NCBI GenBank assembly: GCA_950054155.1
Contig: CATLOT010000019.1
Location: 1 to 64,000 of the forward strand
Direction of reading: 5' to 3'
DNA length: 64,000 nucleotides
DNA from: an uncultured Bacteriovoracaceae bacterium
GTDB lineage: Bacteria; Bdellovibrionota; Bacteriovoracia; Bacteriovoracales; Bacteriovoracaceae
Below are positions 1 to 64,000 of this stretch, piece after piece (the stretch's first letter is position 1; the number at the start of each line of letters is the position of its first letter). The notes below the pieces were generated by a model. The model saw only the letters and a list, made by a program, of their open reading frames with translations, ran no database searches and had not been told where the DNA came from. A program made the position numbers and the translations under genes.

Positions 1-336
1 TGTGGCAGTGTCGCCTCACCAAACAGAGAAACTGAAGCAATGAAAGACGGCACAGATGCTGTAAGTGATTGGCCTATTTTAAATCTCGCTATTAACACAA
101 TGAATGGCGCGAGCTGGACCTCTTTCCACCATGGAGGTGGAGTTGGAATGGGCTTTAGTCAGCATGCTGGTATGGTTATTTGTGCAGATGGTACTGAGGA
201 AATGGATCGTCGTCTTAGTCGTGTTCTTAACTCTGATCCAGGTATGGGAATTATCCGCCACGCTGATGCTGGATATGAAATTGCTCTTGAAGAGAGAAAA
301 AGAACCAATATTAAATTCCCAAGTCTTGATAACTAA
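1..336 (+). CDS. hutU: Urocanate hydratase, C-terminal fragment
   Basis: Only the last 111 residues are present; the reading frame is open from base 1, so the gene starts upstream of the window. Urocanase hydrates urocanate to imidazolonepropionate in histidine breakdown, in the cytoplasm. The fragment carries the family's conserved C-terminal block: [16 protein letters not shown] near its start and [15 protein letters not shown] at about visible residues 43-57. The stop overlaps the hutI start by one base (TAATG), so the two genes are translationally coupled. The identification is firm despite the truncation. Confidence 0.96.
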
Positions 337-1568
337 TGAAAGGTATTAAGAACTTAAACCAAATTCTTACCTTAGAGGGTGTCGCTAAAAAAAATGGCCG
401 GCACCCAAAAAGGGAAGACCTTTCTATTATTGAAGACGGAGCTATTGTCTTTAATAAAGATGAAATTCTCTGGATTGGTAAAACTGACTCCATCCCGCTT
501 GAGTATCAAGATGTTTCTTTTCTTGATGGATCTAATCGTATTCTTACACCCGAGATCGTAGATAGCCACACCCATCTTGTCTTTGGCGGTGATCGTTCAT
601 GGGAGTATGGGATGAGGCTTGATGGAGCTGACTATCAAGATATTGCCAAAGCCGGCGGCGGAATTCTTTCAACAATGAGAATGACAAATGAGTTATCAGA
701 AGATGAACTCTATGAACTTGCGATAGAGCGTGTTCAAAAAATTCACTCCTATGGTGTTGGAACTATCGAAGTTAAAACGGGCTATGGTTTGACGATTGAG
801 AGTGAACTTCGCTGCGCAAGAGTCATCAAAAGACTCAAAGAAAAGTTTAATCCTAAGATTAAAATCTTCTCTACATTTATGCCAGCCCATGCTGTTCCAA
901 AACAGTACAAGTCTGTTAAAGAATATATGGATCAAGTCGTTTATCCTGCTACTGAAAAAGCTTTAGCAGAGGGATTACTTGATGCTGTCGACATCTTTCA
1001 TGAAGTTGGTTACTTCGATAATGCAATCACTGAGGAGTTCCTTAACTGGGCAACAGAAAAGGGCCTTCCCATCAAAATGCATGTTGATGAGTTTAATGAT
1101 AATGGCGGCGCTAGCTTAGCTGCGAAGTTTAAAGCCTTGAGCTGTGACCATCTTCTTTGTGTCGGTGATAAAGGGCTTGAAGACCTCAAGGAAAGTGAAA
1201 CTGTTGCGACAATCCTACCAGGTACTGGCTTTTTTCTCGGAAAACCCCAAGCACCTGCTCGAAAATTAATTGATTCTGGAGCAAGACTCGCTATTGCTTC
1301 AGACTATAATCCTGGTAGTTGCCACTGTGACAACTTGGTTCTCATCAGTAGCTTGGCTGCCCCCCATATGAACCTAAGCCTTGCAGAGCTTTGGAGTGGT
1401 ATTACTTATAATGCCGCCGGAGCATTAGGACTTGATAACCAAGGCTCCCTTCTTATTGGTCAATCCCCTCGCTTTAGTGTGTTTCAGGCAAAAATTCTTG
1501 ATGAAATAACCTATAATTGGGGAGTTAACAAAGCTGATCCGGACTTTATTACTCAAGTTTATTCTTAA
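336..1568 (+). CDS. hutI: Imidazolonepropionase
   Basis: At 410 residues this is normal for HutI, the amidohydrolase that opens the imidazolone ring to give N-formimino-glutamate in histidine degradation. Metal-binding motif DSHTHLVFGGDR lies near residues 76-87. KTGYGL near 147, HVDEF near 249 and SDYNPGSCH near 322 match the other conserved blocks. The ATG overlaps the hutU stop, so the two are co-transcribed. hutH and the last step of the pathway are not in the window. A free-living predator digesting prey protein could use this route for carbon and nitrogen; that is inference. Confidence 0.97.
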   Translation: MKGIKNLNQILTLEGVAKKNGRHPKREDLSIIEDGAIVFNKDEILWIGKTDSIPLEYQDVSFLDGSNRILTPEIVDSHTHLVFGGDRSWEYGMRLDGADYQDIAKAGGGILSTMRMTNELSEDELYELAIERVQKIHSYGVGTIEVKTGYGLTIESELRCARVIKRLKEKFNPKIKIFSTFMPAHAVPKQYKSVKEYMDQVVYPATEKALAEGLLDAVDIFHEVGYFDNAITEEFLNWATEKGLPIKMHVDEFNDNGGASLAAKFKALSCDHLLCVGDKGLEDLKESETVATILPGTGFFLGKPQAPARKLIDSGARLAIASDYNPGSCHCDNLVLISSLAAPHMNLSLAELWSGITYNAAGALGLDNQGSLLIGQSPRFSVFQAKILDEITYNWGVNKADPDFITQVYS

Positions 1569-1586
1569 ATCACCGAAGAGTTGGGC

Positions 1587-1988
1587 ATGAAATTTAATAT
1601 TTTATGCCTAGTTCTTTTCTTTACAGTGTCTTGTGGTCAAGACCTAACCAGCCTCGGGCGAGGCAACAGCGGCCGTGCGACGAGTAGCTCATCTGTAAGT
1701 GAGCTCACTTGTAGCTGCAGTGATACTTACGAGCCTGTATGTGGAACTAATGGATCTATAACCTTAACAGTTCGAAATGGGTGTATCGCTCAATGCAACG
1801 GACTAACCTATACGACAGGTGCCTGCGAAGCTAACCAGACGGTCTGCAATACATCAATGAACCCAGTATGTGGTCAACCACCTTGCACAGGCTCAACCTG
1901 CCCTGACCCTGGTGTGTATAACAATGAGTGTGAAATGCTTAGAGCTGGCGCCACCCAGCTGGACATGAGCGACTGTACGTCACTTTAA
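1587..1988 (+). CDS. Lipoprotein with two Kazal-type inhibitor-like domains
   Basis: I chose ATG 1587 because MKFNILCLVLFFTVSC reads as a lipoprotein signal ending in a weak lipobox (TVS-C), with a purine-rich stretch just upstream. An in-frame TTG six bases earlier is less likely. After a short Ser/Gly linker come two Cys-rich blocks. The first (about residues 43-82) has YEPVCGTNG followed by NGC, QC and GAC, a classic Kazal spacing. The second has NPVCG and VYNNECEMLRAGA. Kazal domains usually inhibit serine proteases. A surface-anchored inhibitor would fit protection against self- or prey-derived proteases, which is inference. Its last 9 bases overlap the convergent thioredoxin gene. Confidence 0.8.
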   Translation: MKFNILCLVLFFTVSCGQDLTSLGRGNSGRATSSSSVSELTCSCSDTYEPVCGTNGSITLTVRNGCIAQCNGLTYTTGACEANQTVCNTSMNPVCGQPPCTGSTCPDPGVYNNECEMLRAGATQLDMSDCTSL

Positions 1989-2540
1989 CCACTTATCGAC
2001 AGATTCCGTAAATTCAGCTGCCATAAAGTCTTTAGAGCCTTGAGATACCTCTTGGACTTTACCATCTTTATAGACAATGGAAATTGGGATGGCATTGACG
2101 AGAAAGTCATTAATAAACTTTCCATCTTTATCCAATATTACAGGAAAGTTTAACTTGTATTTCTTGATCGCTTTATCAACGTCTTTTCTGTCACCCACCT
2201 CGTCAGTATTGATTCCAATGACGAGAGCACCCTTTTCCTTATATTTTTCCTGAAAGGCAACAAGTGAGGGAAACTCTTCTAAACAAGGAGTGCACCAAGA
2301 AGCCCAGAAGTTAAGAATAACCACTTTTGGAAGGTCTTTGGATTGAAGTTCCTTTCCGTCTCTAGTCGTACCCTTAAAGCTTGAGAGCATTTTTTCAAAG
2401 TGCTTAGTTTGCTTCACTTGCTTAGAAGCAGTCGTCGCTGTTGGGTCGCCAAAATTAAAGACACCTTGACTCACCAAGTAAAAGGAGAGACCAAAAATGG
2501 CTATAAAAACTGGGATATATTTCTTCATTGTACTCAGCAT
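1980..2540 (-). CDS. TlpA/ResA-like membrane-anchored thioredoxin
   Basis: A 186-residue protein with one N-terminal hydrophobic segment and a thioredoxin fold. WASWCTPCLEEFPSL carries the redox CxxC (CTPC), and IPISIVYKDG matches the cis-proline region. TlpA/ResA proteins reduce disulfides on the outer face of the inner membrane, often for cytochrome c maturation, but no cytochrome gene is next to it. Two starts are possible: ATG 2540 or ATG 2528 (MKKYIPVFIAIFG), and neither has a clear ribosome binding site. The exact substrate cannot be told from sequence. Confidence 0.85.
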   Translation of the reverse strand: MLSTMKKYIPVFIAIFGLSFYLVSQGVFNFGDPTATTASKQVKQTKHFEKMLSSFKGTTRDGKELQSKDLPKVVILNFWASWCTPCLEEFPSLVAFQEKYKEKGALVIGINTDEVGDRKDVDKAIKKYKLNFPVILDKDGKFINDFLVNAIPISIVYKDGKVQEVSQGSKDFMAAEFTESVDKWLK

Positions 2541-2588
2541 TTAACTAATTATAATTATTTAAAGAGATAAGTCTCTAAGGATAGTTAT

Positions 2589-2828
2589 ATGTCATTTATT
2601 ACGTTATTTCACCTCAGGCAAAAAATTCAAAGCAAAAAAGTCGGCTTTAGTAAAAAAGCCAAAGATGAAAGTGGGCAATCATTCATAGAGTTCCTCTTTC
2701 TTCTTCTCATTTTGATGGGGCTGTCCATGACCATGACAACTGGCTTTAACAATACAATAGCCAAGAGATGGAAGGCGATCGTTGAAGCTATCGCCATCCC
2801 TAACGATACAGATACATTCGAACTCTAG
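2589..2828 (+). CDS. Small prepilin-like (Flp/TadE-type) membrane protein
   Basis: A 79-residue protein with AAGGA seven bases before the ATG. A basic N-terminal leader of about 29 residues is followed by DESGQSFIEFLFLLLILMG. That is a good prepilin-peptidase pattern: Gly at -1, Glu at +5, then a hydrophobic helix. The mature part would be only about 50 residues, the size of Flp pilins or the N-terminal piece of TadE-like pseudopilins. No pilus assembly gene is nearby. It precedes glpK by eight bases and may share its transcript. A Flp-type pilin or minor pseudopilin is the best reading; function is unproven. Confidence 0.6.
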   Translation: MSFITLFHLRQKIQSKKVGFSKKAKDESGQSFIEFLFLLLILMGLSMTMTTGFNNTIAKRWKAIVEAIAIPNDTDTFEL

Positions 2829-2836
2829 AGGAAAAT

Positions 2837-4315
2837 ATGGGTCTCATACTCTCAATTGATCAAGGTACCACAGGTACAACAGCTGCTCTCATTGACTCTA
2901 AGTCATTAAAACTCTTAGGAAAGACTAATAAGGAATTTCCTCAAATTTATCCCAAACCAGGTTGGGTCGAACATAACCTCGATGATATTTGGGCAACTGT
3001 TGCCTCTACAATTACAGAGGTAATAACCAAATGTGACGTCTCAACAACTGATATTGTAACAATTGGCATAACAAATCAGCGTGAAACCATATGTGCTTTT
3101 GATAAGCAAGGTCACCCTCTTCACAATGCTATCGTTTGGCAAGACAGAAGAACCCATGAGTTTTGTAAAAGTCATAAAGAGTCACATGAGGCTAAGTTTA
3201 AAAAGAAAACTGGCCTTCCACTCGACCCCTATTTCAGTGCGAGTAAAATGCGATGGCTGCTCGAAAACTCAGATACGGTCAAAGAGCATTCAGCAAAAGG
3301 GGACCTCCTCTTTGGAACAATTGATACCTTTCTTATTTATAAGCTCACCCATTTTGAAGCCCATAAGACAGAGGCATCCAATGCATCGAGGACATTATTA
3401 CTTGATATCAATAATGGTGCCTGGTGCGACGAGCTTTGTGACTTTTTTAATGTTCCCAAAGAAACGCTTCCTTCTGTTGAATCGAGCTTTTCTCTTTTTG
3501 GAAAGACTAAAGGACTCAGCTTTCTTCCAGATGGAATCCCTATTAGTGGTGTACTCGGTGACCAACAGGCTGCACTCTTTGGACAAGCTGGCCTTGAAAA
3601 GGGGATGAGTAAATGCACTTATGGCACTGGCGCCTTTTACCTCCAAAATACAGGTAATGACATTATTCATTCCCAAAATGGCTTACTAACAACTATTGCC
3701 TATCGAGAAAATGGTGTCGACTACTATGCTCTTGAAGGAAGCTGTTATATTGCTGGGGCTGCAGTTCAATGGCTCAGGGATAATTTAAAAATTATCAATA
3801 ACTCTGGTGATGTCGAAGCATTAGCTAAGAATGCAAGTGATGATGGCATGGAGAATATCTTATTCCTTCCCTTCTTTAGTGGTCTTGGTTCACCCTACTG
3901 GGTAAGTGATGCCCAAGCAGCTATTGTAGGTCTCACTCGAGACAGTGGTAATTCAGAACTAGCTCGCGCTTGTCTTGAAGGCATCTGCCTCTCTATTAAC
4001 GATTTAATGGAGAGCTTTGAAAAAGATAGTGGTCACAAAGTTAAAGAGCTTCGTGTAGATGGCGGCGCTGTCGTAAATGATTTTTTGATGCAACTTCAAT
4101 CCAATTTTAGTGAAACTGCTATCATTCGACCTGTCGTGATTGAAACAACCGCTTTTGGGGCTGCCTGTGCCGCAGGCATTGGAAGCAAACTCTTCACCAA
4201 AGAGGAACTAGCAAATAAGTGGCAAGAAGATAAAGTCTTTAACCCCCAAAATAGTGATTACTATAAGCGAAAGAAGAATCAATGGAATGGCGTTATCAAG
4301 AGGCTTTATCTTTAA
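2837..4315 (+). CDS. glpK: Glycerol kinase
   Basis: 492 residues, the usual GlpK length. It phosphorylates glycerol to glycerol-3-phosphate with ATP. SIDQGTTGTTA at residues 6-16 is the phosphate-1 loop; ITNQRET and WQDRRT are glycerol-contact blocks; GDQQAALFGQAG and the later YALEGSCYIAGAAVQWLRD match FGGY-kinase C-terminal motifs. GAGGA precedes the ATG. No glpF or glpD is beside it. The 3' end overlaps the convergent radA by 20 bases. Glycerol from prey lipids is a plausible source, which is inference. Confidence 0.97.
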   Translation: MGLILSIDQGTTGTTAALIDSKSLKLLGKTNKEFPQIYPKPGWVEHNLDDIWATVASTITEVITKCDVSTTDIVTIGITNQRETICAFDKQGHPLHNAIVWQDRRTHEFCKSHKESHEAKFKKKTGLPLDPYFSASKMRWLLENSDTVKEHSAKGDLLFGTIDTFLIYKLTHFEAHKTEASNASRTLLLDINNGAWCDELCDFFNVPKETLPSVESSFSLFGKTKGLSFLPDGIPISGVLGDQQAALFGQAGLEKGMSKCTYGTGAFYLQNTGNDIIHSQNGLLTTIAYRENGVDYYALEGSCYIAGAAVQWLRDNLKIINNSGDVEALAKNASDDGMENILFLPFFSGLGSPYWVSDAQAAIVGLTRDSGNSELARACLEGICLSINDLMESFEKDSGHKVKELRVDGGAVVNDFLMQLQSNFSETAIIRPVVIETTAFGAACAAGIGSKLFTKEELANKWQEDKVFNPQNSDYYKRKKNQWNGVIKRLYL

Positions 4316-5573
4316 AGAGTTCCTTTAAAGAACTTAGTCTTTCAATTTTATAATATTCAAAAGTAGAGTTAGTTTTTTTCTCTTCAGCTTGAACGACACG
4401 GCCATTAAGAGTTAATTTTCCCGTTAAAATAAACCTACTGATTAATGGCTTATCAAGGAGTGCTGAATATATTGCAGCACCTAAGGGAAGATCTATATCG
4501 TCAGGTGGTAACTTCGACTCCCCCACAATATCAATGTAAATGTCAAAATGATTTAGCGAAACCTTAAGTTCCTTCTCCAATAGAGCTACGATTATTGCCG
4601 CTCTATTAGCCTCTACACCTTTCACGACACGTTTACCAAAGGTTTGATTTGCTTTGACCACCAAAACTTGTATTTCAAAAAGAAGTGGCCTTGATCCTGC
4701 TTCAACAACCGTATAGATGTAACCCGACCCTTCAGTCTTGCTCTTCAATTTTAAAAGAGACTTCTCTAGGGTATAGTCCTCTAACCCATTAGCCGTCATT
4801 TCAAAGATTCCTTTTTCTTCGGTAGTGCCAAATCTATTTTTTTTACAGATAAGGCTTCTCTGTTGGTGACCTTTTAACTTTTCAAAATAGAGGACTACAT
4901 CAACCATGTGCTCCAACACCTTTGGTCCCGCGATACTTCCATCCTTCGAAATATGACCAATAATAAGACAGGTAATATTTTTTTCTTTTAACTTTGATAT
5001 GAGGAGCTGTGTAACTTCTTTCACCTGGCTTACACTTCCAGCAGGTGTCATCACCTCTGGGTTCATTAAAGTTTGTATGGAATCAATAATCACAAGGGAA
5101 GGCTTAATTATACTAACTTCTTCAATGACAATATTGATATCTGCAGTAGAGAGGAACCTTATATTTCCATCTTTTAAATTTAGCCTTTTCGCCCTACTCG
5201 CTATTTGATTTATACCTTCTTCACCCGAGACATATAATGCAGGTTTATCCACATTGAGACTTTTCAATAACTTTATTATGAGTGTTGATTTTCCAACACC
5301 TGGCTCACCTGCAAGTAGAGTCATACCTCCGGCTACCAGGCCACCTCCAAGTACTCTTTCTAACTCTGACCAGTCAAGATCATGAACCATCTTCTGTTCT
5401 AAGGAGGTACCTATTAAATCTGAGATTTTATGGGAGGATGAGTTCTTAGTTTCTCCATAATCAGCGAGGTCAACAAAGGTATTCCACTCATTACAACGAG
5501 AACACCTACCCTCCCATTTAATTGCTTTGTGCTGACATTGGGTGCATATAAATTCAAAGTCTTTGGATCCCAC
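4296..5573 (-). CDS. radA: DNA repair protein RadA (Sms)
   Basis: 425 residues. It has an N-terminal zinc finger with CTQC and CSRC, a RecA-like ATPase with Walker A GEPGVGKST near residues 89-97, the RadA-specific KNRFG motif near 244, and a C-terminal Lon-protease-like domain (DIDLPLGAAIYSAL). RadA drives branch migration in recombination and processes stalled forks. It starts with GTG at 5573, two bases after the ligA stop, with GGAG inside the end of ligA as ribosome binding site. ligA and radA therefore form a repair operon. Confidence 0.95.
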   Translation of the reverse strand: MGSKDFEFICTQCQHKAIKWEGRCSRCNEWNTFVDLADYGETKNSSSHKISDLIGTSLEQKMVHDLDWSELERVLGGGLVAGGMTLLAGEPGVGKSTLIIKLLKSLNVDKPALYVSGEEGINQIASRAKRLNLKDGNIRFLSTADINIVIEEVSIIKPSLVIIDSIQTLMNPEVMTPAGSVSQVKEVTQLLISKLKEKNITCLIIGHISKDGSIAGPKVLEHMVDVVLYFEKLKGHQQRSLICKKNRFGTTEEKGIFEMTANGLEDYTLEKSLLKLKSKTEGSGYIYTVVEAGSRPLLFEIQVLVVKANQTFGKRVVKGVEANRAAIIVALLEKELKVSLNHFDIYIDIVGESKLPPDDIDLPLGAAIYSALLDKPLISRFILTGKLTLNGRVVQAEEKKTNSTFEYYKIERLSSLKELFKDKAS

Positions 5574-5575
5574 AC

Positions 5576-7468
5576 TTACTCCTGGATGAGTGTGAAAAGA
5601 TCCTCCTCTGTAATGATGTCTATGCCAAGTGATGTTGCTTTTTTAAACTTTGAACTGGTGCCTTCGGTATCGTTTGTAAGAAGGTAGTCTGTATTTTTTG
5701 AGACAGATCCCACGACCACACCACCATTATCACGAATCACAGTTTCAATTTCACTTCTCTTGCGACTTAGACTTCCCGTGATACAAATCTTTTTCTGAGA
5801 AATTTTAGTTTCGCTAATTTCTACTTCATCGAAAGTAAAACCTAACTGCAATAATTCATCTATTAATTCCATTTTTTCGGTAAGACTCACGTGAAATTCT
5901 GTTGCTGACTTTTCAGCAAATCCCTCTATATCCTGCAGCTTCTCGATCGTTAAGGCCTTAATCTTCTCAATCGTATTGTAACCCGCCAGGACTACCTTTT
6001 CGCACTTATTAAAAGCCCCTCCTTGAATTCCTAGACTGGCTAAAAATGTGGTTAACGTTACCTGTTTTGAGTTTTCAATAGAATTTATGAGCTTAGTTGC
6101 TAACTTATCTTTGACCTTATCCAATTCCATTAATTTGTTGGCTGTTAACCGATATAAATCTGGAATTGATTTTACTAATTTAGCCTTAATAAGTTCGTCC
6201 AATCGTTTTGATGACAAATCATCAATCCCAATTTTGACAATAAAGTTTAGAATCTGCTCTTTGATCTGGGCAGGACATTCAAGATTATCACATCTTAAAC
6301 GGATATCATCTTCACGAATCGGACCTGCACAACTTGGACATTCGTTGGGTATCTTATATTTTCCCCCACTATCCACAACGACCGACATGAATTTGGGAAT
6401 AACTTCTCCACTTCTTATGATTTCAATTTCATCTTCTTTCTTTAAGTTGTACTGCTTTATCATTCCAAAGTTATGTAATGTAACTCTTGAAATTTTAGCT
6501 CCCGAAAGCTCCACGGGTACAACGTTCGCTATTGGTGTTAAAATACCATTTCTACTGACTTGCCACGAGATGCTTTTAATTTTTGTTTGTTTTGCCTCAC
6601 CCTGAAATTTAAAAGCCATTTTGTAGCGTGGATGATGGGCAGTACTTCCTAACTCTTCGTGAAGGGCTAAGTTATTATACGAGAATACTAAACCATCAAT
6701 TTGATATTCCCCTTCGCTCATAAATTCTTGTGATTCTTTCAATCTTTTTTCAATGTCGCTTTGAGTTTTATGAATCTGAATTTCTTCTGGTATGAATCCA
6801 AGTTGAGAAAGTCTTTTTTCTTTCTCCACCTCTTTTTTTAAAGTTTGCTTTGGAGTAATTAAATCAAAGGCGCGAAACTCAATGTAGCGGCATAGCTCGA
6901 TATTATCTTTCCGTCCGATAAGGCCTGCCACAATATTTCTTTGGGAACTTGGCCTTTCTAAACCAAGAGCGACCATTTCTTCGCTTAAGTGAAAGAATGA
7001 CTCCTCAGTGCAAAAAATTTCACCGCGGACCTCAAACTTTTCTTTTGCCTTAACTGATGTCGGCACCCCTTTCATCCATACAGACTTATCTGTAATATTC
7101 TCCCCTACAGAACCATCGCCCCTTGTTTTGGCGATTATCAAACTACCCTCTTCGTAAACTAAGGAGCAGCTGACACCATCAATTTTGAAGGTTGATATGA
7201 TTTCCTCATCCCCCTTCCATGCCATTAATTCTTCTATTTTATAGGTCTTATTGAGTGAAAGCATTTTTGTCTCATGGCTGACCTTGTTTGCGCCCTTTGG
7301 CGAACTTCCAACAAGATCAAGCACGCGATTGCTGGGATCAAGCTTTTTCAGCTCACTCTCAAGTTCATCATACTTAGCATCGATTATTTCTGGAGCCCCT
7401 TGATAGTACTTTGCCTTATGGTACTTTATGAGTTCCTCTAATTCTTTGATTCTAATTTCTGTGGTCAT
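5576..7468 (-). CDS. ligA: NAD-dependent DNA ligase
   Basis: 630 residues, a little short for LigA (about 670). The adenylation domain has YYQGAPEIIDAKYDEL for NAD binding and the active-site lysine in KIDG near residue 96, followed by TRGDGSVGENIT. Then come an OB fold, a four-Cys zinc finger (CPSC ... CDNLECPAQ) near 377-400, helix-hairpin-helix repeats, and a C-terminal BRCT domain from about 555. It seals nicks in replication and repair. It lies upstream of radA and directly downstream of the outer-membrane protein gene (six bases apart). Confidence 0.97.
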   Translation of the reverse strand: MTTEIRIKELEELIKYHKAKYYQGAPEIIDAKYDELESELKKLDPSNRVLDLVGSSPKGANKVSHETKMLSLNKTYKIEELMAWKGDEEIISTFKIDGVSCSLVYEEGSLIIAKTRGDGSVGENITDKSVWMKGVPTSVKAKEKFEVRGEIFCTEESFFHLSEEMVALGLERPSSQRNIVAGLIGRKDNIELCRYIEFRAFDLITPKQTLKKEVEKEKRLSQLGFIPEEIQIHKTQSDIEKRLKESQEFMSEGEYQIDGLVFSYNNLALHEELGSTAHHPRYKMAFKFQGEAKQTKIKSISWQVSRNGILTPIANVVPVELSGAKISRVTLHNFGMIKQYNLKKEDEIEIIRSGEVIPKFMSVVVDSGGKYKIPNECPSCAGPIREDDIRLRCDNLECPAQIKEQILNFIVKIGIDDLSSKRLDELIKAKLVKSIPDLYRLTANKLMELDKVKDKLATKLINSIENSKQVTLTTFLASLGIQGGAFNKCEKVVLAGYNTIEKIKALTIEKLQDIEGFAEKSATEFHVSLTEKMELIDELLQLGFTFDEVEISETKISQKKICITGSLSRKRSEIETVIRDNGGVVVGSVSKNTDYLLTNDTEGTSSKFKKATSLGIDIITEEDLFTLIQE

Positions 7469-7474
7469 AGTTTT

Positions 7475-8935
7475 CTAAAAGGTAAAGGTTGTCCCTAGCT
7501 TAAGAGCAGACTGTTTTACTGAAATACTTCTTACAGGCGTCTCAAAACTAGCTTTACTGGAATTTACACCATAGGAAATATCAAAAGTCATATTCGGTGC
7601 ATAGAGGTACTGCCCCCCTATCTCAACAGAGTAATTTCTCGCCGAATCATCTTCTCCATAGACGGTGACTTCCTCTTCAAAGCCGGGGCTAAAAAGAAGT
7701 GATAATTCCATGTAAGCTCTAAATACTTTTTGAATTGGTATTGATCCTTTAGCTCCAAAGAGTAATCCTTTGAAACCAACTTCTGTAAATCCATCAGCTA
7801 CCGAGGTATCTAAGCCATAAGTGTAACTTGCGTATCCAACATAGGCATCCACTTGGGGACCATAGAAAAAGCCCATGGGAAGGTATTTATACCCTGCTTT
7901 AACTCTAACAAAGCTATTACTCATATTATTAGAGGATGAAGTAAGAGTTCCTTCTTCCTGGCTTAAACTACCCACAACGCGAGAAATATCGAGACCAAAG
8001 AAATAGTTCCTTGTTAGCCATAGTGTCGTTCTTAGATCTACTCCTAATACAGTTCCGCTAAGTTTCTTTGTTGTCGTGCCATCTGATGTTGCTGATCCTT
8101 TCCCTACATTGAACAAAAGAGCAACTTCCCCTAGCTTTCCAAACTCGTACTCATTCTTTTCTACGTACTTTTTTTGTTCGATAAGACCTGGTTTACTCTC
8201 TCTTTTTAGAATGACCCAATCCCCATTTCTGAGCTTTCTATTGGTGTCATACTGAAGAACATTACCCGTTGCTTGACTGTTAGAAGAATGAATAACCTTG
8301 GCACTTCCAAGCTTTTCACTGTCCCAGTCAATAATTTCTTTGAGAAGAGGGTGCTTTTTCTTTCTTGTTGGTCTTGAAATTATGACTTCGTTACCTTGAA
8401 ATATCCCTCTATTTTCTCCAACATCAATGGAGAACTGATTACCGAGAACGCCGATAACAAGACCATCATAGGGGATTTGTTTTTCATAGATGGTTAGCCA
8501 GTTCTTTACCGTTTGGGCAATTATCTTAGGGTCATCTGTATTCAATCTTGTCTGCTCTTTAAAGAATACATCGGAGCCATTAGCACCTAATACCTTTATC
8601 TTAAGATCAACACCTTTAACCTGGTTGACGATATCAACCTTCATTAAAGATCCTGTTTTTGTTTTCTCACTTATAATCTTAAGAACTTCTGGATTAGTTA
8701 AAACTGAATCGAGATTTCTTTTATAATTGGAAAGAATATTTAAAATCTCACTATTACTTGTGTAATAGCACCAATCTGAGTCTTTTAAGTAGCGCTCAAC
8801 ATCTTCAAATACTTTAAAACCGAGGGCACCACCAACACTATCCCTTACAGGGAGGAGCATACATCGCCTCATGCTCGCAGAAACATTAAGACTCAGTAAT
8901 AAGGCTATTAAGACAAAAACGAGTTTTTTATTCAC
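7475..8935 (-). CDS. Exported protein: FlgT-C-like domain plus outer-membrane beta-barrel
   Basis: 486 residues with a clear signal peptide (MNKKLVFVLIALLLSLNVSA) and a GTG start. Residues about 20-145 are an alpha/beta periplasmic part. About 155-250 (YDGLVIGVLG, DVGENRGIFQGNEVII, RNGDWVIL) resembles the small beta domain seen at the C-terminus of FlgT-like proteins. The rest alternates hydrophobic and polar residues and ends TFTF, as outer-membrane beta-barrels do. It follows the HTH gene by one base and precedes ligA by six, so all may share a transcript. I cannot name a family; function unknown. Confidence 0.7.
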   Translation of the reverse strand: MNKKLVFVLIALLLSLNVSASMRRCMLLPVRDSVGGALGFKVFEDVERYLKDSDWCYYTSNSEILNILSNYKRNLDSVLTNPEVLKIISEKTKTGSLMKVDIVNQVKGVDLKIKVLGANGSDVFFKEQTRLNTDDPKIIAQTVKNWLTIYEKQIPYDGLVIGVLGNQFSIDVGENRGIFQGNEVIISRPTRKKKHPLLKEIIDWDSEKLGSAKVIHSSNSQATGNVLQYDTNRKLRNGDWVILKRESKPGLIEQKKYVEKNEYEFGKLGEVALLFNVGKGSATSDGTTTKKLSGTVLGVDLRTTLWLTRNYFFGLDISRVVGSLSQEEGTLTSSSNNMSNSFVRVKAGYKYLPMGFFYGPQVDAYVGYASYTYGLDTSVADGFTEVGFKGLLFGAKGSIPIQKVFRAYMELSLLFSPGFEEEVTVYGEDDSARNYSVEIGGQYLYAPNMTFDISYGVNSSKASFETPVRSISVKQSALKLGTTFTF

Positions 8936-8936
8936 A

Positions 8937-9272
8937 CTAGTGGCCTTGGGGAAGTTCGGGTAGATCTGAACCTATATTTTCTCTTATCTTCTTGCCTTCA
9001 TAAAGATCAACGAGCATTTTTAAGTCGTTATTTTCTTCTTCTAGAATCCTTATCCGATCTTTTAACTCATGTATTTGTATTTTGAGAGAGAGCTCTTCTC
9101 GCTCTTTTTGATTAACTCTTAATGTATAGTTTTCGTCAGATACAAAGATCAGATATTTCCCATCATCCAAGCGATGTTTGACCCTATTCGCCTTTATATA
9201 GCGCCTTACCGTCGAAATAGAGATATTTCTATACTGTGAGTACTCAGGAATTGATAGCCATTTACCGTCCAT
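8937..9272 (-). CDS. Small helix-turn-helix protein with coiled coil
   Basis: 111 residues with a strong ribosome binding site (GGAGG five bases before ATG). Residues 1-45 look like an excisionase/MerR-type winged helix (WLSIPEYSQYRNISISTVRRYIKANRV, shown here in part as SISTVRRYIKANR). Residues 60-95 are a heptad-rich coiled coil (LKIQIHELKDRIRILEEENN as its core), suggesting a dimer. It is the first gene of a probable operon with the outer-membrane protein, ligA and radA. It likely binds DNA, perhaps as regulator of that protein; the target is unknown. Confidence 0.65.
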   Translation of the reverse strand: MDGKWLSIPEYSQYRNISISTVRRYIKANRVKHRLDDGKYLIFVSDENYTLRVNQKEREELSLKIQIHELKDRIRILEEENNDLKMLVDLYEGKKIRENIGSDLPELPQGH

Positions 9273-9362
9273 AGCTGACCTCCACTTTATATTTTAGGGT
9301 AACAGTATTAAATTTAAAAGTTAAGTATTTGATTTTATGCTTTTACAACCGATAAGTTTTTT

Positions 9363-10538
9363 ATGAGAAGAGTTGATTTAAAGAATTTCAAAGGGAAAAA
9401 GGTTGCCCTTGTCTTAAGCGGTGGCGTTGTCAAAGCAGCAGCATGGCATATTGGTGTTGGTCTTGCTCTCGAGGAACTCGGCTTTACTTTAAAAAGTAAT
9501 ACTAGCGAGCCTAGTCAGCTTGAAATCAGTACTTATGTTGGGAGCTCTGCGGGCTCGCTTATTAATATGTATTTTGCTAGTGGTTATAGGCCAATCGATA
9601 TCATTAGCGCTCATTTAAATCCAAAAAATGGCATTATCAAGCCTGTTACATATAAGGACATGCTTACTTTTAAAAGGGATGTTGTGAATCCACCAAAAGG
9701 TAACAATTACGATCCTTTTAGTGAGTTTCCATGGCTACTCAAAAAAATGATCGATCCATTAATGAAGTTTAATGGCCTCTTTACCACGACCGGTCTTAAA
9801 AACTATCTCGAAAAAGAGGTACTGTTTAGCAATGACTTCAATGACTACAAGGCCGACGTTTTTGTGGTTGCAACACAACTTGATCATAGTCGTAAGGTTA
9901 TCTTCAGTAAGTATAAATATCCCAGCCCTTATCACGACAAGACCGCGAGTTACTATACTGGTACGCCAATAAGTGAAAGTGTGGCTGCTTCAATGAGTGT
10001 CCCTCCATTTTATTCCCCAAGTCCTGTCAAAAATCCAGTAACGGGAAATAGCGACTACTATATCGACGGCGAAATACGCGAAACACTGAGTACTCATGTT
10101 GCAATTGATAATCACTGTGACTTCGTTATAAGTAGCTGGACACATACGCCGTATCACTATCAAGATGCTATAGGTAGTCTCGTTAACTATGGACTTCCTG
10201 CCATCTGTACCCAGGCTATATATCTTATGATTCAGAAAAAAATCGTTGCTAGCCGTGCTAGAAGAAGTAGTTCAGAGGATATTATTAATACGGTTAATGA
10301 ATACTTTAAGAGTAATAAGTTCTCTGAAGAACATCGAAAAAACTTAATGCGAATTCTTGAGAGGAAACTTAATTTTAATCCCAATGTCCATTATGTGGAT
10401 ATCTATCCTACTCACGAGAACTACGACACCTTTTTCAAGAACAGCTTCTCGTTAAACCCTGATAAAATGCGGGAACTAGTTAAACTTGGGTACACTCGAA
10501 CTATAGAAATTTTTAAAAGGCATGAATGGGAAAGCTAA
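9363..10538 (+). CDS. Patatin-like phospholipase
   Basis: 391 residues. It has the patatin signatures: a glycine-rich oxyanion loop SGGVVKAAAWHIG near residues 20-32, nucleophile elbow GSSAG at about 60-64, and catalytic Asp in DGE near 235. Patatins hydrolyse acyl chains from phospholipids with a Ser-Asp dyad. No signal peptide is seen, so it is cytoplasmic or exported by another route. The next gene, a lytic transglycosylase, overlaps it by 13 bases and is probably co-expressed. Lipid and peptidoglycan attack genes together suit a predator, but the prey role is inference. Confidence 0.88.
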   Translation: MRRVDLKNFKGKKVALVLSGGVVKAAAWHIGVGLALEELGFTLKSNTSEPSQLEISTYVGSSAGSLINMYFASGYRPIDIISAHLNPKNGIIKPVTYKDMLTFKRDVVNPPKGNNYDPFSEFPWLLKKMIDPLMKFNGLFTTTGLKNYLEKEVLFSNDFNDYKADVFVVATQLDHSRKVIFSKYKYPSPYHDKTASYYTGTPISESVAASMSVPPFYSPSPVKNPVTGNSDYYIDGEIRETLSTHVAIDNHCDFVISSWTHTPYHYQDAIGSLVNYGLPAICTQAIYLMIQKKIVASRARRSSSEDIINTVNEYFKSNKFSEEHRKNLMRILERKLNFNPNVHYVDIYPTHENYDTFFKNSFSLNPDKMRELVKLGYTRTIEIFKRHEWES

Positions 10539-11896
10539 CTCTAGTCCTCTTTTTTCTACTTTCATTTAACAGCTACTGCTTTAGTGTCGAAAATATTTTT
10601 CAAGACGACTTAACGCTAACAGACAGCTTAAGCATCACTCAAAGCTCTACTAGTAAGCAGGCATCCATCGAAATGCTTCATGGTAAATATCTCTCGGACC
10701 CTAAGAATAGGATATCCAAAGATTTTGATATACCGAAGAAGCTAAGAGATCGTGTCGAGTTTTGGTATCGCGTTTATACTCAATACGAGAGTTATAATAG
10801 CGTTATCCATGATATTGAAAGCCTCGGTATTATTTATGATGTTATAGACTTTAGCGACTTTCAAAAAAGTGGTCTAAACAAGAACACTAGGTATAGCCTT
10901 CAGAACAAAGCTCTCAAGGGTATTGTTCAAAATTATAAAAATGCTTTTAAGAAACTCTCTGTAGGAAAATGTAATAGCCAAAAGTGTAAACAAATTTTAA
11001 GCGCTCTCAAAAAAAATAAAATCAGAATTCCTCAAAACAAGAAAAAAAGGAAAAGGCTCTTCACCAATCTTAGTCGAAACCTAAGAACTCAAACTGGTCA
11101 AAAGGATCACATTCTTAAAGGATTAGATAATCTTAAAGGATATCAAGAAACTATTGAACTCCTCTTTAAAGAATTCGAAATGCCAAACGAACTTCTTGCT
11201 ATAAGTTTTCTTGAATCCAGTTTTAACATTCATGCAAAATCAAAAGTAGGGGCCACCGGTCCTTGGCAATTTATGCGCATCATTGGAAAACATTTCTTTG
11301 TCCAAAATCGGTTTGTAGATCAAAGAAAAAGTCCTGTCATAAGTACTTCAGGTGCACTTCATCTTCTCAAGCAAAATATTCAGATAATGGACAGATGGGA
11401 TCTCGCTGTAAACGCTTACAATAGCGGTACGGGCCTTTTAAGGCGTGGGGTAAGAAGCCTTAAAAAGAAGGGATTCACCAATCCAGGCGTTTCTGAGCTG
11501 ATTGATCACTTCAAGCATCCCAACTGGGGATTTGCTGCCAAGAATTTTTACAGTGAATTCTTAGCGCTCGTTTATACTCTCGCCTACAAAAGTGAAATTT
11601 ACTCTAAAAAGTTCGACGAGCATGATGGTCTTATTGATATTTATGTCACGAAGTGCAGGATTCCTTTATTAAAACTTTTACCAGGACTTAAAAGTACTAA
11701 GCATAATATTATGGCACTTAATAACCATCTTAGTCGTCGTTATCGTAAGAGTTCTTTTCCTAAAGGGACTGTTGTCCTTAGTGATGTAGAGCTCACTGAG
11801 AGGAAGTATTATAAGGTTCCTCATGCAAAACTCAGAAGACGCTATCCCAAGAATCTTCATAAATTTGTGAGAAATCAGAGCTGCTCTAAGAGATAA
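10526..11896 (+). CDS. Periplasmic lytic transglycosylase (SLT/MltD-like)
   Basis: 456 residues with a signal peptide (MGKLTLVLFFLLSFNSYCFS). The SLT domain is at about 215-345: catalytic Glu in FLESSFN near residue 229, then GATGPWQFM and NAYNSGTG, as in MltD-type enzymes. These cleave peptidoglycan to 1,6-anhydromuropeptides. There is a long Lys-rich N-terminal region (about 25-200). The short C-terminal segment has no recognisable LysM repeats, unlike E. coli MltD. It overlaps the patatin gene by 13 bases, and its 3' end overlaps the convergent lipoprotein gene by 22. Confidence 0.88.
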   Translation: MGKLTLVLFFLLSFNSYCFSVENIFQDDLTLTDSLSITQSSTSKQASIEMLHGKYLSDPKNRISKDFDIPKKLRDRVEFWYRVYTQYESYNSVIHDIESLGIIYDVIDFSDFQKSGLNKNTRYSLQNKALKGIVQNYKNAFKKLSVGKCNSQKCKQILSALKKNKIRIPQNKKKRKRLFTNLSRNLRTQTGQKDHILKGLDNLKGYQETIELLFKEFEMPNELLAISFLESSFNIHAKSKVGATGPWQFMRIIGKHFFVQNRFVDQRKSPVISTSGALHLLKQNIQIMDRWDLAVNAYNSGTGLLRRGVRSLKKKGFTNPGVSELIDHFKHPNWGFAAKNFYSEFLALVYTLAYKSEIYSKKFDEHDGLIDIYVTKCRIPLLKLLPGLKSTKHNIMALNNHLSRRYRKSSFPKGTVVLSDVELTERKYYKVPHAKLRRRYPKNLHKFVRNQSCSKR

Positions 11897-13923
11897 GTTG
11901 AGGGTGAGCAGTAAGTTCTCAAATAGTCTTGAGTTCCATCTTGGTAATCGACTTTAATATTAAAGATTCCTTCTTCATTACCTAGGATAAAGAGCTTTTC
12001 ACTTATCGGTGAAATTTCAGCTGTAAAAACACCTTCTGTGTCGAGATAAGCTGTGTCGTATACCGTTGGGCCACGTGCGCCCTCACCAAAGACTCTGATA
12101 TCTTTAATATTTGATTCTATATTTAATTGGAGTAAACATTCATGGTTCATCCCATCAATTGAAAAGGATCTTAGTACTTCTCCAATAAACTCTCTGGACG
12201 GAAGCGTTATTTCCTTATCCCCATCTAGACCGACAAAGATTGAATCTCCAAGGTGACCCACTTCTAAGTAAGTTCTTGAGCCTTTTATTTTCCAAGGTGT
12301 TTGAACTGAGTACTCACCCGGTACTTTTTGAGTTGGGCTTTCACCTGTAGCAAAATTAATAATTTTTTCAGGGGCTAGCGAAAGAGGCTTTTTGCTCTTT
12401 CCAAGAGTATTTCTTAAATAAGTAGCTATTGATAATTCAGAAGGTCTGACCATCTGACTAAAGTCATAAGTTAACTCGTCTGGTGCAATAAATGTTATCT
12501 TTGATGTTTCCTGCCCGTTGATGCCTAAATAGCGGACGCTTACATTTCCGGGATCAACACCTATAAAGAGAATGTAACGAACATTATTCTTTGTTTTTCT
12601 AAATTCATCATTTAAAAGAATTCTGTGTTGGTAGGGTAATCCTTTAAACGAAGATTTTTCTAGCTCCACATCGGCGATCATCTCCCCCATGTCGACAAGA
12701 TAATAACCACCAAATCCATCCAGTTCTGCTTCCTCTAAGTATTCAATCATCGAATCCTGAGTAATCATTGGGATTTCAAACTTTGAGTACTCACTTCCTA
12801 GAGGTATTTCAAAAGTTGTTCTCATAAAATAATTTTTCGAGATAGTACCGCGGAGGACACCAGTATTATTCTTTAATGAGTAGTCATAATTAACCTTGCC
12901 TTCATTAAAGTCTTCATAAACAATTCTATCATCATAGGTTGGTACAAAACTGAAGTTCCTAACGTCTCCACCAAATCCTTTATTAAGGTTTGCTTCTAGA
13001 GCATATAAAGTGACCCTGCTTTGTTCGTTATTGGCTTCTTCATTTTCCTCTTTCTTAGTACTATTTCCTTCCAATGTATTTTTGAGGATGTCCTGCCAAC
13101 TATTATGGCTTACCATCTTAGCGGGAGTCGCTGCTCTTTGCTTGGCCATAACCTGGCTACCCATTTCTCGATCAATCACTTTTTGAACTGCTGAAGAGAG
13201 GGTTGTATTTGCAACATCATGAATATTTTCGCTTTCACTATAATCAATCAAAACCAGCTCATCATTCTTTGTATCTGGTGCTGCTGGTTCTACTTCTTTA
13301 ACAGGTTCAATAGTGATCTCCTGTTGTTCAAACATGGCCAACATTTTTGGATCAGAAGGGTCATAAATATTTTTGTTAGCAGGAGCTGCCTGGGCCACTT
13401 TAACCACATCTTCTTCTGTAACCTTCGTCTCACTTTCAAGAGCGATGCGATTTAATTCAGCTTCGATTCCTTCACCATAAAATTTTGACCAAGCAACGAT
13501 TGTTACCTTAGTTTCCGTACTAAACCCATAGTGATTAATCGGATAGTCATTATTTAAATCGTGCTTTCTTCTTTCTTTAACAACCTTCTTCTTTATAACC
13601 TTCACTTCTTTAAGAGGGCGGGCTTCAAGAATAGGTTCTGCTACTTTATAGACTTTCTTTTTTGGCGGCTCGTAGCTGATCTCTTTTTTCTTAATGGGCT
13701 TAATCTTCCTTACTGGAAGTTTCGTCACTCGCTTTTCAACGACTACCTCTTTAATCGGCGCAGGTGTCTTTTTCACCTTCACAAGAGGGGTTTTAAGCTG
13801 CGTACGAATTGTTGGGATTTTGAATGAAATACTCTTAGGCTGATCTTTGAGGGCACTGCAACCTTGTCCTAAAACAAGGAGATAGATAAGTGTTAATAGC
13901 GACCAGGTAAAGACCTTTTTCAT
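11875..13923 (-). CDS. Large lipoprotein with Lys/Pro-rich linker
   Basis: About 682 residues from the ATG at 13923 (MKKVFTWSLLTLIYLLVLGQGC); an ATG 15 bases upstream is possible but less typical. The lipobox is LGQG-C. Residues about 30-115 are very rich in Lys, Val and Pro (KKTPAPIKEV, KPIKKKEI), like TonB-type periplasmic linkers. The remainder is predicted mostly beta (several YDFSQ- or FEIPLGS-like strands), with no motif I recognise. It probably sits in an outer or inner membrane leaflet and reaches through the periplasm. Function unknown. Confidence 0.65.
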   Translation of the reverse strand: MKKVFTWSLLTLIYLLVLGQGCSALKDQPKSISFKIPTIRTQLKTPLVKVKKTPAPIKEVVVEKRVTKLPVRKIKPIKKKEISYEPPKKKVYKVAEPILEARPLKEVKVIKKKVVKERRKHDLNNDYPINHYGFSTETKVTIVAWSKFYGEGIEAELNRIALESETKVTEEDVVKVAQAAPANKNIYDPSDPKMLAMFEQQEITIEPVKEVEPAAPDTKNDELVLIDYSESENIHDVANTTLSSAVQKVIDREMGSQVMAKQRAATPAKMVSHNSWQDILKNTLEGNSTKKEENEEANNEQSRVTLYALEANLNKGFGGDVRNFSFVPTYDDRIVYEDFNEGKVNYDYSLKNNTGVLRGTISKNYFMRTTFEIPLGSEYSKFEIPMITQDSMIEYLEEAELDGFGGYYLVDMGEMIADVELEKSSFKGLPYQHRILLNDEFRKTKNNVRYILFIGVDPGNVSVRYLGINGQETSKITFIAPDELTYDFSQMVRPSELSIATYLRNTLGKSKKPLSLAPEKIINFATGESPTQKVPGEYSVQTPWKIKGSRTYLEVGHLGDSIFVGLDGDKEITLPSREFIGEVLRSFSIDGMNHECLLQLNIESNIKDIRVFGEGARGPTVYDTAYLDTEGVFTAEISPISEKLFILGNEEGIFNIKVDYQDGTQDYLRTYCSPSTYLLEQL

Positions 13924-14031
13924 TATCTCTATTGTCACAAACTCTTCGATTATTTCTAGTGCTAGGAATGTTTTTCACCTTCATTTTAAATACTCAACAC
14001 AACAATTGGTGAACACTCACTTAAAATTGAC

Positions 14032-14064
14032 AAAAAAAAGCCCCACCATTTTGGTGAGGCTTTT
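14032..14064 (-). terminator. Intrinsic terminator of the atp operon
   Basis: On the minus strand the sequence reads GCCTCACC, loop AAAAT, GGTGGGGC, then eight T. It lies 24 bases after the atpC stop and should end the atpF'-atpC transcript. The stem has one G-U type pair. Confidence 0.9.
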
Positions 14065-14084
14065 GAGTACTCATGAATAGTCAC
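14065..14084 (-). repeat. Tandem pair of terminator-associated 10-mers
   Basis: On the minus strand the bases read GTGACTATTC then ATGAGTACTC, two related 10-mers back to back, ending four bases before the atp terminator stem. ATGACTACTC occurs in the same position before the dnaA terminator (30471-30480) and the parvulin terminator (51015-51024, minus strand). Its role is unknown. Confidence 0.6.
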
Positions 14085-14087
14085 AAG

Positions 14088-14507
14088 TTATTTTGTTTTT
14101 TGTGCCAATTGAATACGAAGTTGAGCTCTTTCAGCTTTTCTTCTGAACTTTTCAACTTCGTCATCAGTCATAGGCTCTTCACTATTGAGGTGGCTAGTCG
14201 CATTCTCGAGTGCACGAGTCGCTCTCTCCTCATCAATTTCGTGATTCTCTTCTGATGTATGAGACATGATGATAATTTTATTCTCAAGTACCTTACAGAT
14301 TCCGTAAGTTACAGAGAAGTGTCTATAAGGGTCGTCAGCACCACCAAAAATAGAAAGTACCCCAGTCCCAAGTCTGTTAATGATATGAGTATGATGAGGA
14401 AGGACATTGATCTGACCCCTTACCGTTGGAATGATAAGGGACTCAGCAGGAATATCCTTCGCTACAACTTTTTCTGGAGTAAGAAGGTCAACTGTAAAAT
14501 AGTTCAT
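14088..14507 (-). CDS. atpC: ATP synthase epsilon subunit
   Basis: 139 residues. It has an N-terminal beta-sandwich (YFTVDLLTPEKVV, LIIPTVRGQINVLPHHTHII) and a C-terminal helical hairpin with the RATRALENA-like segment (ERATRALENA) expected of epsilon. In the F1 central stalk it couples rotation and can inhibit ATP hydrolysis. It is the last gene of the operon, 33 bases after atpD and followed by a strong terminator. Confidence 0.95.
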   Translation of the reverse strand: MNYFTVDLLTPEKVVAKDIPAESLIIPTVRGQINVLPHHTHIINRLGTGVLSIFGGADDPYRHFSVTYGICKVLENKIIIMSHTSEENHEIDEERATRALENATSHLNSEEPMTDDEVEKFRRKAERAQLRIQLAQKTK

Positions 14508-14540
14508 ATTGTTTACCTATTTATTAATTCTTAAACCTAT

Positions 14541-16831
<2,291 letters not shown>

Positions 16832-16854
16832 TTTAGCTACCTAATTGCCTTGTA

Positions 16855-18923
<2,069 letters not shown>

Positions 18924-18931
18924 TTCTTTTC

Positions 18932-19465
18932 CTAAATTTGGGAAATAAGTTTATTAGTAGCTTTATTATTAAGATCTTTGTCTGAAGCAATCTTCTTCTT
19001 AGCTTCAGAGATAACTGAGCTGACAAGATCTTCTTTAAGACTATTTTCTAAAGATGTTTTCTCATGGAGAATTTTATTTTCAGAATCTCTTTCAAGTCTT
19101 GAGATATATTCTTTAGCTTCGTTCTCTGCCTTTTGAATAAAGTCTTGCGCTTCTTTTTCTGCATTTTGGTGAATCTTATTTTTTTCTGATTCAAGATTCT
19201 CCATTTTCTTCTTGTACATATCGAGTTTGATATTTGCTTCTTTATCTTTTTTCTCAGCGTACTCAAAAAGGTCTTTTACATCGTCAGCATTTTTATCAAA
19301 CATCTCTTTAAGATTATTTTTTTGCCAAACTACAATTCCACCAACAAGGATAAGAAAGTTAATCGCTGGCCAAAGAAGATCTTTAACACTTCCATGTCCA
19401 CCGTCACCTGCGGCTAAAATTTCAACAGTAAGGATAGAGAGGAAAAGGACTGATAATCTTTTCAT
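18932..19465 (-). CDS. atpF: ATP synthase b subunit
   Basis: 177 residues. The N-terminus (MKRLSVLFLSILTVEILAAGDGG) looks like a signal peptide or an extra membrane segment. The true anchor helix follows (LLWPAINFLILVGGIVVW), then a long charged coiled coil of about 110 residues, as in stator b. A preceding signal-like segment is not found in E. coli b but occurs in other lineages. It pairs with the b'-like gene 11 bases upstream. Confidence 0.92.
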   Translation of the reverse strand: MKRLSVLFLSILTVEILAAGDGGHGSVKDLLWPAINFLILVGGIVVWQKNNLKEMFDKNADDVKDLFEYAEKKDKEANIKLDMYKKKMENLESEKNKIHQNAEKEAQDFIQKAENEAKEYISRLERDSENKILHEKTSLENSLKEDLVSSVISEAKKKIASDKDLNNKATNKLISQI

Positions 19466-19476
19466 TTATTTTTTCC

Positions 19477-19920
19477 TTAATTTACAAGCTTGTTTACAAG
19501 GCTGTCAGATAATTCATTTGCACTTTGAAGGACTGCTTCTCTCTTTGCTTCTACTTCAGAGATTGCCGCTTTCTTTTCTTCTTCATAAGCTGCAAGTACT
19601 TTCGCTTCCTGTGCCTTTTGCTCATCCATAATTTTTTTAAGAGATTCATTTTTGATTGAACTCATTTTTGAATGGGCCTCTTCGCTAGCCTTTTGGATTT
19701 CATTATCAAATTTTTCAGAAAGCTTCTCAGCTTCTTTAAACTTGTCGCCAGCTTCATCATTCAGCTTAGTCGTTTTTGATTCTCTTGTTTGAATAACAAA
19801 AAGAAGCTTATTAAAGAACGTCGCTTTAAGAGCTGCAAAGAGAACGATAAAAATTGCAAATTGATAAAAGATAGATTGGTCGACACCTAATTTTTGGAAA
19901 ATTCCAATGATCATGTCCAT
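19477..19920 (-). CDS. atpF': ATP synthase b'-like stator subunit
   Basis: About 147 residues from ATG 19920 (MDMIIGIFQKLGVD), preceded by GAGGA at ten bases. A TTG at 19947 would add nine residues but has no binding site. One membrane helix (FYQFAIFIVLFAALKATFF) is followed by a long Lys/Glu/Ala coiled coil. Having two b-type genes in tandem means the peripheral stalk is probably a b-b' heterodimer, as in cyanobacteria and several proteobacteria. It is the first gene of the F1 operon. Confidence 0.88.
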   Translation of the reverse strand: MDMIIGIFQKLGVDQSIFYQFAIFIVLFAALKATFFNKLLFVIQTRESKTTKLNDEAGDKFKEAEKLSEKFDNEIQKASEEAHSKMSSIKNESLKKIMDEQKAQEAKVLAAYEEEKKAAISEVEAKREAVLQSANELSDSLVNKLVN

Positions 19921-19940
19921 AAAACTACATTCCTCATGAG

Positions 19941-19958
19941 CACTCAATCAGTTGAGTG
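19941..19958 (-). other. Inverted repeat in the atp operon leader
   Basis: CACTCAA and TTGAGTG flank a four-base centre, just upstream of the b' start. On the transcript it would form a 7-bp hairpin close to the ribosome binding site. It could tune translation or be chance; no regulator is implied. Confidence 0.35.
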
Positions 19959-19996
19959 ATTTTTCTTGATAGAAAAGCGCTATAAAATGAATCTTA

Positions 19997-20025
19997 TATG
20001 TATTCATAAGGAGCGGAATTGTCAA
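19997..20025 (-). promoter_or_regulatory. Candidate promoter of the atp operon
   Basis: On the minus strand a perfect TTGACA at 20025-20020 is followed, after 17 bases, by TACATA at 20002-19997. The -35 is perfect and the -10 is poor (three of six). It lies in the gap between bactofilin and the b' gene, where the operon must start. Start mapping is needed to confirm. Confidence 0.4.
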
Positions 20026-20053
20026 AGTGTATTATAGTCTAAATAGGCTTTAA

Positions 20054-20425
20054 TTATAGGCTAGAGGGCTGCGTGGAGATACTTTGATTCTTGTCCTTTT
20101 CCCTCATTTTTGTCGTACCATGGAAGATAACTCCCTCTTCAACAATGAGGCTAGGCGTCGTAATCGTTCCCTCAAACCGAGCAGGCTTAATTATCTCTAC
20201 TCGACTACTCGCTTTAATATTGCCCTTAACAGTACCACTGATAAGGATAACATTTGCGTTGATGTCCGCATTTACAACGGCGCCCTCAGAGACGATTACC
20301 GTGTCATTGGAAAAAACACTTCCATTAACGATGCCCGCTATTCTTGCGACGCCATTAAAACTTAGGTTTCCTTCAAATTTACAGCCCTCTTCAATGATGG
20401 CCGATATATCACCCTTATGCCTCAC
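20054..20425 (-). CDS. Bactofilin
   Basis: 123 residues from a GTG start with AAGGA a few bases upstream. The short repeats of a right-handed beta-helix are visible (ISAIIEEGCKFEGNLSFNG, GSVFSNDTVIVSEGAVV, GTVKGNIKASSRVEI), and EIIKPARFEGTI is typical of the bactofilin core. Bactofilins polymerise without nucleotide into cytoskeletal filaments and often position enzymes or chromosomes. It lies 36 bases after parB; bactofilins that scaffold ParAB-parS are known in Myxococcus, so a segregation link is plausible but inferred. Confidence 0.92.
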   Translation of the reverse strand: MRHKGDISAIIEEGCKFEGNLSFNGVARIAGIVNGSVFSNDTVIVSEGAVVNADINANVILISGTVKGNIKASSRVEIIKPARFEGTITTPSLIVEEGVIFHGTTKMREKDKNQSISTQPSSL

Positions 20426-20461
20426 TGCACAGTCCTTGGTCTAGCTGGTCCTATAGGACCA

Positions 20462-21382
20462 CTATCTTTTGAGGAGATACTCGTAGATATCGTTAAACTC
20501 CGCTTCGTTGGTGAATTTTATCACAAATTCACCCTTACCGGCTTTTTTTGATTTTATGTCAAAGTGATAGCCTGTAGTTTGCTCAAGCTTATCTTTAAAA
20601 GGTCCAAGTTTATCGTTGAAATAATTATCCTGGGCTTTATTAGATTTAGGAGCATCTTTCTTCTTAAGAAGCTTTTCCACTTCTCTAATTGAAAGTTGTT
20701 CAGTAACCGCTTGATTAGCAACACGAATACATTTCTCTCTATCTTTTTCACCGGCCAAAACTTTTGCATGACCAAAACTTAGAATCTCTTTTTGAAGAAG
20801 TTCTATGACATCTCTTGGAAGCTTTAAAATTCTTAAAAAGTTAGCAATTGTCGAACGCTCTTTTCCAAGCCTTTTTGCTACCTCTTCTTGAGTAAGATCA
20901 AACTCATTCATTAACTGATAGTAAGCAAGTGCTTCTTCCACACAATTAAGATCACTTCTTTGAACGTTTTCTATGATTGAGACAACCATTTTTTCACGAT
21001 CAGTAAGCTTTTTAATAACGGCTGGAACTCTTTCTAGACCTGCAAGTTTTGCAGCTCTTAATCTTCTTTCCCCAGCAATCAATTCAAATCCCCTTTCTGC
21101 TTTTATAACGACTAGGGGTTGAATAATTCCATTTTGCTTTATTGACTCACTTAATTCATTGAGCTCTTTTTCTTTGAAAATTTTTCTTGGCTGATTTGGA
21201 TTAGGGTGAATTTCAGTGATCGCTATTTGCACTGGACCCTGCTCCCCCAACTCTTCTTTCTTCGCCTCTACTTTTGGAGCTTCATTTTTCTTTGTTTCAT
21301 TAAGAGAAGCTTTTAAAATTTCATTGGGAGTATCTTGAATAAGTGAAGCAATCCCTTTACCTAATGCTACTTTCTTGGCCAT
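20462..21382 (-). CDS. parB: Chromosome partitioning protein ParB
   Basis: 306 residues. N-terminus MAKKVALGKGIASLI is the short ParA-activating segment; NPNQPRKIFKEKELNELS starts the CTPase core (seen in part as HPNPNQPRK), and AGERRLRAAKLAGL (near 97-112) is the conserved GERR box. The central HTH (LTQEEVAKRLGKERSTIANFLR core) reads parS, and the C-terminal domain dimerises. ParB loads on parS and spreads. It follows parA by 14 bases, and two parS sites lie within 4 kb (22316, 24752). Confidence 0.97.
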   Translation of the reverse strand: MAKKVALGKGIASLIQDTPNEILKASLNETKKNEAPKVEAKKEELGEQGPVQIAITEIHPNPNQPRKIFKEKELNELSESIKQNGIIQPLVVIKAERGFELIAGERRLRAAKLAGLERVPAVIKKLTDREKMVVSIIENVQRSDLNCVEEALAYYQLMNEFDLTQEEVAKRLGKERSTIANFLRILKLPRDVIELLQKEILSFGHAKVLAGEKDREKCIRVANQAVTEQLSIREVEKLLKKKDAPKSNKAQDNYFNDKLGPFKDKLEQTTGYHFDIKSKKAGKGEFVIKFTNEAEFNDIYEYLLKR

Positions 21383-21396
21383 GTCTTAAGTCCTTA

Positions 21397-22242
21397 TTAC
21401 TGAAGCTGATCTCTGTATTCTTCTGGAATTTCAGGAACAGTAAAATTGAGTTCTGGTTGATCTATTTCTTTTTGAGAGCGCTCTCTCAAAATGAGCTCCT
21501 TCGCCAAACTGAGATAAGCCTGTGATCCCTTAGATTCAATATCGTATAGAATGATAGGCTGGCCGAAAGATGGGCTTTCAGAAATTTTTACGTTACGTGG
21601 AATAATTGTCTCAAAAACTTTATCACCGAAGTGTTCTTTTACTTCTGTAGAAACCTGCTTATGGAGCGAGGTTCTCGAGTCAAACATTGTGAGAAGTATT
21701 CCCTCTAGATCAAGTGAAGGATTAAGTGAAGATCTCACAAGACGGATTGTATTAAGAAGCTGAGCAAGTCCTTCCATCGCATAGTACTCTGTCTGCAATG
21801 GCACGATAACACTCTTACAAGCTGTAAGCGCGTTCACAGCGAGAACATTAAGGCTTGGTAGGCAATCAATCAGAACGTAGTCGTAATCCTTCATAATCGG
21901 CTCTAAGCAGCTCTTAAGCTTATGCTCTCGAGCAAACTCACTCACTAATTCAATTTCTGCCCCAATCAAGTTTTGATCGGCTGGACAAACGTCGAAATGA
22001 GGGAGTTCTGTATTAAAGATACACTCTTTAATATTCTTCCTTCCGATAATTGCGTGATAGATATTTCTATCTTCAAAGTCTTCTTTATTAAGTCCTGAGC
22101 CCACAGAGGCATTTCCCTGAGGATCAAGATCGATTAGTAGAGTTTTTTTCTCAGCTACTGCTAGACACGCCGCAAGATTAATTGCAGTCGTGGTTTTGCC
22201 AACCCCACCCTTTTGGTTGGCAATTGCAATGATTTTAGCCAT
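21397..22242 (-). CDS. parA: Chromosome partitioning ATPase ParA
   Basis: 281 residues. A deviant Walker A (KGGVGKTTTAIN, residues 10-21) and LLIDLDPQGNAS identify the ParA/Soj type. DYVLIDCLPSLNVLAVNAL and a C-terminal DNA-contact region follow. ParA binds nucleoid DNA as an ATP dimer and moves ParB-parS complexes. In Bdellovibrio-type bacteria ParA matters during multi-chromosome filament growth in prey; that is family knowledge, not shown here. Confidence 0.97.
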   Translation of the reverse strand: MAKIIAIANQKGGVGKTTTAINLAACLAVAEKKTLLIDLDPQGNASVGSGLNKEDFEDRNIYHAIIGRKNIKECIFNTELPHFDVCPADQNLIGAEIELVSEFAREHKLKSCLEPIMKDYDYVLIDCLPSLNVLAVNALTACKSVIVPLQTEYYAMEGLAQLLNTIRLVRSSLNPSLDLEGILLTMFDSRTSLHKQVSTEVKEHFGDKVFETIIPRNVKISESPSFGQPIILYDIESKGSQAYLSLAKELILRERSQKEIDQPELNFTVPEIPEEYRDQLQ

Positions 22243-22279
22243 TTACGTGCTCCGTTTGTTGTTGTCGCTGATAGAATTT

Positions 22280-22909
22280 TTAAAGAAGTTCGGATAGTTT
22301 GACAAGATTTTTCTTTGTTCCACGTGGAACAATACTACCCTCATAAGCTATAAAAGTGCGTCCGAGGGTCCCAGAGAGGCCATAAGGCTTATCTATTAAT
22401 TTTCTAAAATTTGCTATCTTTTCTTTTGGGTTTTCTAGTTCGTGAACATTTGGTCCCTTATAGAAGTAGACCTTCGCTTCACTAGAGAGGTTTATCTTTT
22501 TAAGAAACTCTTGGATTTTTCCCACCGCCTTAAAGGAGATACTACAAGGTACATCAATCTCCACAGTTTCAATTCTATGGTGATATGTCTTTACATTCTC
22601 AAGGCCAAGTAAACTTGCAATCTCGTTCACTGCATCCGACTTTTTTCGTCTGGCCTCAAAGCCTATGAATTTTGTATCAGGGTACTTATAGGCTAAGGGA
22701 AGAAGGGGGAAGCCACCACCAAAGCCAATGTCCAGGTGTAGTCCCTTTTTGATCTCATTATCAAAACTCTCAAAAAGAGTTGTTGGCTCAATTGAGTCAA
22801 TAATCTGTTTTTGATAGAACTCCTCGGGATCAGTAATCCTTGTGAGGTTCAAGGTCGCGAAATCCTCATTAAGGAGTTTAAGAAATCTTTCGGAAAAGTC
22901 TTTCATCAT
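22280..22909 (-). CDS. rsmG: 16S rRNA (guanine-527-N7) methyltransferase RsmG
   Basis: 209 residues. The SAM-binding region is LHLDIGFGGGFPLLPLAYKYP, seen here as DIGFGGGFPLLPLA near 60-74, with FIGFEARRKKSDAVNEIA following. It methylates G527 of 16S rRNA. Its start overlaps the mnmG stop by four bases (ATGA), typical of the mnmG-rsmG pair. A perfect parS palindrome sits inside its 3' end, encoding IVPRGT. Confidence 0.93.
   Translation of the reverse strand: MMKDFSERFLKLLNEDFATLNLTRITDPEEFYQKQIIDSIEPTTLFESFDNEIKKGLHLDIGFGGGFPLLPLAYKYPDTKFIGFEARRKKSDAVNEIASLLGLENVKTYHHRIETVEIDVPCSISFKAVGKIQEFLKKINLSSEAKVYFYKGPNVHELENPKEKIANFRKLIDKPYGLSGTLGRTFIAYEGSIVPRGTKKNLVKLSELL
22316..22331. promoter_or_regulatory. 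parS: parS centromere site
   Basis: TGTTCCACGTGGAACA is a perfect 16-base palindrome that fits the ParB-binding consensus TGTTNCACGTGNAACA at every fixed base. It lies inside the rsmG coding region, 74 bases upstream of parA on the minus strand. Confidence 0.92.
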
Positions 22910-24759
22910 AATGTCGAAGCTACGAAGGCTAAGGTTGCAGGGCGAATTCCCTCTATTCTCTTCAGCTGCCCAAATGTTTCAGGCTTTATTTTAGATATAC
23001 GCTGTTTACACTCAAAGCTAAGGTTGGAATTATCTAAAAGACTCTTCCACTCCAGAGTTTTATTTTCAAGCTTATTAAGGGAGGCATTCTCAATCTCTTC
23101 CCTAGCAATATAGCCTCGGTATTTAATTGTGATAGCCACTGTTCTTATAAGTCGATCATCAGCAGTTATGCCACTATTTGCAAGAATACGCTTAAGAGTA
23201 AGAATTGGATCTATGTGACTTCGTTTTAACACTTCGGTTAATGTTGTTTTCTCTTTTAGGCCACCAAGTCCCATATTTTCAAACAGCTCTCTATTTTCAC
23301 GATTGGGCAAATAGTGGGTTTCGTCACAAAGGTTTTCAAGAGCAACTTTTGCTTCGATAAACTTCCTATTGTGGTAATCCACTTCAGAGTTAAGCTCAAG
23401 ACTCTCTCTAAAGTTAAAAAGCCTTTCAATGGAATTATCTTCTCTAATATAGAGCCTATTTTCACTTCTAGCAGTGAATAGCCTATAAGGCTCATCTCTT
23501 TCATTTGTAACGAGGTCTTCGATCATGACACCAATATAAGAAAGTTCCCTGGGAAGAATTAGGGGATCTTTACCTTTTGCTTTAAGAGCAGCATTGAAGC
23601 CAGCAATAAGACCTTGTCCCCCAGCCTCTTCATAGCCGCTTGTCCCGCATACTTGGCCAGCAAAATAAAGCCCCTCGAATGAGTCGTGCTCTAATGTCCG
23701 TTTCATATTGAGTGTATCAACAACATCGTACTCAACTGCATAACCAAATACGTCTATTTCAGCCTTTTCAAGGCCATCTATTGTGCGCAGAAATTCTAAT
23801 TGGATCTCTTTTGGAAGCGAAGTGCTTATACCGTTGGGATAAAAAGAGTCGATATCAAGCCCTTCAGGTTCCACGAATACATGATGAACGTTCCTATCTT
23901 CATAGCGAAACGCCTTATCTTCAATGCTTGGACAGTATCTGGGACCTACTCCCTGAATTTGACCATTAAAAATTGGGCTTCTTTCCTTGTTTTCTCTGAT
24001 AATTCCAAGTGTTTTGGGGTTTGTGCGAGTTAAGAAACAGTCTACTTGCTTTAAATTCCTTGAATTCGCAGAATGATCATAATGAAAGTTGAGAGAGCCT
24101 GTGTCAGAAGGCTGTGCCTCCATTTTAGAAAAGTCTATTGAGTGTCTCTTGATTCTGGGTGGAGTTCCTGTCTTAAACCTCTTTTTAAGGGTTTTTATAT
24201 TAGAAAACAGCTCTTTCATCCCGGGAGATTGGCTAATACCTACTCGCCCACCATCAGTGATATCTTCTCCTGTATGAAGAACACCATTTAGGAATGTTCC
24301 CGTAGTGACTATTAGAAAGGATGTTTTAATATTCTGCTTATCACCGTAAAGACAAAAGTAACCGGAAGGATCCTTTTCCACGCTTAAAACTTTTTCTCTT
24401 ATAACAGTGATCTCGCTCTCTTCGATAATTCTTTCTGCAAACTCAGAGTACTTTTCTTTATCAATTTGAACCCGAGTACTTTGTACAGCATAGCCTTTTG
24501 ATTCATTAAGTGTACGATACTGAATTCCAGCAAGGTCTGCGAGCCGTCCCATGAGTCCGCCCATCGCATCTATCTCTCGAACAACCTGACCTTTTCCCAC
24601 TCCGCCAACAGCTGGATTACATGGAGCACTCCCAAGCCCTACCCCCGGCATAGTAACTATGGCGACACTAAGATTAAATTGATTTGCAGCCCATGCAGCC
24701 TCAAGGCCAGCATGTCCGCCACCAAGAATAGTTATATCGAAAGACTTGAATTGTTCCAC
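22906..24759 (-). CDS. mnmG: tRNA U34 carboxymethylaminomethyl enzyme MnmG (GidA)
   Basis: 617 residues. It has the N-terminal FAD-binding motif ILGGGHAGLEAA, the conserved blocks AMGGLMGRLAD and GRVGISQSPGMKELF, and the C-terminal RPATLAFVAS. With MnmE it builds cmnm5U at the wobble base of some tRNAs. The apparent GTG start at 24759 lies inside a parS site; nothing better is in frame near the FAD motif, though the binding site is weak (AAAGGGT about 12 bases away). mnmE is 60 bases upstream. Confidence 0.95.
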   Translation of the reverse strand: MEQFKSFDITILGGGHAGLEAAWAANQFNLSVAIVTMPGVGLGSAPCNPAVGGVGKGQVVREIDAMGGLMGRLADLAGIQYRTLNESKGYAVQSTRVQIDKEKYSEFAERIIEESEITVIREKVLSVEKDPSGYFCLYGDKQNIKTSFLIVTTGTFLNGVLHTGEDITDGGRVGISQSPGMKELFSNIKTLKKRFKTGTPPRIKRHSIDFSKMEAQPSDTGSLNFHYDHSANSRNLKQVDCFLTRTNPKTLGIIRENKERSPIFNGQIQGVGPRYCPSIEDKAFRYEDRNVHHVFVEPEGLDIDSFYPNGISTSLPKEIQLEFLRTIDGLEKAEIDVFGYAVEYDVVDTLNMKRTLEHDSFEGLYFAGQVCGTSGYEEAGGQGLIAGFNAALKAKGKDPLILPRELSYIGVMIEDLVTNERDEPYRLFTARSENRLYIREDNSIERLFNFRESLELNSEVDYHNRKFIEAKVALENLCDETHYLPNRENRELFENMGLGGLKEKTTLTEVLKRSHIDPILTLKRILANSGITADDRLIRTVAITIKYRGYIAREEIENASLNKLENKTLEWKSLLDNSNLSFECKQRISKIKPETFGQLKRIEGIRPATLAFVASTL

Positions 24760-24767
24760 GTGGAACT
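24752..24767. promoter_or_regulatory. parS: Second parS site, over the mnmG start
   Basis: TGTTCCACGTGGAACT matches the parS palindrome at 15 of 16 bases and shares the core of the site at 22316. On the minus strand its central CACGTG contains the GTG start codon of mnmG, so ParB binding here could affect mnmG expression. Confidence 0.85.
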
Positions 24768-24819
24768 TTTACCCTTTATTGGAAAATTGTGCCACAGAAG
24801 ATGTAACACACTGTAAATA

Positions 24820-26343
24820 CTACTTCCCAATACAAAAATTAGCGAAAATATGGTCGAGAACCTCTTGAGGACTCACTACACCTATTAGCTCATCCATCTT
24901 AGAGCTTAAAATATTCACGTGATGACTGAGAATTGCACAATCATCAAGATCCTGCCCTACACTATAAATATTATTTAATTCATCATAAATAGCTGAAATT
25001 ACGTTACGATGTCTGACAAAAGGGATCGGACTTCCCTCTTTAAGTACTTGATATTCCTTAAGAATCATATTCTCAAGATCATTAAGCGCCCCTATAGGAC
25101 CACTTTCTGAATCTGCCCCCATAGGACCACTCTTCAAATCTGCCCCCATAGGACCACTTTTCGAATCTGCCCCCATAGGACCACTTTTCGAATCTGCCCC
25201 CATAGGACCACTTTTAGAATCTGCCCCCATAGGACCACTTTTAAAATCTGCCCCTATAGAACCACTTTGAAATAACGGAATATCTTTAAATTGTACGGAA
25301 ATAGCCCCTACCCTATCTTTAAACCCATCAAGATCACTGTGGGTAAGAACAATTGCGTCTGGCTTAAGGCCATGAATTTCTAAATCTGAACCAATAAAAC
25401 TGAAAGGATTGATGACTAATATTTTGAAAAAACTCTTTCGATTAATCTCTATACTTTGATCAATACCGATTTTTTCAATCTCTCCTGCACCCTCTCGAAT
25501 ACCAGCGGTATCGATGAGCTTGAAAGGACTGTCACCAAGGTAGATGAACTCTGAAATATAATCACGAGTGGTTCCGTGAATATCACTTACGATTGCGCGA
25601 TTATGACCGACTAATTTGTTAAATAGAGTACTTTTGCCGGCATTTGTAGCACCAATAAGAGAAATAACGGGCGCCATTAAATCGTTAAGATTCCCCTTAG
25701 ATCGTTGATAAAGTTTATCAACCTCAACCCTTAGCTGTGAGAAGTCCCGATTGAGCTTTGACTTAATCTCTTCCTCACCCACGTCTTCTGAAAAATCGAT
25801 AAGTATCTCAACGCTTGCTTTAATTTCAAGAATAAGTTCTCGCAATCGCAGGTAATTCGAATAAAGATCATTATTAAGGGCTTTAAGTCCACTATTAAGT
25901 CCAAATTCACTACTGGCATTAAGAATAAGATCCAAACCCTCAACTTGGGTGAGATTCATTTTATTGTTCTTAAGCGCACGATAGGAAAACTCACCAGATT
26001 GGGCCATTCGAAAGCCAAACTCATCAACTAAATAGCGTAATACCCTCTCCAAATTGAAGGGATTACCATGGAGTGTGAATTCAACGGTATTTTCGCCAGT
26101 GAAACTCTTGGGACCTTTAAAATAAGTAAAAACACCTTCATCTAGTAGCTCCCTATTCTTAGTGTAGAAGCGACTAAAGTATACCTTATGGCTTTCTGGT
26201 TCACTGAATTTGCTTTGGCCAGTTAGGCTAACTAAGAATTTAAGATTCTTAACTCCTGAGACCCTTACAATACCTAAGGCTGACTTTTCCGATGTGCCGG
26301 TACTAATTGCTACAATTGGACCATCGGAAAAGTGAAAACTCAT
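24820..26343 (-). CDS. mnmE: tRNA-modification GTPase MnmE with expanded G5 loop
   Basis: 507 residues, above the usual 450-460. The N-terminal THF-binding domain opens with DGPIVAISTGTSEKSALGIVRVSG (in part: GPIVAISTGTSEKSALGIV). The G domain has P-loop GATNAGKST, switch GTTRD and DTAGIRE; the C-terminal CIGK is intact. G4 reads THSD, not NKxD. In place of the short G5 loop there are six to seven copies of a nine-residue unit (SGPMGADSK), residues about 358-418. The surrounding fold is complete, so the gene looks functional. It partners with MnmG in tRNA U34 modification. Confidence 0.95.
   Translation of the reverse strand: MSFHFSDGPIVAISTGTSEKSALGIVRVSGVKNLKFLVSLTGQSKFSEPESHKVYFSRFYTKNRELLDEGVFTYFKGPKSFTGENTVEFTLHGNPFNLERVLRYLVDEFGFRMAQSGEFSYRALKNNKMNLTQVEGLDLILNASSEFGLNSGLKALNNDLYSNYLRLRELILEIKASVEILIDFSEDVGEEEIKSKLNRDFSQLRVEVDKLYQRSKGNLNDLMAPVISLIGATNAGKSTLFNKLVGHNRAIVSDIHGTTRDYISEFIYLGDSPFKLIDTAGIREGAGEIEKIGIDQSIEINRKSFFKILVINPFSFIGSDLEIHGLKPDAIVLTHSDLDGFKDRVGAISVQFKDIPLFQSGSIGADFKSGPMGADSKSGPMGADSKSGPMGADSKSGPMGADLKSGPMGADSESGPIGALNDLENMILKEYQVLKEGSPIPFVRHRNVISAIYDELNNIYSVGQDLDDCAILSHHVNILSSKMDELIGVVSPQEVLDHIFANFCIGK
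25091..25270 (-). repeat. 27-bp in-frame tandem repeat in mnmE
   Basis: Six full 27-bp units (25091-25252) plus a partial seventh. Units 3 and 4 are identical; the others differ at one to four positions, mostly in the middle of the unit. Each unit encodes a nine-residue block with Ser-Gly-Pro-Met-Gly-Ala at its core. The length is a multiple of three, so the frame is kept. Such repeats change length by slippage or recombination. Confidence 0.95.
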
Positions 26344-26345
26344 TT

Positions 26346-27815
26346 TTAATCTACAGTTTTATAGACGAATAGCTGTTGAGCTATACCGAAGAGAGTTGAT
26401 ACGAAAATGTAGAGATTGAGTCCTGCCGGAAGATCTTTCATGAAGAAAGTAAAAATAAGTGGCATGAACATCATCATCTTTTGCTGAGTAGGATCTGCTG
26501 TGGTTGAAGGATTTAGCTTTGTTTGACCAAACATAGCAGCACCCATCAATACAGGTAGAACATAGTAGGGATCTTTAGCTGAGAGATCATGAATCCACAG
26601 AATAAAAGGCGCACCAAGAAGCTCTACGGAATTAAAGAGAACCTGGTAAAAAGCAAAGAAAACAGGCATTTGCAGCAATAATGGTAAACAGCCACCCATT
26701 GGATTAGCGCCATTTCTTTTAAAGAGCTCCATTGTTTCTTTTTGCATTCGTTGAGGATCGTCTCCGTACTTTTCCTTAACCTTAGCAAGCTCAGGCTGTA
26801 GCTTTTGCATTTTCTTCATCGACTTAAAACTCTTGTACTGAAGAGGAAAAAGAAGCGTACGGATAAAGAGAGTAATCAGAATAATCGCAAAACCATAATT
26901 AGGAACATACTTATAAAAGAACTGAAGACCCTTAAGAATAGGAACTGCAATAATTCCAAAAACACCAAAATCGATTGAAAGGTGAAGGTTATCACCAAGA
27001 GTGTTCAAATCATCATAACTCTTTTGTGAATAGACAGTATAACCACTTAGATTTGTTGTTGATTCAACAACTTTAACACCTAAATTTTCACTTTTAATTT
27101 TGGCCATAGTGACAGTCTTCTTATCGAGAACTGTTGCAAATAAGTGGTAGTGGTAATCTACTCCAAACCACTTCATAGAGCCGTCATAGCTCTCTTCATC
27201 ATCAATATTAGAGCGTTCAACTTCCTTAAAGAGAGTCAAAAATTGACGAATTTGACGGGCTTCACCCTCTTTAGTCTCAGACTCATTAAGGAAGTAAAAT
27301 TGATAAGGTTGGCTGGAATTTAGAGACCATCTGAAGAGACCATCTTCACCCAAGGTTCCCGCGAAATTAAGACCTAAACGAGAATCGGTACCCGTTACCT
27401 TTGCACCGTCTACTTGGAAATTATCAAGATTAATCTCAACTCTATTTCCTTGATTAAGAACAAAGATTTGGAAAGGCTTTCTATCCCCAACAACAGCATT
27501 GAGAGGATCGGTAGCCATTTTACTCTTATAGGAAAGAATAGCTAATTGATTAGTAATTTGAACTTCGTTAACACCATTAATAACAGTGATTGTTTTGGCT
27601 TCAGTTGCTTGAACAGGAGTTGCACTATCCTTAGTGGTTACAGTGGTAGGCGTAGCTGTTGGCTGGGCCACTTTAGTTTCATTGCTAGCCTTCTTATCAG
27701 TTGTGACAGGAGCGGGCTCAAAAGCATTCTTAGGCGCAAAATAAGCTTGCCACGTAAAAAGAACAAATGCTGAGAGAGCTAGAGCAAGAAAGAGCCTCTT
27801 TTGTTCTGAAGCCAT
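26346..27815 (-). CDS. yidC: Membrane protein insertase YidC
   Basis: 489 residues. An N-terminal anchor is followed by a Thr/Ala/Pro-rich linker (about 32-75), a periplasmic beta domain, and the conserved insertase core from about 310: FKSMKKMQKLQPELAKVKEKYG (partly: KMQKLQPELAKVKEKYG) and GGCLPLLLQMPVFFAFYQVL, with the membrane-embedded Arg in YGFAIILITLFIRTLLFP. It inserts small membrane proteins such as F0 c. It sits in the conserved rpmH-rnpA-yidD-yidC order. Confidence 0.97.
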   Translation of the reverse strand: MASEQKRLFLALALSAFVLFTWQAYFAPKNAFEPAPVTTDKKASNETKVAQPTATPTTVTTKDSATPVQATEAKTITVINGVNEVQITNQLAILSYKSKMATDPLNAVVGDRKPFQIFVLNQGNRVEINLDNFQVDGAKVTGTDSRLGLNFAGTLGEDGLFRWSLNSSQPYQFYFLNESETKEGEARQIRQFLTLFKEVERSNIDDEESYDGSMKWFGVDYHYHLFATVLDKKTVTMAKIKSENLGVKVVESTTNLSGYTVYSQKSYDDLNTLGDNLHLSIDFGVFGIIAVPILKGLQFFYKYVPNYGFAIILITLFIRTLLFPLQYKSFKSMKKMQKLQPELAKVKEKYGDDPQRMQKETMELFKRNGANPMGGCLPLLLQMPVFFAFYQVLFNSVELLGAPFILWIHDLSAKDPYYVLPVLMGAAMFGQTKLNPSTTADPTQQKMMMFMPLIFTFFMKDLPAGLNLYIFVSTLFGIAQQLFVYKTVD

Positions 27816-27817
27816 AA

Positions 27818-28054
27818 TTATTCCTTTTTTAAGGGTACTTCACCAGGAATGGGATCATAACCACCTGGATGAAAGGGATGACATTTACTAATTCGTTTGA
27901 CTGAATACCACAGAGCGAGAGGAGCTGAAAAGTTTTCCAAGCACTCTTTAGCGTAACAACTACAAGTTGGTTCAAAACGGCATCTAGGACCGATAAACGG
28001 ACTTATACCTCTTTGATAAAAATTGATAAGAAAACGCAATATTGCTTTAACCAT
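27818..28054 (-). CDS. yidD: Membrane protein insertion efficiency factor YidD
   Basis: 78 residues. It has the hallmark Cys-rich block GPRCRFEPTCSCYAKECLE and HPFHPGGYDPIP. YidD is a small peripheral protein linked to YidC insertion. It lies two bases before yidC and overlaps rnpA by eight. Confidence 0.95.
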   Translation of the reverse strand: MVKAILRFLINFYQRGISPFIGPRCRFEPTCSCYAKECLENFSAPLALWYSVKRISKCHPFHPGGYDPIPGEVPLKKE

Positions 28055-28412
28055 TTTTCTTGAGTGCTTGAAAGCCTTGTTTCCAAGAAACGCTCAGATC
28101 TTCGAAGCCACTCCCCTCATTGGAAAAGCGGCCTTTTAAACGAGGTGAAGCAACGATTAGAATATCAAAGGGAAGCTCTCTAAGATCACTTTCTCTATAG
28201 GCCTCACGTAAAAAACGTTTAACCTTGTTTCTAACCACAGCATTTCCTACTTTTTTAGACACACTTAACCCAAGTCGAGAGCTTTCTAGACCAAGTCGAG
28301 ATTTCTTATAATAGAAACGCAAAAAAGGGGTGTTCGCATAGCGTGCACCCCGTCTCAAGTACTGAAAATCAATGGGTTTTAACAAACGCGACTCTTTTGG
28401 AAAACAAGTCAC
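28047..28412 (-). CDS. rnpA: Ribonuclease P protein component
   Basis: 121 residues from a GTG start. Conserved RNA-binding block RNKVKRFLREAYR near residues 60-73, and KKVGNAVVRN just before it. With the RNase P RNA, which is not in this window, it trims tRNA 5' ends. It sits between rpmH and yidD as in most bacteria. Confidence 0.94.
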   Translation of the reverse strand: MTCFPKESRLLKPIDFQYLRRGARYANTPFLRFYYKKSRLGLESSRLGLSVSKKVGNAVVRNKVKRFLREAYRESDLRELPFDILIVASPRLKGRFSNEGSGFEDLSVSWKQGFQALKKNG

Positions 28413-28432
28413 TGATAAAACCGAAAAGTGAT

Positions 28433-28585
28433 TTATTTCTTACCAGTTGAAACTGTAAGCTGCTTACGGCCTTTAGCACGTCTAGCATTAACTACTTTTC
28501 TTCCATTTGCAGTGGACATTCTTTTTAGGAATCCGTGTACACGGAGACGTTTCTTTCTTTTTGGTTGCCAAGTTCTTTTGCTCAT
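28433..28585 (-). CDS. rpmH: 50S ribosomal protein L34
   Basis: 50 residues: begins [19 protein letters not shown] and continues through [22 protein letters not shown] to a Lys-Lys end. This is the L34 signature. GAGG lies six bases before the ATG. It opens the rpmH-rnpA-yidD-yidC block, 251 bases from the divergent dnaA. It is too short to be found by length cutoffs. Confidence 0.97.
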
Positions 28586-28836
28586 TACATCCTCACGGAA
28601 CTAGTCACATTAACTTCTGAATATCTGATTTCAAGATGCGCAATTTACAAAACGATCTGTAAAAAATCAATGGCCTATGGCAAAAAAGTGGGTGCCAATT
28701 TTGTGACAGTTTGTAAGAAGAGTTCAGTTTTATTTCGCAACAAGTCATATTGCTTCTTCCCCCCTACTCAGGTACAAACTTTTTCCACAACAGAACACAA
28801 TCAAAATTGCACACACAGTAGTTGGAGACAAATCAC
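28586..28836. promoter_or_regulatory. Divergent rpmH-dnaA intergenic region
   Basis: 251 bases hold the promoters of the minus-strand rpmH block and the plus-strand dnaA. One DnaA-box-like TTTTCCACA occurs near 28790, close to dnaA, which would allow autoregulation. I see no convincing -35/-10 pair and no gene. Confidence 0.5.
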
Positions 28837-30456
28837 ATGACTCAAGGATTTCCCTTCGAAAAATTTCTCAAATCCACACCTCAAAAAGAAGAAAAAACTA
28901 ATAAAAATGATGACTTACTAAATTCTATTTTTAATCAAACACAAAAACCAAGCACCGCCACTTCACCGGAAAAAGCCCAACCTTCAACGGTAAATCTCTC
29001 CCAATCAGAAGAAGAAAGCGCACTAGAGCCCATCCTTGAGGCCCTCTATCCGATGCTAGAAGCAAATATGCCATCAATAAAATTTGATACGTTCATCAAA
29101 AATAAAATTAAGCTCATCAGCTTAAGTGACACCAAAGCAACCTTTGAAACCCAAACACAATTTATTAAATCCACACTTGAGACCAATTATTCAGACTTTT
29201 TCAAGAAAGCCCTTCAAGAACTTATGGGCTCTTCTTACACAATAGAATTCACTAATAGCAGCTCCCCTCTCAACTCGAATCTGAAAGAGTCACTCCAATC
29301 TCTTTCAGAGGACAAACCAAACCCCACAAAGGAAACTAAGAACTTCTTCACACTGGACCTCACTCCTAATCAAGACGAACTAAAAGACCAGGCAGAAGGT
29401 CGCTATATTAACCACATGGAGAAACAAAGCTCAGGCATTGTTATCGATCCAAGTAAAACTTTTGATAACTTCATCGTTGGCCCTTCAAACAACCTCGCTT
29501 TCGCAACTGCAAGTGCAGTATCAGACAGCCCAGGAAAGTCAGGGAAGTATCCCTGTCTCTACCTCTACTCCGACAGCGGTTTAGGAAAGACTCACCTTCT
29601 CCATGCTGTAGCCAATGGCATCTTTGCCAATCATCCTCATATGAAGATCTGCTTAATTTCAGCCAGAGATTTCATGAAGGAACTTATCAATGCCTACAAG
29701 GATAAAACTCTTTCAGAATTTCAAAGAAAATATACTGAAAGTGTAGATGTTCTTATGATTGACGACATTCATGAGCTGAAAAATAAAACCTCTACTCAAG
29801 AGGAGTTCTTTCACATCTTCAACTTTCTTCACGATAAAGGTAAGCAACTTATTTTCACTTCAGACAAGTCACCAGATAAAATCACTGGCATTGAAGAGAG
29901 AATTATCACCCGTCTCCAATGGGGCCTAGTTGTCGATATCCAAAAGCCGGACTTTGAAACAAGAACGGCGATCTTAAAGAAAAAGGCTATTGAGTTAGAT
30001 CTTTTTATCCAAGATGATGTTTTAAATCTTATCGCAAGCTCTATTAAGACATCCATTCGCGAGCTCGAGGGAAACCTCATTAGACTTCAAGCTCACGCAG
30101 ACATCATGGAAGCTGAAATTGACACAGAAATGGCTAGAGACATCCTCAAGCTCCAAGAAATCAACGAGAGACCTGCAGCAACTCTAGAGAGCGTCTGCAG
30201 AGCAAGTAGCCAGTACTTTAAAATCGCTGTTCCAGACTTAAGATCTAAATCACGCAGCAAAAATATTGTGAAGGCCCGCCATATCGCTTGGTACCTCAGT
30301 AAGAATATTGTTGGGGCGACCTTTATGGAAATTGGTAAGTACTACAGTAATCGCGACCACACATCTGTCATGCACGGAGTGAATAAGATCACTGAGCAAC
30401 TTAAAGGCGACAGCCAATTATCAAAAGACCTCATCTTTCTCGAAAATAATATTTAA
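28837..30456 (+). CDS. dnaA: Chromosomal replication initiator DnaA
   Basis: 539 residues from ATG 28837 with GGAGA eight bases upstream; an in-frame TTG at 28822 overlaps that site. Residues 1-65 are a Ser/Gln/Pro-rich extension before the usual domain I (about 66-140), which lacks the normal early Trp. The AAA+ domain has Walker A SDSGLGKTHL near 248-257 and Walker B VLMIDDIHE near 305. The domain IV signature is SNRDHTSVMHG near 503-513. It opens oriC at TTATCCACA boxes just downstream of its own stop. Confidence 0.97.
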   Translation: MTQGFPFEKFLKSTPQKEEKTNKNDDLLNSIFNQTQKPSTATSPEKAQPSTVNLSQSEEESALEPILEALYPMLEANMPSIKFDTFIKNKIKLISLSDTKATFETQTQFIKSTLETNYSDFFKKALQELMGSSYTIEFTNSSSPLNSNLKESLQSLSEDKPNPTKETKNFFTLDLTPNQDELKDQAEGRYINHMEKQSSGIVIDPSKTFDNFIVGPSNNLAFATASAVSDSPGKSGKYPCLYLYSDSGLGKTHLLHAVANGIFANHPHMKICLISARDFMKELINAYKDKTLSEFQRKYTESVDVLMIDDIHELKNKTSTQEEFFHIFNFLHDKGKQLIFTSDKSPDKITGIEERIITRLQWGLVVDIQKPDFETRTAILKKKAIELDLFIQDDVLNLIASSIKTSIRELEGNLIRLQAHADIMEAEIDTEMARDILKLQEINERPAATLESVCRASSQYFKIAVPDLRSKSRSKNIVKARHIAWYLSKNIVGATFMEIGKYYSNRDHTSVMHGVNKITEQLKGDSQLSKDLIFLENNI

Positions 30457-30470
30457 GTATTTGGCCAACC

Positions 30471-30480
30471 ATGACTACTC
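30471..30480 (+). repeat. Terminator-associated 10-mer, dnaA copy
   Basis: ATGACTACTC, three bases before the dnaA terminator stem. The identical word precedes the parvulin terminator at 51015-51024 on the minus strand; related words precede the atp terminator. A further TTGACTACTC lies at 30723-30732 inside oriC. Confidence 0.6.
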
Positions 30481-30509
30481 AAAGCCAGCCATAGCGCTGG
30501 CTTTTTTTA
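30481..30509 (+). terminator. Intrinsic terminator after dnaA
   Basis: AGCCAGC, short loop, GCTGGCT, then seven T. It begins 25 bases after the dnaA stop and separates dnaA transcription from the origin region. Confidence 0.9.
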
Positions 30510-30536
30510 TGCCCAAAATCAAAACCACCCAAAGCT

Positions 30537-30970
30537 TCCCTCAATCCACATTTCTCCACAAGTTACACACGCCATAATTGGGGGAAATCACTTAAAAGAG
30601 AAAAGTTATCCACAAATTAACATATATGGAAAACTTACTTATCCACATATCCCCAATGGGGATAAAAAGTTATTAACATGTGGATAAAAATGTGGATAAA
30701 GTCCCCAAAAAAGCCAATATATTTGACTACTCGGCCAAACGAAAATAACTGTGGGGATAACTTGTGGAGGCCGCATTGAATCACGTCAATAATTTGTGAG
30801 AAAAATAATAATATACGAATTAAGCAGTTGCGCATTTGGAAGTTATTAACAACTACACAATTGGCCAAAACGTCAAAAGCCCGACTGGCCCGGTGCTAAC
30901 GAGTTTATCCACTTATCAACGGCCTATAATAAATATTAAAATAAATATATATATACATATATAAAAAGAA
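30537..30970. other. oriC: Chromosomal origin of replication, oriC
   Basis: The 581-base gap between dnaA and dnaN holds no gene. It has four perfect DnaA boxes: TTATCCACA at 30606 and 30639, and the reverse TGTGGATAA at 30679 and 30691. Close variants are TGGGGATAA at 30657 and 30752 and TTATCCACT at 30905. An AT-rich tract follows the last box. Gene direction switches here from mostly minus to mostly plus, as expected at an origin. Confidence 0.93.
30905..30968 (+). other. Candidate DNA unwinding element of oriC
   Basis: TTATCCACT and TTATCAAC are followed by GGCC and then about 42 bases almost all A/T, with an early three-base rhythm (TAA, TAA, ATA). This DnaA box, GC clamp, AT trios layout resembles the basal unwinding element described in Bacillus subtilis. 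Confidence 0.65.
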
Positions 30971-30974
30971 CTCT

Positions 30975-31005
30975 CTTTTGATGAGCTTGATTAACAAATC
31001 AAAAG
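30975..31005 (+). other. Hairpin upstream of dnaN
   Basis: CTTTTGAT and ATCAAAAG are separated by 15 bases, ending 32 bases before the dnaN start. There is no following T-run, so it is not a terminator. It may be a leader hairpin or an operator. Confidence 0.35.
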
Positions 31006-31037
31006 TGGGATAGAACTTAAGTGTCCAAGGAAATTAT

Positions 31038-32153
31038 ATGCACGCTCAAGTAAGTACTGAATCGATTAGAGAAGCCATTAACAAAGTAACCTCAGTAGTA
31101 GATCGTAAGAATACGAGACCTATACTAGCTTACACTCTGGTAGAGGCTAGCGATGGTCAGATAAGCTTTTCAGCTACTGACCTAGAGGTATCGGCTAAGG
31201 TAACTATTGAAGCGATTACAGAGGTACCTGGAAGCTTCTGTGTGAACGCAAAGAATTTCAGTGATATTTTAAGAGAGTTACCTAATTCTAATCTCGAACT
31301 AAAGCTGGATGAAAAAGAAAACAGCCTCAAGATCAATTGCGGTGATATTCACTTCACTCTACTGATATATAAAAACGAGGATTTTCCACAATTAGTTTTC
31401 CAGAACAAATCCAATGAATTCAGTGTTCCTAGTGAAAAACTCCAAGAAATAATTTCAAAAACATCACATGCAGTTTCAACAGATGAAACAAGATTATTTC
31501 TTAATGGAATTTACCTTCAAGAAATTGATTCTAAGTTAAGAGCAGTAGCGACAGATGGTCATAGACTTTCAATGATCGACACTGAGATTGAAGACAACAA
31601 TATCGATAACCTTATCAATGGAATTATTGTTCCTAGAAAAGGCGTTAACGAATTAAAGAGAGTTGCAGAAAGTTATCCCAAGTCACCTATTAACATTTCT
31701 GTGGATGACTCTTTCATGTATGTGAATTGTGACGAAAAATATTTCTTAAGTATTCGTTTGATCTCCAGAGAATACCCTAAATACCAAGCGGTCATTCCTC
31801 AAAAGACAACTTACTCTATGACTACGGATAAGGGATCTCTCTTTGATGCTCTTAGAAGAATTAAAATCATGTCAAATGAGAAGAGTCATGGAGTTAGGGT
31901 TAAGTTTGCAGAGCGCGAGATCGTTCTTATGGCCAATCATCCCTCTCTTGGGGATGCGATGGAAAAGATCGCTGTTGATTACAATGGCAAAGAAATGGAA
32001 ATTGGATTCAACGCAAAGTACTTAATTGATACTCTTGCCACTTTTGATGATGGTGAGATTCAATTTGAAATTAATAATGAATTTAGTGCCGTTGTTATCA
32101 AATCTCCAGGGATCCCTCACATGCTGGGGATTATAATGCCACTAAAGCTATAA
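31038..32153 (+). CDS. dnaN: DNA polymerase III beta sliding clamp
   Basis: 371 residues, the usual size. Three repeated clamp domains are visible; conserved stretches include VVDRKNTRPILAYTLVEA at the start, LFLNGIYLQ and ATDGHRLS in the middle, and a C-terminal MPLKL that matches the usual M-P-M-R-L tail. It encircles DNA and holds the polymerase. recF follows after three bases. Confidence 0.98.
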   Translation: MHAQVSTESIREAINKVTSVVDRKNTRPILAYTLVEASDGQISFSATDLEVSAKVTIEAITEVPGSFCVNAKNFSDILRELPNSNLELKLDEKENSLKINCGDIHFTLLIYKNEDFPQLVFQNKSNEFSVPSEKLQEIISKTSHAVSTDETRLFLNGIYLQEIDSKLRAVATDGHRLSMIDTEIEDNNIDNLINGIIVPRKGVNELKRVAESYPKSPINISVDDSFMYVNCDEKYFLSIRLISREYPKYQAVIPQKTTYSMTTDKGSLFDALRRIKIMSNEKSHGVRVKFAEREIVLMANHPSLGDAMEKIAVDYNGKEMEIGFNAKYLIDTLATFDDGEIQFEINNEFSAVVIKSPGIPHMLGIIMPLKL

Positions 32154-32156
32154 TCA

Positions 32157-33260
32157 ATGCTCCCCTACTATATTCAAAAGCTTCAGGTTAAGAACTTTCG
32201 AAACCTTGAAGAACAGATTATAGAATTTTCTCCGAGTATTAATTGTATCTTTGGAGAAAATGGAAATGGTAAAACTAATATTTTAGAAGCCATCTATTAT
32301 CTGATTAAGAGGAAATCTTTTCGTAAAAATACGAGTTTTCCACAAATATTAGGAATAGATGGGGAAAGACCTGAGATATCTTTTCAATCGCTATTCATAA
32401 ACAGTGAAAGTTCTGAACCTATTCCCTTTTCCGGTAAGTGGGACCAGGCGGGAACTCACTGGTTTGTAGATAATAAAAGTACGAATAGAAAACTACAGGT
32501 CGGTGTTGTTTTTATTAACCCCTTTGATGCTCAAGGTTTCCATCTCTCGGCTTCTTCACGTCGCACATGGATAGATGATCATCTGGGTCAGCTTGATTCC
32601 AACTACAAGAAAGCCCTTGGCCGATTTACAAAATCACTTCGCTTTAGAAACAAATTACTTTCAACAAAACCTGCTAATTATAGAAAACAAATTAGAGCTA
32701 TTGATGAAGAAATGAGTGAGTTATCAATTAATTTAACTTTCTCTCGTCAAAAGTTCTTAGAAGAATTGAGACCACTCGTAAAAAAATCATTCTATGACCT
32801 CTTTTCAGAAGAGCATGATCTAGAAATAGTTCTTGATACAAAGATCTCTGGTATGACGAAAGAAAGTTATTTAGAGATGTGTCAAAAAAACCTTCCGAAA
32901 GACGAAATAATAGGCCATACCCACTACGGAATTCATAAAGATGACTACGTGCTTCTTTTTGATGGTTTAAATTCCTTTGATTACTGTTCTTTGGGCCAAC
33001 AAAAAATGTCTTATCTCAGCCTCTTATTTGCTTACATAGAGCTATTTAGGTATAAATTTAACTCTTTTCCTATCGTATTATTGGACGATGTCTCAGGTGA
33101 ACTTGATAAGCTCAGATGGCAAAATTTAGTAGCCTATCTGAACGAGAGAAAGTTTCAGGTTTTAATCACGACGGCCAACGATAGTTTTAAAGAAGTATTA
33201 GATACTTTGGAAGGGGCAAATAAGCTCATGGTTTCCTCAGGATCGATAGCGAAGATGTAA
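32157..33260 (+). CDS. recF: DNA replication and repair protein RecF
   Basis: 367 residues. SMC-like ATPase: Walker A FGENGNGKTNILEA near residues 31-44, signature LGQQKMSYLSLLFAYIELF near 280, Walker B PIVLLDDVSGELD near 304-316. RecF loads RecA at gapped DNA with RecO and RecR. It is closely spaced after dnaN. Confidence 0.96.
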   Translation: MLPYYIQKLQVKNFRNLEEQIIEFSPSINCIFGENGNGKTNILEAIYYLIKRKSFRKNTSFPQILGIDGERPEISFQSLFINSESSEPIPFSGKWDQAGTHWFVDNKSTNRKLQVGVVFINPFDAQGFHLSASSRRTWIDDHLGQLDSNYKKALGRFTKSLRFRNKLLSTKPANYRKQIRAIDEEMSELSINLTFSRQKFLEELRPLVKKSFYDLFSEEHDLEIVLDTKISGMTKESYLEMCQKNLPKDEIIGHTHYGIHKDDYVLLFDGLNSFDYCSLGQQKMSYLSLLFAYIELFRYKFNSFPIVLLDDVSGELDKLRWQNLVAYLNERKFQVLITTANDSFKEVLDTLEGANKLMVSSGSIAKM

Positions 33261-33273
33261 AAAACTTTTTTAA

Positions 33274-35748
<2,475 letters not shown>

Positions 35749-35775
35749 TTAAGCGTTAATTAAGGAAGAAAACTA

Positions 35776-38235
35776 ATGGCTGATAATAACGAAACAAATA
35801 CACCAAGCAACGTAGCTCCCATCTTCATTCAAGATGAAATGAGAAATTGCTATCTCGACTATGCGATGTCGGTCATCATTGGTCGTGCACTCCCCGATGT
35901 GAGGGATGGTCTCAAACCAGTTCATAGAAGAGCACTCTATGCAATGCACTCACTTGGAAATTACCACAATAAACCTTTTCTAAAGTCAGCAAGGGTTGTT
36001 GGTGATGTTATCGGTAAGTACCACCCACACGGTGACTCTGCTGTATACAATACTATTGTTCGTCTCGCTCAAGACTTTTCAATGCGCTACCCTCTTGTAG
36101 ATGGCCAAGGAAACTTTGGTTCAATTGACGGTGATAGTGCAGCGGCGATGAGGTACACAGAAATTAGAATGAAGAAGCTCGCTGAAGAGATGCTTCGTGA
36201 CCTTGATAAGGAAACGGTTGAATGGCAACCGAACTACGATGATTCCCTTAAAGAGCCAAAGGTTCTCCCAACAAAGGTTCCTAACCTTCTCGTAAATGGT
36301 TCAGCTGGTATTGCTGTTGGGATGGCCACAAATATACCTCCTCATAATTTAACTGAAATTATGAATGGTCTTCTTATGTTGATCGATAATAGCGAGACAA
36401 CAATAGATGAACTTATGAAGGTTATTCCTGGTCCTGATTTTCCTACTGGAGGAACAATTCATGGTACAGAGGGAATTAAATCAGCCTTTCATACTGGTAA
36501 AGGCGTCATTCAGATTCGTGCTAAAACTGATATCGAAGAACACGGACGCTCTGGAGATAGAGAAAGAATTGTTGTTACAGAACTTCCTTACCAGGTAAAC
36601 AAAGCTAAGCTCATTGAGAAGATTGCTGATCTCGTTAACAATAAGCAAATTACTGGAATTTCAGATATTAGAGATGAGTCTTCACGTGAAGGTATTCGTG
36701 TTGCGCTCGATCTTAAAAAAGGTGAAATCGGGTCAGTCATTCTCAATAGACTTTATAAGCACACTCAACTGCAAACTTCATTTGGTATTATCTTTTTAAG
36801 TATTTCAAATGGCTCACCAAAAGTGATGAATATTAAGGAGCAATTAAGTGCCTTTATTGATCATAGACGTGAAGTCGTTATTCGAAGAACTGTTTACGAG
36901 CTAAAGAAAGCTAAAGAAAAGGCTCATATCCTTGAAGGACTTAAAACAGCTGTCGAAAATATCGATGAGATTGTTGAACTTATCAAGAAGTCTGAAGGTC
37001 CAGCGCAAGCTAAATCTAAGTTAATGTCGACTTATTCATTGTCAGAGATTCAGTCTCAAGCAATCCTCGACATGAGACTGCAAAGACTTACAGGTCTTGA
37101 AAGAGATAAAATCATTGCTGACTATGAAGCCATCATGAAAGAGATTGCTCGCCTGCAAGAAATTCTCGATAGCGAAGATCTTATTCGCGGGATCATTAAA
37201 GATGAATTTAATGAAATTCTTGAAACCTATGGTGACGAGAGAAAGACAGATATTGTCGCCAAGGCAGACGAAATTCAGATTGAAGATCTCGTCAAGAAAG
37301 AAGAAGTTATCGTTACAGTAACCCATAAGGGTTATATTAAGAGAATGGCAATGGATACCTATAAAACCCAAAAGCGTGGTGGTACAGGTGTAAAAGGCGC
37401 TTCAAATAACGACGATGATTTCTTCACAAGCATCTTTACGGCCAACACTCACTCTACCCTCTTTTTCTTCACTTCAAAAGGAACAGTATTCTCGAAAAAG
37501 GTTTACACAATTCCTGAAGGATCAAGAACGAATAAAGGGCGCAATATTGCTAACCTCATTCAGATTCCAAGCGGTGAAAAAATTAGAGAAATTATCTGTA
37601 TACCTAATGAAGAGGATATCGAAGGTAAATTCCTTCTTTTCTCTACTGAGCGTGGTCTAGTAAAGAAATCAGCCCTATCAGATTATAAGAACGTTAAGCA
37701 AAGTGGTTTAAAAGCAATTAAGATCGTTGATGGAGATAATCTCCTTAACGTTCGCGTTACTACTGGAGAGCACGACGTTCTTCTCTGTTCTTCATCAGGA
37801 AAGATAATTCGCTTCTCCGAAGAAGATTGCCGTCCAATGGGTCGTGTTTCTCAAGGTGTGAAGGGAATCAATATTGATGAAGATGAGAGAATTATCGGAA
37901 TGGAAATTATCGATGATGGTGTAGAGATCCTTTCTGTAACTGAAAATGGATATGGAAAACGAACCTCTGCGTCTCAGTATAGAAAACAAACACGTGGCGG
38001 TAAGGGTATTCTTGCTATGAGATTAACTGATAAGAATGGTGAAATTTGCGCCATTAAACCAGTTACGGAAGAAGAAGACCTCATGATCATCACTGACAAA
38101 GGACAGGTCATTAGAACCAAGATGTCTGGCATCAGCCTTATGGGGAGAGCGACACAAGGTGTTCGTATTATCCGCCTGAAGGACGGTGAAAAAGTTGTAG
38201 CTGTTGAAAATATCGTTGAGGACGATGAAGAATAA
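35776..38235 (+). CDS. gyrA: DNA gyrase subunit A
   Basis: 819 residues. Catalytic Tyr127 in AMRYTEIRM. The quinolone-determining region is [17 protein letters not shown]: Ser88 is the usual Ser (E. coli 83), but residue 92 is Asn where E. coli has Asp87. The C-terminal pinwheel has the GyrA-box-like QKRGGTG. It lies 27 bases after gyrB, and the following lipoprotein overlaps its end by 11 bases. Confidence 0.98.
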
Positions 38236-39010
38236 TCTTTTCATTTTAATAGTAGGGGTATTAATCACATCTTGTGATTTTACCCCTCCTTTAAATAAAG
38301 AGATAATTGACGCCCAACAAGCGATTATTCAGCAAAAATATGACAGTGCTATTTCAAAGTACCAGTCTATTCTCGAAAAAAATCCGCCCCTCGATATTCA
38401 GGTTAAGATAAATTACCAAATTGGAGACCTCTACTCCATTTACCTCTCTCAAAATACAAAGGCACTCCCCTACTATGAGAGGATCATGAAAATAAGTGAG
38501 GATCCTCTGTGGCTAGTAAAAACTCAGGATCGCCTTGGAGAGATTCACTTCACGTATCTTAAGAACTACAAATTATCTGCGAGTATTTATGAAAAGTTAA
38601 GTTTGTTTCAACCAAAGCTAGCAAAGCAGGACTTCTATCAATTTAGGTACGCATTGAGTACTTTAAAAACAGGAGACTACAAGAACTCATTAGTTTTCTT
38701 TAAGATTATCGAAGACACCAAGGAAAGTTCTTACACAACGAGGTCTCTCTACTTTCAAGGTCTTATTCATTTTCAGCAAAAGAATTGGAAGCAAGCAGTC
38801 GCCATTTGGAAAAAGTATCTCATGCGCGAAAAGAGAAGGGATAATATTGTCCAAACGAAATTCTTAATGGCCAATGCTTACGAAACAATGGAAAAACTTA
38901 AAGCAGCCTATAATATCTACTATTCAATTCTAGGCGAATACCCCAATACTGAAGTCATCAAAAATAGACTCAAAAGTATTTATGAGCGCCGTGTAGCGAG
39001 AAAAAGGTAA
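38225..39010 (+). CDS. TPR-repeat lipoprotein
   Basis: 261 residues from ATG 38225 ([17 protein letters not shown]). The lipobox LITS-C is good. The rest is helical with TPR-like pairs ([53 protein letters not shown]). Such proteins scaffold complexes in the periplasm, like BamD or YbgF. It overlaps the end of gyrA, and atpZ-like follows after one base. Specific partner unknown. Confidence 0.8.
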
Positions 39011-39011
39011 A

Positions 39012-39218
39012 ATGAAAATCCCAAAGAACTGGCTCGCTGCAATGGGGATTGCGATGTCGATCCCATCAACCATACTTGTAATAGCCTGGTTAAGTATGAA
39101 ACTTGTTGAGTGGGGTTACCTCTCCAAATTCTGGGGTGTCTTCTTATTTTTAGCTGTCATAATTAATAGTTTTGTCCTATTGGTGTGGAATGGAATTAAT
39201 AAAAAGGATAGATCATAA
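39012..39218 (+). CDS. AtpZ-like small ATP synthase-associated membrane protein
   Basis: 68 residues with two hydrophobic segments (AMGIAMSIPSTILVIAWLSM, FWGVFLFLAVIINSFVLLVW) joined by a short loop. Its size, topology and place directly before an AtpI-like gene and atpB fit the AtpZ (AtpQ/Gene-1 accessory) group. Those proteins help assembly or ion supply to F0. The sequence itself is poorly conserved, so the call leans on context. Confidence 0.6.
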   Translation: MKIPKNWLAAMGIAMSIPSTILVIAWLSMKLVEWGYLSKFWGVFLFLAVIINSFVLLVWNGINKKDRS

Positions 39219-39561
39219 GCTCTTCTGGCCGGTATCACTGATAACGACGCTGATCTTTTGCCTCTTTGGTAGAAATCGAACAGAAATTCTCTCAATAATC
39301 TTCGTCTATCTTGCGACACTTATTGCCCTATTTATGCTTATGGCCATTTTGCACGGCTTAATCATGGACCCGGAAGTGAAAGCAACGGGCAAGGTAAAAA
39401 AATCAAGATTGTTTAGCTATATGTTTCTTCATGTCATTTTTCTCTTTGGGAGCATCGGTATTGGTGTACATTTCATGGGGAATAGGATAATAATTGCGGT
39501 ACTTAACTATGTAGTTCAGATTTTTGTGCTTGGCATTGGCCTTCGCAAGAATCTTAAATAG
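39190..39561 (+). CDS. atpI: AtpI-like membrane protein
   Basis: About 123 residues from ATG 39190 (MELIKRIDHKLFW); an earlier ATG six codons up is less likely. Four hydrophobic segments are visible (SLITTLIFCLFG, IIFVYLATLIALFMLMAILHG, FSYMFLHVIFLFGSIGIGV, IIIAVLNYVVQIFVLGIGL). AtpI proteins help build the c-ring. It overlaps the end of the atpZ-like gene and precedes atpB by 30 bases, the usual position. Identification rests on context and topology. Confidence 0.6.
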   Translation: MELIKRIDHKLFWPVSLITTLIFCLFGRNRTEILSIIFVYLATLIALFMLMAILHGLIMDPEVKATGKVKKSRLFSYMFLHVIFLFGSIGIGVHFMGNRIIIAVLNYVVQIFVLGIGLRKNLK

Positions 39562-39591
39562 ACTGGTCTTTACCAGCCTGGGTAAGAGAAT

Positions 39592-40359
39592 ATGAAAAAA
39601 ATTTTACTTCCTCTTCTTCTCGCTAGTTCTTTAAGCACGCATGCAGCCTCTGGTTTTACATGGCTCGGCGGGATTGCACACTCACTTCACATTCCAAGCC
39701 ACACTTTAACTTTCATTGTTATCGGGCTTCTTTTGATTGGTGTTGGATTAGTTTACAGATCAAAGATTGCTGGTGTTTCTAATGTTGTTATTCCTGACAG
39801 AGGAATTACTTTTAGAAACTTCGTAGAGCTTTACGGTAATTTTATCTACGGACAGTGTAAGAGCATTATTGGTGAAAAAGAAGGACCAGCTTACTTCTCT
39901 TTTATCGGTACAACTTTTATCGTTATTTTTATTTCAAACCTTATCGGTCTTGTTCCTGGTTTTCTTCCTCCTACAGAATACCTCTCAACAACACTTGCTC
40001 TAGGTGCCTTTGTCTTCATTTATTACAATGTTCAAGGTTGTAAAGAGCAAGGAACATGGAACTATATTAAGCACTTTGCTGGACCTCTTTGGTACCTCTC
40101 ATTTTTAATCTTCCCAATTGAGATTATTTCAAACTTTATTCGTCCCCTCTCGCTTGCTCTTCGTTTGAGATCAAACATGATGGGTGACCACATTGTATTA
40201 ACTCAATTTTCTAACCTTGCACCATGGATCGTTCCTATTATTTTTATGATCCTAGGTATCTTGGTTTCTCTTATTCAAGCATATGTTTTTACTGTTTTAA
40301 CTATGGTTTATATCCAAATGGCTGTTGCTCACCACGATCATGATGAGGATCATCACTAA
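39592..40359 (+). CDS. atpB: ATP synthase subunit a
   Basis: 255 residues. Signal-like N-terminus MKKILLPLLLASSLSTHA. The conserved helix with the essential arginine reads SLALRLRSNMMGDH: Arg191 is the one facing the c-ring, and a second Arg (193) replaces the usual Phe. SLIQAYVFTVLTMVYI matches the last helix. It ends in a His-rich tail (HHDHDEDHH). It forms the ion channels of F0 with the c-ring. The F1 genes are across the origin. Confidence 0.95.
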   Translation: MKKILLPLLLASSLSTHAASGFTWLGGIAHSLHIPSHTLTFIVIGLLLIGVGLVYRSKIAGVSNVVIPDRGITFRNFVELYGNFIYGQCKSIIGEKEGPAYFSFIGTTFIVIFISNLIGLVPGFLPPTEYLSTTLALGAFVFIYYNVQGCKEQGTWNYIKHFAGPLWYLSFLIFPIEIISNFIRPLSLALRLRSNMMGDHIVLTQFSNLAPWIVPIIFMILGILVSLIQAYVFTVLTMVYIQMAVAHHDHDEDHH

Positions 40360-40403
40360 GATATAAATCTCAACTTTTTAACCTCTATTTTAGGAGAATG
40401 GTT

Positions 40404-40706
40404 ATGTACAAAATTTTAATTGCTCTTATCGCTGTTGCTGTTTCTGGTGCTGCTTTCGCACAAGACGGTGGAATGACAACTCTTATCCCAATGAACGAAT
40501 ACACTAAGATTCCTATGTACTTCTTAGCTGTTGCTTTCGCTGCTTTCGCAGGTACACGTGCTCAATCTGCAGCTGCTTCTGTAGCTCTTGAAGGTATGGC
40601 CCGTAACCCAGCTGCTGCTGACAAGCTTTTCGTACCTATGATTCTTGGTCTTGCACTTATGGAATCACTTGTGATCTTTACACTTATCACAATCTTCCTA
40701 GTATAA
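40404..40706 (+). CDS. atpE: ATP synthase subunit c
   Basis: 100 residues from ATG 40404 with AGGAG seven bases before; the ATG at 40398 is too close to that site. The signal-like N-terminus MYKILIALIAVAVSGAAFA is followed by the hairpin: loop GMARNPAAADK, with ion-binding Glu87 in LALMESLVIFTLI. Gln54 is at the position of the Na+-ligand Gln of Ilyobacter c, and Ser88 follows Glu87. Ends with a strong terminator. Confidence 0.95.
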   Translation: MYKILIALIAVAVSGAAFAQDGGMTTLIPMNEYTKIPMYFLAVAFAAFAGTRAQSAAASVALEGMARNPAAADKLFVPMILGLALMESLVIFTLITIFLV

Positions 40707-40734
40707 TTTCTCATTTAAGAAAATATATTAAAGA

Positions 40735-40761
40735 GAGGGCTCCGAAAGGAGCCCTTTTTTT
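40735..40761 (+). terminator. Intrinsic terminator after atpE
   Basis: GGGCTCC, loop GAAA, GGAGCCC, then a T-run. It ends the atpZ-I-B-E transcript and abuts the stop of the convergent Cys-rich gene, which may also use part of it. It lacks the 10-base motif seen before the other terminators. Confidence 0.92.
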
Positions 40762-41963
40762 TATTCAGCTTTAATTTCTACTGAGTGGGATGTGCTTAAG
40801 CCGTTGCGGGGTTGATTAACAATTGCATCCTCAAGGATTACCTTAGCTTCAATCGTTATCTCATGTTTTCGCTTCTTAAGTTCAACGCCGTACTTTGATA
40901 AATCAATCTTTATTCTAGAGCTTCCATCGTGATGACTTATGTTGAGATCTTCAGCATTTAAGATCTTGTTAAAAAGAACCTTAGCACTACTAAAGAGACC
41001 GTCACGAACGATAGTCGCCTTAATTTCAAGTCTCTTGGGCTGATGAACCTTTCCTAGAGAAAACCACAGTGAATTAGGGCTTAGGCCAACAGATGAGATT
41101 CCTTTTGTAACAGGACTTATTGTTTTCTTTTGATCGATGAATTTAATTTGAAATTCTACCTGAGAAGAAATATCTCCATCTTGATTATTAACTTGCTCAG
41201 ATTTCTGAACTCGAATAAATGTGGGTAGGTCTGAAGTATCAATTGCCTTTACAGTAACTTGACCATTATCGAGGAGTTGAAAGTTAAGCTTAGCTGAAGC
41301 CTGATCTGTCTTGTCTTGGTAGCGAACAACAACATCTGAGACAACCTCTTTGTCTACTGTGTAGGGAATCTGAACAGGCTGCTGACAAGCATAGGTTTCA
41401 CTTCTGTACTGGGTGACGTTACGACAGACATATTCCTGATAAGGGACCTGGCTACATACATTTCTTCCTGGCTCACGATCACAAACACGTCTGGGAACAC
41501 TGTCACACTGACGATCTTGATAAGGAACCTGGCGACAAACTTCACGACCTGGTTTATTTTCACAAATACGACGCGATGGTTCAGTAAAGCAGCGACCATT
41601 TCGGCAAATTCTTTGAGGCTCAGAGTTTCTACAGACACGACGCCCTGGTTGGCGTGAGCACTCCCTGCGATGACGTGTTACTGTTCGACATTGACGATCG
41701 TATTCAGTACGGCAAATGTTTTGCCCTGCTTGCCAACGACATTGCTGTCTGTAGCGCGTTTCATTGCTACATTCCTCAGATGTATAAGGGACTTGTCTGG
41801 TGCATGTAGAATCGCGATATTCGGTACGATAGAGGGTTACACTCTTAGTTAGGTTAAGAGTGAACTGGTCTTCTTCCTGTCCTCTATATTGAAGCGAGTC
41901 ATTACTGGCTCCAAAAAGATTAAAACAGGAAAGAAGAAGAACTGCTAAAAATGATTTTTTCAT
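40761..41963 (-). CDS. Exported Cys/Arg-rich repeat protein
   Basis: 400 residues with a signal peptide (MKKSFLAVLLLSCFNLFGA). Residues about 53-193 contain 16 Cys at spacings of roughly 5-14, set in Arg-, Gln- and Tyr-rich repeats such as REPGRNVCSQVPYQEYVC and KPGREVCRQVPYQDRQC. An even count suggests up to eight disulfides. Residues about 205-400 have no Cys and look beta-rich. I recognise no family. It is monocistronic, between atpE and the divergent ribD. Confidence 0.65.
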   Translation of the reverse strand: MKKSFLAVLLLSCFNLFGASNDSLQYRGQEEDQFTLNLTKSVTLYRTEYRDSTCTRQVPYTSEECSNETRYRQQCRWQAGQNICRTEYDRQCRTVTRHRRECSRQPGRRVCRNSEPQRICRNGRCFTEPSRRICENKPGREVCRQVPYQDRQCDSVPRRVCDREPGRNVCSQVPYQEYVCRNVTQYRSETYACQQPVQIPYTVDKEVVSDVVVRYQDKTDQASAKLNFQLLDNGQVTVKAIDTSDLPTFIRVQKSEQVNNQDGDISSQVEFQIKFIDQKKTISPVTKGISSVGLSPNSLWFSLGKVHQPKRLEIKATIVRDGLFSSAKVLFNKILNAEDLNISHHDGSSRIKIDLSKYGVELKKRKHEITIEAKVILEDAIVNQPRNGLSTSHSVEIKAE

Positions 41964-42220
41964 AAACTTCTCTCCTTAATATGAAATGAACTGATCTTTT
42001 ATGAGAGAAATAACAAGGAATGCATTGTGCAAAGCGTTTCGTTTTCTTGTAAGTCCTTGGTGAAGCGTAGTTCACAAGTGAAAAGTAAGTTTATTTTTTT
42101 GATTGGTGTCACTCTGCCTTAGTTTGTAGGGCCCTTGTAGACAGTAAAATGCGCTGGAAACCTTGTCTTTAAGATATAGACAAGGTATGTCAAAACCCTA
42201 TCAAAAGAAAGAATTATGCA
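41964..42220. promoter_or_regulatory. Divergent region before ribD and the Cys-rich gene
   Basis: 257 bases with no gene. It must carry both promoters. Near the ribD side, at 42161-42185, is a clear hairpin. I see no FMN riboswitch core (no GGGGCAGGGTGAAATTCC-type element). Confidence 0.45.
42161..42185 (+). other. Hairpin in the ribD leader
   Basis: CCTTGTCT and AGACAAGG flank a nine-base loop, ending 35 bases before the ribD ATG. No T-run follows, so it is not a plain terminator. It could be an operator or a translational control element. Confidence 0.4.
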
Positions 42221-43273
42221 ATGAATAATAATGCCATCAATTATATGAAGCGAGCCCTCCAATTGGCCCAAAAAGGTGAAGCAACTGTTTCACCCAACCC
42301 ACTTGTGGGCGCTGTCATCGTTAAAAATGGAAAAATTATTGGCGAGGGCTACAATATTCGAAAAGGTGAAGGGCATGCAGAGGTAAATGCTGTAAAAAAC
42401 GCAAATGAATGTGTAAAGAACTCAACACTCTACTGTACCCTAGAGCCTTGTTGCCATACCAATAAAACGACACCTCCCTGCACAGAACTCATTATCGAAA
42501 GAGGAATATCTGAGGTCGTTATTGCTGCTCTAGATCCTAACCCAGAGGTAGCAGGTAAAGGTGTTAAGAGACTAGAAGAAGCAGGGGTTAAAGTAAGTTT
42601 TGGTCTGCTTGAAAAAGAAGCCAAAAAACAGAACAAAGTATTCTTTAAGAATATGACCACTTCCCTACCTTATATTCATATAAAGTCAGCGGTAACGCTT
42701 GATGGAAGGATTGCAACAAGTTCTGGGGACTCAAAATGGATTAGCTCGTCTGAAGCACGCGGCGAAGTTCATGAAATGAGAAATAAGTATGATGCCGTAA
42801 TGATCGGAAAGAATACCTTACGTGCAGACAACCCAAGTCTTAATACAAGACAGGGTGAGGAAGTTATCAAAGAAAATATTAAGGTCATTGTAGGTACTTT
42901 AGAAAGTACTGATACTAGATTAAAAATTTTTAGTGATCCTAAAAAAGTTATCAATATTACTAAAGACGATTCCACTGAAATTGAAGGCGTAAGAAAGATC
43001 CAGATCAAGAAGACCTGGAAGGAAACATTCGAGCAATTATATCGAGCGGGTGTCTGCTCGTTATTAGTGGAGGGAGGCTCAGCATTAGTATCTTCTCTAC
43101 TTAAAGAAGACGCTTTTGATGAGTTAACTTTTTATGTGAACCCGAAACTTGTAGGAAACGGGCCAAGTGTCTTTGTAGACAATGACACAAAAACGATTGC
43201 AGATGGGATAGCTTTAAATGGAAAATGGCGCCTGAATAATAGTAATGAAGCAATTTTTGAGGTTATGAAATAA
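42221..43273 (+). CDS. ribD: Bifunctional riboflavin deaminase/reductase RibD
   Basis: 350 residues. The N-terminal zinc deaminase has HAEVNAV and PCCHTNKTTPPC as zinc-ligand motifs; the C-terminal reductase begins around residue 145 (YIHIKSAVTLDGRIAT, SLLVEGGSALVSS). It does two steps from GTP toward riboflavin. It opens the rib operon, and its last base overlaps the ribE start (ATGAAATAATG). Confidence 0.96.
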   Translation: MNNNAINYMKRALQLAQKGEATVSPNPLVGAVIVKNGKIIGEGYNIRKGEGHAEVNAVKNANECVKNSTLYCTLEPCCHTNKTTPPCTELIIERGISEVVIAALDPNPEVAGKGVKRLEEAGVKVSFGLLEKEAKKQNKVFFKNMTTSLPYIHIKSAVTLDGRIATSSGDSKWISSSEARGEVHEMRNKYDAVMIGKNTLRADNPSLNTRQGEEVIKENIKVIVGTLESTDTRLKIFSDPKKVINITKDDSTEIEGVRKIQIKKTWKETFEQLYRAGVCSLLVEGGSALVSSLLKEDAFDELTFYVNPKLVGNGPSVFVDNDTKTIADGIALNGKWRLNNSNEAIFEVMK

Positions 43274-43929
43274 TGTTTACAGGCTTAGTAAAAGAAATTG
43301 GGCAGGTTTCAAGTATTAATAGAAATACTGAAGGTGTCCTCATTTCTGTAAAAAGCAATAAGCTTATAAAAGATATCGCTATAGATGATAGTGTATCCAT
43401 TAATGGAGCCTGTCAGACCGTGGTTTCTTTTAATGAAAGCTCATTTACGGTTCAAGCAGTAGGAACCACTTTGCAAAAAACAAATTTTAAATCTTTAAAG
43501 GTTGGTTCACCTGTAAACCTTGAGTTAGCGTTAAGATTATCGGATCGTTTAGGCGGACATCTGGTCCAAGGACACGTCAACGGTGTAGGGAAAATTCTAG
43601 GATGGCAAAATTCTGGCAAGAATTATGTTCTACGCTTTGAAGTAGATCCAAGCTTACTCAGGTATATTGTTTCCGAAGGTTCAATAACTTTGAACGGTGT
43701 AAGTCTAACCATTTCTACTCTTAATAAAGAATCATTGTGGGCCGAAGTGTCTATAATACCCCATACTTGGGAAAACACTGTCTTCAATTATGTGAAAGTT
43801 GGAGATCAATTAAATGTTGAAGTTGATGTTTTGGCTAAATATGTAGAAAACCTTCTTCAGCATGGAAATCAGAAAGAAGAAAAGAAAAGTAATATCAGTG
43901 AGGCTTGGTTAAAGTCTCATGGATTCTAG
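43273..43929 (+). CDS. ribE: Riboflavin synthase alpha chain
   Basis: 218 residues. Two lumazine-binding repeats: MFTGLVKEIGQV opening the first, and GGHLVQGHVNGVG plus ITLNGVSLTI in the second. It dismutates lumazine to riboflavin. Overlaps ribD by one base. Confidence 0.96.
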   Translation: MFTGLVKEIGQVSSINRNTEGVLISVKSNKLIKDIAIDDSVSINGACQTVVSFNESSFTVQAVGTTLQKTNFKSLKVGSPVNLELALRLSDRLGGHLVQGHVNGVGKILGWQNSGKNYVLRFEVDPSLLRYIVSEGSITLNGVSLTISTLNKESLWAEVSIIPHTWENTVFNYVKVGDQLNVEVDVLAKYVENLLQHGNQKEEKKSNISEAWLKSHGF

Positions 43930-43937
43930 GAAATATT

Positions 43938-45164
43938 ATGTTTGATAAAATTGAAGATGCATTAGTTGATTTGAAAGAAGGGAAAATGATCATTGTTCTC
44001 GACGATGAAGATCGTGAGAATGAAGGTGATCTTGTGATGGTCGCTGAAAAGGTTACCCCGGAAGCAGTGAACTTCATGGCAGTAAAGGGTCGTGGAATAA
44101 TTTGTGCACCCATTACTAAAAAGAACGCATCCCGATTAGAACTCAATTTGATGGTCAATCAAAATGACTCTGTCCATGAGACAGCATTTACCGTTTCCAT
44201 TGATGCAGCAAATGGTGGCACGGGAATTTCAGCAAAAGATAGGTCTGACACGATTGAACTTCTTACTATGGAAGATACAAAGCCAGTTGATCTAGTAAGA
44301 CCAGGACATATCTTTCCTTTGATTGCTAAACCAGGTGGCGTGCTCCAAAGAGCTGGTCACACTGAAGCAGCCGTTGATCTTGCACTACTTGCCGGATTTA
44401 AACCAGTCGGAGTTATTTGCGAAATTATGGACGAAGATGGAACGATGGCAAGAAGAGACCGTCTTTTAGAATTAGCAAAAGAGTGGGACCTAAAGTGCAT
44501 CACGATTAAAGATCTTATCGAATACAGAAGAGATCATAAAATTGAAGATGTCGAAGAGGCCGGTCCAAAGATTGAAAAAACTGAAACGATTAAATTTCCT
44601 AATAAGTATGGAGACTTCGATCTTCATCTCTTTGAAACATCACTCACCAAGCAGCCTCACCATATTGCTCTTACAATGGGAGAGATCACAGAAGAGGAGC
44701 CCGTCTTAGTGCGTGTTCATTCAGAGTGTTTTACGGGAGATATTTTTCATTCCATGCGCTGTGATTGTGGAAAACAATTAGAATCAGCAATGGAAATGAT
44801 TGCCAAAGAAGGAAAAGGTGTACTCCTTTATTTAAGACAAGAAGGTCGCGGAATTGGTCTGCCTAATAAAATTAAGGCCTACGCTCTCCAAGATCAGGGT
44901 TATGACACTGTTGAAGCGAATAATAAATTGGGCTTCAAAGATGACTTACGTGAGTATGGTGTTGGCGCTACAATTCTAAAAATGCTTAACGTTAAGAAAT
45001 TTAAACTAATGACCAATAATCCACGAAAAATAGTAGGTCTTGAAGGTTTTGATCTCGAGTTAGTGGAAAGAGTTCCATTAGAGTTTGAACCCAATGATGT
45101 TAATTATGAATATTTAAAAACTAAGAAAGACAAATTAGGACATATTTTAAAAGGTATTAAATAA
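43938..45164 (+). CDS. ribBA: RibBA: DHBP synthase / GTP cyclohydrolase II
   Basis: 408 residues from ATG 43938 (MFDKIEDAL); an in-frame ATG further up lies inside ribE. The N-terminal DHBP synthase has DDEDRENEGDL, GHTEAAVDLALLAG and RPGHIFPL. The C-terminal GTP cyclohydrolase II has the zinc motif CFTGDIFHSMRCDCG, then LRQEGRGIGL and NPRKIVGLEGF. It supplies both starting precursors of riboflavin. AGGA lies just upstream. Confidence 0.97.
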   Translation: MFDKIEDALVDLKEGKMIIVLDDEDRENEGDLVMVAEKVTPEAVNFMAVKGRGIICAPITKKNASRLELNLMVNQNDSVHETAFTVSIDAANGGTGISAKDRSDTIELLTMEDTKPVDLVRPGHIFPLIAKPGGVLQRAGHTEAAVDLALLAGFKPVGVICEIMDEDGTMARRDRLLELAKEWDLKCITIKDLIEYRRDHKIEDVEEAGPKIEKTETIKFPNKYGDFDLHLFETSLTKQPHHIALTMGEITEEEPVLVRVHSECFTGDIFHSMRCDCGKQLESAMEMIAKEGKGVLLYLRQEGRGIGLPNKIKAYALQDQGYDTVEANNKLGFKDDLREYGVGATILKMLNVKKFKLMTNNPRKIVGLEGFDLELVERVPLEFEPNDVNYEYLKTKKDKLGHILKGIK

Positions 45165-45176
45165 TTGGAGAAAATT

Positions 45177-45644
45177 ATGACAACTACATTTGAAGGTCAT
45201 TTATCAGCCGAAGGCAAGAAGTTTGGAATTGTTGTTGGACGATTCAATGAGTTTATTTCAAGTAAGCTTCTTGGTGGAACATTGGACTGTCTTAAGAGAC
45301 ATTCAGCAAATCTAGATGATGTTGCAGTTTCTTGGGTTCCAGGTGCTTATGAAATTCCTCTGGTTGCTAAAAAAATGGCACAAACGAAGAATTACGATGC
45401 CATCATTTGCTTAGGCGCCGTTATTAGAGGAAGTACACCTCACTTTGATTTCGTGTCAGCTGAAGTTGCAAAAGGTGTTTCAAGAGTATCTTTGGACACT
45501 GATATTCCTGTTATCTTTGGTGTAATCACCACTGATAATATTGAACAAGCTATTGAGAGAGCAGGCACTAAAGCAGGAAACAAGGGCTGGGATGCTGGTC
45601 TTTCAGCGATTGAAATGTCGACTCTTCTTTCAACGATTAAGTAA
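45177..45644 (+). CDS. ribH: 6,7-dimethyl-8-ribityllumazine synthase
   Basis: 155 residues from ATG 45177 with GGAG six bases before; a TTG at 45165 overlaps that site. [17 protein letters not shown] and [15 protein letters not shown] are the family motifs. It forms the lumazine that RibE turns into riboflavin. It ends the rib operon, overlapping the convergent methyltransferase by 15 bases. Confidence 0.96.
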
Positions 45645-46352
45645 TAAGTTTTTTGAATGAATCCACGATGCGGTGATAGCGCAAGCTTGAGCCGCATTGA
45701 GGTGATGCACATTTTCTGAAATGGGTATTCTCAGTGTAGCATGACAAAGAGGAAAAATTTCTTTGTCGATCCCATGTCCTTCACTACCAATAATAAAGCC
45801 ACATTCATTACTCGGTTCCCAGTCATAGAGATTTATACTGTCGGGCTCGTTAGCCGTCGCGTAGACTTTAAAGGGAGTAGATTTAAGATAATCTTTTAAG
45901 TCACTGATATGATGAACTTTAAGAAAAATAATATTGCCCATTGATACCCGTATAGCGCGGCGAACGAGCGGACTACAAGATTTCTCGTCAAAAACTAAGC
46001 TCTTAAAACCAAGCCCAGCTATAGTTCTAACGATGCTGCCAACATTTTCGGGACTTGTAACACCATTGAGGATAACGAAGGGGCTTTCTATACCCTGTTG
46101 ATCAAAAACCTTTGGGGATGAAAAGGATGCGATGGCCCCTTTGTGGAACTTTTCACCCTTTATCGCCTTAATCTCTTCTCTCGATAAAATATTAACTTTT
46201 TCAAATTGATCGATGGGGAGGAGATCTTGAAGATCTTCTCTTATATGGAGCTCAATTGGTTTGAGGTCTGAAAAAGACAGAATTTTATTAATAACCTTAA
46301 TGCTATCGGCAACAATCGTGTCGTCTGTTTTTTTTAGACTATTGAGATCCAT
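45630..46352 (-). CDS. SpoU-family RNA 2'-O-methyltransferase
   Basis: 240 residues. C-terminal SPOUT knot with the three motifs: [26 protein letters not shown], and [15 protein letters not shown]. The N-terminal substrate-binding domain is short. It could act on rRNA or tRNA (RlmB- or TrmH-like); which one cannot be told. It directly follows uvrA (no gap). Confidence 0.88.
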
Positions 46353-49166
46353 TTATTTGAGAACCTTTTTAAGATAGTTCCCCGTATGAGATTTCTTTAC
46401 TTTAGAAACTTCTTCTGGAGTACCTGTAGCAACAATTGTTCCACCATTGATACCACCTTCCGGTCCAAGATCAATTATATGGTCAGCACTCTTAATCACA
46501 TCGAGGTTATGCTCAATAATAATAATCGTATGGCCTTGGTCAACGAGGTCATTAATGGCCTTAAGAAGGATTTGAATATCTTTGAAATGAAGTCCTGTTG
46601 TGGGCTCATCAAGGATATAAAGTGTTTCACCCTTAGTTCTTTTAGCGAGTTCCCTACTCAGTTTGAGGCGCTGTGCCTCTCCCCCACTTAAGGTAGTCGC
46701 AGGCTGACCTAATTTCATATAACCAAGACCAACACTTTTGAGCGTGCTTAGAATTCTAAAGAGTTTAGGATGATTCTTAAAAAAATCACAAGCATCTTCA
46801 ATTGTCATATCAAGGACATCAGCGATGTTCTTGCCTTTATAAAGGACTGAGAGGGTTTCGCTATTATAACGCTTCCCCTTACACTCACTACAGGTAATAT
46901 AAACGTCAGGAAGGAAGTGCATTTCAATTTTCTTTACGCCATTTCCTTCACATTCCTCGCATCGTCCCCCTTTGACATTGAAGCTAAAGCGACCAGGCTT
47001 ATAACCTCTAATCTGAGACTCTGGTGTCTTGGAATAAATCTTACGGATATCATCAAAGAGATTAGTGTAAGTTGCAGGGTTACTATGGGGAGTTCTCCCT
47101 ATGGGTGATTGATCTAGTTCAATAATTGATTTAATCGACTCGAGTCCCTTAATACTATGATAATTTTTACGATTATAAAGACCACCCATTGGAGTAACGT
47201 AGTTCTTACAAGCAGGAACAAATACTTCGTGAAGAAGTGTTGATTTACCACTACCACTTACTCCGGTGATACACACAAGCCCATGGAGCGGAATATCCAC
47301 ATCAACCTTTTTGAGATTGTTGTGAGTCGCACCTTTGAGGGTTACCTTTTGAGTTAAAACCCTCCTCTCTGTGGGTGTTGGAATAGTTTCACTTTCATTT
47401 AGAAATTGAGCAGTAAGGCTCTTCTTATTTTTAAGAAACTTTGCTTTGGTGCCAATGTTAACGACTTCTCCACCATGTCTTCCAGCTCCAGGACCGAGGT
47501 CTATAAGAAAATCGCTCTCCATCATTGTTTCTTCATCATGTTCAACAACCAAAACTGTATTACCGAGATCACGCAATGACTTAAGCGTCTTAATAAGTTT
47601 GGTGTTATCTCTTTGATGAAGGCCAATAGAGGGTTCATCGAGGACATAGAGGACACCGCTTAAGGCACTCCCAATTTGAGTTGCCAGACGAATTCGTTGG
47701 CTTTCCCCTCCACTAAGAGTGGCTGCGGAACGATTAAGGCTAAGATAACCGAGCCCTACATCGACGAGAAACTTTAGGCGACTTTTTATTTCTTTGAGAA
47801 GCTTTTCTGAGATTAGAGCTTTCTCCCCTTCAAGGAAGTCTGTCTCAAAGAAGGCGGCTGCATCATCAATACTCATGGTACTAAGTTCCATGATATTCTT
47901 TTCATTGATAAGAGTGTGAAGAGCGGCGTGATTAAGTCTTAATCCCTTACATTCGGAGCAGGTTTGAATTTCCATATACTCTTCTAGGCGCTTACGAACT
48001 TTTTCTGAGCCTGTTTCCTTATATTTCTTATCAAACCAATTCAAGAGGCCTGGGAAAGGCTTACTAAATTCAAAATGGCTATTCTCTGATTTGAAAGCAT
48101 AAGTATAAACCTTGTCAGTTCCATGCCAGAGAATATTGGAGATGGACTTCTTAAGTTTTTTTAATGGAGTCTTAGGATCGCAGCCTTCTTCAATAAGAAA
48201 GCATTCCACCATTTTATAGATAAAATTATTCTTCTTAGTTAGTGGTTCAATAGCCCCATTGAGGACACCGAGAGAATCATCGAGAACCATGGAGTCGATA
48301 TTAAACTCTTTGCTTTGCCCCAAACCATTACATTTCTTACATGCGCCAATTGGGCTATTAAAACTGAAGAGCCTAGGCTCAAGGTCAGGAAAAACCTCAC
48401 CAGTCTCTTCTGAAATGAGGTGTTCACTATAGGTTACTTCTTCATCTTCATTGATGAGAATATTAACTGATCCACCACCTAGTTTTAGGGTATGTTCGAC
48501 ACTTTCTGTGAGTCTTTTCTCAACACCTTCTTTAATAAGAATACGATCAATGACAATATCGAAGTCGAATGGTCCTTTTTTAGGGAATTTAATATCCTCA
48601 CTAAGAGTTTCTACCTCATCATTTACTCGGATCCGACTATAGCCCATTCCAAGAAATTTCGTAATTTCTTTCTTACTTTGAGTGGCCGACTTACTTTTGA
48701 TGGGAGCTAAGAGTTGAACCTTAGTTTTTAAGGGATAACTCATGAGCTCTCTGACTATCTGTGGCGGTGTGTATTTTTGAACAATATCCCCAGAGGCTGG
48801 ATCATGAAGATCTCCAGCCCTTGCAAAGAGCACGCGCAGGTAATCATATATTTCAGTAATTGTTCCAACTGTTGAGCGTGGGTTTTTAGTTGTACTTTTT
48901 TGGTCAATAGCGATGGCGGGGCTTAATCCAGTAATCGATTCTACATCAGGTGGTTGGTACTGACCTAGGAATTGGCGGGCGTAACTTGATAACGATTCTA
49001 TATAGCGTCTTTGCCCCTCTACATAAATAGTATCAAATGCGAGAGAGGATTTTCCCGAACCACTTGGACCAGTAACTACTGTAAGACTATTTTTAGGTAT
49101 TGTGACACTAACCTCTTTGAGGTTGTGGACTTTAGATTTTGTAACAATAATTTCATTGATGGACAT
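46353..49166 (-). CDS. uvrA: Excinuclease ABC subunit A
   Basis: 937 residues. Two ABC ATPases: Walker [10 protein letters not shown] near residue 33 and GVSGSGKST near 635, with two LSGGE signatures. Zinc motifs [16 protein letters not shown] and CEECEGNG plus CSECKGKR are present. UvrA finds bulky DNA lesions and loads UvrB. Its start overlaps the end of pdxA by 14 bases. Confidence 0.97.
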
Positions 49167-50076
49167 TGCGATCTACCCTATAGGCTTCTTGTAAGACATA
49201 GAAGCATCCTGAACTATCAGCTTTATTTTTACCATAAAGACTAAAAGCTGTGCCATGATCGACACTTAGACGAAGAAAGGGCAGGCCGAGACTTATATTT
49301 AAACCAAGTGTGCCATTCATTCTCTTAAAGAGAGGAAGTCCCTGATCATGAAACATATAAACTTTGAGTTGTTTACTAGCGTTATGAAAATGAAGTGTAT
49401 CTCCAGGAAGAAATTCACTAAATTTGATATTACTAAATTCCTCTTTTAACTCTTTAAGAGAGTCTAAGAGATCCATCTCCTCACCTCCCAGTATGCCCCC
49501 TTCCCCAGCATGAGGATTAATACCTGAAATGAGAACATCCTCAATTTCTTCAAAGTAGTGAGGATATCGATTAAGAACAATACTTATCTTTTCTTTAATG
49601 ATCTGAGATGTGACATAGCGAGGAATATCTTTAAGAGCTATGTGATCAGAGATAAGAAGGACAAGGTCACGAGGACCTTTAAAAGTCATAGCGATATTAT
49701 TATTAGAGTAGCGCTTTCGAAAGTACTCAGTATAACCAGAGCATGGGGCTCCCTTGTAGGGAAGTTGATCTTTACTTGTTGGGAGCGTTACAAGTGTATC
49801 ATTTTCTTTTATGACCGAAAGAGCACTTTCGAGTGCGACTGCACTTTGATAATTAGAATCCTTAAAAAACTGACAAGAAAGAGATCGATTTCCAAGAGTA
49901 ATCCCATCACCATTTAGGGAGTAAGGAATACTAAGCGTTTTAAGGGTTGCTTCGACTTCTGTTGCGTTAGCATGAAGACGAAGACGATCAAGGTTTATCC
50001 TTGATGAGCGTAAGCAAGCTTTAAAGAAAACCTCTAGGCCAATACCTTTTTCATGACCTTGGGTAATGTGAATCAT
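49153..50076 (-). CDS. pdxA: 4-hydroxythreonine-4-phosphate dehydrogenase PdxA
   Basis: 307 residues, slightly short. The metal motifs [10 protein letters not shown] and DHGTAF and the block [25 protein letters not shown] place it in PdxA, for pyridoxal-phosphate synthesis. The N-terminus reads [11 protein letters not shown] in place of the usual GDPAGIGPE, an odd change. It lies next to the surA-like gene, the order seen in E. coli (surA-pdxA). Confidence 0.9.
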
Positions 50077-50984
50077 TTCTGATCAAGTCTCTTGATAAAA
50101 TTCTTGTTCGCCTCAGTCGTGAACCAATTCTCAGCTAAAGACATCATTTGGTCCTGGAAAAGCTCTGCACGAATTTTATTTCGTTTACTTAAGTAATCAT
50201 CACTTTCTACAAGGTCTTTCTTTTTGACGTAAAAGACATGGTAGTCTCCGCCTAGGAGAAGAGGGTCACTAAAGGTTCCCTCTTCTGTTTTCTTAAGACG
50301 CCCGAGAATTTTGTCATTGAGTGAGTCTTCTTTAATATTTCCAAGGTCATGAGTTTGAACCTCACTGAAACGCTCAGGAAGAATACCATTTTTTTGAAAG
50401 GTACTTAAGACGTCTTTGAAGTCAGCCAGCATCGCTTTATTAACAAGTTTCTTTTCGATGACGAAATCAACAAGTTCATATTCAAAGCTGAGTCTCTTTT
50501 GATTTGCATGCTTTGAAAAGTAAGCGCGCTTTACATCTTGCTCTGTTATTGAAACGAGTGGTTGGATAATACGAGAAAGAAAGAGATTGTATTCAATAGA
50601 AGCACGAGTAAGTTCAAAGTACTCATCAAATGAAAAATTATTATTACTAAGGAAGTTTAAAAGTGCCTGTCTGTTTAGACCAAGCCTTTGTTCCGTTGAA
50701 GTAATTTGAGATTCTACCTGATCATCACTAACGACATATCCCATCTCTGATAGTTTATTTCTGAGGAGTTGAGTTCTAATAAGAATTTCGATGAGATCAT
50801 TAGTTGTGTATTTTTTCTTATGATAAATTTGGGGTGAAATATTTCGACGAGCTTCAACGTTCGTGCTCATTCTTTTAATTTGAGACCTTAAAATGGGAGT
50901 ATCGTTAACAACAGCTTCGATTTTATCCAAAAGAGTTGCGTTAGCATTTAAAGTAAAAAGAAGAAGAATTAGAATAGTTTTCAT
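50073..50984 (-). CDS. SurA-like periplasmic chaperone
   Basis: 303 residues with a signal peptide (MKTILILLLFTLNANA). Residues 20-160 match SurA_N (LDKIEAVVNDTPILRSQIKR, RTQLLRNKLSEMG). The rest keeps SurA's length of one parvulin domain (RLSFEYELVDFVIE, FSDPLLLGGDYHVFYVKKKD) but lacks clear catalytic residues, so it may be a chaperone without isomerase activity. It overlaps pdxA by four bases. Confidence 0.78.
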   Translation of the reverse strand: MKTILILLLFTLNANATLLDKIEAVVNDTPILRSQIKRMSTNVEARRNISPQIYHKKKYTTNDLIEILIRTQLLRNKLSEMGYVVSDDQVESQITSTEQRLGLNRQALLNFLSNNNFSFDEYFELTRASIEYNLFLSRIIQPLVSITEQDVKRAYFSKHANQKRLSFEYELVDFVIEKKLVNKAMLADFKDVLSTFQKNGILPERFSEVQTHDLGNIKEDSLNDKILGRLKKTEEGTFSDPLLLGGDYHVFYVKKKDLVESDDYLSKRNKIRAELFQDQMMSLAENWFTTEANKNFIKRLDQK

Positions 50985-51011
50985 AAAAAAAGCCCACAGT
51001 GAAAGTGGGCT
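50984..51011 (-). terminator. Intrinsic terminator after the parvulin gene
   Basis: On the minus strand AGCCCAC, loop TTTCACT, GTGGGCT, then seven T, ending at the start of the surA-like gene. It should end the mfd-parvulin side transcript. ATGACTACTC lies four bases before the stem. Confidence 0.9.
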
Positions 51012-51014
51012 CTA

Positions 51015-51024
51015 GAGTAGTCAT
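51015..51024 (-). repeat. Terminator-associated 10-mer, parvulin copy
   Basis: On the minus strand this is ATGACTACTC, exactly the word that precedes the dnaA terminator. Confidence 0.6.
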
Positions 51025-51053
51025 TTTTCTGCGTTGGGACAAGGGCTGTGCGC

Positions 51054-51887
51054 CTATTTTAGAGCGTCTGCCTTAAGGAATTCTTTGTTGATGTTGATCT
51101 TTGCGCCGCTTTGCATATTAGAGAAGTATTTCTCTAAAATAGCATCTCTCTTTTTATCATAAACAATCTTCTTGTAGAGTGCTGTGTTGATGGAACCAAA
51201 GTCCTTCTTCGCTAACACCTTGATAATATGATAACCAAATTGAGTTCTGATAGGTGGCGTTACATGACCGTCGGCCTTGCCCTTAATCGCTCTAAAGTAT
51301 TCTGGTGCCATTCTAATGGCAGGTTGAAAGCCCATGTCTCCACCATTTGGAGCTGTAGAGCTTTGACTGTAACGGTTGGCAAGATCCGCAAACTTCTCAG
51401 GCTTTTCTTTAAGGGTCTCGTAAACTTCGAGAGCTTTCTTTTGAGCAGCCGTCGCTTCGTTCTTAGAGGGTTGCGCTCTCACTCTGAATAGAATGTGGGC
51501 CGTACGATATTCAGGATTTTCATTATAGTACTTCTTAACGTCATCGTCGGTGACAACAATTTTTTTGAGCTCTGGCTCAAGGTCTTTAGAGATCTGGGCA
51601 TGATAAAGAACTTCATTCATTTTCTCTACAACAACAGGATCTTTATTAGTTCCCTGTTTCTTAGCTCTTTGGATGCCGAGAATTTTATTAACCATTCCAT
51701 CAAGGACGCTCTTTTTAGTAACGACTTTGTCAGAAACGAATAAGAGATTTTGAGCGTAACGCTTATCAAACTCTGACTTCGTAATTTTCTCACCGTTGAC
51801 TGTGGCAACAACTGGATCACTTTGTGAAAACGATGAAGGAGAAACTAAAAGTAAGAGGCACGCGATGGAGGCAATTCTTTTGCACAT
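51054..51887 (-). CDS. Parvulin-type peptidyl-prolyl isomerase (PpiC/PrsA-like)
   Basis: 277 residues with a signal peptide (MCKRIASIACLLLLVSPSSFS); cleavage is probably near there. The parvulin domain is intact: TAHILFRV, FADLANRYSQSSTAPNGGDMG and PPIRTQFGYHIIKV. It folds secreted or outer-membrane proteins in the periplasm. It is followed by a terminator and the SurA-like gene. Confidence 0.92.
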   Translation of the reverse strand: MCKRIASIACLLLLVSPSSFSQSDPVVATVNGEKITKSEFDKRYAQNLLFVSDKVVTKKSVLDGMVNKILGIQRAKKQGTNKDPVVVEKMNEVLYHAQISKDLEPELKKIVVTDDDVKKYYNENPEYRTAHILFRVRAQPSKNEATAAQKKALEVYETLKEKPEKFADLANRYSQSSTAPNGGDMGFQPAIRMAPEYFRAIKGKADGHVTPPIRTQFGYHIIKVLAKKDFGSINTALYKKIVYDKKRDAILEKYFSNMQSGAKININKEFLKADALK

Positions 51888-51951
51888 ATTTATCTTCCCT
51901 GAAAACTTTTCTTTAATTATAGCAAAAAAATAAAAAAATCATGTAATAACG

Positions 51952-54900
51952 CTAACATGGAACAATTTGCTCAGCAATTCTTTGGCAAAACTCTATAAAG
52001 TTATCTTGGTTGAGCTGCTTCTTGCTCTTATAAAGGACCTTATAATCCGGACTAAAATGGTAGAGGTTTGGTTGAGAGAGGAAGGTCTGAGCAACTTTTC
52101 CTGCAAGCTCGGTATTCTTATCTAGCATCGCTTTATCAAATTGCAGACTGATACTCATATTGTTGAGTTGAACAGTCGTGATTCCACAATTTGCTAGAAT
52201 GATTCTGGCTTGGAGAAGAATAGAGAGGTTTTTGAGTTCAATGGGAAGCGGTCCATAGACATCTTTAAGTTCGTCAAGAATTTCTTCAAGTTGCGCTTTT
52301 GTTCCTGTATTCGAAAGCCTCTTATATTGGCGGAGTCTTTCTGAAGAATCCTCAATATAATGATTTGGGATATAGCTTGGAAAGGGTGAAGTAATCTCGA
52401 TGTTTTTGTTAAAGGCTTTCTTTTCCCCTTTTAATTCACGAATAGCATCCTGAAGAAGCTCCATATAAAGTTCCAGTCCAATAGCCTCAATGTGGCCTGA
52501 TTGGCTTGCACCTAGAATATCCCCAGCTCCTCTAATCTCAAGGTCACTTGAAGCAATATTAAATCCACTCCCCATTTCTGCATACATTTGAAGGGCCTTA
52601 AGTCTTTTTTCAGCGACATTAGAGAGGTTTCTGTCACTGGGGATCACAAAGTAGGCATAGGCCTTCTTGTCAGAGCGACCGATTCTTCCTCTAAGTTGAT
52701 GGAGCTGACTAAGGCCATAAGTGTCAGCACGATCGACAATCATGGTATTAGCGTTGGGTATATCAATACCTGATTCAATGATTGTTGTTGCTAAGAGAAT
52801 TTGAAAATCCCCTTTATAAAATGATTGAATTCTCTTTTCCAACTCCTTCTCAGGAAGTTGCCCATGGCCAATGACTAAAGAGGCTTCTGGAACTAGGTCT
52901 TTAATGCGAGCAGCATATTCTTCAATATCATTCACTTTATTGTGAACAATAAAAACCTGCCCTCCCCTTTTTAACTCTTTTCGGATTGCCGTTTGTAGGG
53001 TGAGGGCATCTTCTTTAATGATATAGCTTTTAATAGACTGCCTCTTTGGAGGGGCGGTCTTTATAAGACTAAGGTCTCGAAGACCCAAAAAACTAAGTTG
53101 CAATGTCCTCGGAATTGGTGTCGCTGTTAAAGTTAAAAAGTCCACATTGGACTTAAGAAGTTTAAGCTTTTCTTTGTGATTAACACCGAAGCGTTGTTCT
53201 TCATCAACTACGACCAGACCAAGATCATTAAATTTAACTTTATCGCTTAAAAGCTTATGAGTTCCGATAAGAATATCGATTTTTCCTTCAGCCAGTCGCT
53301 CTAAAATTTCTTTTGTTTCTTTGGCACTTTTAAAGCGGCTCACAAACTCGACGTTTACCGGAAAATCTTTAAGACGCTTTTTAAAACTATTGTAATGTTG
53401 AAGGGCTAAAATGGTTGTTGGTACTAAGACAGCTACTTGCTTGTGATCAAGGACTGCTTTAAAGGCAGCACGGATAGCAACCTCTGTTTTACCAAAGCCA
53501 ACATCACCACAGACGAGATGATCCATGGGTCTAGCTCTTTGCATGTCTTCAAGAACATTCTCGATCGCCTTTGTTTGATCGGGCGTTTCTTGAAAGTCGA
53601 AGGCGAGCTCAAATTCTCTATAATCATGATCAGGAGGAGAAAAACTAAAGGCTTGTGCTGACTCTCTCTCCGCTTGCAACTTAAGAAGGTCAAAAGCAAG
53701 TTTCTTTACCGATTGACTTGCCCGTTTTTTAAGAGCGCTAAATTTATTTGTACGAAGAGAATCAACCTTTAACCCCGCAACAGAGTTTGCGTGTTTTTGA
53801 ATAAGATTCATCTTGTAGACAGGAACATAGACCTTATCTTTTCCGGAGTATTCAATAACAAGGAAGTCAGATTTATCTTCGGAAAGATCAAGACTTTGAA
53901 GGCCTAAGTACTTCCCTACACCATGGTCACTGTGAATGACATAGTCACCTTCACTAAGCGTTGCAATTTGCTCGGCAAAGAGATCGAGATCTTTTTGAGA
54001 AACCTGTTTGACCTTTTTCTTTTTGATAGAAAAAAGGTCTCCTTCGGTAAGAAGCAGAAGTTTTTCATTCTGATAGAAGGCTCCCCTTTCTAAAGGAAAG
54101 GCGTCATATTTGATTTTATTAACAATACTTTTAGGAACTTCAAAAACATCTAAGTAGTGAAGAAATTCATCTTTACTCGCTTTGGTACTGTGAAAAAAAA
54201 TAATTTCTCCAGTAGTAGCAAAGTCTTTCGAGATTTTTTCGAAGATCTCTTTGAGATAGGTACTCTTATTAAGATCTTTTTTTAGACTAGCTTCAAAATA
54301 TTGATTAAAAGGAGTGAGAAAAACTTCTAATTTATTCTCTTCGTGATTGAGGTCTACAGCAATATCAAGTTCGTTGATTGAAGTGACCTGGTCATCGTTT
54401 AGCTTTTGAATGAGGCCGTCATAAAAAAGATTCTCTGGTCCAGGCAAAAGGGAGTCACTATTAGGGTCGTCCTTACTGAATTCAAATTCTTCATTGAGTT
54501 CATGAAGAAACCCTTCCCAATTTTCAAGGGTTGTAAAACTATCAAAGAGATGAACCTGAAACTTATCTTTTTCTAAGTAGTCGAATAAGGAATTATGCTC
54601 TTGGGTAAAAAGAGGAAGATAGGCAGCATAACCGTCAAAGAGAAAACCATCGGAAACACTCGCTAAAATTCTTTTTCTTTTATCAAATTTCTCTCTTTGT
54701 GAAGTTGGAGGCATGGGAACTTGAGAGCGAAGATTTGTTGAGTAATCAGGACTACAAAATACTCGAGGTGTTGCTCCGACATGAAGACTTTCTACAGGAA
54801 AATCTCTCTTCGTTTTTCTCGTCTCTGCATCGATGAGAAAAATTTCTTCAATCATGTCATCAAAGTAATGAAGACGAATGGGAGGATGATTGATGGGATA

Positions 54901-55443
54901 AAGATCAAAAATTTCACCCTTATTAGAAAAGGTCCCCGGCTCTTCAACAGTAATAGAGTTTTGATAGCCAAGAGCAACAAGCTTTCCCTTAAGCTGATCG
55001 GGACTGATAATGTCACTAAGCTCAATTTGCAGACCAATCGTTTTTAATAATTCTTTTGTAGGCACCTTTTGGTGAATGGCCTCCATAGTTGTGACGATAA
55101 AGCGGTCTTTGTTGTTTTGCGTTAGACTATTGAGTGTGTAAAATCTTTCTGTGGCCACCCTTTCTGATGCAACGTGGCCACCATAGGGTGAATGATCAAA
55201 GCCAGGGTAAAGGTAGACTTTTTCTTTACCAAAACTGTATTGCGCAAGGTCAAAAATCTTTTCCGCTGCCTCGAGATCACTCGCGATTAACACATGACTC
55301 GACTTGTCTTGGGAAAAAATATTGAAAATTTGGTCTTTAAGAAAAAAAAGATATTGAGACGCAGTGAGCCCTTTAATGGTGACGCCACGTTTTTCAATCT
55401 TATGTGTATCTTTTACGCGTTGAGCAAGCGTTTTTAAAACCAT
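51952..55443 (-). CDS. mfd: Transcription-repair coupling factor Mfd
   Basis: 1163 residues. N-terminal UvrB-like region (YLYPGFDHSPYGG), RNA-polymerase-interacting domain (EGDYVIHSDHGVGKYLGL), then the SF2 translocase with Walker A GDVGFGKTEVA near residue 648 and VVVDEEQRFGV, and the C-terminal TRCF domain. It removes stalled RNA polymerase and recruits UvrA, which is encoded nearby. 64 bases separate it from the parvulin gene. Confidence 0.97.
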   Translation of the reverse strand: MVLKTLAQRVKDTHKIEKRGVTIKGLTASQYLFFLKDQIFNIFSQDKSSHVLIASDLEAAEKIFDLAQYSFGKEKVYLYPGFDHSPYGGHVASERVATERFYTLNSLTQNNKDRFIVTTMEAIHQKVPTKELLKTIGLQIELSDIISPDQLKGKLVALGYQNSITVEEPGTFSNKGEIFDLYPINHPPIRLHYFDDMIEEIFLIDAETRKTKRDFPVESLHVGATPRVFCSPDYSTNLRSQVPMPPTSQREKFDKRKRILASVSDGFLFDGYAAYLPLFTQEHNSLFDYLEKDKFQVHLFDSFTTLENWEGFLHELNEEFEFSKDDPNSDSLLPGPENLFYDGLIQKLNDDQVTSINELDIAVDLNHEENKLEVFLTPFNQYFEASLKKDLNKSTYLKEIFEKISKDFATTGEIIFFHSTKASKDEFLHYLDVFEVPKSIVNKIKYDAFPLERGAFYQNEKLLLLTEGDLFSIKKKKVKQVSQKDLDLFAEQIATLSEGDYVIHSDHGVGKYLGLQSLDLSEDKSDFLVIEYSGKDKVYVPVYKMNLIQKHANSVAGLKVDSLRTNKFSALKKRASQSVKKLAFDLLKLQAERESAQAFSFSPPDHDYREFELAFDFQETPDQTKAIENVLEDMQRARPMDHLVCGDVGFGKTEVAIRAAFKAVLDHKQVAVLVPTTILALQHYNSFKKRLKDFPVNVEFVSRFKSAKETKEILERLAEGKIDILIGTHKLLSDKVKFNDLGLVVVDEEQRFGVNHKEKLKLLKSNVDFLTLTATPIPRTLQLSFLGLRDLSLIKTAPPKRQSIKSYIIKEDALTLQTAIRKELKRGGQVFIVHNKVNDIEEYAARIKDLVPEASLVIGHGQLPEKELEKRIQSFYKGDFQILLATTIIESGIDIPNANTMIVDRADTYGLSQLHQLRGRIGRSDKKAYAYFVIPSDRNLSNVAEKRLKALQMYAEMGSGFNIASSDLEIRGAGDILGASQSGHIEAIGLELYMELLQDAIRELKGEKKAFNKNIEITSPFPSYIPNHYIEDSSERLRQYKRLSNTGTKAQLEEILDELKDVYGPLPIELKNLSILLQARIILANCGITTVQLNNMSISLQFDKAMLDKNTELAGKVAQTFLSQPNLYHFSPDYKVLYKSKKQLNQDNFIEFCQRIAEQIVPC

Positions 55444-55592
55444 TTTCTAATAACCTTTTATTTAAAAAAATGAGTGTCTCACTATCCCTAAATCAACTCC
55501 ATTAAAAAAGCCATTTCAAAATGTTTCCAATATGTTAACATTCGTGTAAATTTTTGAAGCTTTCATCCCAATAATAAACGGAGTTCCAGCAA

Positions 55593-56036
55593 ATGACGTC
55601 GTACACTTTAGACGTATACATGCCGGTGATCATCCTTATGGCGTTTGCCATAGGGTTAGTTCTAATTTCGGTATTTGTCGCACAGATTCTAAGACCCTTT
55701 AAACCTAATGCGCTTAAAGAGCAGGCGTATGAATGTGGTGAGGAACCAGTCGGTACAGCGTGGTCTAACTTCAACGTTAGATTCTATGTTGTGTCTCTTA
55801 TCTTCATTGTTTTCGATGTTGAAGGTGCTCTTATGTTCCCCGTCGCTTCTATTTATAGAAAGTTCGTTGAAATCGGTGAAGGAGCAGTCCTGGTAGGTTC
55901 ACTCCTTGTTTTCATTTCAGTTCTCGTTGTAGGAATTGTTTACTGTTGGGCAAAGGGTGACCTTGATTGGGTTCGTTCTTTCCAACTTAGTGATGAACAA
56001 ATTAATCAATTAAAAGGCATTGAGGAGAAGGCATGA
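55593..56036 (+). CDS. nuoA: NADH-quinone oxidoreductase subunit A
   Basis: 147 residues, three helices. YECGEEPVGTAWSNFNVRFY and IVFDVEGALMFP are the A-subunit hallmarks. GGAG precedes the ATG. First gene of the nuo membrane operon; nuoH starts before its stop (four-base overlap). Confidence 0.95.
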   Translation: MTSYTLDVYMPVIILMAFAIGLVLISVFVAQILRPFKPNALKEQAYECGEEPVGTAWSNFNVRFYVVSLIFIVFDVEGALMFPVASIYRKFVEIGEGAVLVGSLLVFISVLVVGIVYCWAKGDLDWVRSFQLSDEQINQLKGIEEKA

Positions 56037-57232
56037 GTCCCTCTGTAAACGAATACGTAAATCAGTTTGAAATTCATCAGAAATTAGTCGCTATGGTAAG
56101 CGACTTTTTGGGTTTTGATGCTTCAGGATTGATGGCCTTCTTGGTCTTCGCAGTTACAGCTTTTGCAATTGTAAATGTTATGGCCCTTATCGGTGGTCTT
56201 GGAACCTATGCTGAAAGAAAGATTTCTGCAGACATTCAATTAAGACAAGGCCCAAACCGCGTTGGACCTTACGGTATCCTTCAGTTTCTTGCTGATGGTG
56301 TAAAGATGATTATGAAAGAGACGATTTATCCTGCTCAAGCGGATAGAGCTCTCTTCAACCTAGCTCCGGTTCTTGCCCTTCTTGGTGTTTTTGCCACACT
56401 AGCCGTTGTTCCCTTTTCATCAGGCTTTACTCTCGCAAACTTAAATGTAGGTGTTTTCTACCTTATAGGTGTTGGTTCTCTTGTTGGTGTTGCTGTCTTC
56501 TTAGGTGGGTATGCAGCCAACTCAAAATGGTCAATGCTTGGAGGTATGCGTGGTGCCTCTCAGATTATTAGTTATGAAGTACCTGTAACAATAACAACAC
56601 TCAGTATCGTTCTTCTTGCTGGTGGTCTTAGCTTTGGTCACTTTGTTGAGAATCAGGGAGGTTTTCCTCACGAATGGTTTATTTTTCATAACCCATTCAC
56701 GTTTATTGGTTTCTTTGTTTTCTTTGTAGGGATGCTCGCTGAGACAAACAGAGCCCCCTTTGATCTCCCTGAAGCGGAATCGGAGCTTGTTTCTGGTTAC
56801 CACACTGAATATACAGGTATGAGGTTTGGTCTCTTTGCTCTTGCAGAATATATCGAAGTATTCGTTCTCTGTGGTGTTGCCGTTGCTGCTTTCCTTGGTG
56901 GTTATAAGGTTCCATTCGACCTTGGAAACGGGGTTATCTTTGTTGAGAAGCTAGGGCTTCCAGCAATCATCGGGAAAAATATCGGTCAAGTTCTTCAGCT
57001 TGGCTCTTTCGTAACGAAGACACTTGCACTTTATTATGTCGTAATTTGGGTTCGTTGGACTTTTCCAAGAATCAGAGTCGATCAAGTGATGACAATCTGT
57101 TGGAAATATCTTACTCCAATCGCACTTTTTAATTTAATTGGCGTTGTCTTTTGGATGTACGCATTTGATAACCAATCACTTTGGGAAATTCTTAGCCACT
57201 TAGGCGGTGGTTCACACGGTGGGCACCACTAA
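56033..57232 (+). CDS. nuoH: NADH-quinone oxidoreductase subunit H
   Basis: 399 residues. The quinone-tunnel motifs are intact: AERKISADIQLRQGPNRVGPYG (in part: RQGPNRVGPYGILQFLADG) and AETNRAPFDLPEAESELVSG. Eight or nine helices. It ends in a His-rich tail (GGGSHGGHH). It links the membrane arm to the quinone site. nuoB, C, D, E, F, G and I are not in the operon here. Confidence 0.97.
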   Translation: MSPSVNEYVNQFEIHQKLVAMVSDFLGFDASGLMAFLVFAVTAFAIVNVMALIGGLGTYAERKISADIQLRQGPNRVGPYGILQFLADGVKMIMKETIYPAQADRALFNLAPVLALLGVFATLAVVPFSSGFTLANLNVGVFYLIGVGSLVGVAVFLGGYAANSKWSMLGGMRGASQIISYEVPVTITTLSIVLLAGGLSFGHFVENQGGFPHEWFIFHNPFTFIGFFVFFVGMLAETNRAPFDLPEAESELVSGYHTEYTGMRFGLFALAEYIEVFVLCGVAVAAFLGGYKVPFDLGNGVIFVEKLGLPAIIGKNIGQVLQLGSFVTKTLALYYVVIWVRWTFPRIRVDQVMTICWKYLTPIALFNLIGVVFWMYAFDNQSLWEILSHLGGGSHGGHH

Positions 57233-57248
57233 GAGCGGAGTTTAAATT

Positions 57249-57776
57249 ATGTTTAATGATACCTTTTTCTTACTTTCTGCAGGCTTAACCCTTGCTGGTG
57301 CATTAGGGGTTGTTTTCACTAAGAACCTTATGCACGCATGTGTAATGTTACTGGGAACACTCTTTGGTGTTGCTGGTCTTTACGCTTGTATTGGAGCTGA
57401 TTTTTTAGCGGCATCCCAACTTGTTATTTATGCTGGCGGTGTTGTCATTCTGATGCTCTTTGCTGTGATGCTCACTGGCGGAAGCTCAGACCAGGCTAAC
57501 AAGTTTGGTATTGAGAAGATCGCCGGTATGGGAAATACCAAAACATATATTTTCGCAGGTGTGTCAGTTGCTGTTATTTCTTTGACTCTATTAAAGATAA
57601 TGGCTGGTTATATGAAAACTTTCGAGCAAGGTGAACTTCCTCCTTTAACATCAACTGTTGAGGAAATTGGAACATTGCTTGTAACTGACCACGTTTTAGC
57701 TTTCGAAATTTCATCAATTCTTCTTCTCGGCGCTCTTGTTGGAGCTGCTGCGATTGCAAGACCAAGAAAAGGATAG
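57249..57776 (+). CDS. nuoJ: NADH-quinone oxidoreductase subunit J
   Basis: 175 residues, five helices. LVIYAGGVVILMLFAVMLTGG and the bend region near AGLYACIGADFLAASQ match NuoJ. It forms the flexible part of the proton path. nuoK follows after eight bases. Confidence 0.94.
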   Translation: MFNDTFFLLSAGLTLAGALGVVFTKNLMHACVMLLGTLFGVAGLYACIGADFLAASQLVIYAGGVVILMLFAVMLTGGSSDQANKFGIEKIAGMGNTKTYIFAGVSVAVISLTLLKIMAGYMKTFEQGELPPLTSTVEEIGTLLVTDHVLAFEISSILLLGALVGAAAIARPRKG

Positions 57777-57784
57777 AGGACACT

Positions 57785-58090
57785 ATGATTTCTTTACCAT
57801 CTTACCTCTTTCTCTCGTTTGCACTCTTCATCGCTGGTATAGCGGTGATGGTTGCGAGAAAAAATATTATTGCCATCATGCTTGGGATTGAGCTCATTCT
57901 TAATAGTGCTGCATTAAACTTTGCTGCCTACACAAGATTTGCTAATGACAATATTGATGGTCATTTGATGAGTCTCTTTATCATTGTTATCGCAGCGGCT
58001 GAAGCAGCAGTTGGCTTGGCAATTGTTATTAGATTCTTCCAGATTAAAGAAACAATACATATCGACGACGCAGCTCAGTTACAGAATTAA
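57785..58090 (+). CDS. nuoK: NADH-quinone oxidoreductase subunit K
   Basis: 101 residues, three helices. Conserved membrane glutamates in MLGIELILNSAALNF and AAAEAAVGLAIVIRFF. It is part of the E-channel of the membrane arm. Confidence 0.96.
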   Translation: MISLPSYLFLSFALFIAGIAVMVARKNIIAIMLGIELILNSAALNFAAYTRFANDNIDGHLMSLFIIVIAAAEAAVGLAIVIRFFQIKETIHIDDAAQLQN

Positions 58091-58099
58091 GGAATAGGA

Positions 58100-60268
58100 A
58101 TGGATTTTACAATTAGTACCGTAGCCCCGATTGTTCTGTTGCCGTTTTTGGCCTTTGCCATCAACGCATTCATTGTAAAAAGGTTTACGACTCTTGGAGT
58201 TATCTTAAGTTGTGCTTCAATCTTAGGATCTTTCTTTTACGCTTCAAGAATCTTTTTTCACTTTCTCAACGTTTATAATACAGACTATGTGATTCATAAG
58301 ACGTTCACTTGGTTTGATCTTTCTTATGGTGAATTCCCATTCAAGCTCGATATGGGTATTTACATCGATAATATGACAGCAACCATGCTCTTTATGGTTA
58401 CTGGTGTTGCTACACTCATTCATATTTTCTCAACTTATTATATGAAAGATGATAAGCGCTACGGTCGCTTCTTCGTTTATCTTTCTCTCTTCACAAGTGC
58501 GATGCTTGCTCTTGTTGTTTCTGAGAACCTCCTCTCTGTCTTTATTTTCTGGGAACTTATGGGCTTTTGTTCATACTCACTCATTGGTTTCTATTACGAG
58601 AAAGAGGGTGCAGGGAACGCGAATATTAAAGCATTTATGACGACAAGGGTTGGAGACGTCTTCTTTCTATTCGGTATTTTGGCTATTTGGTCTGTTGTAG
58701 GAAGCGTGTCTTTTGTTGATATTTACGCTGCTCTTGGCGCGGGTAAATTTAACGGGCTGTACGCTCTTGGAATTCCACTCGCTACCCTAGCTGGTGCTAG
58801 TATCTTTATGGGTACCGTTGGTAAGTCAGCTCAATTCCCTCTTCAGGTATGGCTACCAGATGCGATGTGGGGACCAACTCCATGTTCTGCTCTTATTCAC
58901 GCTGCGACTATGGTTGCTGCTGGTGTTTACCTTTCTCTTCGTTGCTACCCTCTTATGGAAGCGGGTCATTTAACCTATGTGATTGCAACCATCGGTGGGA
59001 TCACGGCATTTGGAGCTGCAACAATCGCATTGGTTCAAACTGATATCAAAGCCGTTCTTGCGTACTCTACAATTTCTCAGCTTGGTTACATGGTTCTTGG
59101 TGTAGGTGTTGGCTCATATAATGCTGCATTTATGCACCTAATTACTCATGCTGTTTTCAAGGCTTGTCTCTTTCTCTCTGCTGGTTCAGTTATCCACTCT
59201 CTTCATGATCATCATACGCATGCTCATGTTCAAGAGATGCCAAGAATGGGCGGCCTTAAAGACAAAATGCCATTCACTTTCCTGGCAATGCTATGCTGTA
59301 CTTTAGCCATTGCTGGAATTCCATTCTTCTCAGGTTTTGTCTCTAAAGATAGAATTCTTGGAGATGCCCTTCTTATGGCCCTTCATAATAAGTGGTACTG
59401 GATTCCAACTGTACTTGGTTTTGGTGGTGCTCTTCTAACAGCCTTCTACATGTTTAGAATGATGTTCTTAACTTTCTTTGGTGAGCCAAGAGATAAAGAC
59501 CTCTATGACCACACTAAGAAAGAAACCCTTAGCTGGAATAGAAATGTCCCCCTTCTTATTCTTTCAGTTTTTACCTTAGGTGTATTCTACGCGGGCTCTC
59601 TAAGTGGCCAGGGTATTGTAAAGGTAGCTCACGAAAAATATGAGTGGTTTCAAACTCTTATAGCTAAGCCTCATGTGGAAACTTTCACAGCGAAGGCACC
59701 TCAAGCTTTTGGATGGACTGACGAAGGGTCAATGACAGTAAGTGAAAAATCTCATTACGATCCAGATCATGGTCTAAGTGAAGAGGAAGCTCATCACGTT
59801 CACCATGTTCATCATATTGGAGCATTGGTTTCAATCGTGATTGCTTTTTCTGGTGTCTTTATCGCCTTCATGATGTACATCACAAGAAAGTGGAACCCTG
59901 GCTTTTGGGTATCCCTCTTTTCGGGTTGGTATAGAGCACTTCAAAATAAATATTACTTTGATGATTTTTATATCAAGGGATTAATTCAAAAGGGTCTAAT
60001 CCCTCTTAATAACCTTCTTGCTTTCATTGATATGGGTATCTATGACAGATATGCAGTTGATGGCTGGGAGAAGGTAAACCGCGCAATGTTCACGATGGCG
60101 AAGTGGTTCGACAATATTATTGTTGATACAGTCGCCGTCGATGGAACAGGTGCAAGCGTACGCTTTTTTAACGTAATCCTAAGAACGATCCAGTCAGGTA
60201 AAATTCAATTTTACTTCATCATGATCATTCTTGTGCTTACTGGATATATTTGGACTTTAAATATTTAA
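58100..60268 (+). CDS. nuoL: NADH-quinone oxidoreductase subunit L
   Basis: 722 residues, antiporter-like. VGKSAQFPLQVWLPDAM with the pump lysine near residue 241; ISQLGYMVLGVGVGSYNAA and HLITHAVFKACLFL follow. A His-rich loop (HHVHHVHHIG, near residue 566) precedes the long C-terminal lateral helix region. It is the distal proton pump. Confidence 0.96.
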   Translation: MDFTISTVAPIVLLPFLAFAINAFIVKRFTTLGVILSCASILGSFFYASRIFFHFLNVYNTDYVIHKTFTWFDLSYGEFPFKLDMGIYIDNMTATMLFMVTGVATLIHIFSTYYMKDDKRYGRFFVYLSLFTSAMLALVVSENLLSVFIFWELMGFCSYSLIGFYYEKEGAGNANIKAFMTTRVGDVFFLFGILAIWSVVGSVSFVDIYAALGAGKFNGLYALGIPLATLAGASIFMGTVGKSAQFPLQVWLPDAMWGPTPCSALIHAATMVAAGVYLSLRCYPLMEAGHLTYVIATIGGITAFGAATIALVQTDIKAVLAYSTISQLGYMVLGVGVGSYNAAFMHLITHAVFKACLFLSAGSVIHSLHDHHTHAHVQEMPRMGGLKDKMPFTFLAMLCCTLAIAGIPFFSGFVSKDRILGDALLMALHNKWYWIPTVLGFGGALLTAFYMFRMMFLTFFGEPRDKDLYDHTKKETLSWNRNVPLLILSVFTLGVFYAGSLSGQGIVKVAHEKYEWFQTLIAKPHVETFTAKAPQAFGWTDEGSMTVSEKSHYDPDHGLSEEEAHHVHHVHHIGALVSIVIAFSGVFIAFMMYITRKWNPGFWVSLFSGWYRALQNKYYFDDFYIKGLIQKGLIPLNNLLAFIDMGIYDRYAVDGWEKVNRAMFTMAKWFDNIIVDTVAVDGTGASVRFFNVILRTIQSGKIQFYFIMIILVLTGYIWTLNI

Positions 60269-60306
60269 ACTAACTTGTTGTATATAGCAGAGAAAGGAGA
60301 AACTCC

Positions 60307-61836
60307 GTGCAGTCATCTAACCTTTTAAATTGGATCCTATGGACGCCCTTTATTGGTGTGATTGTTACCCTTTTGCTTCCTAAAGCAAAAGAGAACATGA
60401 TTCGTTTTTGGGCACTCATTAACACAGCCGTCACTTTTATTCTGACTTTGGTTCTTTATTCAAAGTTTGATGTGACAACTCCAGGCATGCAGGAAGCCTT
60501 TAATGTGAAAATCCCATGGATTAGTAGCTTTAATATCTTCTATAGCCTTGGTGTAGATGGAATCTCTCTACCGATGACGGTTTTGACGGGACTTCTCTTC
60601 TTCCTTTGTGTTCTGTCTTCATGGACGGTAAGTAAGCAAGTTAAAGGTTACTTTGCTCTCTTCCTCTTTCTCCAGTCGACAGTATTCGGTGTCTTCTTCG
60701 CAATGGACTTCTTCCTCTTCTATGTTTACTGGGAAGTTATGCTTATTCCTATGTTCTTCCTTATTGGAATCTGGGGTGGAGAAAATAGAGAGTACGCAGC
60801 TGTTAAATTCTTTCTCTATACGTTCTTTGGTTCAATCCTCATGCTTGTTGGTATGGTTGCTCTTTACTACGCATCAGGAAAAGGTGTTGATAGTTTCAGC
60901 ATTCTTGCTCTTCAGGGTGGTAAATTTAAGAGTCTTCAGCTTGAAATGTTTGGGACAACTTTTAGTTTCTCTAAGCTTTTCTTTATTTTCCTTTTCATCG
61001 GTTTTGCGATCAAGGTTCCAGTATTTCCTTTCCATACTTGGCTTCCACACGCACACGTTCAGGCACCTACTGCAGTATCAGTTATCCTCGCGGGTGTTCT
61101 TCTTAAGATGGGAACTTACGGTTTCTTAAGAATTGCTTATCCAATCTTTCCAAGTGCCTCAGTTTACTTCTCGGATGCAATTGCGTGGCTTGGTCTAATA
61201 AATGTCATTTATGGAGCTTTCTGCGCGATGGCCCAGACAGATGTTAAAAAGCTTGTTGCATACTCTTCGGTATCTCACATGGGCTTTGTTATGCTTGGTC
61301 TTGCCGCTATGACTGTTACTGGCATGAATGGTGCTGTTCTTCAGATGTTCAACCACGGAACTTCAACAGCGATGATGTTCCTCCTTATTGGTATTCTTTA
61401 CGAGCGTTCACACCACAGATGGATTGTACGTCCAGATGGTTCAAAAGGTTTTGGTGGTCTTTACACTCAACTACCAAAGTTCTCTATTGTCTTCATCATC
61501 GCGATGTTTGCATCAATGGGTCTACCAGGTCTATCAGGATTTATTTCTGAAGCCCTTATCTTCCTAGGGATCTATGAGCGTTTCACAACTATCACTGTGC
61601 TAGCTCTTATTGGTCTTCTCCTTGGTGCTGCTTACCTTCTTTGGATGTTCAAGAGAATGTTCTTTGGTGATGTTATCGAAGAATGTAAATCATATACGGA
61701 TATGAATGCTCGTGAGATCGCCTACATGGTTCCTCTTTGTATTGCAGTAATTGTTTTTGGGATTTACCCAGCTCCGATTCTCAATGTAATGAGAGCCTCA
61801 GTTGGAAATCTTGTTAGCATGCTTTCAATGTACTAA
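60307..61836 (+). CDS. nuoM: NADH-quinone oxidoreductase subunit M
   Basis: 509 residues from a GTG start with AGGAG upstream. Antiporter-like: FYVYWEVMLIPMFFLIGIWGG with the conserved Glu, VFPFHTWLPHAHVQAPTAVS, and SSVSHMGFVMLGLAA. It is the second pump subunit. Confidence 0.97.
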   Translation: MQSSNLLNWILWTPFIGVIVTLLLPKAKENMIRFWALINTAVTFILTLVLYSKFDVTTPGMQEAFNVKIPWISSFNIFYSLGVDGISLPMTVLTGLLFFLCVLSSWTVSKQVKGYFALFLFLQSTVFGVFFAMDFFLFYVYWEVMLIPMFFLIGIWGGENREYAAVKFFLYTFFGSILMLVGMVALYYASGKGVDSFSILALQGGKFKSLQLEMFGTTFSFSKLFFIFLFIGFAIKVPVFPFHTWLPHAHVQAPTAVSVILAGVLLKMGTYGFLRIAYPIFPSASVYFSDAIAWLGLINVIYGAFCAMAQTDVKKLVAYSSVSHMGFVMLGLAAMTVTGMNGAVLQMFNHGTSTAMMFLLIGILYERSHHRWIVRPDGSKGFGGLYTQLPKFSIVFIIAMFASMGLPGLSGFISEALIFLGIYERFTTITVLALIGLLLGAAYLLWMFKRMFFGDVIEECKSYTDMNAREIAYMVPLCIAVIVFGIYPAPILNVMRASVGNLVSMLSMY

Positions 61837-61858
61837 TTAAAAGAATAGGACTAAAAAA

Positions 61859-63325
61859 ATGGGCGCAAATTATCTCGCAAGCTTAAGTCACTACGTACCG
61901 GAGCTCCTAGCCTGCTTAACCATGTTTGGCCTCATCTTAATTGAGGCCACATATAAGGAAGAGCAAAAGACGAGAGGGTTTTTCTTTCTCTCGGCTTATA
62001 TTGGCTTAGCTTCAGTTCTTGTTTTTAGTGCCTTCGCTATTACAAAAGAGCCTCTTTCAATCTTTACTAATAGTATTATTATCGATCCCTTCTCATCTAT
62101 TATGAAGATGATCATGGTTCTTGGAACCTTGGGGGCAGTACTTATTACTAGTCAAAGTAAAGATATCGATGGGAACTTGAAGCCAGAATTTGTCATTATG
62201 GCTACTGGCGTTCTTGTTGGTGGGATGCTCCTTTCAAGTGCAAACAATATGCTTGTTCTCTTTATTGGGATCGAGACACTTTCAATCCTTTCTTATGTTC
62301 TTGCTAGTCTAAGAAAAGAAGACGAGAGAAGTTCAGAAGCAGGCCTTAAGTATTCACTCTATGGTGGTATCTCTTCAGGGATTATGCTTTTTGGACTAAG
62401 CCATATTTTCGGAGTACTTGGGACAATCAATTTCACTGAAATGGCATCAGCTCTAAAAACTATTCAACAAACAGATCTCATTGTTCTTATGCCTTCGTTC
62501 CTCCTCTTTTTCGTAGGGCTTGGTTATAAGATTGCTTGTGTACCTTTTCATATGTGGTCACCAGATGTTTATGAGGGCTCGCCTCTTCCTGTAACGACAT
62601 TTTTCAGCATTGTGCCAAAGGTAGCGGGCCTCGCTGCAATGATTAGAATTTCACATACATTCTTCTCTGACCCGGGCGCCCTTAATGTTGGCTGGGTTGG
62701 CGTTCTAAGTATTGTTGCAGCTCTCACCATGACTGTTGGAAATGTCTCTGCTATTGGCCAGCGCTCTGTGAAGAGAATGCTTGCCTATTCTTCTATCTCT
62801 CATGCAGGTGTAATGCTTCTTGGTGTTCTTGTTATTAATGAGATCGGAACAAGATCGGTTGTATTCTACTCAGTTGCTTACCTGTTTATGACACTGGTTG
62901 CCTTTTATGTAGTCTCAGCGGTTGCAGATAAGTATGGTAACGATCATTTTGAGCGCTTCAACGGTCTAATGTATCGCTACCCTGCCATGGCCGTTGCTCT
63001 CGCTGTTGTAATGTTTAGTTTAGCTGGTATTCCTCCATTGAGTGGATTTGTGGCTAAGTTTCACATTTTCACGGCAGTTCTTAATAAGAATTACTATGTT
63101 CTTGCGATAATTGCAGGGCTAAACTCAGTAGTATCTCTTTACTACTACCTTAAGATTGTTCGCTTAATGGTTCTTAAGCCGGCAGAGAGCACTGAGCCCA
63201 TTAGTGGCTTCAGCCTTATGAACCAGGGTGCAATTGTAGCACTTTGTATTCCGGTACTCTTACTTGGTGTTTTCTGGGAGAAGCTTATTACTCTTGCAGA
63301 TGGTGCTAAGGTCTTCATTCAATAA
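61859..63325 (+). CDS. nuoN: NADH-quinone oxidoreductase subunit N
   Basis: 488 residues. GIETLSILSYVLAS, CVPFHMWSPDVYEGSPLPVT and SSISHAGVMLLG mark the third antiporter-like subunit. It ends one base before the next small gene. Confidence 0.96.
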   Translation: MGANYLASLSHYVPELLACLTMFGLILIEATYKEEQKTRGFFFLSAYIGLASVLVFSAFAITKEPLSIFTNSIIIDPFSSIMKMIMVLGTLGAVLITSQSKDIDGNLKPEFVIMATGVLVGGMLLSSANNMLVLFIGIETLSILSYVLASLRKEDERSSEAGLKYSLYGGISSGIMLFGLSHIFGVLGTINFTEMASALKTIQQTDLIVLMPSFLLFFVGLGYKIACVPFHMWSPDVYEGSPLPVTTFFSIVPKVAGLAAMIRISHTFFSDPGALNVGWVGVLSIVAALTMTVGNVSAIGQRSVKRMLAYSSISHAGVMLLGVLVINEIGTRSVVFYSVAYLFMTLVAFYVVSAVADKYGNDHFERFNGLMYRYPAMAVALAVVMFSLAGIPPLSGFVAKFHIFTAVLNKNYYVLAIIAGLNSVVSLYYYLKIVRLMVLKPAESTEPISGFSLMNQGAIVALCIPVLLLGVFWEKLITLADGAKVFIQ

Positions 63326-63595
63326 ATGAGCTTAAGCCTAATCATCGTTTTAACTTTAATGTTGGCGGGATTAGGCTGCTTAATTTTTTTCTCATCCGCT
63401 AAACACAGTAGTCCCAAAAGCTCTCTCATTAATGATAGAGCTGCGCCGCTTTTATTCTCCGCTCCGCTCTTGTCCTGGCTTATCTACGTAAAGTACAATC
63501 AAGTTGAGGCATCACTATTTAACTCTTGGCCCTATGCTGCAATGGCAGTTATGCTAGGAACGATCGCCTTGGTTTTTGTAAATTTTAAGAAGTAA
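63326..63595 (+). CDS. Small membrane protein of unknown function
   Basis: 89 residues, three hydrophobic segments (LSLIIVLTLMLAGLGCLIFF, APLLFSAPLLSWLIYV, AAMAVMLGTIALVFVNF). ATG follows the nuoN stop immediately. No motif is recognised. Its place between nuoN and a NuoH-like gene suggests a complex-I-linked role, which is inference. Confidence 0.6.
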   Translation: MSLSLIIVLTLMLAGLGCLIFFSSAKHSSPKSSLINDRAAPLLFSAPLLSWLIYVKYNQVEASLFNSWPYAAMAVMLGTIALVFVNFKK

Positions 63596-63606
63596 AAGGT
63601 TTTCAA

Positions 63607-64000
63607 TTGTTGGAAGTTGTTGAGCTCATTAAAGCGGCTCATTTCATCATATTCTTTTCACTAATCTTCACTCTTTCTATTTGGATTAAGGAAGAGTTCA
63701 TTACTATATTTAACCGAAAGAGGATTGCAGGTTTAGGTCTTCTAAAGGTCTTGATTGTTAAAACAATCTCAGAGGAAAATGGCTATCACCAAGAGGTGGG
63801 ACGCAGTAAATTGGAAAATGTGGTGCTCTATCTTTGCTCTATTCTTGGGGCACTCTTGCCTCTTCTTTATTTTCAACTAGCTGATCCTCAAACTATCCTC
63901 GATATGGATCTCACTCTTGGCATACTCAACGTCGAAAACTCATGGCTCTTTATTTTTTATATTTTAATCACGGGTGAACTCATTCGCGGGTATTATGAAA
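63607..64000 (+). CDS. NuoH-like membrane protein, 5' part
   Basis: An open frame of 131 codons from TTG 63607 (or 63610), with AAAGG seven bases before, running off the window. It has at least three hydrophobic segments. KRIAGLGLLKVLIVKTISEE, VVLYLCSILGALLPLLYF and LGILNVENSWLFIFYILI line up in order with the first helices of NuoH, but the Gly-Pro-Asn-Arg quinone motif is lost. It may be a degenerate NuoH paralogue or a HyfB/HycD relative. Confidence 0.55.
   Translation, partial: MLEVVELIKAAHFIIFFSLIFTLSIWIKEEFITIFNRKRIAGLGLLKVLIVKTISEENGYHQEVGRSKLENVVLYLCSILGALLPLLYFQLADPQTILDMDLTLGILNVENSWLFIFYILITGELIRGYYE

Follow-up and report, generated by a model that had tools for sequence, protein, structure and literature searches.

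The window, a 64,000 bp stretch of contig CATLOT010000019.1 from an uncultured member of the Bacteriovoracaceae, carries the genes yidC-mnmE-mnmG-rsmG-parA-parB-bactofilin in that order on one strand and, on the other, dnaA (28822–30456, plus strand), which marks the origin side of the cluster. With dnaA, parA and parB among the neighboring genes, this stretch represents the replication origin region. The parA gene (21397–22242, minus strand; product ParA1) lies next to parB (20462–21382, minus strand), which codes for a canonical ParB (ParB1) with an LGKGI ParA-binding motif. Pattern searches placed one ordinary parS, TGTTCCACGTGGAACA, within rsmG (22316–22331), where it is conserved across the family, and a variant, TGTTCCACGTGGAACT, at the start of mnmG (24752–24767). 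Beyond the intergenic space downstream of parB is a bactofilin-like gene (20054–20425, minus strand), named from the appearance of its sequence and from the parB-bactofilin gene order reported for B. bacteriovorus (PMC10547168). The mnmE gene is an intact ORF of 507 codons (24820–26343, minus strand), identified by matches to PF10396, PF12631 and NF003661 in Pfam and NCBIfam searches, and its product of 507 aa hosts a repeat array in the loop on the G5 side.

This array is by far the strongest tandem repeat detected in the window by TRF (25088–25268; period 27, 6.7 copies, 92% matches, score 285). The earlier note had described it as an in-frame tandem repeat in a loop of the MnmE G domain, and the TRF result and the intact reading frame bear this out, as does the inserted peptide, which reads GSIGADFK-SGPMGADSK(x3)-SGPMGADLK-SGPMGADSE-SGPIGA. 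Overlooked at that stage was a palindrome of 14–16 bp common to the units: each 27 bp unit contains one copy of a palindromic DNA element, TGGT[C/T]CTATAG[G/A]ACCA. A pattern search resolves the array into seven such sites separated by 13 bp spacers, with the core GCCCCTATAGGACC at site 1 (25088–25101), GCCCCCATAGGACC at sites 2 to 6 (25115–25128, 25142–25155, 25169–25182, 25196–25209 and 25223–25236) and GCCCCTATAGAACC at site 7 (25250–25263). Also overlooked was a lone perfect copy, GGTCCTATAGGACC, in the gap between parB and the bactofilin gene, just downstream of parB (20447–20460), and a site is found at the same place in those relatives within the genus whose parB region was examined, one of which has two. 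In total, the window contains 8 matches with up to 3 mismatches, compared with 1.29 expected, and a count of 8 was reached in 0 of 100 shuffled sequences. The units are homogenized in this genome and their number varies between species of the genus (5–8 sites), both in keeping with the earlier note. Further, weak short tandem repeats occur in the window at 11101–11141, 13568–13613, 30655–30700 and 56466–56507.

Nearly all genomes of the family have, at this place in MnmE, 1–11 motifs of the form G[PS][IM][GE][PA], separated by unrelated spacers. Reverse complementation of the codons turns each permitted peptide variant into another permitted one (GPIGP into itself, GPIEP into GSIGP, GPMGA into APIGP), a pointer to a palindrome in the DNA. 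Among 132 motifs from 35 mnmE genes, picked by protein sequence alone, there is hardly any variation at the third codon bases (GGT 126/126, CCT 95/99, TCT 33/33, ATA 83/88, GGA or GGG 101/101, and CCR or GCR 132/132), while codon usage is mixed in the rest of the same genes; the copies are non-independent, through array duplication and shared ancestry, and the effect is still overwhelming. The same 14–16 bp occur in frames 0, 1 and 2 of mnmG, mnmE, dnaA and other origin genes. Out-of-frame copies are found in mnmG (frame 1 in L074, L087 and L095; frame 2 in L078), mnmE (frame 2 in L075 and L094) and dnaA (frame 1 in L072), and intergenic arrays with a spacing of 23–34 bp are present at four loci (L070, L071, L074 and L086). 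The 16 bp consensus derived from 33 intergenic sites is identical to that given above; of 211 sites, 39 consist of two perfect GGTCCTA halves, and half-site variants are few. The element is thus selected as DNA. A reading of GPIGP and GPMGA as a protein motif, including a collagen-like one, is ruled out by the third codon bases and the out-of-frame copies, and the same observations, together with the intergenic copies, speak against the proposal that the repeat grew from a native motif of the G5 loop. The exact 14-mer was not found in the literature searched, which covered few of the subscription journals.

Two genomes present natural experiments. In G034, MnmE (454 aa) lacks the insertion and three intergenic sites lie beside mnmG, while in G019 there is none in MnmE and a seven-site array occupies the linker of ParB1, between LGKGI and the CTPase domain. 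These arrangements show that the array shifts between host sequences and remains at the origin. At the G034 locus (L086, G034:C179, 3312–9726), mnmE and mnmG are about 6.4 kb apart, with the palindromes in the part of the gap beside mnmG; the units of the G019 array (L091, G019:C163, 8941–9103) are 27 bp long and carry seven palindromes. The genomes of L086, L091, L093 and L095 are without the element in MnmE yet bear it elsewhere at the origin. Its presence tracks the chromosome origin and not MnmE biochemistry, and the suggestion that the loop tunes GTPase activity is not supported. An assembly error, which the earlier note had raised as a possible undoing of its account, is contradicted by the occurrence of the array in dozens of independent assemblies, one of which has only two contigs.

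The distribution of the element was surveyed in genomes that were mostly MAGs. Matches to GGTYCTATRGRRSC were found in 123 of 129 genomes of the class, including 73 of 73 good ones, and controls were near zero. Five of the six class genomes lacking a match also have no mnmE match at E<=1e-30, and the sixth (G036) has a weak GTPase match only, indicating that the origin region is missing from them. In a sample of the phylum, matches occurred in 50/50 genomes of the family, and 142 genomes of other families were at control level. In the near-complete genome G008 (two contigs), all 15 matches surround dnaA/parAB in a stretch of about 18 kb, and those of G016 (19 matches) and G020 (18 matches) are confined to the origin contig, where they occupy no more than 21 kb and 6 kb, respectively; a genome-wide mobile repeat is ruled out by this restriction. 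The span of the new sites takes in the ordinary parS at 21 of 32 loci, among them all six testable loci of this genus, and a new site is often 300–370 bp from a parS. The consensus is conserved across 47 genera; in genus g5 the sites are few and degenerate. The sites therefore cluster at the replication origin around ordinary parS, and they share their distribution in the phylum with a parA2-parB2 operon described below. Stray sites distant from the origin (L115–L118) did not point to a regulator gene. The sole IMG/VR match (L149, 1961–2012) lies in a collagen-like protein of a phage, in which GPIGP is encoded twice, a chance mimic of the palindrome, and so provides no link to phages.

The consensus of the new site, TGGTYCTATAGRACCA, does not conform to the pattern of canonical parS, TGTTYCACGTGRAACA, and parS of the canonical type are present as well. 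It has the length of parS, and its half-site shares 5 of 8 positions with that of the family parS (TGGTCCTA versus TGTTCCAC), a degree of likeness that random sequences would show with a probability of about 3%. The resemblance is weak but would fit binding by a ParB-type protein such as the one described next. The family parS itself, TGTTCCACGTGGAACA (this window and L064–L099), differs from that of other families of the phylum, TGTTTCACGTGAAACA (L100, L101 and L103). This base change extends through the class, in a centromere that is normally conserved.

Searches with ParB1 retrieved a second ParB-like protein (ParB2) from each near-complete genome. At E<=1e-20, ParB2 is present in 49/50 family genomes and in 0/142 others; in the exception, G032, a contig end truncates parA2 at the very point after which parB2 would be expected. 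The genomes without sites or ParB2 were checked individually, and are explained by missing contigs. A gene for a ParA-type ATPase (parA2; PF13614, PF01656) lies directly upstream of parB2 at 36 of 36 loci, so the pair forms a second parAB operon. In G008, G013 and G020 this operon and the origin are 0.3–0.4 Mb apart, and no site lies close to the operon. The ParB2 of G000 is encoded at C20:71292–72179.

ParB2 has a ParB/Noc-type architecture. It matches PF02195 and, over residues 43–191, TIGR00180, and the CTPase motifs GERRxRA and ENxxR are kept, with G96, E97, R98, R99, R101, A102, E132, N133 and R136 invariant in 29 orthologues. The Pfam HTH_ParB model (PF17762) gave no match to ParB2; an HTH is near-invariant among about 38 orthologues, with G[IV]SK[ST]EVHR in nearly all, plus EKYVL. 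Among solved structures, ParB2 is nearest to Noc in sequence, and its predicted fold (model pLDDT 74, pTM 0.46) is nearest to those of Noc, KorB and ParB (E to 4e-11). At the positions that determine specificity, ParB has R-x-x-G and Noc has Q173, K179, K184 and R201 (PMC7383237), and alignments mapped by eye give K170, S176, K/R181 and K197 in ParB2, with other DNA-contact positions of its HTH likewise differing from both ParB and Noc. The score against the Noc equivalog TIGR04285 was 90.6 bits, below the cut-off of 315. The LG[KR]GL ParA-binding motif is absent from ParB2, all orthologues of which begin with a sequence resembling MAKxFAPRVSKKKRK, and its contact with ParA is possibly divergent. 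The C-terminus has two helices (260–295, at moderate model confidence) and no Pfam match. No close plasmid relative appeared among the matches listed, the best-listed plasmid ParBs being only about 32–35% identical over 66–71% of the protein. Several but not all genomes also code for a third ParB_N-domain protein of about 300–330 aa with no recognized HTH (L105, G000:C13:40000-46000, 2141–3112; also L107, L109, L111 and L114).

Taken together, the repeats are not there for the protein and are probably docking sites of a second, undescribed ParABS. We consider it likely that they form a parS2 array belonging to a second chromosomal ParABS, common to the class (Bacteriovoracia-like), and serve as binding sites of its ParB-type protein. 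ParB2 dimers would recognize the 16 bp palindrome (for example, TGGTCCTATAGGACCA), and ParB2 loaded at these sites may close into CTP-dependent clamps that cover the origin region. ParA2 would act on ParB2, helping to segregate, position or anchor the origin, perhaps aided by contacts to the ParB1 complexes that load between the clusters, or the system would shape the ParB1 complex. MnmE would merely lend a disordered loop in the right place, where in-frame tandem duplication is tolerated. Proteins bound to DNA are a studied class of obstacles to sliding ParB. In a more specific form, with chances that we put at about even, two complete ParABS would have interleaved centromeres at one origin, with ParB2 clamps at arrays on either side of parS setting the limits, the anchorage or the timing of the ParB1 partition complex, and parS2 would be kept in coding genes by way of disordered loops. 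Several points count against a second ParABS: the operon is far from the sites, as is not the case for many plasmid par loci, ParB2 lacks LG[KR]GL and is unmatched by HTH_ParB, the half-site likeness to parS could be a chance one, and the g5 sites are few and degenerate. A phyletic match would, by itself, fit any class-specific gene, and it is binding to ParB2 and a role in segregation that we infer.

The DNA-level evidence would hold equally for any binder, and the array could be an origin-proximal target of another protein (ParB1, another ParB_N protein or some class-specific factor), acting as an origin, replication-control or anchoring site. We regard this as rather unlikely. ParB1 occurs phylum-wide while the site is restricted to the family, and its RxxG contact residues are retained, along with canonical parS. 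The third ParB_N protein is a candidate, being present in several of these genomes; however, no copy of it was detected in G016, a genome with 11 sites, and it shows a ParB_N match only, with no HTH. Far less probable are two further readings. A selfish or neutral palindromic repeat spreading by duplication near the origin would account for the homogenized tandem units and for the variation in copy number between species, and palindromic repeats within genes are known from the Rickettsia palindromic elements, but such a repeat would not be expected to remain origin-restricted in whole genomes, to keep its consensus across 47 genera with limited half-site variants, or to stay in the origin region when its host gene changes. 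At the protein level, a length-variable GxxGA loop in MnmE might tune the GTPase or form a multivalent peptide-binding array; the repeats are nearly always in frame in the mnmE loop and the peptide motif recurs with diverged spacers, but the invariant third codon bases, the out-of-frame and intergenic copies, the loopless MnmE of several genomes and the array in a ParB linker contradict this, and it too is very improbable.

The preferred reading, that of a second ParABS, resembles several known systems in part. As in chromosomal ParABS/parS, a ParA gene lies beside that for a ParB with CTPase motifs and an HTH, and short palindromes cluster near oriC, but here the second operon is far from the sites, the palindrome differs at core positions 2, 6 and 7, the tandem arrays are mostly inside a coding gene, and ParB2 is without LG[KR]GL. 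Noc of Bacillus is likewise a ParB paralogue with a distinct, parS-like 16 bp site (NBS), and is the best sequence match to ParB2 among solved structures. Unlike the Noc sites, which are scattered over the chromosome, those described here are found only at the origin, ParB2 has its own ParA partner, and its specificity residues are K-S-K-K and not the QKKR of Noc (PMC7383237). Two ParABS per cell, each with its own parS, are also found in Vibrio cholerae (ParABS2) and with the Streptomyces plasmid SCP1, in the latter case on one replicon (PMC13245405), whereas here both sets of sites would be together at one chromosomal origin and common to a whole class. Extra factors acting on the origin region occur in related bacteria as well: PadC of Myxococcus is a ParB-like adaptor to bactofilins (PMC12704722), and in Bdellovibrio, where a bactofilin gene adjoins parB, there is an effect of the DNA flanking parS (PMC10547168). 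The other families of the phylum, including the Bdellovibrio lineage, have neither the palindrome nor ParB2 in the genomes sampled.

If the proposal is correct, an entire bacterial class segregates one chromosome by means of two ParABS with overlapping centromeres, an arrangement that the literature searched, which covered few of the subscription journals, describes only for plasmid SCP1 (PMC13245405). The class would then provide a natural test case for the coexistence of two ParB clamps that differ in their sites, and the proposal would bear on the placement of many origins in predatory filaments and on the factor that in Bdellovibrio acts on the DNA flanking parS (PMC10547168). The bacteria of this class, which have the element close to their replication origin, are often predatory. 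More generally, when a conserved enzyme contains an odd repeat, the repeat can be a DNA element for which a disordered loop provides free space, a point of importance to annotation and to the reading of protein repeats. In G015, the assembly is broken at the mnmE array, which has at least 10 copies of a 24 bp unit, and two contigs, L079 (G015:C18, 1–160) and L098 (G015:C7, 1–250), both end within it.
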